A stretch of DNA of 64,000 nucleotides from Magnetospirillum sp. (GTDB taxonomy: Bacteria > Pseudomonadota > Alphaproteobacteria > CACIAM-22H2), in NCBI GenBank assembly GCA_027532905.1, contig JAPZUA010000002.1:806001-870000 (forward strand). The letters run 5' to 3'. The notes beneath the pieces were generated by a model. The model was given only the letters and a program-made list of their open reading frames with translations. It was not told the origin of the DNA and searched no databases. Numbering within the stretch: position 1 is the stretch's first letter; each line of letters starts with the position of its first letter. Shown here one piece after another: positions 1 to 64,000 of this stretch. The position numbers and the translations under genes are program-made.

Positions 1-1322
1 GCCTTATGATGGCGATGCTGCGCCTCAACGTGCCGTCAGTCTTCGTCTATGGCGGTACGATTTTGCCGGGCCGCTTCAAGGGTCGCGACGTGACGATCGT
101 CGACGTGTTCGAGGGTGTCGGCGCCAATGCGGCCGGCAAAATGTCGGACGCCGATCTCGAACATCTCGAGCAGGTCGCTTTGCCGACCGGCGGGTCGTGC
201 GGCGGCCAGTTCACGGCCAATACTATGGCGTGCGTGTCTGAGGCGATCGGCTTGGCACTGCCGGGTTCGGCCGGCACACCGGCGCCCTACGAGAGCCGCG
301 ACCGCTGGTGCGTGGCCTCGGGCGAGCAGGTCGTCGAACTCATTCGCCGCAACATCCGTCCGCGCGACATCGTCACCCGCAAGGCGCTCGAAAACGCTGC
401 ACGCGTGGTGGCGGCGACCGGCGGGTCCACCAACGCCGCTTTGCATCTGCCCGCGATGGCACACGAATGCGGCATCAAGTTCGATCTCACCGACGTCGCC
501 GAGATCTTCCGCTCCACGCCCTACATTGCCGATCTGATGCCGGGCGGCAAATACACGGCAGTCGATCTCTATTCGGTCGGCGGCATTCCGGTTGTTATGA
601 AGGAACTGCTCGATGCGGGCTTCCTGCACGGCGACTGCATGACCGTGACCGGCAAGACGATCGCCGAAAATCTGAAAGACGTCGTGTTCCCGGAAAACCA
701 AAAGGTCGTCTATCGCGTGAAGAACCCGCTGACGGCGACCGGCGGCGTGGTGGGCTTGAAGGGTAATCTTGCGCCCGAGGGTGCGATCGTGAAGGTGGCG
801 GGCCTCAAGAAGCAGCAATTCCGCGGGCCTGCGCGCGTGTTCGAGCGCGAGGAAGAGGCACTCGCCGCCGTGCTGAAGCGCGACATCAAGGATGGCCAAG
901 TCATGGTCATTCGCAACGAAGGGCCCAAGGGCGGGCCGGGCATGCGCGAAATGCTGTCGACGACGGCTGCCCTCTACGGTTGGGGCAAGGGCGAGGAGAT
1001 CGCGCTCATCACCGACGGGCGCTTTTCGGGCGGCACACGCGGCTTCTGCGTCGGGCATGTGTGCCCCGAGGCCGCGGCGGGCGGCCCCATCGGGCTCGTC
1101 AAAGACGGCGACATCATCACGATCGACGCCGAAACCGGGCGCCTCACGCTCGAAGTGTCGGATACCGAGCTTGCCGCCCGCAAGGCCGATTGGAAGCCGC
1201 GCCCGCACGACTATCAGAGCGGGTCGCTTTGGAAATACTGCCAGACCGTAGGGAGTGCAGCATTTGGGGCGGTCACGCATCCGGGTGCTTCCAAAGAAAC
1301 GCACAGCTATGCCGACATCTGA
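1..1322 (+). CDS. ilvD: Dihydroxy-acid dehydratase, C-terminal part (5' end cut by window edge)
   Basis: Fe-S enzyme of isoleucine/valine synthesis that dehydrates 2,3-dihydroxy-3-methylvalerate and 2,3-dihydroxyisovalerate in the cytoplasm. The frame is open from the left edge, so about 440 of the usual 570-610 residues are present and the first cluster-cysteine region (CDKTTP type) lies outside. Visible family motifs are [14 protein letters not shown] (second cluster cysteine), [28 protein letters not shown] and [10 protein letters not shown]. The close relative Edd (phosphogluconate dehydratase) is less likely given the motif wording and the shorter C-terminus. No biosynthetic neighbour follows, so it appears to be a single gene or the end of an operon. 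Confidence 0.93.
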
Positions 1323-1443
1323 CGGCGGCGGCAAAAGTTGGCGTCGTATCTAAACGTTAAACCTTCTTTAACTTGGCGTATGCGACCGGTAGGAAAATAG
1401 TAGATTGTTCTAAAAACGAGCCAAAAAACCAGGAGAGGCGCAA

Positions 1444-2841
1444 ATGCCCTTGTCGTCCGCGAGCGATCAAGCGAAAGAGCTGATGCAGACCGTTGCGACC
1501 GAGGCAGGTACGCTTGGCGTCGAAATTGCCGATGTCGCAGGGTTCGTGGGCGAACTCACCGCCAACCTGAAAGTACAGATCGAACGTTTCGATTCGGTGC
1601 GCGTGGCAACGGCCGAACTCAGTGCGGCCAACCATCAGGTCGCAACGGCGGCCGGCGAAGCGGGGACATTGGCCCAGCGCGTCTCCGGCGAAATGACGGC
1701 GTCGAAGACGCAGGTCGACGGCGCCATTCGCGAAATCGCGGCCCTGGTCGAGATCACACGCGGCATTGCGAGCGACCTCACCGGTCTGCGCGCCGCTCTC
1801 GACGGGATCGGGCGCGTGGCCAAAGGCATTGACGCGATCGCGCGACAGACGAATCTCTTGGCGCTCAACGCAACGATCGAGGCGGCGCGTGCAGGCGATG
1901 CGGGCAAGGGCTTTGCGGTCGTCGCAAGCGAAGTGAAGGCGCTCGCGCGGCAGACGGCCGAGGCGACCGGCGAAATCGACGCGACGCTCAAAACGCTGGG
2001 CCAGCAGGCTTCGCGCTTGATCGGCCAATCGGAAAATTCGCTGCAGCGCGCGAAATCGGCCGAACAAGGCGGGGCCGCGATCGCCGAGGTGATGGGCGGG
2101 ATCAGCGTGCATGTGCGCGACGTGTCCGAACGCCTGGGCCAGATCACCGATGCCGTCGGCAACATCGACACGCGCTCGCAAAGCGTGAGCGAGGCGATGG
2201 GCGATCTGACCGCCACCAACGACGCGTCGCGCAAAGCGCTCGACAATACGCAAGCGCGGGTCGACCGCTTGGTCGGCATGGGCGAGCGGCTGATCGCAGC
2301 CACTGCGTCGTCGGGCATCGAAACGGTGGATAGCCCCTTCATCAATGCGGCCAAAGAAGCAGCTGCCAAGATCGAAGCGGCTCTCGAGGCCGAATTGGAA
2401 AGCGGGCGCCTGTCGACCGCCGACCTGTTCGACGAGCAGTACGCGCCCATCGCAGGCACCAATCCGCAGCAAGTGCGCACGCGCTTCCTCGACGCGACCG
2501 ACCGGCTGTTTCCGGCGATCCAGGAGCCGATGCTGAGTGTCGATCCGCGAATCGTTTTCTGTGCGGCTGTCGATCGCAACGGCTATCTGCCGACGCACAA
2601 CCGCAAATTCTCGCAGCCGCAAGGCAACGACGTCGCCTGGAATACCGCCAATTCGCGCAATCGCCGTATCTTCAACGACCGCGTGGGCTTGGCGGCCGGA
2701 CGAAGCACGCAGCCCTTCCTCGTGCAGACCTATCGGCGCGACATGGGTAACGGCCAGTTCGCGCTGATGAAAGACGTATCGGCGCCGATCTCGATCCGCG
2801 GCCGCCATTGGGGCGGCGTGCGAGTCGCCTATAAGATCTAG
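1444..2841 (+). CDS. Soluble methyl-accepting chemotaxis-type signalling protein with C-terminal sensor-like domain
   Basis: A 465-residue protein without any membrane segment. The first ~270 residues are helical and carry the highly conserved MCP signalling hairpin ([20 protein letters not shown], then [18 protein letters not shown]), which contacts CheA/CheW. The last ~150 residues form a separate globular domain (about residues 318-465, containing [11 protein letters not shown] and [18 protein letters not shown]) of the kind seen at the C-terminus of some alphaproteobacterial cytoplasmic receptors. The sensor therefore follows the signalling tip rather than preceding it. An SD-like GGAGAGG precedes the ATG. 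Its stop codon overlaps the stop of the convergent GST remnant (CTAG). The ligand is unknown; an intracellular stimulus is inferred from the lack of membrane anchors. Confidence 0.85.
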
Positions 2842-3183
2842 GCCGCGCGCGCCAGCAGTACGGCTTCATGGCGCAGCAGGCAGTCACTTAGCAAATCGGG
2901 ATAGGCGGGCGATACGGCGTCGCGCACGCTCGGGCGTGCGGCGAGCGCTTTGCGCCATACGGCGGTTTTCGGCAGGTCGACGAACGAGACGGTCGGCCCG
3001 ATAGCGTCGAACACGTCGAAATAGCGAAAAGCGGGTGCAAACGCCGCATCGACGAGGCCGAAATTGGTACCCGCGAAATACGGCCCGTCGCCCAGTGCTT
3101 CTTCGAGACGGGCTAGTTTTTGCGCAATGCTGGCGCACGCGGCCGCAAACAGACCTGCGGCGCACAAAGCCGCGTTCGAAGCG
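2838..3183 (-). pseudogene. Glutathione S-transferase C-terminal fragment
   Basis: The minus frame encodes about 110 residues that match the all-helical C-terminal domain of GST proteins (LARLEEALGDGPYFAGTNFG, then VDAAFAPAFRYFDVFD and the conserved Pro/Trp segment LPKTAVWRKALAARPSV). The thioredoxin-fold N-terminal half, which binds glutathione, is missing: upstream in the same frame the DNA is the coding region of xth read out of frame. No ATG starts this piece; a TTG inside it could give about 108 residues. It reads as the stump of a GST gene cut off when xth came to lie beside it. If translated it could not bind glutathione in the usual way. Confidence 0.7.
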
Positions 3184-3954
3184 TCAGCCGCGTAGTTCGA
3201 TCCAGGCCGGCGTGTGGTCCGACGGTTTTTCGAGGCCGCGCGGGCTGCGGTCGACATTGGCGTCCATGAGCCGGTCGGCCGCTTGCGGCGACAGCAGCAG
3301 ATGGTCGATGCGCAAGCCGTGATCGTGCGTGAAACGGTCGCGGAAATAGTCCCAGTAGCTGTAGAGCCGCAGTTGCGGATGGATCTGGCGCAACGCATCC
3401 GTCCAACCTTGGTTGACGATGCGCCGCCACGCGGCACGCGACAAAGGATCGACGAGCGCGTCACCCGCCATCGCCTTTTCGTCCCACACGTCGGTCGCGG
3501 TCGGGCAGATATTGTAGTCGCCGCCGAGCACCACGGGCCGCTCGAGCGCGAGCAGGCCGCGCGCATGTGCCTCGAGCCGGGCGAGAAAGCCGAGTTTGTA
3601 GTCGAATTTGGGACCGGGGTTCGGATTGCCGTTGGGCAAATAAATGGATGCGACGCGCACGCCCGAAACGGTCGCCTCGATATAGCGCGCTTGCGCGTCT
3701 TCCAGATCGCCGGGCAGGCCCATCACGACGTCTTCGATCGCTTCGCGCGCGAGGATGGCGACCCCGTTGTAGCTCTTCTGGCCTTGGAACGCGGCCCGGT
3801 AGCCGGTCGCTTCGATCTCCAGGATCGGGAAATCGGCGTCCATGCATTTGAGTTCCTGCAGCAGCACCACGTCGGGCGCGAAACGCCCGAGCCATGCCAC
3901 GAGATGCGGCACGCGCGCGCGCACCGAGTTCACGTTCCAAGTGGCGATTTTCAA
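3184..3954 (-). CDS. xth: Exodeoxyribonuclease III (AP endonuclease)
   Basis: 256 residues, normal length for the ExoIII/APE1 endonuclease-exonuclease-phosphatase family, which cuts at abasic sites and trims 3' ends in base excision repair. The protein starts MKIATWNVNSVRAR (metal-binding Asn), has LLQELKCMD (catalytic Glu), GDYNICPTATDVWD (Asp/Asn metal ligands) and ends with LRIDHLLLSP and a SDHTPAWIEL segment carrying the catalytic Asp-His. All catalytic positions I can recognise are present. It lies 22 bases downstream of erpA on the same strand and may be co-transcribed with it. Confidence 0.95.
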   Translation of the reverse strand: MKIATWNVNSVRARVPHLVAWLGRFAPDVVLLQELKCMDADFPILEIEATGYRAAFQGQKSYNGVAILAREAIEDVVMGLPGDLEDAQARYIEATVSGVRVASIYLPNGNPNPGPKFDYKLGFLARLEAHARGLLALERPVVLGGDYNICPTATDVWDEKAMAGDALVDPLSRAAWRRIVNQGWTDALRQIHPQLRLYSYWDYFRDRFTHDHGLRIDHLLLSPQAADRLMDANVDRSPRGLEKPSDHTPAWIELRG

Positions 3955-3976
3955 GGGCGGAAGCCCCGGCCCGCTG

Positions 3977-4333
3977 TTAAACCGAGAAGGAGTTGCCGCA
4001 GCCGCACGACGATTTGGCGACCGGATTTTTGATCTGGAACGAAGCGCCGATCATGTCTTCGACATAGTCGATCTGGGCACCGGCCAGCAATTCGAGCGAA
4101 GTTTCGTCGATCACAACCTTCGCGCCCTCGCGCTCGACCAAAAGGTCGCCCGCAGCTGCACGATCGTCGAACGTGAAGCCGTACTGGAAGCCCGAGCAAC
4201 CGCCGCCCGAGACGGCGATGCGCAGCATCATGCCCTTGTGTTCCTCCTGGCTCAGGATGAACGCAATCCGGCGCGCGGCGGCGTCGGTGACGGCAAATTC
4301 GGCCGATTTTTCGGCAAGCGCTGTGTCGGACAT
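3977..4333 (-). CDS. erpA: Iron-sulfur cluster insertion protein ErpA (A-type carrier)
   Basis: 118 residues, standard for HesB/IscA/ErpA A-type carriers that hand Fe-S clusters to target enzymes. The three conserved cysteines are visible: one in VSGGGCSGFQYG and two in the SSCGCGNSF C-terminus. The N-terminal FAVTDAAARRIAFIL segment is also typical. ErpA is preferred over IscA because the gene stands apart from an isc/suf operon and sits divergent from dgt, the usual alphaproteobacterial arrangement, but the A-type paralogues are hard to separate without a tree. About 120 bases separate its start from dgt and should hold both promoters. Confidence 0.88.
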   Translation of the reverse strand: MSDTALAEKSAEFAVTDAAARRIAFILSQEEHKGMMLRIAVSGGGCSGFQYGFTFDDRAAAGDLLVEREGAKVVIDETSLELLAGAQIDYVEDMIGASFQIKNPVAKSSCGCGNSFSV

Positions 4334-4451
4334 TTAAAGGGCTCCTGTCTGCCGCTTAGAGTTAAGAATCGCTCGCGAAATGTCAATGGCACGCAAAATA
4401 GGGGTATTCGACATTGCGGTATGGCCAGCGCGACGTTAGCTTGCCCGCACG

Positions 4452-5648
4452 ATGATCGGGACTGCCGCAATCGAGTCGAATTCCGCCCTGTTTCCGGCGG
4501 GTTCCGGGGGCAAAGCGGCCTTCGCTTGCCAGCCAGGGGCCAGCCGCGGACGCCGTTGGCCGGAAGCGCCCAGCGCGTTGCGTACGCCATTCCAGCGCGA
4601 CCGCGACCGCGTGATCCATTCGACGGCTTTCCGCCGCCTCAAGCACAAGACCCAAGTGTTCGTGGCACCTGAGAGCGACCATTACCGCACGCGCCTCACG
4701 CACTCGCTGGAAGTCGCCCAGATCGCGCGCACGCTGGCACGCGCGCTCGGCCTCGACGAGGATCTGACCGAGTGCTTGGCACTCGCCCACGATCTCGGTC
4801 ACACGCCGTTCGGCCATGCGGGGGAAGAAGCGCTTGATCTGGCGATGGCGGCCCATGGCGGCTTCAGCCACAACGCGCAGACTTTGCGCGTGCTGACCAA
4901 GCTCGAGCGGCGCCATATCGGGTTCGACGGGCTCAACCTCACCTTCGAAACGCTCGAGGGTATGGTCAAACACAACGGCCCGGTGCTGGCACCGTTTCCG
5001 GCGGCCATTGCCGAATACGCAGCCGACCACGATTTGGAGCTGCACAGCTACCCAAGTGCCGAAGCGCAGATCGCAGCCCTTGCCGACGATATCGCCTACA
5101 ACGCGCACGATCTCGACGACGGTCTGCGCGCAGGCTTGTTTGCGCTTGGCGACCTCGCCGACATCGCGCTTGCTGGCCCCGTTTTGGCCGCAATCGAGAG
5201 GCAGCATCCAGGCATCGAACTGGGCCGCAAGGTCGGCGAATTGGTGCGCCGTCTGGTCGGCGCGATGGTCGAGGATCTGCTGGCCCAAACGAGTGCGAAC
5301 ATTGTCGCGATCCGCCCGGACTCGGTCGAAGCGGTGCGCAAGCTGCGCCGACCGCTCGCGGCGTTTTCGCCTGCCATGGTGGCGCAGATGGCTTCGTTGA
5401 AGAAATTTCTGTTCGAGCGCATGTATCGTCATCCGAGCGTTAAAGTCCGCACCGAACATGCGCGCCGCGTGGTGGCGTCTCTGTTTGCGCATTTCCATGC
5501 CGAGCCGCTTCTGCTGCCCGAACAATGGCGGGCGGTTGCGGCCGGCGCCGACCCGCAGCGTGCGGCGCGCGCCGTTGCCGACTACATTGCCGGCATGACC
5601 GACAATTTTGCCTTGGGCGAACATCGCCGACTGACTGGGGAAACTTGA
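4452..5648 (+). CDS. dgt: Deoxyguanosinetriphosphate triphosphohydrolase-like protein
   Basis: 398-residue HD-domain phosphohydrolase of the dGTPase-like family (short alphaproteobacterial type), which removes tripolyphosphate from dNTPs. HD-box residues are visible: [16 protein letters not shown] (first His), [16 protein letters not shown] (His-Asp pair) and [14 protein letters not shown] (final Asp). The N-terminus has the characteristic [20 protein letters not shown] region. The stop codon TGA overlaps the argS ATG (ATGA-type junction at 5646-5650), so translation of the two is probably coupled. Confidence 0.93.
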
Positions 5649-7405
5649 TGAACGTTTTTGCCGAATTCCATATCGCTTTGTCCGAAGCGCTCGGTGCTCT
5701 GGTGGCAGAAGGCAAGTTGCCGGCCGGCCTCGACCTGTCGCGCGCGGTTGTCGAGCCGCCGCGCGATCCCTCGCACGGCGATCTTTCGACCAATGCCGCC
5801 TTGGTGCTGGCCAAAGGGGCAGGGACCAAGCCGCGCGATGTGGCCGAACTGCTTGTCTCGAAGCTCGCCGCCGATCCGCGCGTTGCATCGACCTCGATCG
5901 CAGGCCCCGGCTTCGTCAATCTGCGTTTGAAGCCCGGCGTGTGGCGCGATCTCGTGCGCGCGATCCTCGCACTCGGCACGCGCTACGGCGAAAGCCGAAT
6001 GGGCGCCGACAAAGCGGTCAATGTCGAATACGTCTCGGCCAATCCGACGGGGCCGATGCATGTCGGCCACTGCCGCGGTGCCGTGGTCGGCGATGCGCTC
6101 GCCTCGCTGTTGGCCAAAACCGGCCATGCGGTCACGCGCGAATACTACATCAACGACGCAGGCGCCCAGGTCGATACGCTCGCGCGCTCGGCGCACCTGC
6201 GCTATCGCGAAGCGCTTGGGCAGGAGATCGGCGCCATTCCGGAGGGCTTCTATCCGGGCGACTATTTGAAGCCGGTCGGCGCCAAACTTGCAGCCGAATT
6301 CGGCGACCGTTTCAAGACCGCCCCCGAAAGCGAATGGCTCGCCCCGTTCAAGGCCGCAACGATCGCGGCGATGATGGCGCTGATCCGCGAGGATTTGGCG
6401 GCTCTCGGCGTGCGCCATGCCGTGTTCACGAGCGAGCGCGACGACATTGTCGGGCGCGGGCGCGTAGAAGAGGCGATCGAACGGCTGAAGCTGCGCGATC
6501 TCGTTTACACGGGCGTGCTCGAGCCGCCTAAAGGCATGAAACCCGACGATTGGGAGCCGCGCCCGCAACTTTTGTTCAAGGCGACCGAGTTCGGCGACGA
6601 CGTCGACCGGCCGCTCGCCAAATCGGACGGCAGCTGGACCTATTTCGCCGCCGATATGGCCTACCATCTCGACAAATACCGCCGCGGTTTCACGCGCCTT
6701 ATCGACGTGTGGGGTGCGGACCATGGCGGCTACGTGAAGCGCGTCGATGCGGCCGTCAAAGCGCTGTCCGAGGGGCGTGCCACGTTCGAGGTCAAGCTCT
6801 GCCAGATGGTCAATCTGATGGACAAGGGCGAGCCCGTCAAAATGTCGAAGCGCGCGGGTACGTTCGTGACCTTGCGCGACGTCGTGGACGAGGTCGGAGC
6901 CGACGTCGTGCGCTTCGTGATGCTGACGCGCAAGCAGGATCAGCATCTCGATTTCGACTACGCCAAGGTGCGCGAGCAATCCAAAGAGAACCCGGTCTTC
7001 TATGTGCAGTACGCGCATGCGCGCCACCGCTCGGCCCTGCGCCAGGCGGAAGTTGCGTTCGAAGGCATCGACGCAAAAGACGCTACGCTCGCCAAAGCCG
7101 ATCTCGACCTGCTCGGCTCGGACGAGGAGTTGGCATTGATCCGGCTGCTGTCGGGTTATCCGCGCATGCTCGAAGCGGCGGCCGAGGCGGGCGAACCGCA
7201 TCGCGTAGCGTTCTGGCTCTACGATCTCGCCTCCGCGTTCCACACCTTGTGGACACGCGGCAACCACGAAACGGCGTTGCGCTTCGTCGTCCCCGACGAC
7301 CGCAACATGACGCTTGCGCGCCTCGCCCTGCTGCGCGCGGTTGCGATAACAATCGCGTCGGGTCTCGAATTGCTTGGCGTCACGCCAGCCGAGGAGCTGC
7401 GCTAG
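5648..7405 (+). CDS. argS: Arginyl-tRNA synthetase
   Basis: 585-residue class I aminoacyl-tRNA synthetase charging tRNA-Arg. The HIGH signature appears as [13 protein letters not shown] and the KMSKS loop as [14 protein letters not shown]. The N-terminal Add1 domain (residues ~1-90) and C-terminal DALR anticodon-binding domain ending [10 protein letters not shown] are complete. The ATG at 5648 was chosen because it overlaps the dgt stop and gives the normal family N-terminus; the frame remains open further upstream inside dgt but that part has no family similarity. The next gene starts 4 bases after the stop. Confidence 0.96.
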
Positions 7406-7408
7406 GCG

Positions 7409-8344
7409 ATGCTGCCCGAAGGTGCCAAACCCATTTTGAAGGCCGATGCCCCGCTGGGGGCCGCATCCGAGCGCACGGGTGCGGGGCAGGGGCGCAGCTG
7501 GGGCAAGCTGCTGGCCGGCGTGTTCGTGTTTGCGGTGGTGGTCGGTTTCGGCAGCCTGCTCGCCTATTTCTTCGTGCAGAATCGCGACGGTGCGCTTGAG
7601 CCCGCCGCGATTCCGGTCGTGCGCGCCGATCCGCGGCCGATGAAAATGCGCCCCGAAACGCCGGGCGGCATCGAAGTGCCGTTTCAAGATACGCAGATCT
7701 ACGACCGAGTGGGCCAGCAATCGGCGGGTGCCGCTGCCCCGACCGGGCGGTCGGGCGCGCCGACCAGCGCCAATCGCCCGGTCGAGCGCCTGCTGCCAGG
7801 GCCCGAAGCGCCGTTGCCGCGCCCCACACCGCCGCCAGCCCCGGTGGCCTCGATCCCGACAACGCCCGACGTAGCCCCGCCGCCCAATGCCGTGGTCGTC
7901 GCACCGCCGCCGCCGCCGCCACCGGTCGCAACCGCGCGCCCAGCACCGGCACCGACCCCGCTTGCGAGCCCCGCACCGCCGCCGCCGGTTGCCGTTGCTC
8001 CGGCACCGGCGCCCACACCGGCCCCTGCGCCGCCGCTGCAAGCTGCGCAAACACGCCCGCCTGCACCCGCCCCAGCACCGGTCGCGGCTGCACCGGCTGG
8101 CGTTGCGCGCATCCAGCTTGCCTCGGTGCGAGCCGAGGCCGAAGCCCAGCGCGAATGGGCGCGGTTGTTGCGCCAGCATGGCGACGTGTTGGGCGGTCTT
8201 GCGCCCAGCTATACGAGTGCGGATTTGGGCGATCGCGGCGTCTATATCCGTTTGCAGGCCGGACCGTTCCCGATCCCCGAAGCGGCCCGCGCGGCATGCG
8301 AAACCTTGCGCGCGCGCGGGGTTGGATGCAACGTAGTGCGATGA
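7409..8344 (+). CDS. SPOR-domain membrane protein, proline-rich
   Basis: 311 residues: a short cytoplasmic N-terminus, one membrane helix (about residues 30-54, KLLAGVFVFAVVVGFG), a long periplasmic linker of Ala/Pro-rich repeats (about 130-230) and a C-terminal SPOR domain (RIQLASVRAEAEAQREWARL to the end, with VYIRLQAGPFPIPEAA). SPOR domains bind septal peptidoglycan stripped of stem peptides, so a role in envelope constriction or division is likely. It sits between argS and nagZ as in many alphaproteobacteria, and its TGA overlaps the nagZ ATG. The proline-rich tract is coding, not a DNA repeat array. Confidence 0.88.
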   Translation: MLPEGAKPILKADAPLGAASERTGAGQGRSWGKLLAGVFVFAVVVGFGSLLAYFFVQNRDGALEPAAIPVVRADPRPMKMRPETPGGIEVPFQDTQIYDRVGQQSAGAAAPTGRSGAPTSANRPVERLLPGPEAPLPRPTPPPAPVASIPTTPDVAPPPNAVVVAPPPPPPPVATARPAPAPTPLASPAPPPPVAVAPAPAPTPAPAPPLQAAQTRPPAPAPAPVAAAPAGVARIQLASVRAEAEAQREWARLLRQHGDVLGGLAPSYTSADLGDRGVYIRLQAGPFPIPEAARAACETLRARGVGCNVVR

Positions 8345-9372
8345 CGAACGAACGACGCCCCCTGGCGGCCATTTTCGGCTGCGCCGGCACCAAACTGAGT
8401 GCGGACGAAAAGCGCTTTTTCCGCGACGCCGATCCGCTGGGTTTCATCCTTTTCGCGCGCAACATCGAAACGCCGGCCGCCACGCGCGCGCTCGTGGCCG
8501 ACATGCGCGACGCTGTGGGGCGCAGCGATGCGCCCGTGCTGATCGACCAGGAAGGTGGGCGCGTGTCGCGCCTCAAGCCGCCGCATTGGCGCAAAGCGCC
8601 GCCGGCGCAAACCTTCGTCGATCGTGCGGCCAAGCGCGGCCAGGCTGCCGCCCTTGCGGCCGTGCGCACCAATTTCCGCATGATCGCAGCCGAGCTCGCC
8701 GATCTTGGTATCGACGTCGATTGCGCGCCGGTTGCCGATGTGCCCGTTCCCGGCTCGCACGACGTGATCGGCGATCGCGCCTACGGCGCCGATCCCACGA
8801 CGATCGGGCTCTATGCGCGCGCGGTTGCCGACGGGCTGCTCGCAGGCGGCGTGCTGCCGGTGGTCAAGCATTTGCCCGGCCACGGGCGCGCCTACGCCGA
8901 CAGCCATATGGAATTGCCGGTCGTCGACACACCGCTCGCCGAGCTCGAGCGCACCGATTTCGTGCCGTTCAAGGCGCTGGCCGATCTGCCTTGGGGCATG
9001 ACCGCGCATATTCGCTACTCCGCGATCGATGCCGCCAATCCCGCGACGATTTCGCGCACGATCATTCACGACACGATCCGCCGCACGATCGGCTTCAAGG
9101 GCCTCTTGCTGTCGGACGATCTTTCGATGCAGGCCCTGGCCGGAACCATGACAACGCGCACGACGGGCTGCCTTGTGGCGGGCTGCGATGCGGTGCTGCA
9201 TTGCAACGGCAATTTCGCCGAGATGACCGAGATCGCTGCTGCCGCCCGTCCGCTCGACGAGGCGGCGATGGCGCGCATTGCTGCCGGCAATCGGCTACGG
9301 CACGAGCGCCGACAGGCGGATTTCGATCTGGCAGCTGCGGCCGCCGAGTTGCAAGCTTTTCTGGCCGCTTGA
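8341..9372 (+). CDS. nagZ: Beta-N-acetylhexosaminidase, glycoside hydrolase family 3
   Basis: 343-residue cytoplasmic GH3 enzyme that removes GlcNAc from recycled anhydromuropeptides. VKHLPGHGRAYADSH is the GH3 NagZ loop with the catalytic His; LLLSDDLSMQAL carries the nucleophile Asp. Both residues are intact. ATG 8341 overlaps the stop of the SPOR gene (ATGA), which fixes the start; the open frame upstream of it is shadow. Product position after SPOR and before scpAB is the normal alphaproteobacterial order, although here two extra genes separate it from scpA. Confidence 0.93.
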   Translation: MTNERRPLAAIFGCAGTKLSADEKRFFRDADPLGFILFARNIETPAATRALVADMRDAVGRSDAPVLIDQEGGRVSRLKPPHWRKAPPAQTFVDRAAKRGQAAALAAVRTNFRMIAAELADLGIDVDCAPVADVPVPGSHDVIGDRAYGADPTTIGLYARAVADGLLAGGVLPVVKHLPGHGRAYADSHMELPVVDTPLAELERTDFVPFKALADLPWGMTAHIRYSAIDAANPATISRTIIHDTIRRTIGFKGLLLSDDLSMQALAGTMTTRTTGCLVAGCDAVLHCNGNFAEMTEIAAAARPLDEAAMARIAAGNRLRHERRQADFDLAAAAAELQAFLAA

Positions 9373-9393
9373 ACGAATAGCAGGGGAAAACAC

Positions 9394-10050
9394 ATGCTCA
9401 AGATCTACGGCGTCTATCGCAGCCGTGCGACGCGCAACATTTGGCTTTGCGACGAGATGGGCGTGCCGTTCGAATCGGTACCTGTGATCCAAGCCAATCG
9501 TCTGGCCGATCCGCTTGCCCCCGGTGCGCCGCTCAACACGAAGTCACCGGCCTTTCTTGCGGTAAACCCGGCGGGGGCGATCCCGGCGATCGACGACGAC
9601 GGGCTGGTTTTGGCCGAATCGCTCGCGATCAATCTCTATCTCGCGCGCAAACATGGCGGCCCGCTTGCCCCAGCGTCGATTGCCGAAGAAGGGCTGATGG
9701 CGCAGTGGACCTTGTGGGCCGGCACGATGGTCGAGCCGCACAGCATCAATATTCTCTACTACCGCGTCGCCAAGCCCGTGGCCGAGCGCGATCCCAAGAT
9801 CGTCGATGCCGCGATCGCGGCTCTGCGCGGCCCGGTGGCGATGCTCGATGCAGCCCTAGCCAAGAGCGGTTTCGTCGTTGGCGGCCGCTTTACCGTGGCC
9901 GACATCAACGTAGCTGAGGTGCTGCGTTATGCGATGGCAGCCCCCGAATTGTTCGAGGGGGTGCCCAAGGTCAAAGCCTGGCTTGCCGCCTGCCATGCGC
10001 GTCCGGCCTTCAAAGCGATGATGGCGAAACGTGAATTGGAGCCGGTGTAA
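9394..10050 (+). CDS. Glutathione S-transferase family protein
   Basis: 218 residues with a thioredoxin-like N-terminal domain ([20 protein letters not shown], cis-Pro/Glu-Ser region [20 protein letters not shown]) and a helical C-terminal domain ([20 protein letters not shown]). These are the glutathione-binding Ser and the N-capping Asp of cytosolic GSTs. The substrate cannot be predicted. AGGGG about 10 bases upstream serves the ATG. It interrupts the usual nagZ-scpA adjacency together with the following CBS-BON gene. Confidence 0.86.
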
Positions 10051-10152
10051 CAAATTTCATACATCGATCGAGGTACCGAGGTCCGTATTTGCAATTTGCC
10101 GATTATGTCGATTTGCAGTATTATTTCATTGAAAAACATGGAGGATTTACAT

Positions 10153-10893
10153 ATGGCCCAAGCAGAACTCACAGCTCGCGACGTCATGAGCGCCAAACTC
10201 GTGTCAATTGCTCCTGATGTCAATGTACAGATTGCCGCTAAGCTCATGCTCAAGCGCAAGGTCAGCGCGCTGCTTGTTCTGGACCGCAAGCGCCGCCTGC
10301 TCGGCATTTGCAGCGAAGGCGACCTTGTTCACCGCACCGAACTGGGGTCGCGAAAGAAGGGCTCGTGGTGGCTCAACCTCGTTACGCGCGACCGCGACAT
10401 GGCTCGCGACTATGCGCGGGCTTTCGGGCGGCGCGTCTCCGACGCTATGACGCGGCACGTCGTCAGCATCGATCCAAAGACACCACTTTCGAGCATCGTT
10501 GCGTTGATGGACGAGCACAAGATCAAGCGCCTTCCGGTTATCGATGACGGGCGTGTTGTCGGCGTCGTGTCGCGCGCCGACTTGCTGACAGCTCTCGTGC
10601 GCGTCGCCGGCAAAGCTGCGGTCGAGAAGGGACTGAGCGACGTCGAAGCCTTGGGCGAGATCCGCAGGCGTATGGGCAAAGAAAGCTGGGCCGGGGCTAC
10701 GCTTGTCAGCGTGTCGGTACGACAGGGCGTGGCGACCTTCGTTGGCGTTGTTGCAGCATCGGCCCAGCGCGATGCGCTGCGCGCCCTTGCCGAGGCCGTC
10801 CCCGGCATTCGCCGCATCGACGATACGAAACTGATCGTCGATAAAGCCGCAACAGCCTTGATGCATTCTTTGCCGTTGCCGATCAGGCGATAG
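10153..10893 (+). CDS. CBS-pair and BON domain protein
   Basis: 246 residues. Two CBS motifs occupy about residues 7-140: first TARDVMSAKLVSIAPDVNV with RRLLGICSEGDLVHR, second VSDAMTRHVVSIDPKTPLSS with RVVGVVSRADLLTALV. A BON domain follows (about 165-235, SWAGATLVSVSVRQGVATFV). CBS pairs bind adenine nucleotides and BON domains associate with membranes or phospholipids, so a stress- or energy-sensing accessory role is likely, but no partner is evident. ATG 10153 is chosen because GGAGG lies 8 bases upstream (10140-10144); an earlier in-frame ATG at 10138 overlaps that SD. Confidence 0.85.
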   Translation: MAQAELTARDVMSAKLVSIAPDVNVQIAAKLMLKRKVSALLVLDRKRRLLGICSEGDLVHRTELGSRKKGSWWLNLVTRDRDMARDYARAFGRRVSDAMTRHVVSIDPKTPLSSIVALMDEHKIKRLPVIDDGRVVGVVSRADLLTALVRVAGKAAVEKGLSDVEALGEIRRRMGKESWAGATLVSVSVRQGVATFVGVVAASAQRDALRALAEAVPGIRRIDDTKLIVDKAATALMHSLPLPIRR

Positions 10894-11161
10894 ACGTTGG
10901 CTTTATAAGTATTGCGAAAACAGATACATAAGTCGACAAGCTGAGCATTTGCTTCGGCTTTTCGGTGTCTGTGGATAAGGTCACGCTTCCGTCGTACCGA
11001 GCCATGCTGTATCCAAAAAACAGCTTGTTTTCTCGAGTCGCATCGGCAAAACCATGCGCACTCGTACCAACCCTTGCTTTGCGGCCTCGCCGAAAGCAAA
11101 CGTAACACCGTAGGATCGCCTGGCAAAACTTTGAAACAACAAGCAAAGCCAGGAAGAATTG

Positions 11162-12004
11162 ATGACTGAACCGGCCGCAACAGACTTCGAACAGGACCCT
11201 GAACGCCGCACCGTCGTGCGCGAGGACGGCACGTTTGTGCTGAATCTCGGCGCCTATGACGGGCCGATCGACCTGTTGTTGGGATTGGCGCGCGATCAAA
11301 AGCTCGATTTGACGCGCATTTCGATTTTGGCTTTGGCCGAGCAGTATCTAGCCTATATCGCCGCCGCTCGGCGCTTGCGGCTCGAGATTGCGGCCGACTA
11401 TCTCGTGATGGCGGCGTGGCTTGCCTTCCTCAAATCGAAATTGCTGCTGCCGCCGATCCCCGAAGAGCCGGAGCCCGAGCCCACCGCCGCCCAAATGGAA
11501 GCGGCGCTGCGCTATCAGCTCCAGCGGTTGCAGGCCATGCAGGAGGCGGGGGCGCGGCTCTATGCGCGCGGCGTGCTGGGGCGCGACGTGTTCGGGCGTG
11601 GCATGCCGGAAGGCACACCAGTCGATACGACCGAAGTGTGGGACGTGAAGCTCGTCGAGGTCTTGCGCGCCTATGCCGAGTACCGCACGCGCGTGGACAA
11701 GCCCGTCTTGCGCATCGTTGCGACCGAGCTCGACACGATGGAAGCGGCCATCGAGCGCCTGTCGTCCATGCTCGGCACCATGAATATCCCGGACTGGACC
11801 ACGCTGCAGTCGTTCCTGCCGAGCGACTTGCGCGACGACACGGTCGGCCGCTCGCACGTGGCCGCCACCTTGTCCGCTACGCTCGAGCTTGTGCGCACAG
11901 GCCGTCTGCAAATCCGGCAGGACAGCACGTTCGGGCCCATCTATCTGCGCCGGCCGCCGGAAAACCCGATCGCCGAATTCCCCGTCGACAGGACGCCGCA
12001 ATGA
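11162..12004 (+). CDS. scpA: Segregation and condensation protein A
   Basis: 280-residue kleisin subunit of the SMC-ScpAB condensin complex that organises and segregates the chromosome. The N-terminal SMC-neck-binding segment is YDGPIDLLLGLARDQKLDLTR and the C-terminal winged-helix part (VAATLSATLELVRTGRLQIR) contacts the SMC cap. The ATG at 11162 is used; a TTG lies directly before it. The TGA overlaps the scpB ATG at 12001-12004, so the two subunits are likely co-translated. About 270 bases without a gene precede it and should contain its promoter. Confidence 0.94.
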   Translation: MTEPAATDFEQDPERRTVVREDGTFVLNLGAYDGPIDLLLGLARDQKLDLTRISILALAEQYLAYIAAARRLRLEIAADYLVMAAWLAFLKSKLLLPPIPEEPEPEPTAAQMEAALRYQLQRLQAMQEAGARLYARGVLGRDVFGRGMPEGTPVDTTEVWDVKLVEVLRAYAEYRTRVDKPVLRIVATELDTMEAAIERLSSMLGTMNIPDWTTLQSFLPSDLRDDTVGRSHVAATLSATLELVRTGRLQIRQDSTFGPIYLRRPPENPIAEFPVDRTPQ

Positions 12005-12900
12005 CCGCCTCGCCGAACCACGCTCAAGTCGAAGAACCTGAAATCACCGAAACGCCGGAAGCCGCCGAGGCGCCCGAAACCGCCGAAGCGGTCGAAGCGC
12101 CGGCTGCGGCTGAGGGTTCGGGCGAGGCCGCACCGGATGCCGCGTTTGCGGCCGACGAATTGCCGCCAGAGGAGTTGCACGCCCAAGCCTTGCGCGTCGT
12201 CGAAGCGCTGATCTTTGCATCAGCCGAGGCCTTGACGGTGCGCGAGATTTCCAAGCGCTTGCCCAAGAGCGTGGATGTCAAAGCCATCTTGGCCGAACTT
12301 GAGGCGCATTACGCACCGCGCGGTGTCAATCTCGTGCGCATTGCGGGCAAGGTTGCGTTCCGCACCGCTGCGGATATTGCCGACCGTCTCAAGATCGAGC
12401 GCGTACAGACGCGCAAATTGAGCCGTGCGGCCCTCGAAACGCTGGCAATTATTGCTTATCAAACAGCTGAGGATCGCCCGGTAACGCGCTCTGAAATAGA
12501 AGAAATTCGCGGCGTTGCCTTGTCCAAAGGTACGCTCGAAGTTCTGATGGAGGCCGAATTTGTCGGCCCTAAAGGCAACCGCGAAACGCCGGGTCGCCCG
12601 GTGACCTATGCCGTCACCGATCGCTTCCTTGAGCATTTTGGCCTCGATAGCATCAAATCGCTGCCGGGCCTCAAAGAGCTGCGCGATTTGGGCTTGCTCG
12701 ATACGCGGCCGGCCGTCAGCGCCTACAGCGAGGACAGCGGCCTGTCCGTCCTGCCCGAAATGGGCGAGGCGGCCGAAGCCGAGACGGGCCCGATCGATGA
12801 CCGCGAGATGGCAGCCGAAGACGCCGAACCGGCCGAGCCGGACATCGCGCAAGCCGAAGAAGCAGCGGTCGAGACGCCGCCGCAGCCCGAACGGCCTTAA
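12001..12900 (+). CDS. scpB: Segregation and condensation protein B
   Basis: 299 residues. The core (about 55-225) has the two winged helices of ScpB (ALRVVEALIFASAEALTVRE, then RAALETLAIIAYQTAEDRP and TRSEIEEIRGV), which dimerise and clamp ScpA. Both ends carry long acidic Ala/Glu/Pro-rich tails (residues 1-50 and 240-299) that look disordered. It directly follows scpA with a four-base overlap. The ABC ATPase gene starts 12 bases after its stop. Confidence 0.93.
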   Translation: MTASPNHAQVEEPEITETPEAAEAPETAEAVEAPAAAEGSGEAAPDAAFAADELPPEELHAQALRVVEALIFASAEALTVREISKRLPKSVDVKAILAELEAHYAPRGVNLVRIAGKVAFRTAADIADRLKIERVQTRKLSRAALETLAIIAYQTAEDRPVTRSEIEEIRGVALSKGTLEVLMEAEFVGPKGNRETPGRPVTYAVTDRFLEHFGLDSIKSLPGLKELRDLGLLDTRPAVSAYSEDSGLSVLPEMGEAAEAETGPIDDREMAAEDAEPAEPDIAQAEEAAVETPPQPERP

Positions 12901-12911
12901 TCCTCGGCCAA

Positions 12912-14018
12912 ATGTCGCGCGCAACAGCCCCAGAGATCGGCAACCCGTCGCCGGGCCTCGAGATGCGCGGCGTGTCGCATCGGTTCGGCGCGCAGCGTGT
13001 TCTGAACGACGTATCGCTTTCCGTCGCACCCGGCGAATTGCTGTGCCTGCTGGGACCCTCGGGATGCGGCAAAAGCACGCTGCTGCGCATCGCCGCCGGG
13101 CTCGAAACCTTGCAGGAAGGTAGCGTGCTGCTCGACGGCATGTCGATCGCCGAGCCAGGGGCGGCGGTCCCGCCCGAACAGCGCGGCATTGGGCTCGTCT
13201 TCCAGGATTACGCGCTGTTTCCGCATCTGAATGTCGTGGACAATGTCGCCTTTGGCCTTGCCGGGTGGCCGGCCGCCGCCCGCAAAGCGCGTGTGGCGGA
13301 GATCCTGGCTTCGGTCGGCATGGCCGAGCAGGCGCAGGCGTGGCCGCACACCTTGTCGGGCGGGCAGCAGCAGCGTGTGGCATTGGCGCGCGCACTTGCA
13401 CCCAAGCCACGCGTGGTGCTCATGGACGAGCCGTTCTCCGGCCTCGATGCGCGGCTGCGTGAGGCAATCCGTGACGATACGCTGCATGTCTTGAAGCGCA
13501 GCGGGGCCGCGACCTTGATGGTCACGCACGACCCCGAAGAGGCGATGTTTATGGCCGACCGCGTTGCGGTCATGCAGGCCGGGCACATCGAGCAGGATGC
13601 GGCCCCCGAGCGCGTCTATGCAGCACCTGCCAGCGCGTTCGTCGCGCGGTTTTTCGGCCAAACCAACGAATATCGCGCAATCGTGGCGGGCGGGGTCGCG
13701 CAGACGCCCCTGGGGCCGGTCGCCGCCGACGGTTTTGCGGACGGCACCGCCGTCTGCGTGCTCGTGCGGCCCGAGGGTATCCGCCTGTCGCCGACGGCCG
13801 AGACGGGGGCACCCGCCAAGGTGATCGCGGCCCGCCTGCTCGGGCGCTCGTCTTGGATACATCTGTGCCTTGGGACGGCGGGCGCTGAAGAAGCCAAGGA
13901 CCATCAGCATCTGCATGCGCGGGCGCCTGGCCGCTTCCTGCCGCCCGAGGGCGACGTGGTCGGCATTGAAATCGATCCTTCACAAGTCTTTGTTTTCGAA
14001 ATGCACGACACCATGTAA
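12912..14018 (+). CDS. ABC transporter ATP-binding protein (FbpC/PotA-like, with TOBE domain)
   Basis: 368 residues. ABC ATPase motifs are complete: Walker A GPSGCGKSTLL, signature LSGGQQQRVALARA, Walker B VVLMDEPFSGLD and the switch His in MVTHDPEEAMF. Residues ~240-368 form a TOBE-type regulatory region (AVCVLVRPEGIRLSP). Such ATPases power uptake of ferric iron, spermidine, thiamine or sulfate through an inner-membrane permease. No permease or binding-protein gene is adjacent, so the substrate is open and the partners must be elsewhere. It lies between scpB and tatA, where condensin and Tat genes are usually contiguous. Confidence 0.85.
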   Translation: MSRATAPEIGNPSPGLEMRGVSHRFGAQRVLNDVSLSVAPGELLCLLGPSGCGKSTLLRIAAGLETLQEGSVLLDGMSIAEPGAAVPPEQRGIGLVFQDYALFPHLNVVDNVAFGLAGWPAAARKARVAEILASVGMAEQAQAWPHTLSGGQQQRVALARALAPKPRVVLMDEPFSGLDARLREAIRDDTLHVLKRSGAATLMVTHDPEEAMFMADRVAVMQAGHIEQDAAPERVYAAPASAFVARFFGQTNEYRAIVAGGVAQTPLGPVAADGFADGTAVCVLVRPEGIRLSPTAETGAPAKVIAARLLGRSSWIHLCLGTAGAEEAKDHQHLHARAPGRFLPPEGDVVGIEIDPSQVFVFEMHDTM

Positions 14019-14141
14019 GCAATTGCGACCGCACGCCGGATCGGTTGCGGCAGACGCAAGGGTCTGCCACACTCCGGCCCGAATTTGGCCCGATCATGTG
14101 GCAAGGCGCAGTCGGGCGCTGAAATCATGGGAGCGTTTTCG

Positions 14142-14381
14142 ATGGGTATGACAAGCATTTGGCATTGGTTGATCCTGCTCGTGGTCGTGCTGCTGCTGTT
14201 CGGTGCAGGCAAGATCCCGAAGCTGATGGGCGACATGGCGTCGGGCATCAAGGCCTTCAAGAAGGGCATGAAGGACGACGAAGCCCCGGCTGAGACGGCG
14301 GCCGCAACACCGAGCCAGACAGCCCAAGTTACGGCAGCGCCGTCGGTTTCGGCACAGACCGCCGAAAAGCCGAAGGTTTGA
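14142..14381 (+). CDS. tatA: Sec-independent protein translocase subunit TatA
   Basis: About 79 residues: a short N-terminus, one membrane helix ([20 protein letters not shown]), the [20 protein letters not shown] hinge and amphipathic helix, and a polar tail. TatA oligomers form the pore for folded twin-arginine substrates. Start is uncertain: ATG 14142 has GGGAG 8 bases upstream, while ATG 14127 would add five residues (MGAFS) that also resemble TatA N-termini. It is followed by tatB and tatC in the same direction. Confidence 0.9.
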
Positions 14382-14424
14382 GCCCGGCAGAAGATCTGCC
14401 GAGCTGTCGGCGCGCGGGGGCGAC

Positions 14425-14868
14425 ATGCTGGATCTGAGCTGGGGCGAAATCGTGGTGATCGGAACGGTCGCCGTGATTTTTATTGGCCCCAAGGAGCTGC
14501 CGGGAGCCTTGCGCACGCTTGGCCATTGGGTTGGCAAGGCGCGCACGATGGCGCGCGAGTTCCAGAACAATGTCGACGACATGATCCGCGAAGCCGATCT
14601 CGACGAGGTTAAAAAGCAGGTCCAGTCGGCGCAGAGCCTCGCCAGCGGCGGCATCAGCACTGCGATCCAGAACACGATCGACCCCAAGGGCGAGCTCAAA
14701 TCGCAGGTCGAAACTGCTTTGGCGCCGCCGCCGGCTTTGGCCGCACCCACGCCCGAATCGACCTTGCCGCCGGCACCTGTACTTGCCGAGGCGCCGAGAT
14801 CGCCGGACGCTGCCGTGCCGGCGCAGATTCCGCCGCTGCCGCCCGAAGCCTCCAAACAAAGCGCATAG
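14425..14868 (+). CDS. tatB: Sec-independent protein translocase subunit TatB
   Basis: 147 residues with the TatB N-terminus MLDLSWGEIVVIGTVAVIFI, the GPKELPGALRTLG hinge and a long amphipathic helix (MAREFQNNVDDMIREADLDE), then a Pro/Ala-rich tail. TatB with TatC recognises twin-arginine signal peptides at the inner membrane. The glutamate at position 8 (WGE) is a conserved polar residue in the membrane helix. It sits 43 bases after tatA and 6 bases before tatC. Confidence 0.92.
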   Translation: MLDLSWGEIVVIGTVAVIFIGPKELPGALRTLGHWVGKARTMAREFQNNVDDMIREADLDEVKKQVQSAQSLASGGISTAIQNTIDPKGELKSQVETALAPPPALAAPTPESTLPPAPVLAEAPRSPDAAVPAQIPPLPPEASKQSA

Positions 14869-14874
14869 TCCGCC

Positions 14875-15774
14875 GTGGCCGAAGATATCGACGACAAAAA
14901 AATGCCGCTGATGGAGCATCTGGTCGAGTTGCGCCAGCGGCTGCTCTATTCGATCGTCGCATTCTTCGTGGCCTTCATCGTCGCCTACCAGTTCCACCAG
15001 CCGATCTTCAATTTTCTCGTCCAGCCGCTGAACCATGTGTTCGAGGGCCAGGCCGGGCGGCGAATGATCTTCACGGCCCCGACCGAGGCGTTTTTCACCT
15101 ACATCAAGGTCGCGTTTTTTGCAGGCATTTGCCTCTCGTTCCCGATCATCGCGAACCAGCTGTGGAAGTTCGTTGCCCCCGGACTTTACAAGCACGAACG
15201 CAACGCGTTCCTGCCGTTCCTGGTCGCAACGCCAGTCATGTTCACGCTCGGCGCGACGCTGCTCTATTACGGCGTGCTGCCGGTCGCGATGAAGTTCTTC
15301 GCCTCGTTCGAAATGCCGGCGGGCGAGGGGGCGTTGCCGATCCAGCTTGAAGCCAAGATGAGCGAGTATCTTTCGCTCGTGATGACGCTGATCCTTGCTT
15401 TCGGCATCAGCTTCCAGCTGCCGGTTCTGCTGCTGCTTCTCGTGCGCGTGGGCATTCTCTCGGCCAAAACCTTGGCGCAGAAACGCCGCTACGCGGTCGT
15501 CGGCGTCGTGGCGTTTGCGGGCATCGTCACGCCGCCCGACGTGTTCAGCCAATTGTCGCTCGCAGTGCCGATGTATCTGCTCTACGAGGCATCGATCTGG
15601 ATCGGCTATCTGATCGAGAAGAAGCGCGCCGCGTCCGACACTGAGGAAGCGCCCACTGAGACGACGCCATCCGCTCCGGCAGCGGCGGCCCCCGCCTCAA
15701 CTGCGACAACAGCAACCACCGCTGTGGCGGTCGCGGCGGGCGTGCCCGAGACCGATTTCAACGCGTCTCGTTAA
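14875..15774 (+). CDS. tatC: Sec-independent protein translocase subunit TatC
   Basis: 299-residue inner-membrane protein with six predicted helices, the twin-arginine receptor of the Tat system. Hallmarks: MPLMEHLVELRQRLLYSIVA near the N-terminus, FTAPTEAFFTYIKVAFFAGI and the conserved Pro/Glu region in the second periplasmic loop and FGISFQLPVLLLLLVRVG. The start is GTG 14875. The C-terminus has an Ala/Thr-rich tail of about 45 residues beyond the last helix. In many alphaproteobacteria serS follows; here it does not, and surE comes next after about 130 bases. Confidence 0.94.
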   Translation: MAEDIDDKKMPLMEHLVELRQRLLYSIVAFFVAFIVAYQFHQPIFNFLVQPLNHVFEGQAGRRMIFTAPTEAFFTYIKVAFFAGICLSFPIIANQLWKFVAPGLYKHERNAFLPFLVATPVMFTLGATLLYYGVLPVAMKFFASFEMPAGEGALPIQLEAKMSEYLSLVMTLILAFGISFQLPVLLLLLVRVGILSAKTLAQKRRYAVVGVVAFAGIVTPPDVFSQLSLAVPMYLLYEASIWIGYLIEKKRAASDTEEAPTETTPSAPAAAAPASTATTATTAVAVAAGVPETDFNASR

Positions 15775-15905
15775 GCCGTTCAATCCACTCGATATTTGCC
15801 GATCTGTGGACACCCGACTCGGGGCACCCGTATAACGGTCGCACTCGATTCGTCGCTCGATTCGCGATTTTGCGCCGTGCGGCCAGCGGGTTGTCAAGGA
15901 TCTGG

Positions 15906-16697
15906 ATGTTCGGCAAGCCCATCGACCTTGCAAAAGCGCGGATCCTCGTCTGCAACGACGACGGGATCGACGCGGCGGGCATTGCCTTGCTCGAGAAGAC
16001 CGCACGAAAGCTGTGCGCCGACGTATGGGTCGTCGCCCCTGAGACCGAGCAAAGTGCGGTCAGCCACTCGCTGACAATCCGCCGCCCGTTGCGCGTGCGC
16101 CAACTCGGGCCCAAGCGCTTTGCTGTCGATGGCACGCCGACCGACAGCGTGATGCTGGCCCTTCAAGAGATCATGCGCGACAACCCGCCGACCCTGTGTC
16201 TGTCGGGCATCAATCGCGGCGGCAATCTTGCCGACGACGTGACCTATTCGGGCACGATCGCGGCGGCCATGGAAGCCACCATCTTGGGCGTGCCGGCGAT
16301 CGCTTTGTCGCAGGTCGTTGCAGGCCCGCATCCGATCAAGTGGCAAACGGCCGCACACTTTGCGGGCGGCATCATTGCGAAGCTTGCGTCCGTGGGCTGG
16401 CCGCAAAACGTGCTGATGAACGTCAATTTCCCGGACGTGGCGCACGCCAAGGTGCGCGGCACAGTGCGCGCCACGCAAGGGCGCTACAAAACGTCCGACG
16501 ACATCGTGCGCAACACCGATCCGCGCGGTCAGGCCTACTACTGGATCGGGGCGGCCGTGCGCGGCCACGACGAGCGCAAAGGCACCGACATCTGGGCGAC
16601 CGACCGCGGCTACAACACGGTCACGCCGTTGCATCTCGACCTCACGCACCGCGCCATGCACAAAACGCTTGGCCGCCATTTCGGGGACGCCGCATGA
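15906..16697 (+). CDS. surE: 5'/3'-nucleotidase SurE
   Basis: 263-residue metal-dependent phosphatase acting on nucleoside monophosphates, linked to stationary-phase survival. The N-terminal ARILVCNDDGIDAAG carries the metal-binding Asp-Asp pair, PETEQSAVSHSLTI the conserved Ser, and LCLSGINRGGNLADDVTYSG the substrate-binding region. ATG 15906 is used because AAGGA lies 6 bases upstream; upstream in-frame codons lack family similarity. The TGA overlaps the pcm ATG at 16694, so the pair is coupled. Confidence 0.94.
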   Translation: MFGKPIDLAKARILVCNDDGIDAAGIALLEKTARKLCADVWVVAPETEQSAVSHSLTIRRPLRVRQLGPKRFAVDGTPTDSVMLALQEIMRDNPPTLCLSGINRGGNLADDVTYSGTIAAAMEATILGVPAIALSQVVAGPHPIKWQTAAHFAGGIIAKLASVGWPQNVLMNVNFPDVAHAKVRGTVRATQGRYKTSDDIVRNTDPRGQAYYWIGAAVRGHDERKGTDIWATDRGYNTVTPLHLDLTHRAMHKTLGRHFGDAA

Positions 16698-17329
16698 GCA
16701 CGCCCAACCATCGCATCCGCCTGCTGATGGACCTGCGTGCGGCCGGCATCGGCGACACGGCCGTGCTGTCGGCGATCGAACGCGTGCCGCGCGAGGCGTT
16801 CGTGCCGCCAACCTTCCGCGACCGCGCTTACGAAGACGCCGCCCTGCCGATCGGCCACGCGCAGACGCTGTCGCGCCCCTCGGTCGTGGGGCTGATGAGC
16901 CAAGCGCTCGAAGCAGGCCCGCGCATGAAGGTGCTCGAGATCGGCACGGGCTCGGGCTACCAGACATGCGTGCTGGCACGCATGGTGCGTCGCGTCTACA
17001 CGATCGAGCGCCATCGCGAGCTGATGCAGGAAGCCGAGGCGCGTTTCAAAGCGCTGCGTATCCACAACGTCACGACAAAGTTCGGCGACGGCTGGCAGGG
17101 CTGGGGCGCCCAAGCGCCGTTCGAGCGTATCATCGTAACGGCAGCACCCAGCGAAATTCCCGGTACATTGATCGACCAGCTCGCCGAGGGCGGCGTGATG
17201 GTGCTGCCCGTTGGGCGCGAGAAACGTACGCAAAGCCTGATCCGCGTGCGCAAAATCGATGGCCGTGCCACCATCGAGGAACTCGACGCCGTGCGATTCG
17301 TGCCGATGGTGGCAGGATTGCCGTCGTAA
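16694..17329 (+). CDS. pcm: Protein-L-isoaspartate O-methyltransferase
   Basis: 211 residues, normal for PIMT, which uses S-adenosylmethionine to repair isoaspartyl residues in aged proteins. The SAM-binding motif I is VLEIGTGSGYQTCVLARM, and the N-terminal ALPIGHAQTLSRPSVVGLM segment is the substrate-binding region. The partner surE directly upstream is a conserved neighbour in proteobacteria (both linked to stationary-phase maintenance). The nlpD-like gene starts 13 bases downstream. Confidence 0.94.
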   Translation: MSTPNHRIRLLMDLRAAGIGDTAVLSAIERVPREAFVPPTFRDRAYEDAALPIGHAQTLSRPSVVGLMSQALEAGPRMKVLEIGTGSGYQTCVLARMVRRVYTIERHRELMQEAEARFKALRIHNVTTKFGDGWQGWGAQAPFERIIVTAAPSEIPGTLIDQLAEGGVMVLPVGREKRTQSLIRVRKIDGRATIEELDAVRFVPMVAGLPS

Positions 17330-17342
17330 GGGCAGGAGGCCC

Positions 17343-18455
17343 ATGCCGGCGCGTTCGTTTCGTATTTTGCTTTGCGGTGCAGCACTCGCCGCATTGGCTG
17401 CTTGCGCGCGCAGCGGCCCGCCGGCCCCGGTTACGATCGGCAGTGCACAGCCGCCGGCAGCAAACGCTGCCCGCACGGCCGCACCTGCCACACCGATCGC
17501 CCCAGGCTCGGCCTATATCGTGCGCGACGGCGACACGCTGTTCACGGTCGCGCGACGTGCAGGCGTGCCGACGCGTGCCTTGATCGATGCCAACCGCCTC
17601 AATCCGCCTTACGCGCTTGAGCCCGGCACGCGCCTTTCAATCCCGAATGTGAATGTGCACGAGGTGCGCAGCGGCGACACGGTCTCGCAGTTGGCGCAGC
17701 GCTACGGCGTGCCGATGCGCGAGCTTGTGCGCGTAAACGCAATCGAGCCGCCCTATACGATCCGTGTGGGCCAGCGTCTCGTGATCCCGGAAACCGCGCG
17801 GCCAGAAAGCGTGCGCAATGTCGTGCCGACTCCGGCACCTGCACCCGCCGTTGCCGCCGTGGCGCCGCCACCGCCTCAGCCGCCATCTCAGCCGCAGACG
17901 GTCGTTTCAAATCCCGCTCCAGCGCCGCAAGCTGCGACGGCACCTGCAGCACCTGCGCCTGCACCGCAGATTGCGTCCGTGCCGCCCGCCGCCGCATCTG
18001 TCCCACCGCCGGCTCCTGCAAATCCGCCGGCGGCACCGGCCGGCAGCGACACGGCTGTCTCAGCCGGGCGCATGCTGTGGCCCGTGCGCGGCGTGGTGAC
18101 ATCCGATTTCGGCCCCAAGCCGGGCGGCTTGCAGAACGACGGCGTGAATATCGCCGCCCCGCGCGGCACGCCGTTTCGTGCGGCCGAAAGCGGCGTTGTG
18201 ATCTATGCCGGCAACGAGTTGCGCGGCTTCGGCAATCTGCTGCTGCTGCGCCACGAAGGCGGCATTGTGACCGCCTATGCGCATGCCGACGAATTATTGG
18301 TCCAGCGCGGCGATCAGGTGCGGCGCGGGCAGACGATCGGGCGGGTCGGGGCGACCGGCAACGTGACGACGCCGCAGCTGCATTTCGAGGTGCGCCGCGG
18401 CACGCGCGCGGTCAATCCGATCGAGTTTCTGGGATCGGTCTCGGCAGCCAACTGA
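17343..18455 (+). CDS. nlpD: NlpD-like lipoprotein: two LysM domains and degenerate M23 (LytM) domain
   Basis: 370 residues. A lipoprotein signal (MPARSFRILLCGAALAALAA, lipobox ending in Cys 21) is followed by two LysM repeats (about 57-103 and 107-153; YIVRDGDTLFTVARRAG and HEVRSGDTVSQLAQRYG), a Pro/Gln-rich linker and a C-terminal LytM/M23 domain (about 245-370). The first zinc ligands of active M23 peptidases are replaced (QNDGVNIAAPRGTPF has Asn where His and Asp are expected), while the later QLHFEVR is kept. This matches NlpD/EnvC-type activators of amidases rather than hydrolases. A role in septal peptidoglycan splitting is inferred. ATG 17343 sits after AGGAGG. Confidence 0.86.
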   Translation: MPARSFRILLCGAALAALAACARSGPPAPVTIGSAQPPAANAARTAAPATPIAPGSAYIVRDGDTLFTVARRAGVPTRALIDANRLNPPYALEPGTRLSIPNVNVHEVRSGDTVSQLAQRYGVPMRELVRVNAIEPPYTIRVGQRLVIPETARPESVRNVVPTPAPAPAVAAVAPPPPQPPSQPQTVVSNPAPAPQAATAPAAPAPAPQIASVPPAAASVPPPAPANPPAAPAGSDTAVSAGRMLWPVRGVVTSDFGPKPGGLQNDGVNIAAPRGTPFRAAESGVVIYAGNELRGFGNLLLLRHEGGIVTAYAHADELLVQRGDQVRRGQTIGRVGATGNVTTPQLHFEVRRGTRAVNPIEFLGSVSAAN

Positions 18456-18544
18456 GCTTTGCGCGGCGCGTTGACTCGACAGCTCTAAAGTGCAATTCTA
18501 TCCATCGCATGCAGAATGCATGCGCGATCGGATGGAGAATGCCC

Positions 18545-19042
18545 ATGAGCGATCTTCTTGTTCTTCGCGATCTTGTGTCTGCTTCACGCGCATCTGCGCC
18601 CAAGGTTTCTGCGCTAAAGCCCGAGCCCGCCGCCAAACCGCCTGAAAAGCCCGTCGCAAAACCGGCCGATGATACGGTCGAATTGCCGTCGGCCGAGGCC
18701 AGAATTGCGTCGTGGGCCGAAGCCAGCCGCAACGATCCGCTGGTGCTGCGCTTGGCCGAAACGGCGCGCCAAATGCGTGCCGAGTACTTGGCCACGATCC
18801 GCGATCTGCGCGATCCGCTTGCGGACTGGCAGATCCGTGCTGTACGCGACAAATCAAATCCGGGTGCTGTCAGCTACGAGCTGTCACGCCGATCGGGGGC
18901 ACCGGGCAAGGCCCTTATCACGCCGGGCCCGAACGGAGCGCGCGATGCGACGATCGTGATTTCCGAATACAGCCCGTCGCTGTTTCGCGCCGCGGGTTTT
19001 GTGCTGGGCGCATTGCAGAACGGGCGCTTGGCAGGGCTTTGA
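18545..19042 (+). CDS. Unknown 165-residue protein
   Basis: I do not recognise a family. The protein has no signal peptide or membrane helix. Residues ~17-50 are a Lys/Pro/Ala-rich low-complexity linker; residues ~55-165 look globular, with a charged helix (RLAETARQMRAEYLATIRDL) and a beta-rich C-terminus (ATIVISEYSPSLFRAAGFVL). ATG 18545 has GGAG 7 bases upstream (18534-18537); ATG 18539 four residues... two codons earlier overlaps the SD spacing. It is convergent with the DUF815 ATPase gene, whose stop lies 3 bases away. Codon use is like its neighbours, so it is likely a real gene. Confidence 0.65.
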   Translation: MSDLLVLRDLVSASRASAPKVSALKPEPAAKPPEKPVAKPADDTVELPSAEARIASWAEASRNDPLVLRLAETARQMRAEYLATIRDLRDPLADWQIRAVRDKSNPGAVSYELSRRSGAPGKALITPGPNGARDATIVISEYSPSLFRAAGFVLGALQNGRLAGL

Positions 19043-19045
19043 ACG

Positions 19046-19903
19046 TCAGTCGAGCCGCTTGCCCAAGCGGCCGGCGAGATCCTGCACGAATTGCCACGCG
19101 ACGCGGCCCGAGCGCGCGCCGCGCGTGACGGACCATTCGTTGGCTTGTGCATGCAGATCCTCGACGGCAAGCCCGAAATCGTAGCGCTTGGCGTAGCCCT
19201 CGATCATCGCGAAATACGTGTCTTGGTCGGCATTGTGGAAGCCGAGCCACAGACCGAACCGGTCGGAGAGCGAGACTTTTTCCTCGACGGCTTCGTACGG
19301 GTTGATCGCGGTCGAGCGTTCGTTTTCGATCATGTCGCGCGCCATCAGATGGCGGCGGTTCGAGGTGGCGTAGAACACCACGTTGTCCGGCCGGCCTTCG
19401 ATGCCGCCGTCGAGCACGGCCTTCAGCGACTTGTAGGCCGCATCCTGGCCGTCGAACGACAGATCGTCGCAGAACACGATAACCGGTCGCTTCTTTCCGC
19501 GAATATGTGACAGCAGCAGCGGCAGCGAAGGGATGTCCTCGCGATGTATTTCGACGAGTGCGACGCTGCGCGGCATCTCGGCATTGATGGCCGCGTGCAC
19601 GGCCTTCACGAGCGAGGATTTGCCCGTACCGCGCGCGCCCCACAGCAGCACGTTGTTGGCGGGCAGGCCTTTGGCAAAGCGCAGCGTGTTGGCGTAGAGC
19701 GTTTCGCGCTGCCGATCGACGCCGCGCAGCAGGTCGAGATCGACGCGGTTGACCTTGGCAATCGCCTCGAGGCGCTGCCCGTCGGCATGCCACACAAACG
19801 CATCGCCCGCATCGAGATCGGCAGAAATCGAGGCAGGCGGAGCGAGCCGCTCGAGCGCGTCGGCAATTCGGGCGAGCAGGGTTTCGATCTTGGCAGCGTC
19901 CAT
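19046..19903 (-). CDS. DUF815-family AAA ATPase
   Basis: 285-residue P-loop ATPase of the DUF815 family. Walker A is VLLWGARGTGKSSLVKAVHA, Walker B-like VIVFCDDLSFD, and YATSNRRHLMARDM is the sensor 1 region. The N-terminal ~65 residues (IETLLARIADALERLAPP) are helical. The function of the family is unknown; it is frequently found near yajC-secDF in alphaproteobacteria, as here. The start at 19903 is selected as the first ATG giving the family N-terminus. About 180 bases divide it from the divergent yajC. Confidence 0.85.
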   Translation of the reverse strand: MDAAKIETLLARIADALERLAPPASISADLDAGDAFVWHADGQRLEAIAKVNRVDLDLLRGVDRQRETLYANTLRFAKGLPANNVLLWGARGTGKSSLVKAVHAAINAEMPRSVALVEIHREDIPSLPLLLSHIRGKKRPVIVFCDDLSFDGQDAAYKSLKAVLDGGIEGRPDNVVFYATSNRRHLMARDMIENERSTAINPYEAVEEKVSLSDRFGLWLGFHNADQDTYFAMIEGYAKRYDFGLAVEDLHAQANEWSVTRGARSGRVAWQFVQDLAGRLGKRLD

Positions 19904-20082
19904 CGGTTCGGAGTCCCGCACACGGAAATGGCTTTGGAAAAGGCCGCGCAAGCTATCTCCCAGTCGCCAAGTGGTCAATCCAAAAGGAAAATCCGACCTA
20001 AAGGGGGACGTTGCTTTTCGGGGCGGGGTGGCTATAGTTCGCGCCCGATCCAAAAACCCCTCGTGCGATGGAGTTTTCTTCG

Positions 20083-20646
20083 ATGTTTATTTCTCCCGCC
20101 TATGCCCAGGCTGCGGGCGGCGGCGGCGGCAGCGACTTCCTGGTCCAGCTGCTCCCGTTGGTTCTCATTTTCGTCGTCTTCTACTTCCTGATCATTCGTC
20201 CGCAGCAGAAGAAGGCGAAGGAACACAAGGCGATGATCGACGCGCTGAAGCGCGGCGACCGCATCGTCACGGGCGGCGGTCTGATCGGCACCGTGCAGCG
20301 TATCGTCGATGATCGCGAAGCGGTCATCGAAATCGCCGACGGCGTGCGCGTGCGCATTCTGCGCGCGATGGTCGTCGAGATTACCGCCAAGCCCGGTGCG
20401 AGCGGCGGCGAAGAGAAGGCCGAGAAGCAAGAGAAGGCCGAAAAGAAGGCGCCGTCGGGCCCGACTTACTGGCAGATTTTGGGCGTGCCCGAAAATGCCG
20501 GCCAGGCGGAAGTCGATGCGGCCGCTGCGACAAAGGCTGGCGATCCGGCGGCTGCCGAAGCGATCGACACGCTGAAAGACCCCGTGAAGCGCAAGCTCTA
20601 TGCGCGTCTGGGCCACGACGAGTTCGTCGCCACCCTGAAGGATTGA
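20083..20646 (+). CDS. yajC: Preprotein translocase subunit YajC with C-terminal J-domain-like extension
   Basis: 187 residues; ordinary YajC has about 100-115. Residues 1-100 are YajC (MFISPAYAQA start, membrane helix 19-38, IIRPQQKKAKEHKAMIDALK, GGLIGTVQRI), the accessory subunit of SecDF. After a Lys/Glu/Ala linker (105-126) comes TYWQILGVPENAGQAEVDAA and EAIDTLKDPVKRKLYARLGH, which resembles the first and last helices of a DnaJ domain (YYEILGV..., LSDPEKRxxYDxxGH). The intervening helix with the HPD motif is absent, so it should not stimulate DnaK ATPase in the usual way. ATG 20083 has GGAG 9 bases upstream. Confidence 0.88.
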   Translation: MFISPAYAQAAGGGGGSDFLVQLLPLVLIFVVFYFLIIRPQQKKAKEHKAMIDALKRGDRIVTGGGLIGTVQRIVDDREAVIEIADGVRVRILRAMVVEITAKPGASGGEEKAEKQEKAEKKAPSGPTYWQILGVPENAGQAEVDAAAATKAGDPAAAEAIDTLKDPVKRKLYARLGHDEFVATLKD

Positions 20647-20653
20647 GAACGGT

Positions 20654-20674
20654 GCCGCCCCGATAAGGGGCGGC
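20654..20674 (+). other. Perfect hairpin between yajC and secD
   Basis: GCCGCCCC (20654-20661) and GGGGCGGC (20667-20674) form an 8-bp all-GC stem with loop GATAA. No T-run follows, so it is a poor intrinsic terminator. It begins 8 bases after the yajC stop and ends 20 bases before the secD ATG. It could lower secD expression relative to yajC or mark an RNA processing point. Confidence 0.6.
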
Positions 20675-20693
20675 ATTGTCGAGACCCAAAACG

Positions 20694-22301
20694 ATGCTGT
20701 TTTTCGCGCGCTGGAAGATTTGGTCGATCGTCGGTCTGTGCTTGACCGGTGTGATTTTGTCTTTGCCCAACGTCATTCCGCGCCCGTCTTGGTGGCCGGA
20801 ATCGGTACCTTACGCGGCGATGAATCTGGGCCTCGATCTGCGCGGCGGATCGTATCTGCTGCTTGAGGTGGATATGCCCGCCGTCGTGCGCGAGCGCTTG
20901 GTCAATATCCAAGATCAGGTTCGCACGCGCATGCGCGCGGGCAATATCGCGATTGTCGGCATTGCGGCGCGCGAAAACGCCGTCGTCTTCCAGGTGCGCG
21001 ATCCGGGGCAGGCGGCCGACGCGGTGCGTGCCTTGCGCGAGATCGTGACCAATGTGGGGACGGGCGGGATCGGCGGCGGCACGCCCGATCTCGACATCCA
21101 ATCCACGCCCGACGGCACGATCACGATCGTGCTCACGGAAGTGGCGTTGCGCGACAAGGCTACGCAAGCGGTCGAACAATCGATCGAGATCGTGCGCCGC
21201 CGCATCGACGAGACCGGCGTGAACGAGCCCACGATCGCGCGCCAAGGGGCCAACCGCATCATCGTGCAGCTGCCCGGCGTGGACGATCCCGACCGCATCA
21301 AGCGTCTGCTCGGTACGACCGCCAAGATGACCTTCCGGCTGCTCGACCCGAATTTCGATCCCAATGCCGGCCAGCGTCCGCCGCCGGGTGTGGAAATCAT
21401 GCGCGCCGAAAACGAGCGGCGCAGTGACGGCCAACCCACGCTTTACGCCGTGCGCCAGCGCGTCGAAGTGGAGGGTGCGAACCTCACGCGTGCGTCGGCG
21501 GGCACCAATCCGCAGACTGGCGAGTGGGTCGTCAATTTCGAGTTCGACTCGCTGGGTGCCCGCCGCTTCGGCGACGTGACGCGCCAGAATGTCGGCCGGC
21601 CCTTCGCGATCGTGCTCGACGACAAGGTCATCAGCGCACCCGTCATCCGCGAACCGATCACCGGCGGCCGCGGCCAGATCTCGGGCCGCTTCACCGCGCG
21701 CGACGCCCAAGACCTCGCCGTGCTTCTGCGCGCCGGTGCATTGCCGGCACCGCTCACGATCGTCGAAGAGCGCACGGTCGGCCCCGATCTCGGGGCCGAT
21801 GCGATCCGGGCCGGCATTGCTTCGATCCTCGTCGGGCTCGTGCTCGTGTTCGGCTTCATCATATGGAGCTACGGTCTGTTCGGCGTGTTCGCGTGCCTAG
21901 GCCTTGTTGCGAACCTGTTCTTGACCGTTGCGGCCCTGTCGATGCTGCACGCCACGCTAACCTTGCCCGGCATCGCGGGGCTGCTGCTGACCTTGGGCCT
22001 CTCGGTCGATGCGAACATTCTGATCAACGAACGCATCCGCGAAGAAACGGCCGCCGGCAAAACGCCCTATGCCGCGATGGAGGCGGGCTTCTCGCGCGCC
22101 TTCTCGACCATCGTCGACTCAAACCTCACGACCCTCATCAAGATGATGCTGCTGTTCGCCTTCGGCTCGGGGCCCGTACGCGGCTTTGCGGTCACGATCA
22201 CGCTCGGCATCTTGACCTCGATGTTCACCGCCACGGTCCTCGTGCGTCTAATGATGGTCGTCTGGCTGCGCGCCAAAAAGCGCCAATCGCTGCCGGTCTG
22301 A
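20694..22301 (+). CDS. secD: Protein translocase subunit SecD
   Basis: 535-residue RND-type inner-membrane protein that, with SecF, uses the proton gradient to help pull secreted proteins across the membrane. It begins MLFFARWKIWSIVGLCLTGV (first helix), has the conserved MNLGLDLRGGSYLLLEV motif, a large periplasmic region (~65-365) and the C-terminal five-helix bundle with LTLGLSVDANILINERIREE. Start is ATG 20694; a TTG 18 bases upstream is in frame but less likely. secF follows after 13 bases. Confidence 0.95.
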   Translation: MLFFARWKIWSIVGLCLTGVILSLPNVIPRPSWWPESVPYAAMNLGLDLRGGSYLLLEVDMPAVVRERLVNIQDQVRTRMRAGNIAIVGIAARENAVVFQVRDPGQAADAVRALREIVTNVGTGGIGGGTPDLDIQSTPDGTITIVLTEVALRDKATQAVEQSIEIVRRRIDETGVNEPTIARQGANRIIVQLPGVDDPDRIKRLLGTTAKMTFRLLDPNFDPNAGQRPPPGVEIMRAENERRSDGQPTLYAVRQRVEVEGANLTRASAGTNPQTGEWVVNFEFDSLGARRFGDVTRQNVGRPFAIVLDDKVISAPVIREPITGGRGQISGRFTARDAQDLAVLLRAGALPAPLTIVEERTVGPDLGADAIRAGIASILVGLVLVFGFIIWSYGLFGVFACLGLVANLFLTVAALSMLHATLTLPGIAGLLLTLGLSVDANILINERIREETAAGKTPYAAMEAGFSRAFSTIVDSNLTTLIKMMLLFAFGSGPVRGFAVTITLGILTSMFTATVLVRLMMVVWLRAKKRQSLPV

Positions 22302-22314
22302 AGGACATTTTGCC

Positions 22315-23280
22315 ATGATCCGCCTGTTCCCGCGTCTGCGGCTGTTTCCCGACAAGACCGACATCAAGTTCATGAAGGGCCGCTTTGCGGGCGTGGGCCT
22401 GTCGGCGCTGCTGTCGATCATTTCGATCGTTCTCTATTTCTATCCCGGCCTGAACTACGGCATCGACTTCAAAGGCGGCATCGTGATCGAGGCGCGCACA
22501 CAAGCGCCCGCCGACTTCCCCGCGATCCGCGGCATGCTGCAGACCCTCAATGTCGGGCAAGCCGGCCTGCAGCAATTCGGCTCGCCCAACGACGTGCTGA
22601 TCCGCCTCGAGCGCCAGCCCGGCGACGACGCCGCCCAGCAGCGCGCGGTCGAACGCGTGCGCGGTGCGCTCCAGCAGAGTTTCCCCGGCGTGCAGATTAG
22701 GCGCGTCGAAGCGGTGGGCGCTTCGGTATCCGAAGAGCTGTTCCGCAACGGCATGCTGGCGCTGGGGCTCAGCATGGTCGCGATGCTCTTCTATATTTGG
22801 TTCCGCTTCGAATGGCAGTTCGGCGTGGGAGCGGTCGTTACATTGCTGCTCGATATCACCAAAATGATCGGCTTCTACGTGGTGACCGACTTCCAGTTCA
22901 ATCTGGTGGCGATAGCGGCCTTGCTGACCGTGATGGGCTATTCGATCAACGACAAGGTCGTCGTATACGACCGCGTGCGCGAGAATTTGCGCAAATATAA
23001 ATCGATGCCGCTGCGCGATCTCATCGACCTTTCGATCAACGAAACCATGTCCCGCACGATCGGCACGTCGGTGGCGACGTTCCTTGCGACCTTGCCGCTC
23101 GCTCTGTTCGGCGGCGAAGCGCTCGAAGAATTCGCCTGGGTCATGCTGTTCGGGATCGTGCTCGCGACCTCGTCCTCGATCTTCATCGCGGCGCCGATCC
23201 TGCTGTTCTTGGGCGAGGACAAGCTGCGCCGCGGTCCGCCGCCCGGCAAAACCGACGCCGCGGCACCGGCCGCACCCTAA
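22315..23280 (+). CDS. secF: Protein translocase subunit SecF
   Basis: 321 residues, six predicted membrane helices. The SecF signature LNYGIDFKGGIVIEARTQ follows the first helix; ALLTVMGYSINDKVVVYDRV and SINETMSRTIGTSVATFLAT mark the RND bundle and its conserved charged residues. It completes the yajC-secD-secF transcription unit. The Mth938 gene begins 15 bases downstream. Confidence 0.95.
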   Translation: MIRLFPRLRLFPDKTDIKFMKGRFAGVGLSALLSIISIVLYFYPGLNYGIDFKGGIVIEARTQAPADFPAIRGMLQTLNVGQAGLQQFGSPNDVLIRLERQPGDDAAQQRAVERVRGALQQSFPGVQIRRVEAVGASVSEELFRNGMLALGLSMVAMLFYIWFRFEWQFGVGAVVTLLLDITKMIGFYVVTDFQFNLVAIAALLTVMGYSINDKVVVYDRVRENLRKYKSMPLRDLIDLSINETMSRTIGTSVATFLATLPLALFGGEALEEFAWVMLFGIVLATSSSIFIAAPILLFLGEDKLRRGPPPGKTDAAAPAAP

Positions 23281-23295
23281 CGGCCGCAGCCGCGC

Positions 23296-23679
23296 GTGGC
23301 CGCCCCGCCGCCAGCCCCGCATCCCGACCGCAAGGTCGTGGACGGCTATGGGCCCGGCGTTTTTACCATTCGCGGCGAGCGGCACGACGGCTCGCTAATC
23401 CTGCTGCCCGACGCGATCCTGCCATGGCGCCCGGCCGATATTGCAGTGCTCACGGTGTCGGATTTCGAGGCGCTCGCGGCGATTGCACGCGATCGGCGCC
23501 CGAGCATTCTTCTGATCGGCATGGGTGCGCGCGGACAGTTTTTGAAGCCCGCCGTGCGCGCGGCCTTGCGCGATCTGGGCATGGTGGCCGACACGATGGA
23601 TACCGGGGCCGCGTGCCGAACCTACAACGTGCTGCTGGCCGAAGAACGCCGCGTGGCGGCCTGCCTATACGCGCTTTAG
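23296..23679 (+). CDS. Mth938-domain (DUF498/NDUFAF3-like) protein
   Basis: 127 residues of the Mth938/DUF498 fold (VDGYGPGVFTIRGERHDGSL, then SILLIGMGARGQFLKPAVRA and a C-terminal MDTGAACRTYNVLLAEERRV). The human relative NDUFAF3 is an assembly factor for respiratory complex I; the bacterial role is unproven. Start is GTG 23296, since no ATG gives the full domain. In alphaproteobacteria it usually follows secF, as here. A strong hairpin terminator lies 5 bases after the stop. Confidence 0.85.
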   Translation: MAAPPPAPHPDRKVVDGYGPGVFTIRGERHDGSLILLPDAILPWRPADIAVLTVSDFEALAAIARDRRPSILLIGMGARGQFLKPAVRAALRDLGMVADTMDTGAACRTYNVLLAEERRVAACLYAL

Positions 23680-23684
23680 AAATA

Positions 23685-23712
23685 AAAACGGGGCCCGCTA
23701 AGGCCCCGTTTT
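23685..23712. terminator. Bidirectional rho-independent terminator
   Basis: Perfect inverted repeat AAAACGGGGCC (23685-23695), loop CGCTAA, GGCCCCGTTTT (23702-23712). The stem is flanked by T-runs on both strands, so it can stop the plus-strand yajC-secDF-Mth938 unit and the convergent minus-strand hpnCDE-puuD-like operon. Confidence 0.92.
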
Positions 23713-23733
23713 GCCGTTCATGTTTGCGTCGCC

Positions 23734-24336
23734 TTAGCCTGCGGCGATGTTCTGGGCACCCACCATGAAATAGAGCATGGGGATCGAGAACATCGTGTTG
23801 AAGCGGCTCGTGATCATGGCCGTGCGCGCCGCCTTCTTCTTGGTGTCGGCGTCGGCTTCGACCATGCCGAGCGCGATCTTCTGGTTCGGCCAGATGATCA
23901 TCCACACGTTATAGGCCATGATGATGCCGAGCCACATGCCGATGCCGATGAGCTTGGCAGGGCCCGTGCCCGTCAGCGTCAGCGCCTGCACGATATAGCC
24001 GTTGAGAACGGCCAGCAGCAGGCCGGTCACGAGCGTGGCGAGGGCGGCCCAGCGGAACCAGAACAAGGCCGTGGGGGCGATGACCTTCGAGACGGCGGGC
24101 TTCTGCTCGTCCGGGATCTTCGGCATCGACGGGATCTGCACGAAGTTGAAGTACCAGAGCAGCCCCACCCACATCACGCCAGATACGACGTGCAAAAAGC
24201 GCACGAAGAACGAGATCCAGCTTGCTTCGAGATAGATCGCATTCGAGAGAACGGCGAGAATCAATGCCAGTGCCACGCCGTACATCAGCGCGCGATCGAG
24301 CTTGTCGAGCCCGAGTTTTGCAAGAAAATCGACCAT
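23734..24336 (-). CDS. PuuD-like (Urate_ox_N family) integral membrane protein
   Basis: 200 residues with about four to five membrane helices. The pattern FVRFLHVVSGVMWVGLLWYF followed by NFVQIP, and WLGIIMAYNVWMIIWPNQ, matches the membrane domain named urate hydroxylase PuuD / Urate_ox_N. The full PuuD has a C-terminal cytochrome c domain that is absent here, so oxidation of urate cannot be assumed. It starts 7 bases after the hpnE stop on the same strand and is therefore the last gene of the hpnC-hpnD-hpnE operon, which suggests a link to hopanoid or membrane biology rather than purines. That link is inference. Confidence 0.72.
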   Translation of the reverse strand: MVDFLAKLGLDKLDRALMYGVALALILAVLSNAIYLEASWISFFVRFLHVVSGVMWVGLLWYFNFVQIPSMPKIPDEQKPAVSKVIAPTALFWFRWAALATLVTGLLLAVLNGYIVQALTLTGTGPAKLIGIGMWLGIIMAYNVWMIIWPNQKIALGMVEADADTKKKAARTAMITSRFNTMFSIPMLYFMVGAQNIAAG

Positions 24337-24343
24337 TTTTCAT

Positions 24344-25636
24344 CTACTCCAAAGGTAAGGGTGCGCGCGGCCTGTCGCCGTGCCCCTGGAGCACAGCATT
24401 CGCCGCGATTGATCCGGACCGAATCGCGCTTTCTATTGTCGGCGGAAGCCCGGTCTGCGTCCAGTCCCCCGCAAGATAGAGATTCTGCGTGGCTGTGGCG
24501 GCCCCTGGGCGCTGCATTTCTTGTGCCGGTGTCAGCCGCAAGGTAGCGCGTTTCTCTTTAATGACGCGGCTCGGCGGCACGGGCAGGGCCGGGTGCCCGA
24601 GGGCGGCCGCACAATCGCGCCACAGAAGGGCCGCGAGCGCTTCGCTTGGCCGCTCGACGAGCGCGTCGGCCGCACTGACCGTGACGCTGAGCACATCGCC
24701 CGTGGCGATCAGCCATTGCGCCGTGCCGCCGATAAGGCCCAGCAGCCGCGTGCCGCCAGGAAGGTCGACGGGTGCTTCGAGCCGATAATGCGCATTTACG
24801 ATCGGCGACATCTCGGTTGGAACGACGATACCGGGCAGCAGGCGTGCGACCGCATAAGGCGGCAGGGCCAGCACCACGCATCCCCCGCGCAGCATCAGGC
24901 GCTCGTCGGCGAAATCGAGGGCTACCGCCTGGCCGCGCTCGATTTCGATGCTTGAAAGCGCGCGGCCGGTTTCGATTTCGACGCCGCGCTTTACCAAAGT
25001 TTCGAGTGCTGGATCGACAAAGGCGTCCGAAAGTCCGTTGGCCGCGAGATAGGGCCGGCACGCGGACTCGCCCTTGCCGAAACTGTTGGCGAGCATGGTG
25101 GCGAGCGGACGCGCGGCCCCCTCGCGCGGATCGGTATTGAGCACGGCGATCGCAAGCGGCGCCCACAACGCCTCATAGAGCGGGCCGTTGGGATCGAGCC
25201 GGTCGGCCACGCGCGCCTCGGCTGGCGCAAAATAGAGCTGCAGCGCTTCGGCATAATCGGCCGGCCGCGTTCCGGGCACGCGACGCCCGGCGGCCATGAT
25301 CCACCACGGGATCGGCCCTGCATTGGGCCGGATCGTCCAGCTTTCGCCCGTGGCGAGATCCAGAAACGGGAAGCGGGCAGGCACAATACCGTCGAGCCGG
25401 TCGGTTGCCCCGATGGCCGCGAGATACGCGAAGGTGGCCGTGTTCGACGACATCACGACATGGCCGCCATTGTCGATGCGCCGCTCGAGGATCGGATCTT
25501 CGAACGAGCGGCAGCGCCCGCCCGCGAACGGGGAAGCTTCGTGGATCCGCACGCGCACGCCCGCCTCGGAAAGCGCCAGGGCGGCCGAAAGCCCCGCGAG
25601 CCCGGCGCCGACAATATGCACATCCGCCCGGCTCAT
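24344..25636 (-). CDS. hpnE: Hydroxysqualene dehydroxylase (squalene-associated FAD-dependent desaturase)
   Basis: 430-residue FAD amine-oxidase-family protein. The N-terminal dinucleotide motif is VHIVGAGLAGLSAALALSEA, followed by GGRCRSFEDPILERRIDNGG, and the C-terminal FAD motif is YLAGDWTQTGLPPTIESAIR. In hopanoid-making bacteria HpnE reduces hydroxysqualene to squalene after HpnC and HpnD. The ATG at 25636 overlaps the hpnD stop (25633-25635), which settles the start; the frame continues open upstream without similarity. Confidence 0.92.
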   Translation of the reverse strand: MSRADVHIVGAGLAGLSAALALSEAGVRVRIHEASPFAGGRCRSFEDPILERRIDNGGHVVMSSNTATFAYLAAIGATDRLDGIVPARFPFLDLATGESWTIRPNAGPIPWWIMAAGRRVPGTRPADYAEALQLYFAPAEARVADRLDPNGPLYEALWAPLAIAVLNTDPREGAARPLATMLANSFGKGESACRPYLAANGLSDAFVDPALETLVKRGVEIETGRALSSIEIERGQAVALDFADERLMLRGGCVVLALPPYAVARLLPGIVVPTEMSPIVNAHYRLEAPVDLPGGTRLLGLIGGTAQWLIATGDVLSVTVSAADALVERPSEALAALLWRDCAAALGHPALPVPPSRVIKEKRATLRLTPAQEMQRPGAATATQNLYLAGDWTQTGLPPTIESAIRSGSIAANAVLQGHGDRPRAPLPLE

Positions 25637-26346
25637 CGGCTGCGCCACAGGCCGCGCAGAACGGCTGCGAATTTGGCCCACGCCCCGAGCTTCTCGCCGC
25701 GCAGGACCGCTTGCAGCAAGGCTTCGTAGAGCTCGCCCATCACGATCGCGGGCCGCAGTGCGCGGCGGTCGAGGTCGGACAGCATCGCTTTGGCTTGCGC
25801 GAGCTTGGCGGCTGCGCGTGCCGAAAAGACATCGACCGGTTCGGGCAAATAGCGGCGCCCGCGTGCGGCATCTTCGGCGATATCGCGCAGCACATTGACG
25901 CGCTGCAGCCCTTCGCCCAATGCGATCGCATAGCGCTCGGCGGCAGGGCCGCTTGCGCCGAAGATCGGCAAAGCGAGCATGCCGATGGTCCCGGCGACAC
26001 GGCGGCAATAGAGCACAAAGGCCGCTTCGTCGAAGACCATGGGCTCGAGATCCATGAGCTGGCCGTCGATCAGCGCATCGAGCTCGGCGCGCGGCAGGCC
26101 GAAGCTTTTGGCGTGCGTTTGGAACGCGAGCGCGATGGGCTCGATCGGCGTGCCCTCATAGATCGCGGCGACTTGGCCGCGCCAATGGTCCAGACCTTCG
26201 CGCCGTTCGGCCACACTGCCCGGGCCGTCGGCGACATCGTCGATCGCGCGCGCGATATCGTAGAGCGCGAACAAGGCCGCACGCCTGTCCGCGGGCAGCA
26301 GGCGCATTGCCCAATAAAATGTGGAGCGGCGGCGTGCCTCGCTCAT
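25633..26346 (-). CDS. hpnD: Presqualene diphosphate synthase
   Basis: 237-residue trans-isoprenyl diphosphate synthase of the squalene/phytoene synthase superfamily that condenses two farnesyl diphosphates to presqualene diphosphate. Asp-rich motifs are present: YDIARAIDDVADGPG and NVLRDIAEDAARGRRYLP. STFYWAMRLLPADRRAALFA is the normal N-terminus. Its length is somewhat short of the ~280 common in the family because the C-terminal helices end early (LGAWAKFAAVLRGLWRSR). Start overlaps the hpnC stop by an ATGA junction, and the stop overlaps the hpnE start. Confidence 0.9.
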   Translation of the reverse strand: MSEARRRSTFYWAMRLLPADRRAALFALYDIARAIDDVADGPGSVAERREGLDHWRGQVAAIYEGTPIEPIALAFQTHAKSFGLPRAELDALIDGQLMDLEPMVFDEAAFVLYCRRVAGTIGMLALPIFGASGPAAERYAIALGEGLQRVNVLRDIAEDAARGRRYLPEPVDVFSARAAAKLAQAKAMLSDLDRRALRPAIVMGELYEALLQAVLRGEKLGAWAKFAAVLRGLWRSR

Positions 26347-27155
26347 CGCACAAGCCCAGCCGCCAAAGCGCGCAGAAGGGCTACGGCTTTGCCCAGTTGC
26401 GTCGGCGCCACGCGGGCTGCAAGCGGATCCAAGCGGCGAAGGCGTTTGGCCAAATGCAGGGCGATCGCATGAATGCCGGCAGCCTCCATGCGCAAGCGCC
26501 GATCCGCGATCGCACGTACGAGCGGACGGGCCTGCAGATTGAGCTCGTCGACGCGATCGAGCACGCGGTCGAACACGCCGCGCAAGGGCGGCGTGAGGTA
26601 CTGCCCCAGCAGATCGCGCTCGGCAAGGCCCGCCTGCACGAGCCAATCGCGCGGCACGTAGAGCCTGCGCAGATCGGCCCAATCTTGCTTGGCATCCTGC
26701 AGGTGATTGAGAATCTGCAGCGACGTGCACAAAGCGTCCGAGGCCGGCCATGCCGCGCGATCCTCCCCATGCAGATCGAGCAGGAAGCGCCCGACAGGGG
26801 CCGCCGAGAAGCGGCAATAGGCGATGAGGTCCGACCACGACCGGCAGGGCCGCCCGCGCGCATCGGCCAAAAACGCCTGCAGCAGATGGCGCGGATGGTC
26901 GAGGCTGAGGCCTTGCGCGAGCAAAACGGTGCGCAAGGTCTGCGCACTTTCCGGGCCGTCCGCACTGCCCAGCAAGGCGCGGTCGAACGCTTCGAGCCGT
27001 GCGGTTTTGGCTTCGCCGTCCATGGCCGGATCGTCGGCGACGTCGTCGGCCTCGCGCGCGAAACGATAGAAGGCCAGCACCGTCGGCCGATGCTTGGGCG
27101 CGATCAGAAACGAGGCGACCGGGAAATTCTCGGTGGAGGCGGTGCGGCTGTTCAC
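26343..27155 (-). CDS. hpnC: Hydroxysqualene synthase
   Basis: 270 residues, squalene/phytoene synthase superfamily. HpnC converts presqualene diphosphate to hydroxysqualene. Hallmarks are the N-terminal TENFPVASFLIAPKHRPTVL, the first Asp-rich motif YRFAREADDVADDP and the second NHLQDAKQDWADLRRLYVPR. First gene of the minus-strand hpnC-hpnD-hpnE-puuD-like operon. Only 41 bases separate its start from the divergent NDUFAF6-like gene, so the two promoters must overlap. Confidence 0.92.
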   Translation of the reverse strand: MNSRTASTENFPVASFLIAPKHRPTVLAFYRFAREADDVADDPAMDGEAKTARLEAFDRALLGSADGPESAQTLRTVLLAQGLSLDHPRHLLQAFLADARGRPCRSWSDLIAYCRFSAAPVGRFLLDLHGEDRAAWPASDALCTSLQILNHLQDAKQDWADLRRLYVPRDWLVQAGLAERDLLGQYLTPPLRGVFDRVLDRVDELNLQARPLVRAIADRRLRMEAAGIHAIALHLAKRLRRLDPLAARVAPTQLGKAVALLRALAAGLVR

Positions 27156-27196
27156 GAAGGTCGATTCCGTTGGAGGGCCCGTCTATATAGCATTGC

Positions 27197-28003
27197 ATGG
27201 ACCCGCTCGCCGTTGCCGAAGCCGATGCGCAGTTTCGCCGCTACGACCCCGACCGCTGGCGCACGACCTTGTTCGCCCCAGCGCCCTTGCGCGCGCGGCT
27301 CACGGCCCTTTACGCGTTCAACGTCGAAATCGCGCGCGTGCGCGAAACCGTGTCCGAACCGCTGCTGGGCCAGATCCGCCTGCAATGGTGGCGCGAAGCC
27401 TTGGCCGAAATCGCGGCGGGCGGGGCTTTGCGCAAGCATCCAATCGTGGCCTGCGTGGCGGCGGCGGATCTCGATCTGGCCGCCCTTGGCCGCGCCATTG
27501 ACGGCCGCGAACGCGACCTCGACGATGCGCCCTTTGCCGACATCGCCGACATGACGGCCTATGCGCGCGAGACCTCGGGCAGCATCTTCAAAGCGGCATT
27601 CGCGGCCGCCGCAAGCGACACGGTCGCCGCCGAAGATCTGGGCACGGGCTATGCGCTTGCCGGCATCGTACGCGCCTTGCCGTTTTATGCGCGCCAGCGC
27701 CGCTTGCCTCTGCCCGCCGATTTGATTGCGCAGGCCGGCCTCACGCCCGAGACGATCCACGAGGGCAAGGCGGGCGCCAAAATCGCGGCGGCGATCGAAC
27801 CCATCGTGCATCGCGCGCGCGATCTGATGGAGGCCCCAATCCCGCGTGCGGCCTTGCCCGCCGCTTTGCCGGCAGCCCTCGCGCGGATATGGCTCAAGCG
27901 CTTGGCCGCATGCCGCTTCGATCCATTTGCGCCGTCTTTGCAAGCCCCGAATCCGGGCGATATCTGGCGGCTTCTGTGGGTGCGCCTACGCGGCCGCCTC
28001 TGA
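27197..28003 (+). CDS. NDUFAF6-like protein of the squalene/phytoene synthase superfamily
   Basis: 268 residues with the all-helical squalene/phytoene synthase fold ([32 protein letters not shown]). The first Asp-rich catalytic motif is lost: where synthases have DxxxD this protein reads [15 protein letters not shown]. It therefore matches the non-catalytic NDUFAF6 type (a complex I assembly factor in mitochondria), common beside secDF and trmFO in alphaproteobacteria. Its last 18 bases overlap the 3' end of the convergent trmFO. Catalysis cannot be fully excluded from sequence alone. Confidence 0.8.
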
Positions 28004-29350
28004 GCCTTGGGCCGCGAGCCACGCGGCCAAATCGGTGCGTGCGCGATGCGCATAGAGCTTTTTGCGATCCTGGCCTTTGATGCGCTTGGTCGTTTCAGCC
28101 AAAGGCGGAAACAGCCCAAAATTGCAATTCATAGGCTGGAACGTATCGGCATTGGCCCCGCCAGTCAGATGCGCCAGCAAGGCCCCGAATGCCGTGGTCG
28201 GCGGCGGCGGTGCTTCGGCGCGTCCGAGCTTTTCGGCCGCCGCGAAGCGGCCCGCGAGCAGCCCGATCGCCGCACTTTCCACATAACCTTCCACGCCGGT
28301 GATCTGGCCTGCGAAGCGCAAGCGCGGCTCGGCCTTCAAACGCAGCTGGCCGTCGAGCAGCTTGGGCGAATTCAAAAACGTGTTGCGGTGAATGCCGCCG
28401 AGCCTTGCAAATTCGGCGTTCTCGAGACCCGGAATGGTGCGGAACAGCCGCACCTGCTCGGCGTATTTGAGCTTGGTCTGGAAGCCGACCATGTTGTAGA
28501 GCGTGCCGAGCGCGTTGTCTTGCCGAAGTTGTACCACGGCGTAAGCACGCCCTCCGGTTGCCGGGTTCGTGAGGCCGATCGGCTTCATCGGCCCGAAGCG
28601 CAGCGTTTCGGCGCCGCGCTCGGCCATCACCTCGATCGGCAGGCAGCCTTCGAAATAGGGGGTCGATTTCTCCCACTCCTTGAAGTCGGTCTTTTCGCCC
28701 GCCACGAGCCCGACCACGAACGCCTCGTACTGGTCCTTGTCGAGCGGGCAGTTGATGTAGTCGGCCCCTTCGCCCTTGTCCCAGCGCGACTGCAGCCATG
28801 CCTTCGACATGTCGATGCTGTCCTTGTGCACGATGGGGGCGATCGCGTCGAAAAACGCGAGCGACTCTTCGCCCGTGCGCGCCCGGATCGCGTCGGCCAG
28901 GGCAGGGGCGGTGAGCGGCCCCGTGGCGACGATCACGCTGTCCCAGTCGGACGGCGGCAGCGTTTCGATTTCGCCGCGCTCGATGCGGATCAACGGCTCG
29001 GCGGCGATCGCGTCGGTCACGGCCTGCGAAAAACCTTCGCGATCGACCGCCAAGGCGGCCCCGGCGGGCACTTTGTGGCGGTCCGCACAGCGCATCACGA
29101 GCGAGCCCAATTGGCGCAGCTCGGCGTGCAGCAAGCCCACCGCATTGATCTCCCATTCGTCCGAACGGAACGAATTCGAACAGACCAGCTCGGCGAATTT
29201 GTCGGTATGGTGCGCTTCGGTCTTTTTGACCCCGCGCATCTCGTGCAGCACCACGGGCACGCCCGCTTGCGCCAGCGCCCACGCCGCTTCCGAGCCCGCC
29301 AAACCGCCCCCAATCACATGCACCGGCTTCGTTCGATCCATTGCGTCCAA
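27986..29350 (-). CDS. trmFO: Methylenetetrahydrofolate-tRNA-(uracil-5-)-methyltransferase
   Basis: 454-residue FAD protein that methylates U54 of tRNA (T-loop) using methylene-tetrahydrofolate. The FAD motif is [20 protein letters not shown], followed by [37 protein letters not shown] and [20 protein letters not shown], all typical of TrmFO. The start could equally be the fourth codon (ATG 29341, [12 protein letters not shown]). Convergent with and overlapping the NDUFAF6-like gene by 18 bases. Confidence 0.94.
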
Positions 29351-29411
29351 CCTGCTATTGTTCCAACCTAGATTCGCCGCTTATCCCGTACCACGGAGCC
29401 ATCAAAGCGCC

Positions 29412-29801
29412 ATGTTCAAGATCCACAACCCCGCGACAATCGCACCCCCGACCGGCCGATACCAGCACGGGATTGCGGTCCCGCCCAATGCGCGCTGGCT
29501 CTATATTTCGGGCCAGGTCGGCAATCTGCCCGACGGTAGCATCGCGGTGGGCATCGCCGCCCAGGCCGATGCGGTGTGGGCAAATCTGAAGGCCATCCTC
29601 GCCGATGCCGGCATGGGCTTCGAAGACCTCGTCAAAATCACGGTGCTGCTGACCGATGCGCGCTTCACCCAGGCGAGCCGCGAGGCGCGCGACCGTGCCC
29701 TTGGTTCAGCCTCGCCGCCGACCTCGACCTTGATGGTTGTGACGGCCCTTGCCAGCCCCGATTTCCTGATCGAAATCGAGGCGATCGCGGCCAAGGTCTA
29801 G
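29412..29801 (+). CDS. RidA-family protein lacking the catalytic arginine
   Basis: 129 residues of the YjgF/YER057c/UK114 (Rid) fold: WLYISGQVGNLPDGSI, WANLKAILADAGMGFEDLVK and the C-terminal LIEIEAIAAK. In RidA enzymes that hydrolyse enamine/imine intermediates an Arg precedes the last strand (ARSxVEV); here the site reads PTSTLMV, with Thr in place of Arg. It is thus probably a Rid paralogue of other or unknown function. It is divergent from trmFO and 3 bases before the Sel1-repeat gene, so it is likely co-transcribed with it. Confidence 0.82.
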   Translation: MFKIHNPATIAPPTGRYQHGIAVPPNARWLYISGQVGNLPDGSIAVGIAAQADAVWANLKAILADAGMGFEDLVKITVLLTDARFTQASREARDRALGSASPPTSTLMVVTALASPDFLIEIEAIAAKV

Positions 29802-29804
29802 GCG

Positions 29805-30839
29805 ATGCTGCGGGTGGGGTCCAAACGCAGCCGCACGATCGGCGCCGTCTTGGTGCTGGCGGCCTATGTGCTGACGGCGGCCCAGGCCCCGGTACCCGAG
29901 ACACCGACGCCCGAGCCGCCGCCGGCTGCCGCTCCCGAGACCGAGCGCCCCGCACTGGTGGGCCCGCCGACCGCGCGCATTCCGCCGACCTTCCGCCCGG
30001 CCCAGCGCGGCCCCGACGATCTTGCGCGCGGCAAGGCCGAATTCGAGAAGGGCAATTTCGGCCCGGCCTATCTGCTGCTGCTGCCGCATGGCCAGCGCGG
30101 CGATGCCGAAGCACAGTTTCTGCTGGGCCGCATCTCCGACGAGGGCGGTGGCGGCATCGCTATCGATCCACGCGAGGCGTTGCGCTGGTATCGCCTCGCG
30201 GCCGTCAAGAACTTTCCCAAGGCGCTCTACGCGATCGCGCGCGCCTACGCCACCGGCCGCGGCATTGCGCCCGATCCGCAGCAGGCGCTGAACTATCTCA
30301 CGCGCGCGGCCGACGCCGATTTCACGCCGGCCTTACTCGACATGGCCTCGCTGTTCGACGAAGGGCGCGGCGTGGACCGCGACCGCGCGCAGGCCTTTGC
30401 GCTCTACAAGCGCGCTGCAGAGCTCGGCAATACCGAAGCGCGCTTTATGATCGCCGAGCGCCTTTATGCCGGCGACGGCACGGAGCTGGATCGCGACGAA
30501 GGCCAGCGCTGGTACATGGCGGCTGGTGCACGCGGCCATCCGGGTGCCTTGTTCCGGATGGCGCAGCTCGGGTTCGGCACCAACCGCGCCAGCGTGGAAT
30601 ATCGCGTGAATGCCTATACATGGCTCACGCTTGCCCAGCAGCGCGGCGGCCCCGAAGTGCGCGCCGAGGCCACGACCGTGCGCAATGAACTCGCCAAAAC
30701 CATGATCCAGGTCGATATCGACACCGCCATGGCCCGCGTGCGCGCCTGGCGCCCGCGCCCGGCTGCGGTCGGCGATGTGACCGATCCGGAAGATCCCTAC
30801 AACGACCCCGACAGGATGCGCGCCGGTGCCGGGCGCTAA
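29805..30839 (+). CDS. Exported Sel1-repeat protein
   Basis: 344 residues. An N-terminal signal or anchor (RTIGAVLVLAAYVLTAAQA) precedes a Pro/Glu-rich stretch (~28-62) and about five to six Sel1-like repeats (~65-290) such as AQFLLGRISDEGGGGIAIDP, ALRWYRLAAVKNFPKALYAI and ALNYLTRAADADFTPALLDM. Sel1 repeats form solenoids that bind partner proteins, often in the periplasm. The tail after residue 300 is rich in Asp/Pro. No partner is evident from the neighbours. Confidence 0.85.
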   Translation: MLRVGSKRSRTIGAVLVLAAYVLTAAQAPVPETPTPEPPPAAAPETERPALVGPPTARIPPTFRPAQRGPDDLARGKAEFEKGNFGPAYLLLLPHGQRGDAEAQFLLGRISDEGGGGIAIDPREALRWYRLAAVKNFPKALYAIARAYATGRGIAPDPQQALNYLTRAADADFTPALLDMASLFDEGRGVDRDRAQAFALYKRAAELGNTEARFMIAERLYAGDGTELDRDEGQRWYMAAGARGHPGALFRMAQLGFGTNRASVEYRVNAYTWLTLAQQRGGPEVRAEATTVRNELAKTMIQVDIDTAMARVRAWRPRPAAVGDVTDPEDPYNDPDRMRAGAGR

Positions 30840-31156
30840 TCCGCGACAATAGGTTACCAAGCGCGACGGCAACCTGTTTATCCGCTTGATATTCCATCAA
30901 TGTCGCCTCGGCGCGCATTTTCGGATACAGGCGACAAAGTGACTTGGGGTAGGGGGCGGCGTTGAATCTGCCATATTACATATTTACATTGTCAAACAGC
31001 GCTGCCTTTTTCTCAAAGACATACTTCCCTTATAGCATAATTTACTCAAAAGAGGAACCGCGCAAAAGCGCGACGGCTCGCTTGAAAGAGCAGTAACGCA
31101 GCGCCACCTCGTGCCAGAATAAGAAATCAAAATCGCGCGACGCAGCCGAGGCGGCA
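30840..31156. other. 317-base gap without a gene
   Basis: No credible ORF. A possible stem AGGTTACC (30851-30858) / GGCAACCT (30868-30875) with one mismatch follows the Sel1 gene and may end its transcript. Bases ~30960-31055 are clearly AT-rich for this genome (for example TATAGCATAAT at about 31032-31042), suggesting the promoter of the next gene. A perfect CGCGC-AAAA-GCGCG hairpin sits at 31059-31072. Confidence 0.5.
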
Positions 31157-31579
31157 ATGGGCTTTTCGCAACACGGGACCTTCGAGGTGTATGTCGAAGG
31201 ACGCATCCTGTACGAGCAGGTCGCTTATCCGATCAACATGGAAACTTTCCGCCGCATGGTTGCCGACACCTGGGCGATCATGCGCGACCTGATCGACACG
31301 GGTCCCTGGGGCATGATCGTCACGATCAGCGGCGAGCCGCTGCCGCCGGCCGACGTGGCGCAGGCCTATGCCGAACTCGGGCGCGACGCGGCGCGCAACA
31401 AGAACCGCGCGGGCCTCGCCTACGTGCTGACCGACGATCTGCCGGCGGCCGATTTCGCGCGCAATTTCTACCGGCGCATCTGCGCAAAAACGCTGGTTCC
31501 ACAATGCGTTTTCGCGACACAAGCGGAGGCCGAAGCCTGGATCGCTGAACGCCTCGCCGCGGCCAACGCGGAACTTTAG
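31157..31579 (+). CDS. Unknown 140-residue protein, possibly STAS/SpoIIAA-like
   Basis: Soluble protein with no signal peptide. It starts MGFSQHGTFEVYVEGRILYE and has a long helix-strand pattern (FRRMVADTWAIMRDLIDTGP, WGMIVTISGEPLPPADVAQA) ending in VFATQAEAEAWIAERL. A C-terminal AEAEAWI helix after a strand is common in SpoIIAA-like/STAS proteins, but the similarity is weak and I do not assign a function. An AT-rich upstream region suggests its own promoter. Confidence 0.6.
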   Translation: MGFSQHGTFEVYVEGRILYEQVAYPINMETFRRMVADTWAIMRDLIDTGPWGMIVTISGEPLPPADVAQAYAELGRDAARNKNRAGLAYVLTDDLPAADFARNFYRRICAKTLVPQCVFATQAEAEAWIAERLAAANAEL

Positions 31580-31613
31580 CGCTGCGCGCGTTTGCGCGCG
31601 CGGGCGCCGATCT

Positions 31614-32660
31614 TCAATGCGTGTGGCGGTGGTGGCTGTCGGGCAGATGCGCATGCGCGTGGCGCAAGGGCGCATGCACATGAAAATGGTTGTGCACGGC
31701 CCCGGCGGCCACGGGGCCATCATGCGGATGGGTGTGGTGTTCGTCGTGGGCGTGGCGATGCTCGTGCGCGATTTCACCGTGCGCATGCGTGTGTTCGTGC
31801 CGCTCGCTCAAATGCAACCACACGCCGACGGCCATAAGCGCACCGGCGGCAAACAGCTGCACCTGCATCGGCTCGCCGAACAGGGGGACTGCCACCAGCG
31901 CCCCCACAAAAGGGGCGAGGCCAAAATAGGCACTCGTGCGCGCCGTGCCGAGATCGCGCAAGGCACGCACGAACAGCGCTAGGCTCACGCCGTAACCCAG
32001 GAATCCGGCCAGAAGCCCGAGCCCTGCAACGCCGAAGCCGGGCACCGCACTGCCCGTGCCGAACGCGACGGCGAGGCTCACGGGGCCGGCCACGAGCCCC
32101 TTCACCATGGCGATCTGCATCGGATCGGCCAGCGCGATCTTGCGCGTGAGATTGTTGTCGATCGCCCAGGCAAGGCACGCCGCCGCGATCGCAAGCGGCC
32201 CGGCCAAATCGCGCACGGCAATGCCTTGCTGCCAGTTCAACACCACTGCACCCGCCACAATACAAAGCATGCCGACGGCGACGCGCCGGTCGAAATTCTC
32301 GCGGAACACGAACCAAGCGAGCAGGGCGGTCAACACGCCCTCGAGCGTGAGCAGCAGCGATGCCGCCGCCGCATCGACATGCACGAGCCCGATCATCAAC
32401 AACACCGGCCCCGCAACCCCGCCGCACAGAATGCTGGCCGCCAGCCAGGGCAAATCGCGCCGCACAAGCCGTGCTTCGACGTTCGCCCGCCCAGCGGCGC
32501 CAAACAGGCGCACCAACGCCAACCCAAGCCCGGCCCCGAGATAGAGCAGCCCCGCGAGCAACCACGGATCGAGGGCCCCCAGCAGCCATTTCGCCGCCGG
32601 TGCGGAAATGCCGAACAGCACCGCCGATCCCAAAGCCATGGCGACGGCGGCGGCGTTCAT
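31614..32660 (-). CDS. EamA/DMT-family transporter with histidine-rich C-terminal tail
   Basis: 348 residues. The first ~284 residues contain ten membrane helices in two EamA repeats (MNAAAVAMALGSAVLFGISA start; the second repeat around WAIDNNLTRKIALADPMQIA). The last 64 residues (31617-31808) contain 23 histidines in HxH clusters, e.g. HEHTHAHGEIAHEHRHAHDE. DMT proteins export metabolites; the His tail implies binding of Ni, Co, Zn or Cu, so a metal-efflux or metal-buffering role is plausible. The reverse strand of the tail also gives an open frame, which is a shadow. Confidence 0.85.
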   Translation of the reverse strand: MNAAAVAMALGSAVLFGISAPAAKWLLGALDPWLLAGLLYLGAGLGLALVRLFGAAGRANVEARLVRRDLPWLAASILCGGVAGPVLLMIGLVHVDAAAASLLLTLEGVLTALLAWFVFRENFDRRVAVGMLCIVAGAVVLNWQQGIAVRDLAGPLAIAAACLAWAIDNNLTRKIALADPMQIAMVKGLVAGPVSLAVAFGTGSAVPGFGVAGLGLLAGFLGYGVSLALFVRALRDLGTARTSAYFGLAPFVGALVAVPLFGEPMQVQLFAAGALMAVGVWLHLSERHEHTHAHGEIAHEHRHAHDEHHTHPHDGPVAAGAVHNHFHVHAPLRHAHAHLPDSHHRHTH

Positions 32661-32832
32661 TTCTGGCCTGCGACGACGCGCTCGATTTGCCGATATTTGA
32701 GGGCAGTGTTCACTAGTAGCGCGTGATGATTCAACGGCGATTTCGCATGCATATCACGCCCTCAGCCTTTTATTGCGGTCGCGCTATTCGTAACGCATCG
32801 CTAAGGCGAAATCAAAAACGCTATTGTGCGGC

Positions 32833-35703
<2,871 letters not shown>

Positions 35704-35766
35704 CGGTCGTCCTATGTTGTGGAAGCAGCGAATATAGGGTGCGCTCGGCGCCTTGGCGATGCCCCC

Positions 35767-35784
35767 TGTACCTGCCTGTGTACA
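35767..35784. promoter_or_regulatory. Inverted repeat in the uvrA-ssb divergent promoter region
   Basis: TGTAC (35767-35771), 8 bases, GTACA (35780-35784), a perfect 5-bp dyad between the divergent uvrA and ssb starts. The alphaproteobacterial LexA box is usually GTTC-N7-GTTC, which I do not find here, so this could be a different operator or chance. Confidence 0.3.
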
Positions 35785-35880
35785 ACTCGGAACGCGGCGC
35801 GTTTTGGGCTTTGCGTTGGCGGTGCTGGCGTATAAGTTTGCGCTTCGTTCCTAGGATTCGCACGCGGAGAATTGAAGACC

Positions 35881-36405
35881 ATGGCCGGCAGCGTCAACAA
35901 GGTGATCCTTATCGGCAATCTGGGCAAAGACCCGGAAGTGCGCTCGATGCAGAACGGCGGCAAGGTCGTCAATCTGTCGATCGCGACATCGGAAACGTGG
36001 CGCGACAAGAACTCCGGCGAGCGCCAGGAAAAGACCGAATGGCACCGCGTGGTCATCTTCAACGAGAAGCTCGGCGAAGTGGCCGAAAAATATCTGAAGA
36101 AGGGTGCGAAGGTCTATGTCGAGGGCGCGTTGCAGACGCGCAAATGGACCGACAATAGCGGCGTGGAAAAATATTCGACCGAAGTGGTGCTGCAGCGCTT
36201 CCGCGGCGAGCTCACGATGCTCGACGGCGGCAAGGGCGGGGGCGGCATGGGCGGCGGCGGCGGTATGGGCGGGGGCGACGATTTCGGCGGCGACGATTAC
36301 GGCGCACCCTCGGGCGGCGGTGGCGGCGGTGGTGGTGGACGTTCGAGCGGCGGCGGCGGCGGTCGCAAACCGGCCGGCCCGATCGACGACGACATTCCGT
36401 TCTGA
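35881..36405 (+). CDS. ssb: Single-stranded DNA-binding protein
   Basis: 174 residues. The OB fold (1-110) begins [20 protein letters not shown] and includes [20 protein letters not shown]; a Gly-rich low-complexity linker (~120-165) leads to the acidic tip DDDIPF that recruits repair and replication proteins. ATG 35881 is preferred over TTG 35872 because it gives the normal start and follows GGAG at 35866. The tautomerase GTG start lies 8 bases after the stop. Confidence 0.95.
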
Positions 36406-36412
36406 GGCGCGC

Positions 36413-36616
36413 GTGCCCTTCGTCAATGTGAAGATCACGGCTGGCGCAAGTGCCGAGCAGAAGGCGCAAATTGTGCGCGAGATGACCGACACGCTCGTGC
36501 GCGTGCTCGGCAAAAAGCCCGAGAACACGCACATCGTGATCGACGACGTGCCGCGCGAAAACTGGGGCCATGCGGGCGTCTTGGGAAGCACGGCGCGCAA
36601 GCCCGCGACGCCCTAA
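36413..36616 (+). CDS. 4-oxalocrotonate tautomerase-family protein
   Basis: 67 residues, right length for the 4-OT family. The GTG start is followed directly by Pro, giving the N-terminal catalytic proline after Met removal (PFVNVKITAGASAEQKAQIV), and ENTHIVIDDVPRENWGHAGV carries the conserved C-terminal Trp region. Small tautomerases isomerise 2-hydroxymuconate-like compounds in aromatic breakdown, but many of them have other substrates. No catabolic neighbours are present, so the physiological role is unknown. Confidence 0.85.
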   Translation: MPFVNVKITAGASAEQKAQIVREMTDTLVRVLGKKPENTHIVIDDVPRENWGHAGVLGSTARKPATP

Positions 36617-36755
36617 AAATCCGGCGTTTTTCTCTAGCTTTTTCAAGCGCTTGCAATAACCGCGCGAGAGCCTTTTCCGCATTGTTTGGGCACGGCTGCA
36701 CTGGTAGATTTCGCACCTCTGATTCGCGACGCTTTCACATGATCGGCACCCCCAC

Positions 36756-39542
36756 TTGAGCGACATTCTGCCCACGCCCCCAGGCCCAACCGACATCTCG
36801 CCGGTTTCGATCGAAGACGAGATGAAGCGCAGCTATCTCGATTACGCGATGAGCGTGATCGTGAGCCGCGCGCTGCCCGATGCGCGCGACGGGTTGAAGC
36901 CCGTGCATCGCCGCATTCTGTTTGCGATGCACGAGGCGGGCTACGATTGGAACCGCGCTTATAGGAAATCGGCGCGCGTGGTCGGCGACGTGATGGGCAA
37001 ATACCATCCGCACGGCGACAGTGCGATCTACGAATCCATGGTCCGCATGGCGCAGGATTTTTCGATGCGCCTGCTGATGATCGACGGGCAGGGCAATTTC
37101 GGCTCGATGGACGGCGATCCGCCGGCGGCCATGCGCTACACCGAAGCGCGTCTCGCCAAAGCCGCATCCTTGATGCTGACCGACATCGACAAAGACACGG
37201 TCGATTTCGTGCCGAACTACGACGACAGCACGCAAGAACCCAGCGTGCTGCCGGCCGTGTTCCCCAATCTTCTGGTCAATGGCGGCTCTGGCATCGCCGT
37301 CGGCATGGCGACAAACATTCCGCCGCACAATCTGGGCGAAGTGATCGACGCGTGCTGTGCGTATCTCGACGATCCCGAGATCACGCTCGACCAGTTGATG
37401 CAGCACGTGCCCGGCCCCGATTTCCCGACGGGCGGCATCGTGATGGGGCGCGGCGGCTTGCGCGAAGCCTATCGCACAGGGCGCGGCTCGATCCTCGTGC
37501 GCGGGCGCGCGCATACCGAAGAAGTGCGCAAAGACCGCGAAGCGATCATCGTCACGGAAGTGCCGTACCAGCAGAACAAAGCGCGCCTGATGGAACGCAT
37601 CGCCGAGTGCGTGAACGAGAAGATCATCGAAGGCATTTCCGACCTTCGCGACGAAAGCGACCGCGACGGCGTGCGCGTGGTGATCGAATTGAAGCGCGAC
37701 GCCAATCCCGAGATCGTGCTGAACCAGCTCTACAAATACACCGGCCTGCAGGTTTCGTTCGGCTACAACATGCTGGCCTTGGACGAAGGCAAGCCCGTAC
37801 TGATGGGCTTGAAGGAGCTGATCCGCGCCTTCGTCGAATTCCGCGAAGAAGTCATCACGCGGCGCACGCGCTTCGAACTGCGCGAGGCGCGCAAGCGCGC
37901 GCACATCTTGATCGGCCTTGCGGTGTCGGTCGTCAATCTCGATCCGGTGATCGAACTCATCCGCAAATCGCCGGACCCGGTCGCCGCCCGCGAAGGGCTG
38001 ATGGCGCGCGCGTGGGACGTGCACGATATCGGCAGCTACATCGAGATGGTCGGCGAGCCCGGACGCGGCGTGGTCGACGGCACGTATCGCCTTTCCGAAG
38101 AGCAGGCCAAGGCGATCCTCGAATTGCGCCTGCAGCGCCTCACAGGTCTCGAGCGCGACAAGATCCTGGGCGAGCTCAAGGAGATCGTGGCGCAGATTGC
38201 CGACTTCATCGACATTCTCGGCTCGCGCGAGCGGCTGTTCGGCATTCTGCGCGACGAGCTCGTCGCCTACAAAACCGAATTCGCCGACAAGCGCCGCACC
38301 ACGCTCGAAGAGGGTGCGGGCGACCAGGACATCGAAGACCTGATCCAGCCCGAAGACATGGTCGTGACCGTCACGCATGCGGGCTACATCAAGCGCACGC
38401 CTTTGTCGGCCTATCGCGCCCAGCGCCGCGGCGGCAAGGGCCGCTCGGGCATGGCGACGCGCGAGGAAGATTTCGTGAGCCAGGTGTTCGTCGCGAACAC
38501 GCACGCGCCGATCCTGTTTTTCACCAATCGCGGCCTCGTGTTCCTGCTCAAATGCTACCGTCTGCCGCTCGGCACGCCGCAAAGCCGCGGCAAGCCGATG
38601 GTGCAGCTTTTGCCGCTGGGCGACGGCGAAAAAATCGCGACGGTGCTGGCTTTGCCGCCCGACACGAGCCTGTGGGACTCCTTGCATATCGTGTTCGCGA
38701 CCTCGAAGGGCAATGTGCGCCGCAACGCCCTCTCGGACTTCACCAACGTCATGTCGAAAGGCAAGATCGCGATGAAGCTCGAGGAGGACGGCGAACGGCT
38801 CGTGGCCGTGCAGCCCTGTTCGGACCGCCAGGACATCGTGCTCGCCACGCGCGGCGGCAAATGCATCCGCTTTGCGGTCGACGACGTGCGCGTGTTCGCG
38901 GGCCGCAATTCGACCGGCGTTCGCGGCGTGAAGCTCGCCGGCGACGACGAGGTGATTTCGATGGCGCTGTTGCGCCATACCGAGCTCGACACGCCCGAGC
39001 GCGAAGCCTACTTGCGCATGTCGCGCCAGCGCCGCGGCATGGAAGCCGAAGCACCCGAGGTCGATGCGGGCGTCGAGGCTGCAGCGGGCGAGAGCGCGTC
39101 CGCAGACGGTGCCGCACTTGTCCTTTCCGAAGAGCGCTACGCCGAACTGGCTGCGGCCGAAGAATTCCTGCTGGCGATCACCAGCAAGGGCTTCGGCAAA
39201 CGCAGCTCGGCCTACGAATACCGCCTCACGGGGCGCGGCGGCTCGGGCATTGCCAATATCGAGACGACCGAGAAAAACGGCGCCGTCGTCGCCTCGTTCC
39301 CGGTGCGCGACGGCGACCAGTTGATGCTGGTGTCCGATGCCGGTACGCTGATCCGCACGCCGATCGACGATATCCGCATCGCGCGCCGCCAAACGCAGGG
39401 GGTGACCGTATTCCGGATGGGCGAGGGCGAGCGCGTCGTGTCGGTCGCGAGGCTCGGCGACATCGGGCCCAGCGAAGGTTCGGCGGGCGACGGTTCGGCA
39501 GGCGACGAGGCGCCCAGCGGCGAAGACGCGGGCGGAGGCTGA
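36756..39542 (+). CDS. gyrA: DNA gyrase subunit A
   Basis: 928 residues, type IIA topoisomerase breakage-reunion subunit. The N-terminus holds [20 protein letters not shown] and [20 protein letters not shown] (quinolone-resistance region; Ser at the E. coli 83 position, Glu at the 87 position), with catalytic Tyr in [15 protein letters not shown]-terminal beta-pinwheel repeats include the GyrA box [10 protein letters not shown]. The only usable start is TTG 36756: no in-frame ATG or GTG lies between the upstream stop (36720) and it. A segment of Ala/Glu/Ser-rich insert occurs at ~765-785 between blades. Confidence 0.96.
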
Positions 39543-39554
39543 AACGGGGGCGAC

Positions 39555-40121
39555 ATGAGCACGCGCGTTGCGATCTACCCGGGCACGTTCGATCCAACGA
39601 CGAACGGCCATCTCGACATCATCCATCGCGGCGCTCTCGTCGTGGACCGGCTGGTGGTGGGGGTTGCCGTCAATGCCGGCAAAGGGCCGCTCTTCTCGCT
39701 CGACGAGCGCGTGGCGCTGATGCGCAGCGAAGTGGCCGCCATGGCGGACGTCGCGCACAAGATCGAGGTGCGTCCGTTCGAGACGCTTTTGATGCATTTT
39801 GCGCAAAGCGTGGGCGCGAAGATCATCGTGCGCGGCCTGCGCGCCGTGTCGGATTTCGAATACGAGTTCCAGATGGCTGGCATGAACAAGCGTCTCGATC
39901 CCTCGGTCGAGACGCTGTTTCTGATGGCGTCGGAAAACCAGCAATTCATTTCCTCGCGCTTCGTCAAAGAGGTGGGGCGACTGGGCGGCGACATCTCGCA
40001 TTTCGTGTCGCCGCGCATCCATGCCGCGATGCGCGCCAAATTCGCGACCGGGACGGCTTTTGCGGGCGGCGATCCGGCCCCGACTTTGCCGCCTGTAACC
40101 GTACCGCGCGCACCCCTCTGA
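39555..40121 (+). CDS. coaD: Phosphopantetheine adenylyltransferase
   Basis: 188-residue nucleotidyltransferase making dephospho-CoA from 4'-phosphopantetheine and ATP. The T/HxGH motif is YPGTFDPTTNGHLDIIHRGA; VRGLRAVSDFEYEFQMAGMN and the ISSRFVKEVGRLGGDISHFV region are typical. The last ~20 residues (after ATGTAFAGG) are an extra Pro/Ala tail. The TGA stop lies in the loop of a small hairpin. Co-directional with gyrA, 12 bases apart. Confidence 0.95.
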   Translation: MSTRVAIYPGTFDPTTNGHLDIIHRGALVVDRLVVGVAVNAGKGPLFSLDERVALMRSEVAAMADVAHKIEVRPFETLLMHFAQSVGAKIIVRGLRAVSDFEYEFQMAGMNKRLDPSVETLFLMASENQQFISSRFVKEVGRLGGDISHFVSPRIHAAMRAKFATGTAFAGGDPAPTLPPVTVPRAPL

Positions 40122-40127
40122 GAGGGG
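40113..40127 (+). terminator. Short hairpin over the coaD stop codon
   Basis: CCCCTC (40113-40118), loop TGA (the coaD stop codon), GAGGGG (40122-40127), followed by TTG rather than a T-run. A weak terminator or mRNA 3' end stabiliser before tRNA-Lys. Confidence 0.4.
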
Positions 40128-40186
40128 TTGACCCCCGGGCCCAAGGACACTAGGTTCCCGGCCTGTTTCGACGTCGTTTCGGCGAC

Positions 40187-40262
40187 GAGCCCGTAGCTCA
40201 ATTGGTAGAGCACGACACTTTTAATGTTGGGGTTCCGGGTTCGAGTCCCGGCGGGCTCACCA
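40187..40262 (+). tRNA. tRNA-Lys (anticodon TTT)
   Basis: All arms pair: acceptor GAGCCCG (40187-40193) with CGGGCTC (40252-40258), D-stem GCTC/GAGC, anticodon stem CGACA/TGTTG around loop CTTTTAA (anticodon TTT at 40220-40222, reading AAA/AAG), T-stem with TTCGAGT loop. Discriminator A is followed by encoded CCA (40260-40262). Its 3' end is repeated at 46382-46415, so it appears to be an integration site. Confidence 0.96.
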
Positions 40263-40263
40263 A
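40230..40263 (+). repeat. Left copy of a 34-bp direct repeat (att-like, in tRNA-Lys 3' end)
   Basis: Covers the T arm, the 3' acceptor strand, CCA and one further A of tRNA-Lys. Matches 46382-46415 at 31 of 34 positions in the same orientation. This is the classical location of tyrosine-recombinase attachment sites. Confidence 0.75.
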
Positions 40264-40298
40264 CCTTCGTTCGGAGATTCGCTAAGTGCTGCGGCGGG

Positions 40299-40829
40299 TT
40301 AATTGCGCCCGTCAACGCGCAGTATGTTCTTTAATGCGGCCAAGACGTCGTCGAGCAGAATATCGTCGATCGGCGTCGCTTTGCGAAGGTCGTGCGAACT
40401 CTCCGCAGTCCGGGCCCGATCGGCGCTTCGGTTCCTTGACGCCGTCTGAAGTGCGACCGCGCGCGATACCGTATCGACGACATTGATTGGATCGAGCGGT
40501 TTAAGCAGCACAGCCGATACGCCGAGTTTCAGCGCGTCGACGGCCGTATGCCTTTCAGGATGTCCGGTTACGAGAATGAAGCCCGCACCGCCCCCGCGTT
40601 CGCGGCACAAGCGGATCATCTCAAGAAATTCGAGGCCGTCGCAATCGGGCATTCGGATGTCGGACACGACGACGCGGATGTTCGCATCGTCGAGAAATTT
40701 GATGATGCCGTCTGCCGCGCAATGGGCGCTACTGGTCTGGATGCCGACTGCGGCAAGCAAAAGACAAAGCTCCTCCGCGCAGTTCGCATCGTCGTCGACA
40801 ACCAGCACTTTGCAGGGATCGGCACTCAC
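40299..40829 (-). CDS. Response regulator, REC domain with short C-terminal extension
   Basis: 176 residues. A receiver domain fills residues ~5-125: KVLVVDDDANCAEELCLLLA (acidic pocket), VVSDIRMPDCDGLEF with phospho-acceptor Asp 57, and LLKPLDP with the conserved Lys 110. The remaining ~50 residues (SRNRSADRARTAESSHDLRK onward) are polar and match no DNA-binding domain I know, so this is a single-domain regulator. GTG start at 40829, with no strong SD. It is a close paralogue of the regulator at 41642-42067 (both begin MSAxxCKVL) and follows the degenerate kinase gene. Confidence 0.85.
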   Translation of the reverse strand: MSADPCKVLVVDDDANCAEELCLLLAAVGIQTSSAHCAADGIIKFLDDANIRVVVSDIRMPDCDGLEFLEMIRLCRERGGGAGFILVTGHPERHTAVDALKLGVSAVLLKPLDPINVVDTVSRAVALQTASRNRSADRARTAESSHDLRKATPIDDILLDDVLAALKNILRVDGRN

Positions 40830-40835
40830 GGCAAG

Positions 40836-41645
40836 TCAGTCCCACTGCTTCGGCGCGACATATGGCAAGTTGATTTCGACCGTCGTTCCGACGTCCAGCT
40901 TGCTCGTCAACCAGATGTTTCCCCTATGGTATTCGATGTACTTCTTCGCCATTGCGAGCCCGTGCCCAGATCCGAGATGGCATCCCGCTGCGGCGGAAGC
41001 GCGACGATGAAATGGCCGAAAGACTTCTTCAAGATCTTCGTGCGGAATGCCGATGCCTCGATCGGCAACGGTAACTACAATTCCGCGTTCAGCTGTCCGG
41101 GTCGTCCAAACATCGACGACGCCATTGGGCTTTGAGAATTCAATTGCGTTGCGGATTACGCTTCGTAGCGCGCATCGAATACGCAACGCATCGATCATAC
41201 AGCTGGGCAGATCGGTATCCAGCGACAGCTGAATGGAAATTCCGAACTGCTCGGACATCGGCGTCAGTCGTGCGACGACATCCAAGATCAAGTCGTTTAC
41301 GCACAGTGACCTGATTGCGGGCGGCAACCGACCGTCTTCGATGTCGGCTATGTCGGATGCGTTGTCGAGAAGGTCGAGAAGCTGATTGCCTGCGGTGTTT
41401 ATGTGGGCGACCAGATCGTCCGTCTGGCAAAGATCGCCGACGGCGGACGGGGTATCGGATTTTTCCAGAAGGAACGCCGAGAGCCGAATTATCGCGTTGA
41501 GAGGTGCTCGAGATTCTTCGACCAATCTGGAAAAAAGCCGAGCTTTGGACATCTGGACGTCTTCATTCGCGTCCCCGCCATTGTCGAGTTGGGGCGGCAG
41601 ATCGCGATGCGGCGCTCGTCTCGGGACGGAGGGGGACAAGATCAC
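40836..41645 (-). CDS. Histidine kinase-like protein lacking the phospho-acceptor histidine
   Basis: About 269 residues, soluble. A HisKA-like helix (SRLVEESRAPLNAIIRLSAF) aligns with HELRAPLNAILGFSEI of its neighbour paralogue, but the histidine is replaced by Glu 43 (codon GAA at 41519-41517). The ATP-binding domain looks intact: N box RSVIRNAIEFSKPNG, G1 ADRGIGIP, F box VFRPFHR and G2 GSGHGLAMAKKYIEYHRGN. It may thus act as a phosphatase, a decoy or a dimer partner rather than an autokinase. The GTG start at 41645 overlaps the TGA of the upstream regulator with AGAAGG just before; ATG 41552 is an alternative. Confidence 0.78.
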   Translation of the reverse strand: MILSPSVPRRAPHRDLPPQLDNGGDANEDVQMSKARLFSRLVEESRAPLNAIIRLSAFLLEKSDTPSAVGDLCQTDDLVAHINTAGNQLLDLLDNASDIADIEDGRLPPAIRSLCVNDLILDVVARLTPMSEQFGISIQLSLDTDLPSCMIDALRIRCALRSVIRNAIEFSKPNGVVDVWTTRTAERGIVVTVADRGIGIPHEDLEEVFRPFHRRASAAAGCHLGSGHGLAMAKKYIEYHRGNIWLTSKLDVGTTVEINLPYVAPKQWD

Positions 41646-42067
41646 GAGACCTTCTTGGACTGGCTGAAATTGACCAACTCCATCTGGATGTCGATCGCCT
41701 TGGAAACAGCGCTGACGATCTCGACCGGATCGAGCGGCTTCATCAGCATTGCCGACGCGCCAAGATTGAGCGCGTCGATCGTGGTGTGCAGATCGGGCTG
41801 CCCCGTCACAAGAATTACGGTTGCGTCGATGCCGCGACCGCCCGAACTGCGGATCTGGTCGAGAAGCCGGACACCGTCGCAATCCGGCATGCGTATGTCC
41901 GAAACGACGATCCTCACATTCGGGTCGCGCAGAAAATGGCGTATACCGTCGGCCGCAGAGAGTTCGTGCTCGGTGGGAAAGCCTGCAGCCGCCAGCAGCA
42001 GACACAACTCTTCAGCACAGCTTGCATCGTCGTCGATGATAAGCACTTTGCACAGCGCAGCGGACAT
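41642..42067 (-). CDS. Response regulator, single REC domain
   Basis: 141 residues made up almost only of a receiver domain: KVLIIDDDASCAEELCLLLA, VVSDIRMPDCDGVRL with Asp 57 and MLMKPLDPVE with the conserved Lys. No output domain, so it is CheY/Spo0F-like and should signal by protein contact or phosphorelay. ATG 42067 has AAAGGTGAG upstream; a GTG at 42076 is also in frame. It lies between two kinase genes, its start near the stop of the intact kinase and its stop overlapping the start of the degenerate one. Confidence 0.86.
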   Translation of the reverse strand: MSAALCKVLIIDDDASCAEELCLLLAAAGFPTEHELSAADGIRHFLRDPNVRIVVSDIRMPDCDGVRLLDQIRSSGGRGIDATVILVTGQPDLHTTIDALNLGASAMLMKPLDPVEIVSAVSKAIDIQMELVNFSQSKKVS

Positions 42068-42072
42068 TTCTC

Positions 42073-43017
42073 TCACCTTTCCGACGTCGTGGTGGCGAAA
42101 GGCAGCTCGATGGTCACAGTGGTGCCGACGTTCCGCTCGCTTGACAGCGTGATGTGGCCGCTGTGCTGCTCGACGAACCGCTTTGCATAGGTCAAGCCAA
42201 GCCCGGCGCCGTCATATCTTCGCGTGAACAACGAGTCGCCATGGTGAAACGCCTTGAATACATGAGCGATATCCGCAGCGCTGATCCCGACACCCGTGTC
42301 CGACACGGTGATGGCGGCATTGCCGGAACTCGCGCGAGAGAGCCGAACAGTGACAATCCCATTTTTGTTCGAAAACTTGATCGCGTTGTCGACAACGCTT
42401 CGGAGCGCCTGGCGGATACGGGCCGCATCGATCGAGCAGTTCGGAAGTTCGGCATCGAGATCGGTTCGAATCTGCACGCCGAACTGCGACGCGAGCGGTT
42501 GCAGCCGCGCCACGACATCGGCGACGAGACCGCCGAGGCAAGTCGGGGAAGGGCGAACGTCGCGTGCATTCTCTTCGATGGTCGCAAGGTCGAAGATGCT
42601 TTCGACGATGTCGAGAAGCTGGTGGCCCGCGCTGTTGAGGTGTCCGGCGAACTCGGTTTGCCGCGCGACCTGAAGCGGACCTTGGACGCCGACGGCGTTG
42701 TCGGCGAGAATCTCGGAAAAGCCGAGGATCGCGTTGAGGGGCGCGCGAAGCTCGTGGTTCATATTGGCAAATAACGCCGCTTTGGTGCGGTTGGCCGCTT
42801 CGGCCGCCTCTTTAGCGGCATTCAGCGCAGCACTCGCCTCGCCGGAAACCGAGGCGGGCATCTCCCGGAAGTTGGTTTGTGCGCTCGCGCGGGCAGACGA
42901 AAGAGCAGGGCGCAGCCGCCGAATGCCCATTCGGAGCGTCAATTTCGCCTCGCCGCTGACGCCTGGGCCATTGGCACCCGGTCCGTTTGCGCTCGGTTTC
43001 AGCATCTGCTTCGACAT
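42073..43017 (-). CDS. Soluble histidine kinase
   Basis: 314 residues, no membrane helix or recognisable sensor domain. An Ala/Gly-rich N-terminus (1-60) leads into a coiled-coil-like helix (EASAALNAAKEAAEAANRTK) and HisKA with His 88 in ANMNHELRAPLNAILGFSEI. The ATPase domain carries RSVVDNAIKFSNKNG, VSDTGVGIS, VFKAFHHGD and GAGLGLTYAKRFVEQHSG. Likely input is another protein, possibly the membrane kinase encoded divergently. First gene of the minus-strand set of four; the next start overlaps its stop region. Confidence 0.88.
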   Translation of the reverse strand: MSKQMLKPSANGPGANGPGVSGEAKLTLRMGIRRLRPALSSARASAQTNFREMPASVSGEASAALNAAKEAAEAANRTKAALFANMNHELRAPLNAILGFSEILADNAVGVQGPLQVARQTEFAGHLNSAGHQLLDIVESIFDLATIEENARDVRPSPTCLGGLVADVVARLQPLASQFGVQIRTDLDAELPNCSIDAARIRQALRSVVDNAIKFSNKNGIVTVRLSRASSGNAAITVSDTGVGISAADIAHVFKAFHHGDSLFTRRYDGAGLGLTYAKRFVEQHSGHITLSSERNVGTTVTIELPFATTTSER

Positions 43018-43121
43018 CCGACTAAGCCCATCCTGCTTTTTGCGCCCGATTGCGCCAACACGCCGTTAATCGCCTGTTAAGCACGCTAGTCGCACTTTGG
43101 ACCGGCCGACAGGACAGTCTG

Positions 43122-43146
43122 GTTCAGTTTGGACTCCAATCTGAAC
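43122..43146. promoter_or_regulatory. 25-bp near-perfect palindrome in the divergent kinase promoter region
   Basis: GTTCAG-T-TTGGA-C-TCCAA-T-CTGAAC: 11 of 12 half-site positions pair around a central C. It lies 105 bases upstream of the minus-strand kinase start and 16 bases before the plus-strand kinase ATG (43163). An operator for the island-encoded MarR-type regulator is a natural guess; a 5'-leader hairpin blocking ribosome access is the alternative. Confidence 0.6.
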
Positions 43147-43162
43147 TTTGACGGGGATCGAC

Positions 43163-45394
43163 ATGGGCCGTTTTGTCCCGGTAGAACATGTTCGCTTTAT
43201 TGTCATGGGATCAGGACAACAGCATCGAAATGGCCGGGCCCCCGTGAACGCAACCCACAAACCCTTCGGACCTTTGGCCAATGCCTCGGGACGTCTGCTC
43301 ACGGTGCTGGCGATCGCCGTGGCGCTGTCTGCCGCGATCATGCTTGGCGCGGTCGGGTTGACCAAGCGCGCGGAACAGGAGTTCGAAAGCCGCGCCGTTC
43401 TCCAGGTTAAATACGAAACGCAACTGTTCGAGGTCTTCACCCGAAGTCTGCTTCAGCGCTTCGACCAGGTGCTGATGCTCCTCCGCGAGGAAGTGCTCGA
43501 CGACGGCCCTCCGGTCGACATCGCGACATGGTCGGCACGGCGGGGCGTGCTGCGCGAACCGGTTTTCCAGATCGCCGTGATCGGCGCAGACGGAAAGCTG
43601 CTCGCCACCACTGAAAACGCCTCGAGCATCGGCGTCGATCTGTCGGATCGCGAGCATTTCAGCGTGCATCGCGACACGGACGCCGATCGCATGTTCATCA
43701 GCAAACCGCTTGTCGGGCGCGCGTCCGGGCGCTTGTCCTTGAACATCAGTCGACCGGTACGAAACGCAAGCGGCCGGTTCCTGGGCGTGGTCGTCGTTTC
43801 GATCGATCCCCGGCTTTTCTCCGACTTCCTCGAAATTCTGGGCGAGCCCAACAACACGCTCGTCAATCTTTTCGGGCTGGACGGCATCATCCGCGCGCGC
43901 GCGCCAAGCGGTCCTGGGGGGCAGTACATCGGCGGCTCGATCGCCGGCTTCGAAGTCGAGGCGTTGGTAAAGGTTGCGTCGGAAGGGACGTTTCGAACCG
44001 CCAGTCGGCTGGACAAGGTGGAACGGATCTTCGCCTTCCGACGTCTGGACGACATTTCGCTGACGGTTCTCGTCGGCAAGAATACCGATGCCGTGTTTGC
44101 GGACTTCTACGACCAACGCCGTCTCTACCTCATGATCGGCTTTCTGTCGGCCGCCTTCGTCATTGGTCTTGCCGTTCTGTTCGAAATCTTTCTGCGTGCG
44201 CAGGACAGGATCCGGGTCGGCGACGCGCTGGCTGCGTTGCAGAAACAGCAATCGACGGACCTCATCGGTATCATGGACGGCTGCGGTGCGGCCCTCGTCC
44301 AAACCGACGCAGCAGGCCAGATCGCAGCCTGCAATTCGGCGTTCGCCGTGATGTTCGGCGTCACGAATCGCAGCGCGTTGGTCGGGCGGCACTTCGACTC
44401 CGTGGTCGCGGCAGGCGGCCTTGTTTCCGACCAATTGGGTCAGTTCAGCAGAATTCGATCTGCCGACGAGTATCCCGTGCGTTTCGAGTCTTCGTTCGTG
44501 CCGAACGATGTCGCAAGTCTGCGGCGCGACATTATGTGGAGCTGGACGCAGAGCAAGACGGGCATGGATCCAACAGTCAGATTTATTGGTGTTGGCATCG
44601 ACAATACCGAACTGCGCGCCAAAGAGATGATGTTCATCCAATCGGCAAAATTGGCATCGCTCGGGCGGCTGGCGGCAACGCTCAACCACGAGATGGTCCA
44701 GCCGCTGAACGTGGTCCGGCTCGGACTTGCGAACCTAACCACGCTTATCGAGCGGGGCGCGCCCAAGGAAGACCTCCTGGCGCGCGCCGGCAAAGCCGTC
44801 GAAAACATCCATCGCACGGGTAGCATCCTTAAGCGCTTTCGTTCGCTGATCCGGCAAGACAGGAATGTCGTCGAAATTGCCAAGCTATCGGATGCGATAC
44901 ACGCGGCAATCGGCATGTACGAAGAACAGTTTCGGATCGACGGAATCAATCTGATTGTCGAGACGGACATCGGGTGCGAACTCGAATGCAGTCGCATCGA
45001 GCTTGAGCAGGTCTTCGTGAATTTGCTCGCGAACGCCTACGACGCAATTCTGCGGCACCGTTTGGAAGGCAAGGCGAATCCGGGTTCCCGAGCGCGCGCG
45101 CCGGACATGGTCAGGATCCGCATGGAAACGGGTCCTGGGGCGCCGGAAATCGTGCGAATATTCGTCGAGGACAGCGGCGGGGGTATTCCTGCCGACATTA
45201 TCGCGAATATCTTTCAGCCGTTTTTCACCACACGGTCCGGAAGCGGCGGCACCGGTCTCGGATTGGCCATATGCCGGGCAACGGTCGAAAGCCTGAAAGG
45301 GACGATCGAAGTGTCGAATGTCGATCGCGGCGCCTGCTTCGTCGTGTCGCTGCCGATACGCGCGGACGCTGCCGCGGCAACGCTTGCCTCATAG
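43163..45394 (+). CDS. Membrane histidine kinase with periplasmic Cache-type sensor and PAS domain
   Basis: About 743 residues. TM1 (~45-67, LLTVLAIAVALSAAIMLGAV) and TM2 (~320-345, LYLMIGFLSAAFVIGLAVLF) enclose a ~250-residue periplasmic region of double-Cache type (FQIAVIGADGKLLATTENAS, HFSVHRDTDADRMFISKPLV, GRFLGVVVVSIDPRLFSDFL). A cytoplasmic PAS follows (~370-490), then HisKA with His 509 in TLNHEMVQPLNVVRLGLANL and an ATPase domain with QVFVNLLANAYDAILRH, EDSGGGIP and GGTGLGLAICRATVE. Such kinases sense small extracellular ligands. The REC-MarR gene 24 bases downstream is the likely cognate regulator. ATG 43163 chosen; TTG 43148 and ATG 43205 are alternatives. Confidence 0.88.
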   Translation: MGRFVPVEHVRFIVMGSGQQHRNGRAPVNATHKPFGPLANASGRLLTVLAIAVALSAAIMLGAVGLTKRAEQEFESRAVLQVKYETQLFEVFTRSLLQRFDQVLMLLREEVLDDGPPVDIATWSARRGVLREPVFQIAVIGADGKLLATTENASSIGVDLSDREHFSVHRDTDADRMFISKPLVGRASGRLSLNISRPVRNASGRFLGVVVVSIDPRLFSDFLEILGEPNNTLVNLFGLDGIIRARAPSGPGGQYIGGSIAGFEVEALVKVASEGTFRTASRLDKVERIFAFRRLDDISLTVLVGKNTDAVFADFYDQRRLYLMIGFLSAAFVIGLAVLFEIFLRAQDRIRVGDALAALQKQQSTDLIGIMDGCGAALVQTDAAGQIAACNSAFAVMFGVTNRSALVGRHFDSVVAAGGLVSDQLGQFSRIRSADEYPVRFESSFVPNDVASLRRDIMWSWTQSKTGMDPTVRFIGVGIDNTELRAKEMMFIQSAKLASLGRLAATLNHEMVQPLNVVRLGLANLTTLIERGAPKEDLLARAGKAVENIHRTGSILKRFRSLIRQDRNVVEIAKLSDAIHAAIGMYEEQFRIDGINLIVETDIGCELECSRIELEQVFVNLLANAYDAILRHRLEGKANPGSRARAPDMVRIRMETGPGAPEIVRIFVEDSGGGIPADIIANIFQPFFTTRSGSGGTGLGLAICRATVESLKGTIEVSNVDRGACFVVSLPIRADAAAATLAS

Positions 45395-45418
45395 CATCAT
45401 CTCGACGAGTGCCGAAGC

Positions 45419-46294
45419 ATGCAGATAAATCAGCAAGCAGAAGATGCCGTAAAAATCCTCGTCGTGGACGACGAGGAATGTGCCGTGGAAGAACTTGTTT
45501 TTGCGCTTTGTGCTGCCGGGTTCAACGCCATCGGCGCGAATAGCGCTTCGCGGGGGCTCGAATGTTTTCTGAAGGACGATCGCATCGGCGTCGTCGTTTC
45601 CGACATTCGAATGCCCATGCAGGACGGCATTGGTTTTCTTCAAAAGATTCGGCGATGCGGCGAACGCGGTGCAGCTTGCTCGCTCATCCTGATGACGGGG
45701 TTTCCGGAGATCTCGAGCGCCATCGAGGCCATCGATCTGCGGGTCGCGAGGTATCTTCAGAAGCCATTCGAGCCCGACGAGGCGCTTGCCGTCGTCGCCG
45801 CCGCTGTTTCGAGTTACCGACGCGCCGTCGAAGCGTCGGACGCCAACGATGCGGCGGTCTCGGCACTGCGCGCACTCTTGCTCGCACCGACGCCTGGCGC
45901 TGCGTCGACAGAAACCGCCAAACCGGGACACGGTGCAGAGACTCCGGAGAACCGCGAGCAACGTCGGACCGAAACCCTCAGATCTCTGCTCCGCTTCCGC
46001 AAGCAGCGATCCGAGTTTTTGCCGCAGGAGATGTTCGGGGATCCTGCTTGGTTCATGTTTCTCGAGCTTGCACTCCTCGAAAGAAGCGGCAAGGCGACGT
46101 CGGTGTCAGGCTTGTGCATGTCTGCGAACATTAGCCAGACAACGGCGCTGCGGCGGATACAGGACATGGTCGAGGCAGGGCTTATCGTGCGCCACGAGGA
46201 CCCGCGCGACAAGCGTCGCTCGCACATCAATCTGACGACTGAGGCGAATGAGCGACTGAACCAGCTTCTAGATCGCGCTGCAATCGATGCTTGA
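45419..46294 (+). CDS. Response regulator with MarR-like winged-helix output domain
   Basis: 291 residues. A receiver domain (1-130: KILVVDDEECAVEELVFALC, VVVSDIRMPMQDGIGF with Asp 62, RYLQKPFEPDEALA with Lys) is joined by a linker (~135-200) to a winged helix (~205-290). The latter has the MarR-type DNA-reading helix and wing: MSANISQTTALRRIQDMVEA, GLIVRHEDPRDKRRSHINLT and a C-terminal dimer helix. REC domains are usually joined to OmpR, NarL or Fis helices, so this combination is unusual. It is the only DNA-binding protein of the island and the probable regulator of the divergent promoters. Confidence 0.82.
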   Translation: MQINQQAEDAVKILVVDDEECAVEELVFALCAAGFNAIGANSASRGLECFLKDDRIGVVVSDIRMPMQDGIGFLQKIRRCGERGAACSLILMTGFPEISSAIEAIDLRVARYLQKPFEPDEALAVVAAAVSSYRRAVEASDANDAAVSALRALLLAPTPGAASTETAKPGHGAETPENREQRRTETLRSLLRFRKQRSEFLPQEMFGDPAWFMFLELALLERSGKATSVSGLCMSANISQTTALRRIQDMVEAGLIVRHEDPRDKRRSHINLTTEANERLNQLLDRAAIDA

Positions 46295-46381
46295 ATTGTA
46301 TCACCCATGCATTTCCGACGATTTCGACCTTCAAAAAGGTTGAGCGCAATTTGCGCAAGATCTGCAGAGATCGTCGTGCTT

Positions 46382-46415
46382 GGGTTCTGGGTTCGAGTGC
46401 AGGCGGGCTCACCAA
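46382..46415 (+). repeat. Right copy of the 34-bp direct repeat (tRNA-Lys 3' end remnant)
   Basis: Same orientation as 40230-40263, identical except for T for C at its seventh base, and G and A for two of the three Cs after GTTCGAGT. It includes GGCGGGCTCACCAA. No 5' half of a tRNA precedes it, so it is not a gene. Confidence 0.75.
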
Positions 46416-46438
46416 GCGGCGTAGCATTCGCCCAACAT

Positions 46439-46966
46439 TTACCGCTGGAATATCAGCGTGCCGCCGGTCTCGGGCGCGTTGGCGAATGATGTGACGCGCA
46501 TCGGATCCAGATTGTCGCTCGCCCAAACGATGCAAAAGCCGCCCAGCAGCACGGCGATCGAGCCGTCGGGCTCGGCAAGCGGCAGCACGAGGCGTCGATA
46601 GCTAGCATAGGCACTCGTCTCGCTGGCGAGACGCGAGGCGTAGTAGCCAGGGCGGCGCTCGCCTGCCACTGTCGCGAAAAGATGGACGAGGTCGTCGTAC
46701 GTCTTGCCCGTCCGCATCTCTTCGAGCCGGCGCCCGGTAAACGAAACGCCCAAATGTGCGTCGATCGCCGTTCCGACCAGCCGGTACCGAAATGCGCCTT
46801 CCGGCAGCACGTCCATCAGAAAGAGATTCGGCATCACGCGCGGAATCGCGAACGGATCGAAGGCGGCGCGCGGCGGCGCCTCGCCTTGGGCCAGCGACCG
46901 CCAATGGCGGTACAGCGCCTGCAGATCCGGATGGTCGATTACTTCGTCGAACGTCACGTGCCGCAT
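46439..46966 (-). CDS. PAS_5-family protein
   Basis: 175 residues forming one PAS-like domain of the PAS_5 (PF07310) type common in alphaproteobacteria: LQALYRHWRSLAQGEAPPRA, FDPFAIPRVMPNLFLMDVLP, FRYRLVGTAIDAHLGVSFTG and a C-terminal VLLGGFCIVW strand. No output domain or membrane helix. Role unknown; probably binds a ligand or partner protein. It is the first gene outside the tRNA-Lys island and shares its strand with the LOV-like kinase and chemoreceptor beyond. Confidence 0.8.
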   Translation of the reverse strand: MRHVTFDEVIDHPDLQALYRHWRSLAQGEAPPRAAFDPFAIPRVMPNLFLMDVLPEGAFRYRLVGTAIDAHLGVSFTGRRLEEMRTGKTYDDLVHLFATVAGERRPGYYASRLASETSAYASYRRLVLPLAEPDGSIAVLLGGFCIVWASDNLDPMRVTSFANAPETGGTLIFQR

Positions 46967-47076
46967 GCCCGCAAAAAGTCATTGTTGCTTTTTTCTCTAC
47001 AATCCGGAGCGGGGGCAGCGCCAGAACAATCTTCGCCGTCCGCCATACAATTGCATGGCGCACCGGAATACGGCGA

Positions 47077-49215
47077 CTAGTTCGCCATCAGCGGCAGTTC
47101 CGGCGGCGCGGCCGGCAGATCGAGGGCCGCAACGGCGCCCACGGCCGCGTTTTCGATCGTGAGTTCGCCGTCCATGCGCTTGGCAAGTTCGACCGCGATC
47201 GACAGTCCCAAGCCCGCACCGCCTTTGTCGGCGACGAACGACGACTTGCCGAGGAAAGGCTTGCCGATCTGCGTCAGAAGGTCGGCGGCGAACCCCGGCC
47301 CGTCGTCGGCGACCTCCAGGCGCACGCGCGCCCCCGGTGCTGTCGAAAGGCGCGCCACGATCTGTCCGCCTGCACGGCCGTGGCGGGCGGCATTCGCGAG
47401 CAGATTGACCGCGATTTGCCGGAAAGCGAGCGCGTCGCCGAGTGCGGCAAGCCCCGGCTCGGCCTCGATCTGGAGCTTGGCGCCGGTTTTGCTCGTTTCG
47501 GCCGCCGCCAAAGCCGCCGCCTTGGTAAGTTCGATCGCGGGGTCGAATCGTTCGACCGCAACGGCGCGTACACCCTGCTGCAGGCGCGCCATCTCGAGAA
47601 CGTCTTCGACGATCGCCAACAGGTGCCGGCCGCTCGCCGCAATGTCGTCGACGTAGTCGCGGTGGCGTTTGTCGAGCGTGCCGTTGATACCCATCAGCAT
47701 CAGATCGGCATAGCCGATCACGGCATTGAGCGGCGTGCGCAGCTCGTGGCTCATGCGCGCCAGGAACGAGTCCTTGGCGCTGTTGGCGGCCTCGGCGCGC
47801 TGGACGAGTGCGCGCAAGCGCTCCTCCATTTCCACACGCGGCGTCACGTCCGAGAACGCGCTCACGAACGCCCGCAAGTTGCCCTCGGCGTCGCGCACGG
47901 GGGCGATGCTGAGGTCGGCCCAATAGGGCGTGCCGTCTTTGGCGTAGTTCAGAATATCGACGCGAACCGGGCGGGCGGCGGCCACCGCCTCGCGGATTTT
48001 CGCGACGGTCGCAGACGACGTGCCCGGCCCCTGCAGCATTCGGCAATTGTAGCCGACGAGTTCGTCGATCGAATAGCGCGTGATGCGTTCGAAAGCGCGG
48101 TTGACATAGACGAGCTTGGCGTCGTCGGCTGCCGCGATGGCGATGGCGTTGTCGGCGATCGACATCGACTGCAGCAGCAATTCGCGTTCGGCAATCACGC
48201 GGTTGCGCCGCCGCAGTTCGAAGGCCGAATAGCCGCCGCCGGCGAGCGCAAGCGCCAGTGCGATCGCGCCGAACAGCAGCAACTGTCCGCGGCCGAACAG
48301 CGCCGACGCCAGAATGTCCCTTTCGCCGCGGGCCGAAAGCACGAGCAGGTCGCGGTTGGGCGACAGCGCAAAACCGCCCATGCGGCGCACCCCGTCGAAA
48401 GGCGAAACAGCGGGATAGTAACCCTCCAATTCGCCCGCTCTGTATTTGATGTAGACAGGCCGGTCGCGCGCATCGGTGCCCGCGATGTCGAACGCGAGAT
48501 CGGGGAAGCGGAACAACGCGACGCCGTCTTCCCGCAAGACCAAGAGCGTGCGCTCGCGCAGCGAGAAGGCCTTGTCGGTCGCCTCGCGCAGGCGAACCAG
48601 ATCGATCGACAGCGAAACCAGACCGAGCAACGCGCCGTCGCGGCCGACCACGCGATGATTGACGGCGAAAGCCGGACGCCTTCCGACAATGGAACCTTGC
48701 GTGGCGGAGAGTTCGAAATCGGCGCCGCTTTCGAGCATGCGCGGCAGGGAGAGCCGAATTGCGTCGGCAATCTGCGCCTCGGTGGCGCTGCTGGCCGCGA
48801 GAAATTGCCCATTTGCGTCGATGATCTTGAGAGCGAGGAACTGCGGTTCGAGCGCCAGATTTTCAGCGGCTGCCACGACCGCCGCGCGCGCGCCGTCGTC
48901 CGGATCGCTCGCCTCGCGCCATGTCTTCGCAGCGATGGCAATGACTATTTTGGCCGTTCGGATCGACTGGTCGATCTGCTGCGAGACCAGCCGGGCGACC
49001 ACGATCTCCTCGCGACCGGCATCCTCGAGCAGACGGTTGCGCACCGCACTCGCCACGCCCAGGATCGCCGAACCGGCGATCGCGAAGGCAAGCACCGCGA
49101 CGACCGAAAAACGCCGCAGCGCGCCGGGCGGCAGACGGCGAAAAAACGACTTGCGCTGATGCGCGACGCCGAGAGTCAAGGTCGGCACCCTTGCGTCGCG
49201 CAGGCAGAGCGCCAC
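47077..49215 (-). CDS. Membrane histidine kinase with periplasmic Cache domain and LOV-like domain
   Basis: 712 residues. TM1 ~36-57, periplasmic double-Cache region ~60-305 (VARLVSQQIDQSIRTAKIVI, FLALKIIDANGQFLAASSAT), TM2 ~309-330, then a PAS domain ~350-460 with LOV features: GYNCRMLQGPGTS (Cys 391 at the flavin-adduct site, codon 48045-48043), the downstream TVAKIREAV arginine and ILNYAKDGTPYWADLSIAPV with the flavin-contacting Asn. HisKA follows with His 490 in RMSHELRTPLNAVIGYADLM and the ATPase domain with NLLANAARHGRAG, DDGPGF and GAGLGLSIAVELAKRMDG. A kinase integrating an external chemical and blue light is inferred. GTG 49215 is the first start; GTG 49188 is possible. Confidence 0.85.
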   Translation of the reverse strand: MALCLRDARVPTLTLGVAHQRKSFFRRLPPGALRRFSVVAVLAFAIAGSAILGVASAVRNRLLEDAGREEIVVARLVSQQIDQSIRTAKIVIAIAAKTWREASDPDDGARAAVVAAAENLALEPQFLALKIIDANGQFLAASSATEAQIADAIRLSLPRMLESGADFELSATQGSIVGRRPAFAVNHRVVGRDGALLGLVSLSIDLVRLREATDKAFSLRERTLLVLREDGVALFRFPDLAFDIAGTDARDRPVYIKYRAGELEGYYPAVSPFDGVRRMGGFALSPNRDLLVLSARGERDILASALFGRGQLLLFGAIALALALAGGGYSAFELRRRNRVIAERELLLQSMSIADNAIAIAAADDAKLVYVNRAFERITRYSIDELVGYNCRMLQGPGTSSATVAKIREAVAAARPVRVDILNYAKDGTPYWADLSIAPVRDAEGNLRAFVSAFSDVTPRVEMEERLRALVQRAEAANSAKDSFLARMSHELRTPLNAVIGYADLMLMGINGTLDKRHRDYVDDIAASGRHLLAIVEDVLEMARLQQGVRAVAVERFDPAIELTKAAALAAAETSKTGAKLQIEAEPGLAALGDALAFRQIAVNLLANAARHGRAGGQIVARLSTAPGARVRLEVADDGPGFAADLLTQIGKPFLGKSSFVADKGGAGLGLSIAVELAKRMDGELTIENAAVGAVAALDLPAAPPELPLMAN

Positions 49216-49499
49216 CCGGCGGCTTGCAGGGCATCCCAGCCATGCATCGCAATTTTTTGCTGAAGGCTCGGCGACCTGCTGGGCACCGAAATGCCAAACA
49301 TTGGTATTTCTTTCTGGACGTAGGGCGACCTACGAATGCATTCAGGTAGATTGTATTTATTTGTGCAATTGGAGGGAATTGCAAGCAGAATGCGTTCCAA
49401 TATGATTTAAAGATTCACATTAACCCTTTGTAAACAATTGGGATATGCGGCAGCACGGCGACGGCGAGGGGCTTGCCCCGCCGCCGCCGGCTTGGCGCC

Positions 49500-51524
49500 T
49501 TAGGCCGCGCGAACTTCCGTAAGGAAACTCGTCACCGAGCGGCGCAGATCGCTGGACTGCGTGCCCAATGTCGAGGCGGCGTCTTTGACCTGGCTTGCGG
49601 ACGTGCCGGTTTCGCTGGCGGCTTGCGTCACGCCCGCGATGTTCGAGGAGACTTCGTTGGTGCCTGCAGCGGCCTGCTGCACGTTGCGCGCGATCTCCTG
49701 CGTCGCTGCACCCTGTTCCTCGACCGCCGAGGCAATGCCGGTTGCGATCTCGTTCATCTTGGCGATGGTCTGCCCGATCGCGCGCATTGCTTCGACCGAT
49801 GCGCCGGTTGCCGTCTGGATTTCGGCGATCTGGCCGCCGATTTCGTCGGTCGCCTTTGCCGTCTGGCTCGCGAGGTTTTTGACTTCCGACGCGACGACGG
49901 CAAAACCCTTGCCGGCATCGCCCGCGCGCGCCGCTTCGATCGTGGCGTTGAGGGCGAGCAGGTTGGTCTGCGAGGCGATGCTGGAGATGAGCTTCACCAC
50001 GTCGCCGATCTTCTGGGCGGCAACCGCCAGCTTCTCGACCGTCTCGCTGGTGCGCGCCACGTCCTCGACCGCCTGGCCGGTAATGCGGCTCGATTCCGAG
50101 ACCTGGCGCGAAATCTCCGTGATCGAGCTCGAAAGCTCTTCGGCGGCCGAGGCCACCGTCTGCACGTTGGTCGAGGCCTGCTCGGAGGCAGCGGCAACGG
50201 CGGTCGCCTGGCGGCTCGTTTCCTCGGCCGTGGCCGACATCGCACCCGCCGAGACCTGCAGCTGTTGGGCCGCACTCGACACGCCGGCGACGACGCTGCC
50301 GACTTCGGCTTCGAAACGGTCGGCGAGGGCGGCCATGGCGGCTTTCTTTTCAGCCAACGCTTTGGCCTCGAGTGCCGCTTGTTCGTCCTCGAGCGCTTTG
50401 ACGCGGATGGCGTTGTCTTTGAACACCTGAACCGCCTTCGCCATCGCGCCGATTTCGTCCTTGTTGTCTTTGGACGGAACTTCCGTTGCGAGATCGCCGC
50501 CGGCAAGGCGACCCATCGCCGCCGTCATGGCGCCGACCGGCCCCGTAATGCCTTTGGCGATCCCAAACGCAGCCAGCAGCCCCAGAACGAGCGCAATCGC
50601 CGACAGCGTCAGCATGGTCGCCACACCTTCTTGCACTTCGTCGGCTGCTTCGGCGTCGATCTGCGTCGTCGCGGCTTTCTGGCGTTCCTTCAGCGTATCG
50701 ATGCGCTCGGCCACGCGCGCGGCGACCTGCGCATTCGTCGTGTTCACGAGTTCGTCCATTGCGCGCACGGCCTCCGTCGCCTGGCGGAAGGCAGCGAGAT
50801 AGCGCGGGGCGATTGCGGCGGCCTGCTCGACCAGCGCGCGGGGCTCGCCGCTTGCGCCGTCGCGCGCCCGCGCCAAATCCTGGTTGAGCTCGTTCATCTG
50901 GCGCTCCGCCGCCTGGATCAAGGCCGGATCCGGCTTGATCAGATAGCGCAGCGCGTTGAGGCGAACCAAGCCGAGCTCTTCTTGCGCCTTGCCGACATAC
51001 GCGGCCGCGCGGTAATCGCCGGCTGCAATGGCGCTATCCATCGCGTTTGTGAGCGCCGTTCGTGCCTGCAGGCCCAGTTCGTTCATGCCGCGATCGACGG
51101 CTGCGACCTGCGCTTCGCGCAGCTGGTACATGCGATCGAGATTGCGCATGTACTCTTCGAAAGCCGCCTGCGCTTCGCGCGCAATGGCGCGGCGTTCCTC
51201 CGAAAGGATCGAGGCGATCGCCGCTGCGAGATCCTGGCGTATCGAAACTGCCGCCTTGTCGATATTGGCGCGGTCGGCGGCGGCGCCGTCGTCCGCGTAG
51301 CGCACCACGGAGCGCCGCATCGCCTGGAAGTCGGCGTCGACGTCACCCATGCGGATCGTATTTGTGCTCACCGAGCTGTAGCGGGCGAAGAGCGTTTTTG
51401 TGTCGGTCAGGCCGTTCCACCCGAACAGACCTACGGCGGTGAGAAGAACGAGAATGAGGGCAAAACCGGCGCCGATACGCGTGCCGATGCGGATATTGCT
51501 GTTGAGCGAGGCGAGGAACGACAT
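49500..51524 (-). CDS. Methyl-accepting chemotaxis protein with helical periplasmic sensor
   Basis: 674 residues. TM1 ~12-35 ([20 protein letters not shown]), periplasmic helical region ~36-300 resembling a long helical bimodular or HBM-type sensor, TM2 ~303-325 ([20 protein letters not shown]), HAMP ([20 protein letters not shown]) and a long coiled-coil signalling domain with the tip [20 protein letters not shown] and [20 protein letters not shown]. It reports periplasmic ligands to CheA. It ends [20 protein letters not shown] without a CheR-tethering pentapeptide. It shares its strand with the LOV-like kinase. Confidence 0.93.
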
Positions 51525-52014
51525 GGTGGGGAGGGCTCTCCGGTTCTGGGTTCTGCAATCCGCAGTTTTCGCGGCTTGTTTGGTTGTTCTCTTAAGTAGT
51601 TTTCTTTTTAAACTTTTCGATGAAAAGTTAAGCGAGGCTAATGACTACTGTTGTAGGACGTGTTGTATACATTAGTTTCTGGTAAACCGCTTCGCAATGG
51701 TATAAATAAAAACAGACTTGTAAAATATTGTTATTAAACAGTTTTTGTAATTTTTCGATTTTCTACTTAGTCTGAAGTATATGACTAAAAAGCGGCCATT
51801 ATTTGCATTTTGCGAATAAAAAGGCGCCGACCGGAATCCGAATCCGGCTTGTGGCGACACCGCGTATTCGACCTACGCGGCCATGGCACACGCCATTGCT
51901 TCCGGTGCGGGAAATCCAGCGCGACTGGCGCAGGCCCGGAAAACTCGCTACAAACCGCGCGCGGTCGATCAGCGGCTTTGCGGAAGATTCGGGCGGCAGA
52001 ATTCGGAGACGGGA
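51525..52014. other. 490-base gap with an AT-rich core
   Basis: No credible gene. Bases ~51590-51830 are strikingly AT-rich for this GC-rich window, with runs such as TATAAATAAAAA and TTTTTGTAATTTTT. The segment lies between the divergent chemoreceptor and DUF1488 genes and should hold their promoters. Bases 51840-52010 are GC-rich and open in frame with the DUF1488 gene but show no family similarity. Confidence 0.6.
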
Positions 52015-52308
52015 ATGGCGTTGGATTTCGGGGGCGCTCGCGCCCAGTTCGACAATATGAAGGGCGGCGTCGTGATCGAGGCGCGCGATGGCGCCAAGGT
52101 CGTGCAGTTCACGGTCGACCAGCGCGCTTTGGCCGATCTCGAAGGGGTTACCAGCACCTCGCCGGGGGCGCTCGTTTCGATCTACCGTTCGAACATGGCG
52201 CGCATCCACAAGGTCGCCTCGGTCATGTATGAGGCCGGCGAAATCGACCCCAAACTCGGCTACCACATCACGTCCGACCGCCTCAACGGCGTCAAACGCA
52301 AGGGCTAG
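52015..52308 (+). CDS. DUF1488-like protein
   Basis: 97 residues. The pattern MALDFGGARAQFDNMKGGVV, a beta-rich middle (IEARDGAKVVQFTVDQRALA), then YRSNMARIHKVASVMYEAGE and YHITSDRL fits the small DUF1488 family; function unknown. ATG 52015 gives the family start and follows GAGACGGGA; the open frame upstream to 51883 looks unrelated. The ppa start lies 7 bases after the stop, suggesting an operon. Confidence 0.72.
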   Translation: MALDFGGARAQFDNMKGGVVIEARDGAKVVQFTVDQRALADLEGVTSTSPGALVSIYRSNMARIHKVASVMYEAGEIDPKLGYHITSDRLNGVKRKG

Positions 52309-52315
52309 AACTGCA

Positions 52316-52861
52316 ATGGACATCGAAAAAATCTCGATCGGCGCCAAGCCGCCGCAAGACGTCAACGTGCTCATCGAAATTCCGCTCGGCGGCGAACCGG
52401 TCAAATACGAAATCGACAAGAAGTCGGGCGCTTTGTTCGTCGACCGCTTCCTGCACACGGCCATGCGCTATCCCGCCAACTACGGCTTCATCCCGCACAC
52501 GCTGTCGGGCGACGGCGACCCGGTCGACGTGATCGTCGTGGGCCATGTGCCGGTGGTGCCCGGGGCCGTGATCCGCTCGCGCCCGATCGGCGCGCTCCTG
52601 ATGGAAGACGAGGGCGGCCCGGACGAGAAGATCGTCGCGGTCCCCGTCGACAAGCTGCATCCGTTCTATTCGGGCGTCAAAAACTACACCGATCTGCCCG
52701 AGATCCTGATCGAGCAAATCGCCCATTTCTTCCAGCATTACAAAGATCTCGAAAAGGGCAAATGGGTCACGATCGTCAAATGGGTCGATGCCAAAGGGGC
52801 CGAAAAGATGATCCTCGAGGGCATCGCGCGCGCCAAAAAGGCGAAAAAGGGCCGAAAATAG
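52316..52861 (+). CDS. ppa: Inorganic pyrophosphatase
   Basis: 181-residue soluble family I pyrophosphatase that hydrolyses PPi from biosynthetic reactions. The signature SGDGDPVDVIVVG contains the metal-binding Asp triad; RYPANYGFIPHTL and VPVDKLHPFY are also typical. ATG 52316 is fixed by the family N-terminus (MDIEKISIGAKPPQDVNVLI). Short Lys-rich tail. Inverted repeats ACCGG-GCG-CCGGT at 52900-52912 may form a weak terminator. Confidence 0.96.
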   Translation: MDIEKISIGAKPPQDVNVLIEIPLGGEPVKYEIDKKSGALFVDRFLHTAMRYPANYGFIPHTLSGDGDPVDVIVVGHVPVVPGAVIRSRPIGALLMEDEGGPDEKIVAVPVDKLHPFYSGVKNYTDLPEILIEQIAHFFQHYKDLEKGKWVTIVKWVDAKGAEKMILEGIARAKKAKKGRK

Positions 52862-52955
52862 GCAGATAGCGTCGCCGATCCTGTCAAGGACCTCGACAGA
52901 CCGGGCGCCGGTAGTTTAAATAATCTTAACGAAACTTCGTCCATGGAGAATCCCG

Positions 52956-53177
52956 ATGGCGTCAGCAATTGGTGCATCCGGCCTCACGGCCAGTTTTCTG
53001 CCCGTCCAAAAGGCGGCCCTCAATCGTGGCGAGCTCTACAACGACACGACCCAGCAGGTCGCCCAGGTCGCCGCGACGCAAGTCCAGCGCGGCATCCAGG
53101 CCGCCGCCGGCGAATCGTCGGACGTGGCGAGCACGGCCCTGCAGAGCCGCGGCACCGAGATCAATCTTCTCGCCTAA
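52956..53177 (+). CDS. Unknown 73-residue protein
   Basis: I do not recognise a family. It has no membrane segment; Ala/Gln-rich helical sequence (QVAQVAATQVQRGIQAAAGE) ending SRGTEINLLA. The ATG follows GGAGAA closely (52944-52949) and codon use is normal, so a real small gene is likely. An AT-rich stretch (TTTAAATAATCTT) just upstream could be its promoter. It precedes the SDR gene by 66 bases. Confidence 0.55.
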   Translation: MASAIGASGLTASFLPVQKAALNRGELYNDTTQQVAQVAATQVQRGIQAAAGESSDVASTALQSRGTEINLLA

Positions 53178-53243
53178 GCCAAGCGCGCGGCCCTCGATGC
53201 GCAAGGCGTTGCGGCGGCGCGTCTTGTCGCGGTTGATTCGGCC

Positions 53244-54215
53244 GTGATCGAACTGGTCGTCCTCGGCGCCACGGGATTCGTCGGCCGCAATCTCGCCGAA
53301 TTTTTCGCGGCCGATCCCGCCTATCGCGTGACGGCGATCTGCCATCGTCGGCCGGCTTTCGATCACCCGCGCATCGCGTGGCGGTCGGCCGACCTCACCA
53401 CGCAAGCCGGGGTGGACGCCGCCCTCAAAGGCGCCTCGCTCGTGCTGCACGCAGCCGCTGCAACCGCAGGATCGGCTGCAAATCTGCACGATCCCCTGTC
53501 GCTCGTGGTCGACAATCAGGTCATGACCGCGCGCATTTTCGCAAGCGCCCACAAGGCTGGGGCAGCGCATGTGGTCTGGTTCTCGTGTGCTGTCATGTAT
53601 GCCGACACGGCCACGCCGCAGCGCGAGGACGACTACGACCCCGCACTGCCACTGCACCCGGCCTATGTGGGGGCGGCCACGACCAAGGTCTATTTCGAGC
53701 GCATGTGCGCCTGGTATGCGAGCCTCGGGCGCACGCGCTTCACGGCCTTCCGCCACACCAATATCTACGGGCCGTACGACAAGTTCGACCTTGCGCGCAG
53801 CCACGTGTTCGGCGCCACGGTGACCAAGACGCTGACCGCGACCGACGGGAAGCTCGTGCACTGGGGCACGGGCCGCGCCGAGCGCGATCTCCTGCATGCC
53901 GACGATCTGTGCGCGGCCGTGAAGCTTGCGGCCGAACGCCAGCGCACGCCCTTCGGGCTCTACAATCTCGGCAGCGGCAAGACGATTTCCACACTGGCGT
54001 TGGCACAGCGCATCGTAGCACTTTCGGGCCGCAAGCTTGCGATCGAGCTCGACCCAAGTCGTCCGACGATCGACACGCGTACAGCGCTCGATTGCAGTCG
54101 CTTTGCCGACGAATACGGCTGGGCGCCGCAGGTCGATCTCGACGACGGCATTGCGCGCACGCTCACCTGGTGGCGGGAGAACCGCCCCGATTTTGCAGGA
54201 ACGTTGGCGCCATGA
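53244..54215 (+). CDS. NAD-dependent epimerase/dehydratase (GDP-fucose synthase-like SDR)
   Basis: 323-residue extended short-chain dehydrogenase. The Rossmann motif is VVLGATGFVGRNLAEFFA; WFSCAVMYADTATPQREDDY carries the catalytic Ser, and FRHTNIYGPYDKFD plus GRAERDLLHADDLCAAVKLA are typical of GDP-fucose synthase and relatives. The YxxxK motif is altered: the sequence reads AYVGAATTKVYFERM, with Tyr 141 and Lys 148 seven apart instead of four. Whether this is a variant active site is unclear. GTG start. Its TGA overlaps the ATG of the glycosyltransferase, so they act together, probably on a surface glycan or flagellin. Confidence 0.82.
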   Translation: MIELVVLGATGFVGRNLAEFFAADPAYRVTAICHRRPAFDHPRIAWRSADLTTQAGVDAALKGASLVLHAAAATAGSAANLHDPLSLVVDNQVMTARIFASAHKAGAAHVVWFSCAVMYADTATPQREDDYDPALPLHPAYVGAATTKVYFERMCAWYASLGRTRFTAFRHTNIYGPYDKFDLARSHVFGATVTKTLTATDGKLVHWGTGRAERDLLHADDLCAAVKLAAERQRTPFGLYNLGSGKTISTLALAQRIVALSGRKLAIELDPSRPTIDTRTALDCSRFADEYGWAPQVDLDDGIARTLTWWRENRPDFAGTLAP

Positions 54216-55132
54216 AGATCAGCTTCGTGCTGCCCTCGATCTTTCCCACGCTCGTGGCCGGCGCCATCGAAGCGGCCCGCACGGAAGCGGCCGGTCTCGA
54301 CCACGAGATCGTCGTCGTGTCGCCGTTCGAAATCGCAGGCCCGAACGTGCGATGGGTCAAAGAAGAAAGCCCGCGCGGCTCGATCGCCGCCTGCAATCTC
54401 GGTTTTGCGGCGGCAACCGGCGACGTGCTTGTGCTGCTGGCCGACGACAACCGGCTCGACCCCGGCGCTTTGGCTCTCGCCTTCGCGCATCTGCAGGCAC
54501 ACGAAGCCCAAACGCCGCTGCTCTCGGTCGGGTTTCCGCTCGGCGTGCGCGGGATCGTGGCGGTCGGCAGCGTCTATGGGCGCTACTACCCGTATTTTTT
54601 CATACTGCGGCGCACAACCCTTGCCGCCGTCGGCGGCGGGTTCGATGAAGGGTACGTGAAATTCCACGCCGATCCCGATCTTGGCTTGCGCATCTGGAAG
54701 GCGGGCGGGCGCTGCGAATTTGCGCCTGGTGCCATCATCCGCGCTGTCGCCGATCGCGCCGGGGCTGGGCAAGCGCCCGACAAAAGCCGCGGCAGTGCCG
54801 TCAGCGACTTTGCGCGTTTTGCCGATATCTGGGGACCGTCCTATCCAGGCTGGGGGACGGCCCAAAACATCATCAATCTCGATATTGCAACCGATCTGCT
54901 GCCGCTCGCGGGCTTGCCTGCCAACACGGTGCTGGCCCAGACCCCGGCCCAGATCCTGGATCTGCGCATTCTGGCCGGCCTCACGACGGTGAGCCTGCAT
55001 CACGGCGTCCGGGTGGGGGCAGGGCGCGCCTTGCAAGCGCTCGAGTATCTGCGTTGGCTCGCCGCGATCGCCCCGGACGTACTGAATGTCGTGGTCAAAA
55101 ACGGCTGCGAGGCCGCACTCGCGCGACCCTAA
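54212..55132 (+). CDS. Glycosyltransferase family 2-like protein
   Basis: 306 residues. The N-terminal GT-A fold (MKISFVLPSIFPTLVAGAIE, PRGSIAACNLGFAAATGDVL) carries an acidic VLLADDNRLDPGAL at the DxD position, and GGGFDEGYVKFHADPDLGLR resembles the acceptor-side motif of GT2 enzymes. No membrane helix. Donor and acceptor unknown. It overlaps the SDR gene by four bases and lies close to cheZ and, further on, flagellin, so transfer of a deoxy sugar to flagellin is a possibility. Confidence 0.78.
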   Translation: MKISFVLPSIFPTLVAGAIEAARTEAAGLDHEIVVVSPFEIAGPNVRWVKEESPRGSIAACNLGFAAATGDVLVLLADDNRLDPGALALAFAHLQAHEAQTPLLSVGFPLGVRGIVAVGSVYGRYYPYFFILRRTTLAAVGGGFDEGYVKFHADPDLGLRIWKAGGRCEFAPGAIIRAVADRAGAGQAPDKSRGSAVSDFARFADIWGPSYPGWGTAQNIINLDIATDLLPLAGLPANTVLAQTPAQILDLRILAGLTTVSLHHGVRVGAGRALQALEYLRWLAAIAPDVLNVVVKNGCEAALARP

Positions 55133-55211
55133 TTATCTCGGGATTTCGGCGAGTCGTTCGTGATAAAACAAAGCGTTTTCGGGGATGCCCAAACCTTGAG
55201 GTAACGACGCC

Positions 55212-55985
55212 ATGCCGCCGCTGCAACGATCCGTATTCACGGCCGAAAAACTTTTGATCCGCGAAGGCAAAATGCCCGCCAACGGCCACGCGACTGCCCC
55301 GCTCGCCAAAATGGGCGCGATCGCCGTACCGGCGGCGGCACTGGGCGGCGACGCTTCCGCCGCGATCGCGGCCTTGCGCGCCGACATCGCCGATCTCGGC
55401 AAGAAGATCGACGGCATCGGTTCCGCCGCCGCCGCTGCTCCCGGCTTCGACATGACCGAGATCAACAAGATCCGCGACGAGGTGCACGGCATTGCCGCGC
55501 GCATCGCGCAGACCAAGAAGGAAATCGGCGCCCTCAAGCATCCGCTCGCGACCGAAGACAAGCTTGCGAGCGCGTCGATGGAACTTTCCTCGGTCGTCTC
55601 GCAGACCGAAACCGCGACGTCGCAGATTTTCGACGGCGTCGAAAAGATCGAAGAGATCGCGCGCGAACTGCGCACGATGAAGATCGACGAATACGGCCAG
55701 CAGCGCATCGCCGAGATCTCGGACATGTGCACCGCCATCATCGAAGCCTGCTCGTTCCAGGATCTGACCGGCCAGCGCATCAACAAGGTCGTGCGCACGC
55801 TCGCCTTCATCGAAGAGCGCGTGCAGAAGATGATGGAAATCTGGGGGGCCGAGGAAATCAAGCTGCTGCCGGTGTCGGACGCCGACAGCATCCACATCAA
55901 GGACGTCGGCGGCGTGGTGCTGCACGGGCCGCAGGACGCCGAAAAGACCAACTCGCAATCCGACATCGACAAGCTCTTCGACTGA
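55212..55985 (+). CDS. cheZ: Protein phosphatase CheZ
   Basis: 257 residues. CheZ removes phosphate from CheY-P and resets the flagellar motor signal. The catalytic segment is EACSFQDLTGQRINKVVRTL, with Asp 184 and Gln 188 at the positions of E. coli Asp 143 and Gln 147. Long helices flank it, and the C-terminus ends SQSDIDKLFD, like the CheY-binding peptide of CheZ. The N-terminal 100 residues are Ala-rich and unlike E. coli. Its TGA overlaps the ATG of the next small gene. Confidence 0.87.
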   Translation: MPPLQRSVFTAEKLLIREGKMPANGHATAPLAKMGAIAVPAAALGGDASAAIAALRADIADLGKKIDGIGSAAAAAPGFDMTEINKIRDEVHGIAARIAQTKKEIGALKHPLATEDKLASASMELSSVVSQTETATSQIFDGVEKIEEIARELRTMKIDEYGQQRIAEISDMCTAIIEACSFQDLTGQRINKVVRTLAFIEERVQKMMEIWGAEEIKLLPVSDADSIHIKDVGGVVLHGPQDAEKTNSQSDIDKLFD

Positions 55986-56251
55986 TGCCGGACACGCCCG
56001 ATCTCATCCTCGCGCGTGCGATCCGCGAAGCCGACACGCGCTATTTTTTCGAGAACTACAGCATCCAGGCGCAAGCCGCGATCCAAGCGCTCGAACGTGC
56101 CGGCTATCACATCGTGCCGGCCGTGCCGTCGCGGCCGATGTTCGACGCGGCCGTAAAAGCCATCGTCTACGGCACCAAGCGGCCAGGCGACATCGTGCTG
56201 CCGATCTGGAACGCGATGCTCGACGCGCGCCCCAGCCCCTACGGCGAGTAA
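55985..56251 (+). CDS. Unknown 88-residue protein coupled to cheZ
   Basis: ATG 55985 overlaps the cheZ stop (TGATG), so the two are probably co-translated. The protein is soluble: a helix with ILARAIREADTRYFFENYSI, QAQAAIQALERAGYHIVPAV and PGDIVLPIWNAMLDARPSPY. I know no family for it. The coupling suggests a chemotaxis or motility role, which is inference. Confidence 0.65.
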   Translation: MPDTPDLILARAIREADTRYFFENYSIQAQAAIQALERAGYHIVPAVPSRPMFDAAVKAIVYGTKRPGDIVLPIWNAMLDARPSPYGE

Positions 56252-56265
56252 AAAAGGGATAGCGC

Positions 56266-57384
56266 TTGGATACGGCCGATTGCGTGGTGGCGGGGGCAGG
56301 CGTGGTCGGACTTGCCGTTGCGCGCGCCCTGGCTCGTGCCGGGCGCGACGTGATCGTGCTCGAAGCCGCCGACGCGATCGGCACGGAGACATCGTCGCGC
56401 AACAGCGAAGTGATCCATGCCGGCATCTATTACCCGACCGGCAGCCTCAAGGCGCGCCTATGCGTGGCGGGCAAACAGTTCATCTACGACTATTGTGCGG
56501 CACGCGGGCTGCCCCATCGGCGCTGCACGAAGCTGATCGTCGCGACCGACGCGAGCCAAATCGCGTCGCTCGAAAAACTGCGCACCCAAGCGGCTGCCAA
56601 CGGCGTGGAAGACCTCGAACTTATCGAGGGCGCCGCCGCGCGCGCGCTCGAGCCTGAGCTCACTTGCGTTGCGGCCTTGCTCTCGCCCTCGACCGGCATC
56701 GTCGACAGCCACGCGCTGATGCTGGCCTACCAGGGCGAGGCCGAGGACCACGGCGCGATGCTCGCATTCGAAACGCCGGTCGTGGGCGGATACGTTGCCA
56801 ACGACGGCATCGTGCTCGCCACCGGCGGGGCGTCGCCGATGCAGATCAAGGCGTGCACTTTCGTGAATGCCGCCGGGCTGGGAGCCCAAAAGATCGCCAC
56901 CGCAATCGACGGCATCGCGCAAACGCATGTGCCGCCGCTCTACTACGCCAAAGGCAATTACTTCGCCCTGCAGGGCCGCACGCCGTTTTCGCGGCTTATC
57001 TATCCCGTCCCGGCACCCGGCGGGCTCGGCGTGCACATCACGATCGACCTTGCGGGCCAGGCGCGCTTCGGCCCCGACGTCGAATGGATCGATGCGATCG
57101 ACTACGACGTCGATCCCAAGCGCAGCGACTCCTTCTATGCCGAAGTGCGCCGCTATTGGCCGGGCCTCAAAGACGGGGCCATCCAGCCGTCCTATTCGGG
57201 CATTCGGGCCAAGATCGTGCCGCAAGGGGCGGGCAACCCGGATTTCCTGATCCAAGGGCCCGAAACGCACGGCGTTGCGGGCTATTACGCGCTCTACGGC
57301 ATCGAATCGCCGGGCCTCACCGCCTCGGGTGCGATCGGGGCCTATGTCGCCGATCTAGTTGCGCAACAGGACGGACCGGCTTAA
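56266..57384 (+). CDS. FAD-dependent oxidoreductase, L-2-hydroxyglutarate oxidase-like
   Basis: 372-residue DAO-family flavoprotein. FAD motif [20 protein letters not shown], then the LhgO-like [20 protein letters not shown] and [20 protein letters not shown], with [20 protein letters not shown] at the C-terminus. L2HG oxidases clear L-2-hydroxyglutarate to 2-oxoglutarate. TTG start at 56266 with AGGGA 7 bases upstream; no in-frame ATG or GTG gives the FAD motif at its usual N-terminal distance. The two following genes also handle hydroxy acids. Confidence 0.82.
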
Positions 57385-57433
57385 GACGCTATTCAACAAA
57401 CGACACACGTAAACAAGTGGGGAGCACGACGCC

Positions 57434-58198
57434 ATGGAATTGCCAGTCAACGCCTTCAAGAAAGCGCTCAAAGAAGGCAAGCAGCAGATCGGCCTGTGGT
57501 CGAGCTTGGGCTCGAACATGGTGGCCGAGGGCATCGCGCATTCGGGCTTCGACTGGATCCTGCTCGACACCGAACATTCGCCCAACGAATTGCCGGGCCT
57601 CGTCTCGCAGTTGCAGGCAATGAAGGGCGGTACCGCCACGCCGATCGTGCGCCCGGCCTGGAACGATGCGGTGCTCGTGAAGCGCCTGCTCGATATCGGC
57701 GTGCAGAGCCTGCTGTTCCCGTTCGTGCAGACGCCCGAAGAGGCCAAGCGTGCGGTCGCGGCAACGCGCTATCCGCCGCAGGGCATTCGCGGCGTCGCCA
57801 CCACGGCGCGCGCTTCGAATTTCGGGCGCGTGAAGGACTATCTCAAGAAAGCCAACGACGAGATCTGCGTGCTGGTGCAGGTCGAAACCATGGAAGCGAT
57901 CGGCCGCCTGCGCGAGATCGCGTCGGTCGAAGGCGTGGACGGCGTGTTCATCGGCCCGTCGGACCTCGCGGCATCGATGGGGCATCTCGGCAATTTCCAG
58001 CACGCGGACGTGCAGAAGGTGATCACGGCCGCGATCGGCGAAATCCGCGCGGCCGGCAAGGCTGGCGGCTATCTCACGGGCGTGGAAGACGAAGCCAAGA
58101 AGCGCTTGGCCGAAGGCTACCAGTTCGTCGCCGTTGGCTCCGACAACGGCGTGCTGCTCAAGAACACCGACGCGCTCGCACAGCGATTCAAATCCTGA
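57434..58198 (+). CDS. HpcH/HpaI-family aldolase
   Basis: 254-residue class II aldolase of the 2-keto-3-deoxy acid type. The hallmarks are GLWSSLGSNMVAEGIAHSGF, WILLDTEHSPNELP, metal ligands in VLVQVETMEAIGRLREIASV (Glu) and GVFIGPSDLAASMGH (Asp). Members split 4-hydroxy-2-oxo acids into pyruvate plus an aldehyde (HpaI, GarL, RhmA types); the substrate cannot be told from sequence. The 2-hydroxyacid dehydrogenase gene follows after 19 bases. Confidence 0.88.
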   Translation: MELPVNAFKKALKEGKQQIGLWSSLGSNMVAEGIAHSGFDWILLDTEHSPNELPGLVSQLQAMKGGTATPIVRPAWNDAVLVKRLLDIGVQSLLFPFVQTPEEAKRAVAATRYPPQGIRGVATTARASNFGRVKDYLKKANDEICVLVQVETMEAIGRLREIASVEGVDGVFIGPSDLAASMGHLGNFQHADVQKVITAAIGEIRAAGKAGGYLTGVEDEAKKRLAEGYQFVAVGSDNGVLLKNTDALAQRFKS

Positions 58199-58217
58199 AG
58201 CCGAAAGGGTTGCCGCC

Positions 58218-59165
58218 ATGGCCGCCAAGCCCGATCTGATCTCGACCGCCAAACTGCCCGACAGTAGCTGGGCGAAATTGCAGGAGCGTTTCACGACGCA
58301 TCTGCTGCCGCCGGCCGGTGCCGAGCGCGATGCATTCATTGCCGCACACGGCGCCAATGTCCGCTTCATGCAGGCAAGCGGGGGCAGCATCGTGCCCGCC
58401 GCGATGATTGCGGCCCTGCCGAAGCTCGAAATCATCGCGAGCAACGGCGTAGGCTACGACGGGATCGACGTGGCGGCGGCCTCGGCACGCGGCATCGTGG
58501 TAACCAATACGCCCGACGTGCTGAACGATTGTGTGGCCGACACGACGTTCGGCCTCATTCTCGGCGCCTTGCGCAAGCTGCCGCAAGCCGACCGCTTCGT
58601 GCGCGAAGGGGCATGGCTCAAAGGCGGCCAGGCGCTGACCACGTCGGTGCACCACAAGAAGCTCGGCATCCTCGGCTTCGGGCGCATCGGCAAGACGATC
58701 GCCAAGCGGGCCGGCGGCTTTGACATGGAAGTGGGCTATCACGGCCGCACCAAGCAGGCGGACGTGGCGCATCGCTATTTCGACAAGCTCGTCGATCTTG
58801 CCAGCTGGTGCGACGTGCTGGTTGTCATCACGCCGGGCGGGGCGGCCACGCGCCATCTCGTGAATGCGGCCGTTCTCAAAGCCTTGGGGCCGCGCGGCTA
58901 TCTTGTGAACGTCGCGCGCGGTTCGGTCGTGGACGAGGCGGCCTTGCTGGCGGCCTTGCAGAACGGAACGATCGCGGGTGCAGGGCTCGACGTGTTCGAA
59001 GACGAGCCGCGCGTGCCGCCGGCGTTTTTCGCACTCGAGAATGTTGCCCTTGCCCCGCATGTGGGCTCGGCCACGGTCGAGACGCGCAAGGCGATGGGCG
59101 ACCTTACGGTCGACAATCTGGTCGCACATCTCGAAGGACGCCCGAAACTGACGCCCGTCAATTAG
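58218..59165 (+). CDS. D-isomer-specific 2-hydroxyacid dehydrogenase
   Basis: 315 residues. NAD(P) motif GILGFGRIGKTIAKRAGGFD, catalytic Arg in VNVARGSVVDEAALL, Glu in DVFEDEPRVPP and His in ALAPHVGSATVE, all normal for the glyoxylate/hydroxypyruvate reductase-like family. It interconverts a 2-keto acid and its D-2-hydroxy form. Co-directional with the HpaI aldolase, so it may reduce the keto acid made or used there. The convergent flagellin ends 17 bases beyond its stop. Confidence 0.9.
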   Translation: MAAKPDLISTAKLPDSSWAKLQERFTTHLLPPAGAERDAFIAAHGANVRFMQASGGSIVPAAMIAALPKLEIIASNGVGYDGIDVAAASARGIVVTNTPDVLNDCVADTTFGLILGALRKLPQADRFVREGAWLKGGQALTTSVHHKKLGILGFGRIGKTIAKRAGGFDMEVGYHGRTKQADVAHRYFDKLVDLASWCDVLVVITPGGAATRHLVNAAVLKALGPRGYLVNVARGSVVDEAALLAALQNGTIAGAGLDVFEDEPRVPPAFFALENVALAPHVGSATVETRKAMGDLTVDNLVAHLEGRPKLTPVN

Positions 59166-59182
59166 GGATCAAAAACGCGCTC

Positions 59183-60025
59183 TCAGCGAGCGTTGTTGAA
59201 CAAGCCGAGCAGCACGCCGGGTTGCTGGTTGGCGATCGCGAGCGACTGCACGGCCAATTGCTGGCGCACCTGCAGCGATTGGCTTTGCGCCGACGCCTTG
59301 CCGATATCGGCGTCGATCAAAGCGCCCAAGCCGGTCGTAACGGCGTCGGTGACGGCCGACTGGAAGCTCGACTGCACCGAAAGCGTGCGCGACTCAGTCG
59401 CACTCGTCGACAGCGACGAGGCGATGGCACTTTGGAAGGTCGTGAGGGCGGTCAGCGAGTTCGCGGCATCCGACGCAGTCGAGACGTTGACAGCACCGGT
59501 GAAGGTGGTCAGCGCCGTCGCCGTCGCACCCAGGCCCGACAGGCTCAGCGTGCTGCCGGTGATGCTCGAAAGATAGGTGCGCGCGGCCGAACCCGACGAA
59601 ATTAGGTTGGCGCCATTGTAGTTCGCCTGAGATATGAAATTGTTGATCTGCGAAGTGAGCGTGTTGTAGTCGGCCGTGTAGATCGTGCGCTGGGCGGCGC
59701 TGATCGAACCGTCCGACAGCTGCACGAGCTTCGCCTGGATGTTGCCGGCCGTGTCCGAGATCGAGGTGAGGGCGGCTTGCGTGACTTGGCCGAGGCCCAC
59801 GCCGTTGGCAAGCGAGCTCTGCACGGCCGAAAACGCCTGCAGATCACCGCGCAGACCTTGGGCGACCGAGAAGGTGGAGGCGTCGTCGGATGCGTCCGCA
59901 ACCCGGTAGCCGGTCTGCAGCTGCTTGTTGGCGACCAACAGTTCGGCGTTGATCTTGCGCAGCGACGCAAGTGCCGAAATGGCGCCCAAATTCGTATTGA
60001 CCGAGGTGGACAGCGAAGCGACCAA
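59183..60025 (-). CDS. Compact flagellin
   Basis: About 280 residues, filament subunit. The N-terminal D0/D1 helix SVNTNLGAISALASLRKINA, GYRVADASDDASTFSVAQGL and the C-terminal D1/D0 IDADIGKASAQSQSLQVRQQ, LAVQSLAIANQQPGVLLGLF are typical; the middle is only ~100 residues of Ser/Thr/Ala-rich sequence, so outer D2/D3 domains are essentially missing. TTG 60025 has GGAGG 5 bases upstream and yields (M)VASLSTSVNTN; GTG 60037 in the same frame is the alternative. Ser/Thr-rich surface would suit O-glycosylation by the SDR/GT2 pair. Assembly genes are not in the window. Confidence 0.88.
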   Translation of the reverse strand: MVASLSTSVNTNLGAISALASLRKINAELLVANKQLQTGYRVADASDDASTFSVAQGLRGDLQAFSAVQSSLANGVGLGQVTQAALTSISDTAGNIQAKLVQLSDGSISAAQRTIYTADYNTLTSQINNFISQANYNGANLISSGSAARTYLSSITGSTLSLSGLGATATALTTFTGAVNVSTASDAANSLTALTTFQSAIASSLSTSATESRTLSVQSSFQSAVTDAVTTGLGALIDADIGKASAQSQSLQVRQQLAVQSLAIANQQPGVLLGLFNNAR

Positions 60026-60162
60026 GACAACCTCCACAACGCGCCCGCAAACAGGGGCCGTGTCAAGTTATGCTCGGACAACGGGGCCAGTTCTCGCCCG
60101 CGGCGTTTTCAAGTTCGCCATCGCAGTCAGCAGTCAAGAGATAAATGCAAAATTAACCAAAA

Positions 60163-60840
60163 TCAAGCCCCTATCTGCCGCCAATCCGACGCCAGATGAA
60201 GTTTGGCGCCGGTTTGGGCGCACAGGGCCTCGAAATCGACTCCGGGCGCCATTTCGCGCACCAACAGCCCGTCTTTGGTCACGTCGATGACGGCCAAATT
60301 GGTGAAAATCCGCGTGACGACATGGGGAGCCGTGAGCGGATAGGTGCAGGAGGGGACGATTTTGGGCGCGCCGTCCTTGGTCGTGTGCTCCATCAGCACG
60401 TACACACCCTTGGCCCCAGCCGCCAAATCCATCGCCCCGCCAACGGCCGGCGGCATCTTCTCGTCGCCGGTCGACCAATTGGCCAGATCGCCCGTTTCCG
60501 AGACTTGCATCGCACCAAGCAGCGCCAGGTCGATATGGCCGCCTCGGATCATCACGAACGCGTCGGTGTGGTGGAAGATCGACGCGCCGGGCACCAGCGT
60601 GATCGGCGTTTTCGAGGCGTTGATGAGATCGGGGTCGACGTCGTTGGCCAGCGGCGAAGGACCAACGCCGAGCACGCCGTTCTCGGAGTGGTAGACGATC
60701 TCGCGGCCGGCGGGCACGTAGTTGGCGACCAAGGTCGGCAGACCGATGCCGAGATTGACGACGGCCCCGTCCCACAAATCCTGGGCTGCGCGTCGCGCGA
60801 TCGCTTCGCGATCCAGTCCTTTGGGGGCGATACCCTTCAT
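60163..60840 (-). CDS. 3-oxoacid CoA-transferase, subunit B
   Basis: 225 residues of the family I CoA-transferase beta chain. The catalytic Glu 53 lies in IVYHSENGVLGVG, and VNLGIGLPTLVANYVPAG and LALLGAMQVSETGDLANW are typical. The A/B heterotetramer moves CoA between an acyl donor (succinyl-CoA) and a 3-oxo acid such as acetoacetate or 3-oxoadipate (ScoB, PcaJ, CatJ types cannot be separated here). ATG 60840 overlaps the stop of subunit A by four bases. Confidence 0.92.
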   Translation of the reverse strand: MKGIAPKGLDREAIARRAAQDLWDGAVVNLGIGLPTLVANYVPAGREIVYHSENGVLGVGPSPLANDVDPDLINASKTPITLVPGASIFHHTDAFVMIRGGHIDLALLGAMQVSETGDLANWSTGDEKMPPAVGGAMDLAAGAKGVYVLMEHTTKDGAPKIVPSCTYPLTAPHVVTRIFTNLAVIDVTKDGLLVREMAPGVDFEALCAQTGAKLHLASDWRQIGA

Positions 60841-61526
60841 CCGGGCGTCCCTGCTTGTTTGGGGTTGGGCACATGCACGACACGGTCGACGAACAAGCCA
60901 GGCGTGACGACCTGTTCGGGATCGATGCCGCCGAGCTCGACAATATGGCGTGCCTGCACGATCGTGAGATCGGCGGCAGCCGCCATGGTCGGCCCGAAAT
61001 TGCGCGCGGCCAACCGATAGGTGAGATTGCCCCAACGATCGGCGTGCTCGGCTTTGATCAGTGCGACGTCGCCTTTGAGCGGCATTTCGAGCACGTAATC
61101 GCGGCCATTGAGCGTGCGGGTTTCTTTGCCGGCGGCGAGTTTGGTGCCGGCGGCCGTGGGCGTATAGAAGCCGCCGATCCCGGCGGCGGCCGCACGTAGG
61201 CGTTCGCTGAGGGTGCCTTGCGGCACGAGTTCGAGTTCGAGGCGGCCCGCGCTGTACATCTCTTCGAACACGACCGAGCCCGAGGTGCGCGGATAGGAGC
61301 ACACGAGCTTGCGCACATGCCCCGAAGCCAAAAGCTTTGCCACATCTGTGCGGCCCGAGCCCGCATTGTTCGAAACGACCGTGAGGTCTTTGGCCCCTTG
61401 CTCGATTAGCGCGTCGATGAGCTCGACCGGAATGCCGGAATTGCCGAAGCCCGCGATCAGTACGACCGCACCGTCTTTGATGCCGGCCATAGCTTCTGCA
61501 AGCGAGGCTTTTTGTTTGTCGATCAT
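60837..61526 (-). CDS. 3-oxoacid CoA-transferase, subunit A
   Basis: 229 residues, alpha chain of the same enzyme. The glycine-rich CoA-binding loop is VVLIAGFGNSGIPVELIDAL, with RKLVCSYPRTSGSVVFEEMY and DYVLEMPLKGDVALIKAEHA as family marks. It is translated before and coupled to subunit B. Its start is 61 bases from the divergent dehalogenase-like gene, so a bidirectional promoter is likely. Confidence 0.92.
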   Translation of the reverse strand: MIDKQKASLAEAMAGIKDGAVVLIAGFGNSGIPVELIDALIEQGAKDLTVVSNNAGSGRTDVAKLLASGHVRKLVCSYPRTSGSVVFEEMYSAGRLELELVPQGTLSERLRAAAAGIGGFYTPTAAGTKLAAGKETRTLNGRDYVLEMPLKGDVALIKAEHADRWGNLTYRLAARNFGPTMAAAADLTIVQARHIVELGGIDPEQVVTPGLFVDRVVHVPNPKQAGTPG

Positions 61527-61587
61527 GATGGAACTAGCCTAGAGCCTCGCCCTGGTCAGCGCAAAGATTTCGTGGCTAACTGCCGCG

Positions 61588-62463
61588 ATGTTCGAAGATT
61601 TCAGCGTTGGTTCCGCATCCCCCGAGGGGGTTTCCATCCATTACCGCAAGGGCGGAGCCGGACCGCCCTTGCTGCTGCTGCACGGCTATCCGCAGACACA
61701 CGCGATGTGGCACAAAATCGCGCCGCGATTGGCGCAGCGTTTCACGGTCGTGTGCCCGGATACGCGCGGCTATGGGGCATCCGGCAAACCGGTAGCCGAT
61801 GCCGAGGACATGGTCTATTCCAAACGCACCATGGCCAAGGACATGGCGGGCCTTATGCGCGGCCTCGGCTTCGACAAATTCTCTGTCTGCGGCCACGACC
61901 GCGGCGCGCGCGTGGCCTATCGCTTGGCGCTCGACCATCCCGACGCGGTGCAGAAGCTGTGCGTGCTCGATATTCTGCCGACGTATTCGACCTGGCGGCG
62001 CATGGAGAAGGGCTTGGCGCTCGGCATGTACCATTGGCAGTTTCTGGCGCAAGGCGGGGGCTTGCCCGAGAAAATGCTCGGTGCCGATCCCGACTATTAT
62101 CTGCTCGAGAAGCTGAAACGCTGGTCGAAGGATTTTTCGGCGTTCGCGCCCGAAGCGCTCGAGGCCTACAAAGTCGCGTTTCGCGATCCGGCTTCGATCG
62201 CGGCGACCTGCGCCGATTACCGCGCGGGGGCAACGGCCGACGACGCGATCGACGGCGAAGATTTCGGCCGCCGCAAGATCGTCGCCCCTACGCTCGTGCT
62301 GTGGGGCGAGGGCGGCCTTGCAAGGCGCGTCGACGATCCGCTCGCCATCTGGCGCCAATGGGCGATCGAGGTCAGCGGCCACGCCCTGAAGTGCGGGCAC
62401 TTTCTGCCCGAAGAAGCCCCCGACGCGACGGCTGCAGCACTCGAAGAATTTCTCGGCACTTAG
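61588..62463 (+). CDS. Alpha/beta hydrolase with complete fluoroacetate dehalogenase residue set
   Basis: 291 residues. The alpha/beta-hydrolase core reads LLLLHGYPQTHAMWHKIAPR, GYGASGKP and VCGHDRGARVAYRLALDHPD. Nucleophile Asp 104 with Arg 105 and Arg 108 (DRGAR), Asp 128 (VLDILPT), His 149-Trp 150 (MYHWQF), Tyr 211 (ADYRAG) and His 271 (CGHFLPEEAP) correspond, at nearly constant offset, to the carboxylate-binding, halide-binding and catalytic residues of fluoroacetate dehalogenase. Hydrolysis of haloacetates to glycolate is therefore likely. A plain epoxide hydrolase would lack the Arg pair. Its last 4 bases overlap the recG 3' end. Confidence 0.83.
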   Translation: MFEDFSVGSASPEGVSIHYRKGGAGPPLLLLHGYPQTHAMWHKIAPRLAQRFTVVCPDTRGYGASGKPVADAEDMVYSKRTMAKDMAGLMRGLGFDKFSVCGHDRGARVAYRLALDHPDAVQKLCVLDILPTYSTWRRMEKGLALGMYHWQFLAQGGGLPEKMLGADPDYYLLEKLKRWSKDFSAFAPEALEAYKVAFRDPASIAATCADYRAGATADDAIDGEDFGRRKIVAPTLVLWGEGGLARRVDDPLAIWRQWAIEVSGHALKCGHFLPEEAPDATAAALEEFLGT

Positions 62464-64000
62464 CCGAAGCGCGCGAGTTTGAACGCTTCATCGCGCGCAA
62501 ACAGATAAAGCAGCGTTCGCAAAGCGCCCCCGCGTTCGCTTTCGAGTTTGGGATCGCGCTCGAGCACGGCCGTCGCATCGCTGCGCGCGATCTCGACCAA
62601 ATCGGCGTGTACGGCAAGATCGGCCAAGCGGAATTGCGGCAGGCCCGATTGTTTGGTGCCCAGCACTTCGCCCGCGCCGCGCAGGCGCAAATCTTCTTCG
62701 GCAATACGAAACCCGTCTTCGGTCTCGCGCAGGATTTCGATGCGGGCTTTTGCCGTCGCCCCGAGCGGCTGCGCGTAGAGCAGCACGCAGCTGCTTTCCT
62801 CCGCCCCGCGGCCGACGCGGCCGCGCAGCTGATGGAGCTGGGCGAGGCCGAAACGTTCGGCATGTTCGACGACCATCACTGTCGCACTCGGCACGTTGAC
62901 GCCGACTTCGATGACCGTGGTGGCCACAAGCACGCCCGGCGGGCCGTCGACGAAAGCGGCCATTGCGGCGTCTTTCTGCGCAGGCTTGAGCTTGCCGTGG
63001 ATCAGATGCACACGGGCTTCGCCGAGCGCTTCGACCAACGCCGAATGGCGCTGGGTTGCCGCCGCGAGATCGAGCACTTCGGATTCCTCAACGATAGGGC
63101 ACACCCAATAGACGCGTGCACCCTTGGCGATCTGGCGGCGCACGGCATCCACGATGTCGTCGAGCCGTTCGAGCGGGACCGCGACGGTTTTGACCGGTTT
63201 GCGGCCCGGCGGTTTTTCGGCGAGCTTCGATACGTCCATGTCGCCGTAAGCGCACATCACCAGCGTGCGCGGGATCGGCGTGGCGGTCATGATCAGCGTG
63301 TCGACTTCGCCCGCTTCCGACAGGCCCTTGGCCGAAAACGCCACACGCTGATGCACGCCGAACCGATGCTGCTCGTCCACGACGACGAAGCCGAGTTCTT
63401 TGAATTCAACTTCGTCTTCGAACAAAGCATGCGTGCCAACCACAAGATCGAGTTCGCCCGACGCGAGCCCGTCAAGGATGGCTTGGCGGGCTTTGCCCTT
63501 GTCGCGGCCCGTGAGGACCGCAAAGCGCACGCCGGCCGCCTCGGCCAACGGCTTGATCGTCTCGAAATGCTGGCGCGCGAGGATCTCGGTCGGCGCCATC
63601 AGGGCGGCTTGCAAGCCGCATTCGACCGCGTTCAGCATCGCGAGCAAGGCCACGACCGTCTTGCCGCTACCGACGTCGCCCTGCAGCAGCCGCTGCATAC
63701 GACCGCTCACGCCCATGTCGCCGAGAATTTCGGCGAGCGCCATTTTTTGAGCACCCGTGAGATCGAAGGGCAGGGCCCTCAGCGCTTTCTCCCGCAATCG
63801 CCCGTCGCCCTTCAACGTGCGGCCCTTGCGGCGCTTCTGGTGCGCGCGCACAAGCGCCAAGGCCAACTGGTTCGCGAGCAATTCGTCGTAGGCAAGGCGG
63901 CTGCGCCAGGGCGTTTCCAGTTCGGTATCGGCTTGGTCGCTTGGGGCGTGTGCATGCGCGATCGCCGTACGCCAATCGGGCCATCCGTTTTTTGCCACAA
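62460..64000 (-). CDS. recG: ATP-dependent DNA helicase RecG, C-terminal part (5' end cut by window edge)
   Basis: About 510 of the usual ~690 residues; the N-terminal wedge domain is largely beyond the right edge. Helicase motifs are in order: I LLQGDVGSGKTVVALLAM, Ia APTEILARQHFE, II VVVDEQHRFGVHQR, III MTATPIPRTL, V ATTVIEVGVNVPSATVMV and VI QLRGRVGRGAEESSCVLLY, with the C-terminal LRLRGAGEVLGTKQSG (TRG region). RecG remodels stalled forks and Holliday junctions. Convergent with the dehalogenase-like gene. Confidence 0.95.
   Translation of the reverse strand, partial: VAKNGWPDWRTAIAHAHAPSDQADTELETPWRSRLAYDELLANQLALALVRAHQKRRKGRTLKGDGRLREKALRALPFDLTGAQKMALAEILGDMGVSGRMQRLLQGDVGSGKTVVALLAMLNAVECGLQAALMAPTEILARQHFETIKPLAEAAGVRFAVLTGRDKGKARQAILDGLASGELDLVVGTHALFEDEVEFKELGFVVVDEQHRFGVHQRVAFSAKGLSEAGEVDTLIMTATPIPRTLVMCAYGDMDVSKLAEKPPGRKPVKTVAVPLERLDDIVDAVRRQIAKGARVYWVCPIVEESEVLDLAAATQRHSALVEALGEARVHLIHGKLKPAQKDAAMAAFVDGPPGVLVATTVIEVGVNVPSATVMVVEHAERFGLAQLHQLRGRVGRGAEESSCVLLYAQPLGATAKARIEILRETEDGFRIAEEDLRLRGAGEVLGTKQSGLPQFRLADLAVHADLVEIARSDATAVLERDPKLESERGGALRTLLYLFARDEAFKLARFG

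Follow-up and report, generated by a model that had tools for sequence, protein, structure and literature searches.

A two-component signalling cassette between tRNA-Lys and a displaced copy of its 3' end in Magnetospirillum

Gene content downstream of tRNA-Lys

The 64-kb stretch of Magnetospirillum DNA analysed here (the window; its genome is designated G000, other genomes of the genus G001 to G010) carries an intact tRNA-Lys gene followed by six genes on two divergent strands (A-B-C-D minus, E-F plus) and then by a second copy of the tRNA 3' end (Table 1). The initial annotation had described this cargo as two-component genes and nothing else, which profile searches confirmed, all six genes matching response-regulator, HisKA/HATPase, dCache or MarR-type profiles. 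The interval thus combines histidine kinases with receiver-domain regulators, as expected of a two-component signalling cassette, with the refinement that kinase B is devoid of the phospho-acceptor histidine of the H-box. The profile search detected no sensor domain in gene D, the start of gene C overlaps the stop of gene D, and the start codon of gene E is uncertain, an alternative being located near position 43246.

Table 1. Features of the tRNA-Lys locus (window positions).
Feature	Position	Strand	Remarks
tRNA-Lys(ttt), intact	40187..40262	+	ARAGORN; sole tRNA called within the 64-kb window
Putative attachment-site core, 3' part of tRNA-Lys	about 40213 (anticodon stem) to 40263	+	
Left copy of the 34-bp direct repeat, tRNA-Lys 3' end	40230..40263	+	
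A, response regulator	40299..40829	-	receiver domain and short tail, without output domain
B, degenerate histidine kinase	40836..41552	-	ATPase domain retained, H-box histidine lost (VEESRAPLN)
C, single-domain response regulator	41642..42076	-	paralogue of A
D, histidine kinase	42073..43017	-	HisKA and HATPase, intact H-box (NHELRAPLN)
E, histidine kinase	43148..45394	+	dCache-like sensor region and HATPase
F, response regulator	45419..46294	+	receiver and MarR-type winged helix
Right copy of the direct repeat	46382..46415	+	displaced, decayed tRNA-Lys 3' end (attR scar)
Flank past the scar	46439..51524	-	PAS_5 protein, PAS histidine kinase, MCP
DUF1488 gene	51883..52308	+	G007 homology begins near 52024

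Genes A-B are a tandem duplicate of C-D, B being the paralogue of D. The phospho-acceptor histidine is missing from B in the window and in the sister species G003, and in G002 the H-box region is absent altogether. With a dN/dS of about 0.2, B is a possible pseudokinase that has lost its H-box histidine and whose ATPase domain is kept under purifying selection. The dN/dS of gene A (0.37-0.51) denotes relaxed constraint and that of genes C-F, 0.11-0.27 wherever orthologues are complete, purifying selection. The genes would be retained for function, and we infer both ligand and phosphotransfer partners: E is probably a sensor of a periplasmic ligand and the kinase of the DNA-binding regulator F, with which it forms a conserved adjacent pair, and D probably phosphorylates the single-domain regulator C, B-A representing a presumably decaying tandem copy of this D-C pair.

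Elsewhere, the same genome has a second cassette of this kind with four genes (G000:C6:217961-222713, corresponding to L075:7961-12713), where divergent RR-HK and HK-RR pairs, 61-64% identical in E and F and with a GC content of 55%, are flanked by an MCP-like and a flagellin-like gene; ARAGORN found no tRNA at that locus. More distant E-F pairs are present in G006, G007, G008, and G010.

A decayed tRNA end and the age of the insertion

The recurrence of the last 34 bases of the tRNA-Lys region beyond gene F, at 31 of 34 identical positions, was verified by direct reading. A search of the whole 4.26-Mb draft genome with the tRNA retrieved, besides the tRNA itself, two matches only, the right repeat (E 5.4e-7) and an unrelated 23-bp match; the right repeat, the single further tRNA-Lys tail copy of the genome, is therefore not a product of chance, and its alignment score of 58 compares with a shuffle maximum of 27. 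Its three mismatches all lie in the T arm and disrupt pairs of the T-arm stem, so that the right copy is a decayed fragment. An orthologous decayed repeat is found at the same junction in G003, in which a trace persists indicating that the ancestral right repeat extended back to the anticodon loop. In G002, the right repeat was not found beyond the cassette. A shuffle-scored search for more scars, made at additional junctions in the region (G003 17577-17660, G002 18234-18360, window 51520-51890, and junctions in G005 and G009), gave scores that stay within the shuffle range. An intact tRNA on one side and a displaced, equally oriented 3' fragment on the opposite side, as at this locus, characterize tRNA-site genomic islands.

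Composition sets the cassette apart as well. The GC content of positions 40264-46381, a check proposed in the initial annotation, is 59.4-59.5%, the minimum among all 6.1-kb stretches of the window (mean 63.8%, sd 1.4), and in all four carrier species the cassette has a lower GC content than its upstream flank. These carriers are G000 and its three closest relatives, G002, G003, and G004, all with the six genes in identical order downstream of the same tRNA-Lys (in G004, the contig ends inside E). In five other members of the genus (G001, G005, G007, G009, and G010), different genes follow the tRNA-Lys and the six genes were not found at the site. Recent acquisition by the strain of the window is rejected, the cassette being common to three sister species. 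With respect to G003, the dS of genes C-F (0.36-0.59) is similar to that of the PAS_5 and kinase genes beyond the scar (0.45-0.48). Because the genes stand at the same place in the sister species and, for G003, show flank-like divergence, the insertion most simply predates the split of G000, G002, G003, and G004; the similarity in dS would also be compatible with an old transfer among sister species. Consequently, the proposal of a tRNA-site island holds as regards the displaced tRNA end and the recurrent use of the site (see below), but not as regards recent delivery of a mobile cassette.

This conservation in all three closest relatives, together with the flank-like divergence from G003, might suggest that the cassette was inherited vertically as an ordinary part of the chromosome and that the repeat arose by chance. 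Such an explanation is hardly credible, since the repeat is unique in the genome and beyond chance and has its decayed orthologue at the same junction of G003, and since five further members of the genus were found without these genes at the site. The GC content of the cassette, below that of the upstream flank in every carrier, also speaks against it.

The simple empty site sought in sister strains, with tRNA-Lys directly followed by sequence like that from 46416 onward, was not found in the relatives compared. The nearest case is G007, where a DUF1488 gene begins 65 bp after tRNA-Lys; the same gene lies ~11.6 kb from tRNA-Lys in the window, so that the cassette and the PAS_5/kinase/MCP genes are either later additions or losses in G007, a clean absence being seen just for this larger 11.6-kb block. 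On its far side, the variable site is bordered by conserved genes, DUF1488 and ppa just after it. No close orthologue of the PAS_5/kinase/MCP flank was found at the site in outgroups, and this flank may represent an earlier layer of that variable site.

Other tRNA-Lys tail copies and their viral counterparts

In G003 and G004, tRNA-Lys is followed by a newer insert, a good copy of the tRNA tail, and then the six-gene cassette. The insert of G003 (3.5 kb) carries an MCP gene and a PAS_5 gene, and that of G004 (8 kb) encodes a transporter, an aminotransferase, a nitrilase-type hydrolase, two LysR regulators, a glyoxalase-type protein, and a PrlF-YhaV toxin-antitoxin pair. The tail copies that end these inserts are 43/47 and 50/51 identical to the tRNA, from the anticodon stem-loop to CCA. 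The PrlF-YhaV pair of G004 (L046:9959-10875), near the right end of the 8-kb module, may stabilize it. Three further tail copies occur in G009, beside a phytochrome kinase, and in G010, beside metabolic genes, on contigs of fragmented MAGs that are separate from those with the tRNA, so their distance to the tRNA is not readable. The tRNA of G009 (G009:C28:940-1016) has the acceptor stem GAGCCCG/CGGGCTC and the displaced tail (G009:C107:215-262) reads CGCGCTC, as in sister species, possibly reflecting a compensated exchange after integration.

In the five copies of G003, G004, G009, and G010, the stretch similar to the tRNA extends from tRNA position 27-31 to position 76, while positions 1-26 match at only 4-10 of 26 bases and the upstream sequence is unrelated. 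These boundaries are the footprint of an anticodon-loop attachment site, a type described for tyrosine integrases (PMC4383910). They also bear on the alternative that tandem duplication once produced a second tRNA-Lys gene of which the right repeat remains, with ordinary insertions between the two genes. G002 provides an argument for it: between a DUF3108 gene and the cassette lies a decayed full-length tRNA-Lys with its 5' flank (L035 reverse complement 12359-12435), which is not a product of integrase action. Tandem duplication as a general model is nevertheless very improbable, as the five other copies stop at the anticodon stem-loop with unrelated 5' sequence and share a right-end motif, and we retain the G002 copy as an exception. 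On these sequence comparisons, tRNA-Lys is a recurrent insertion point in the genus.

The shared motif, CATTGAWWT, occurs at the five fresh right ends in the same register, 24 bases before tRNA position 29, although the G009 right end matches it at 7 of 9 positions only. The best 10-column sum is 43/50 versus a null maximum of 35 in 2000 draws. In 23 genomes of the order, the motif plus tail pattern matched four of the five fresh ends and nothing else (reversed control, 0), the fifth deviating by two bases. The motif was not found at the right repeat of the window or its G003 counterpart and the window repeat is also short, so the link of the six-gene module to the corresponding integrase group is one of analogy.

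Ten matches to the same pattern were found in viral contigs of IMG/VR (L095-L104), versus 0 and 0 for two changed motifs. These attP-like tRNA-Lys(ttt) sites resemble those of the genus in having CATTGAWWT, located 18-20 bases 5' of CTTTTAA, followed by tails of varied tRNA-Lys(ttt) sequences. Since the motif was part of the search pattern, its presence in the viral sites is by construction, and the evidence consists of ten matches against none and of the nearby integrases: five of the ten sites (L096, L097, L100, L101, and L104) have a gene for a PF00589 tyrosine integrase no more than about 1.2 kb away, and L098 has an integrase-like fragment without Pfam match. The attachment sites of the genus therefore probably belong to a phage-type integrase group, whose identity we infer from this similarity. 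Among the proteins scanned, the modules of the genus, unlike these viral loci, include no integrase and no phage proteins. The exact genus-type 45-base tail was not found in viral contigs, nor did the attachment core match plasmid and phage collections. The sequence GACTTAG occurs 11 bases after CCA plus the next base in L096, L097, L098, and L100, and in a weaker form in L101.

Modules without integrases

As already noticed in the initial annotation, no integrase gene adjoins the tRNA, and the profile search gave no Phage_integrase match between the repeats or elsewhere within the window. This family is present in all 11 genus genomes, at 11 places in G000. The contigs of G002, G003, G004, G009, and G010 bearing the tRNA or its copies are likewise free of Phage_integrase matches, so that the absence is a property of the site and is not peculiar to the cassette of the window. 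We rejected the idea of integrases hidden as remnants, as tblastn with six integrases against the modules yielded just short weak matches and recovered the positive control.

According to the best reading of these data, to which we assign a probability of roughly 0.77, insertion at tRNA-Lys has been recurrent, through integrases that have since disappeared or that operate in trans, and the cassette is one old module that has become fixed there. Site-specific recombination of the anticodon-loop type that tyrosine integrases carry out would have placed the six-gene block at the 3' end of tRNA-Lys(ttt); the incoming end of the block would have restored the tRNA and displaced the original 3' end rightward, where it would have decayed at 46382-46415. 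As the tRNA presumably stayed a usable target, later elements could in some species insert next to it, ahead of the older cargo. Either each module would have lost its integrase, or the enzyme would have come from elsewhere, for instance a phage acting in trans.

A variant that we consider unlikely holds that the modules are cis-mobilizable or satellite-like, never bore an integrase, and continue to be mobilized by one supplied in trans, for example that of temperate phages targeting tRNA-Lys. It is consistent with eight tail-type scars in six genomes without any integrase or remnant, with the right-end motif in common with viral attP-like sites, with a prophage-like contig in G010 encoding a related integrase (36-37% identity), and with the intactness of the fresh copies (43/47 and 50/51). 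However, no conserved left-end motif was seen when the aligned ends were inspected by eye, and loss of the integrase after insertion produces the same picture. Among the helper candidates, the contigs examined for the G010 prophage-type integrase and other integrases of the genus carry no tail copy. Rather doubtful, too, is the broader idea that tRNA-Lys serves the genus as a plug-in site for small cargo-only modules, several of them sensory, that never had their own integrase and are perhaps still moved by phage integrases in trans.

Turning back to the old, fixed module, comparable layered islands are already known. In Dehalococcoides (McMurdie et al. 2011, PMC3146451), islands likewise stand in tandem downstream of a single RNA gene, and a repeat of the 3' end of that gene delimits each of them; a 15-bp motif adjoins the repeat, 15 islands without integration module have been termed possible cis-mobilizable elements, and the region past the outermost repeat looks fixed. 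There, however, the target is the tmRNA gene ssrA (T-loop) and the enzyme a serine recombinase retained by many islands (PMC3146451), whereas the Magnetospirillum target is tRNA-Lys (anticodon loop), the viral relatives of the site have tyrosine integrases, and no module examined retains one. Tail repeats of tRNA-Lys also accompany a variable, growing additive flexible genomic island of Methylophilaceae (PMC10872708), which differs in its tRNA-Lys (ctt), 20-bp repeats, bacterial lineage, and cargo mostly of unknown function. Islands of the Islander type with anticodon (A) sublocation share with the window the intact tRNA, the opposite displaced 3' fragment of right orientation and length, and the anticodon attachment, but their definition demands an integrase inside the island (PMC4383910) and the window's island, in whose interval no PF00589 match occurs, would be filtered out. 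It has the tRNA border of tycheposons without their tyrosine recombinase, and conforms to cis-mobilizable elements (CIMEs) in having attL and attR flanks and no integrase or transfer genes, its right site being decayed. Because of this decay, the window's own copy is unlikely to have attachment sites that still function.

Such islands are lost to searches that, like Islander, require an integrase, and the combination of tRNA-tail copies, cross-species comparison of boundaries, and a shared attachment motif can expose integrase-less layers, tied here to a viral attachment-site pattern. The case also shows how the stepwise addition of small modules at a single tRNA can enlarge a sensory repertoire, the island of the window, old and fixed, being of narrower interest. 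In G006:C3, a different tRNA-Lys gene, of the ctt type (L118:3305-3380), lies next to a gene for a relative (29%) of the viral integrase and is a possible active integration site.
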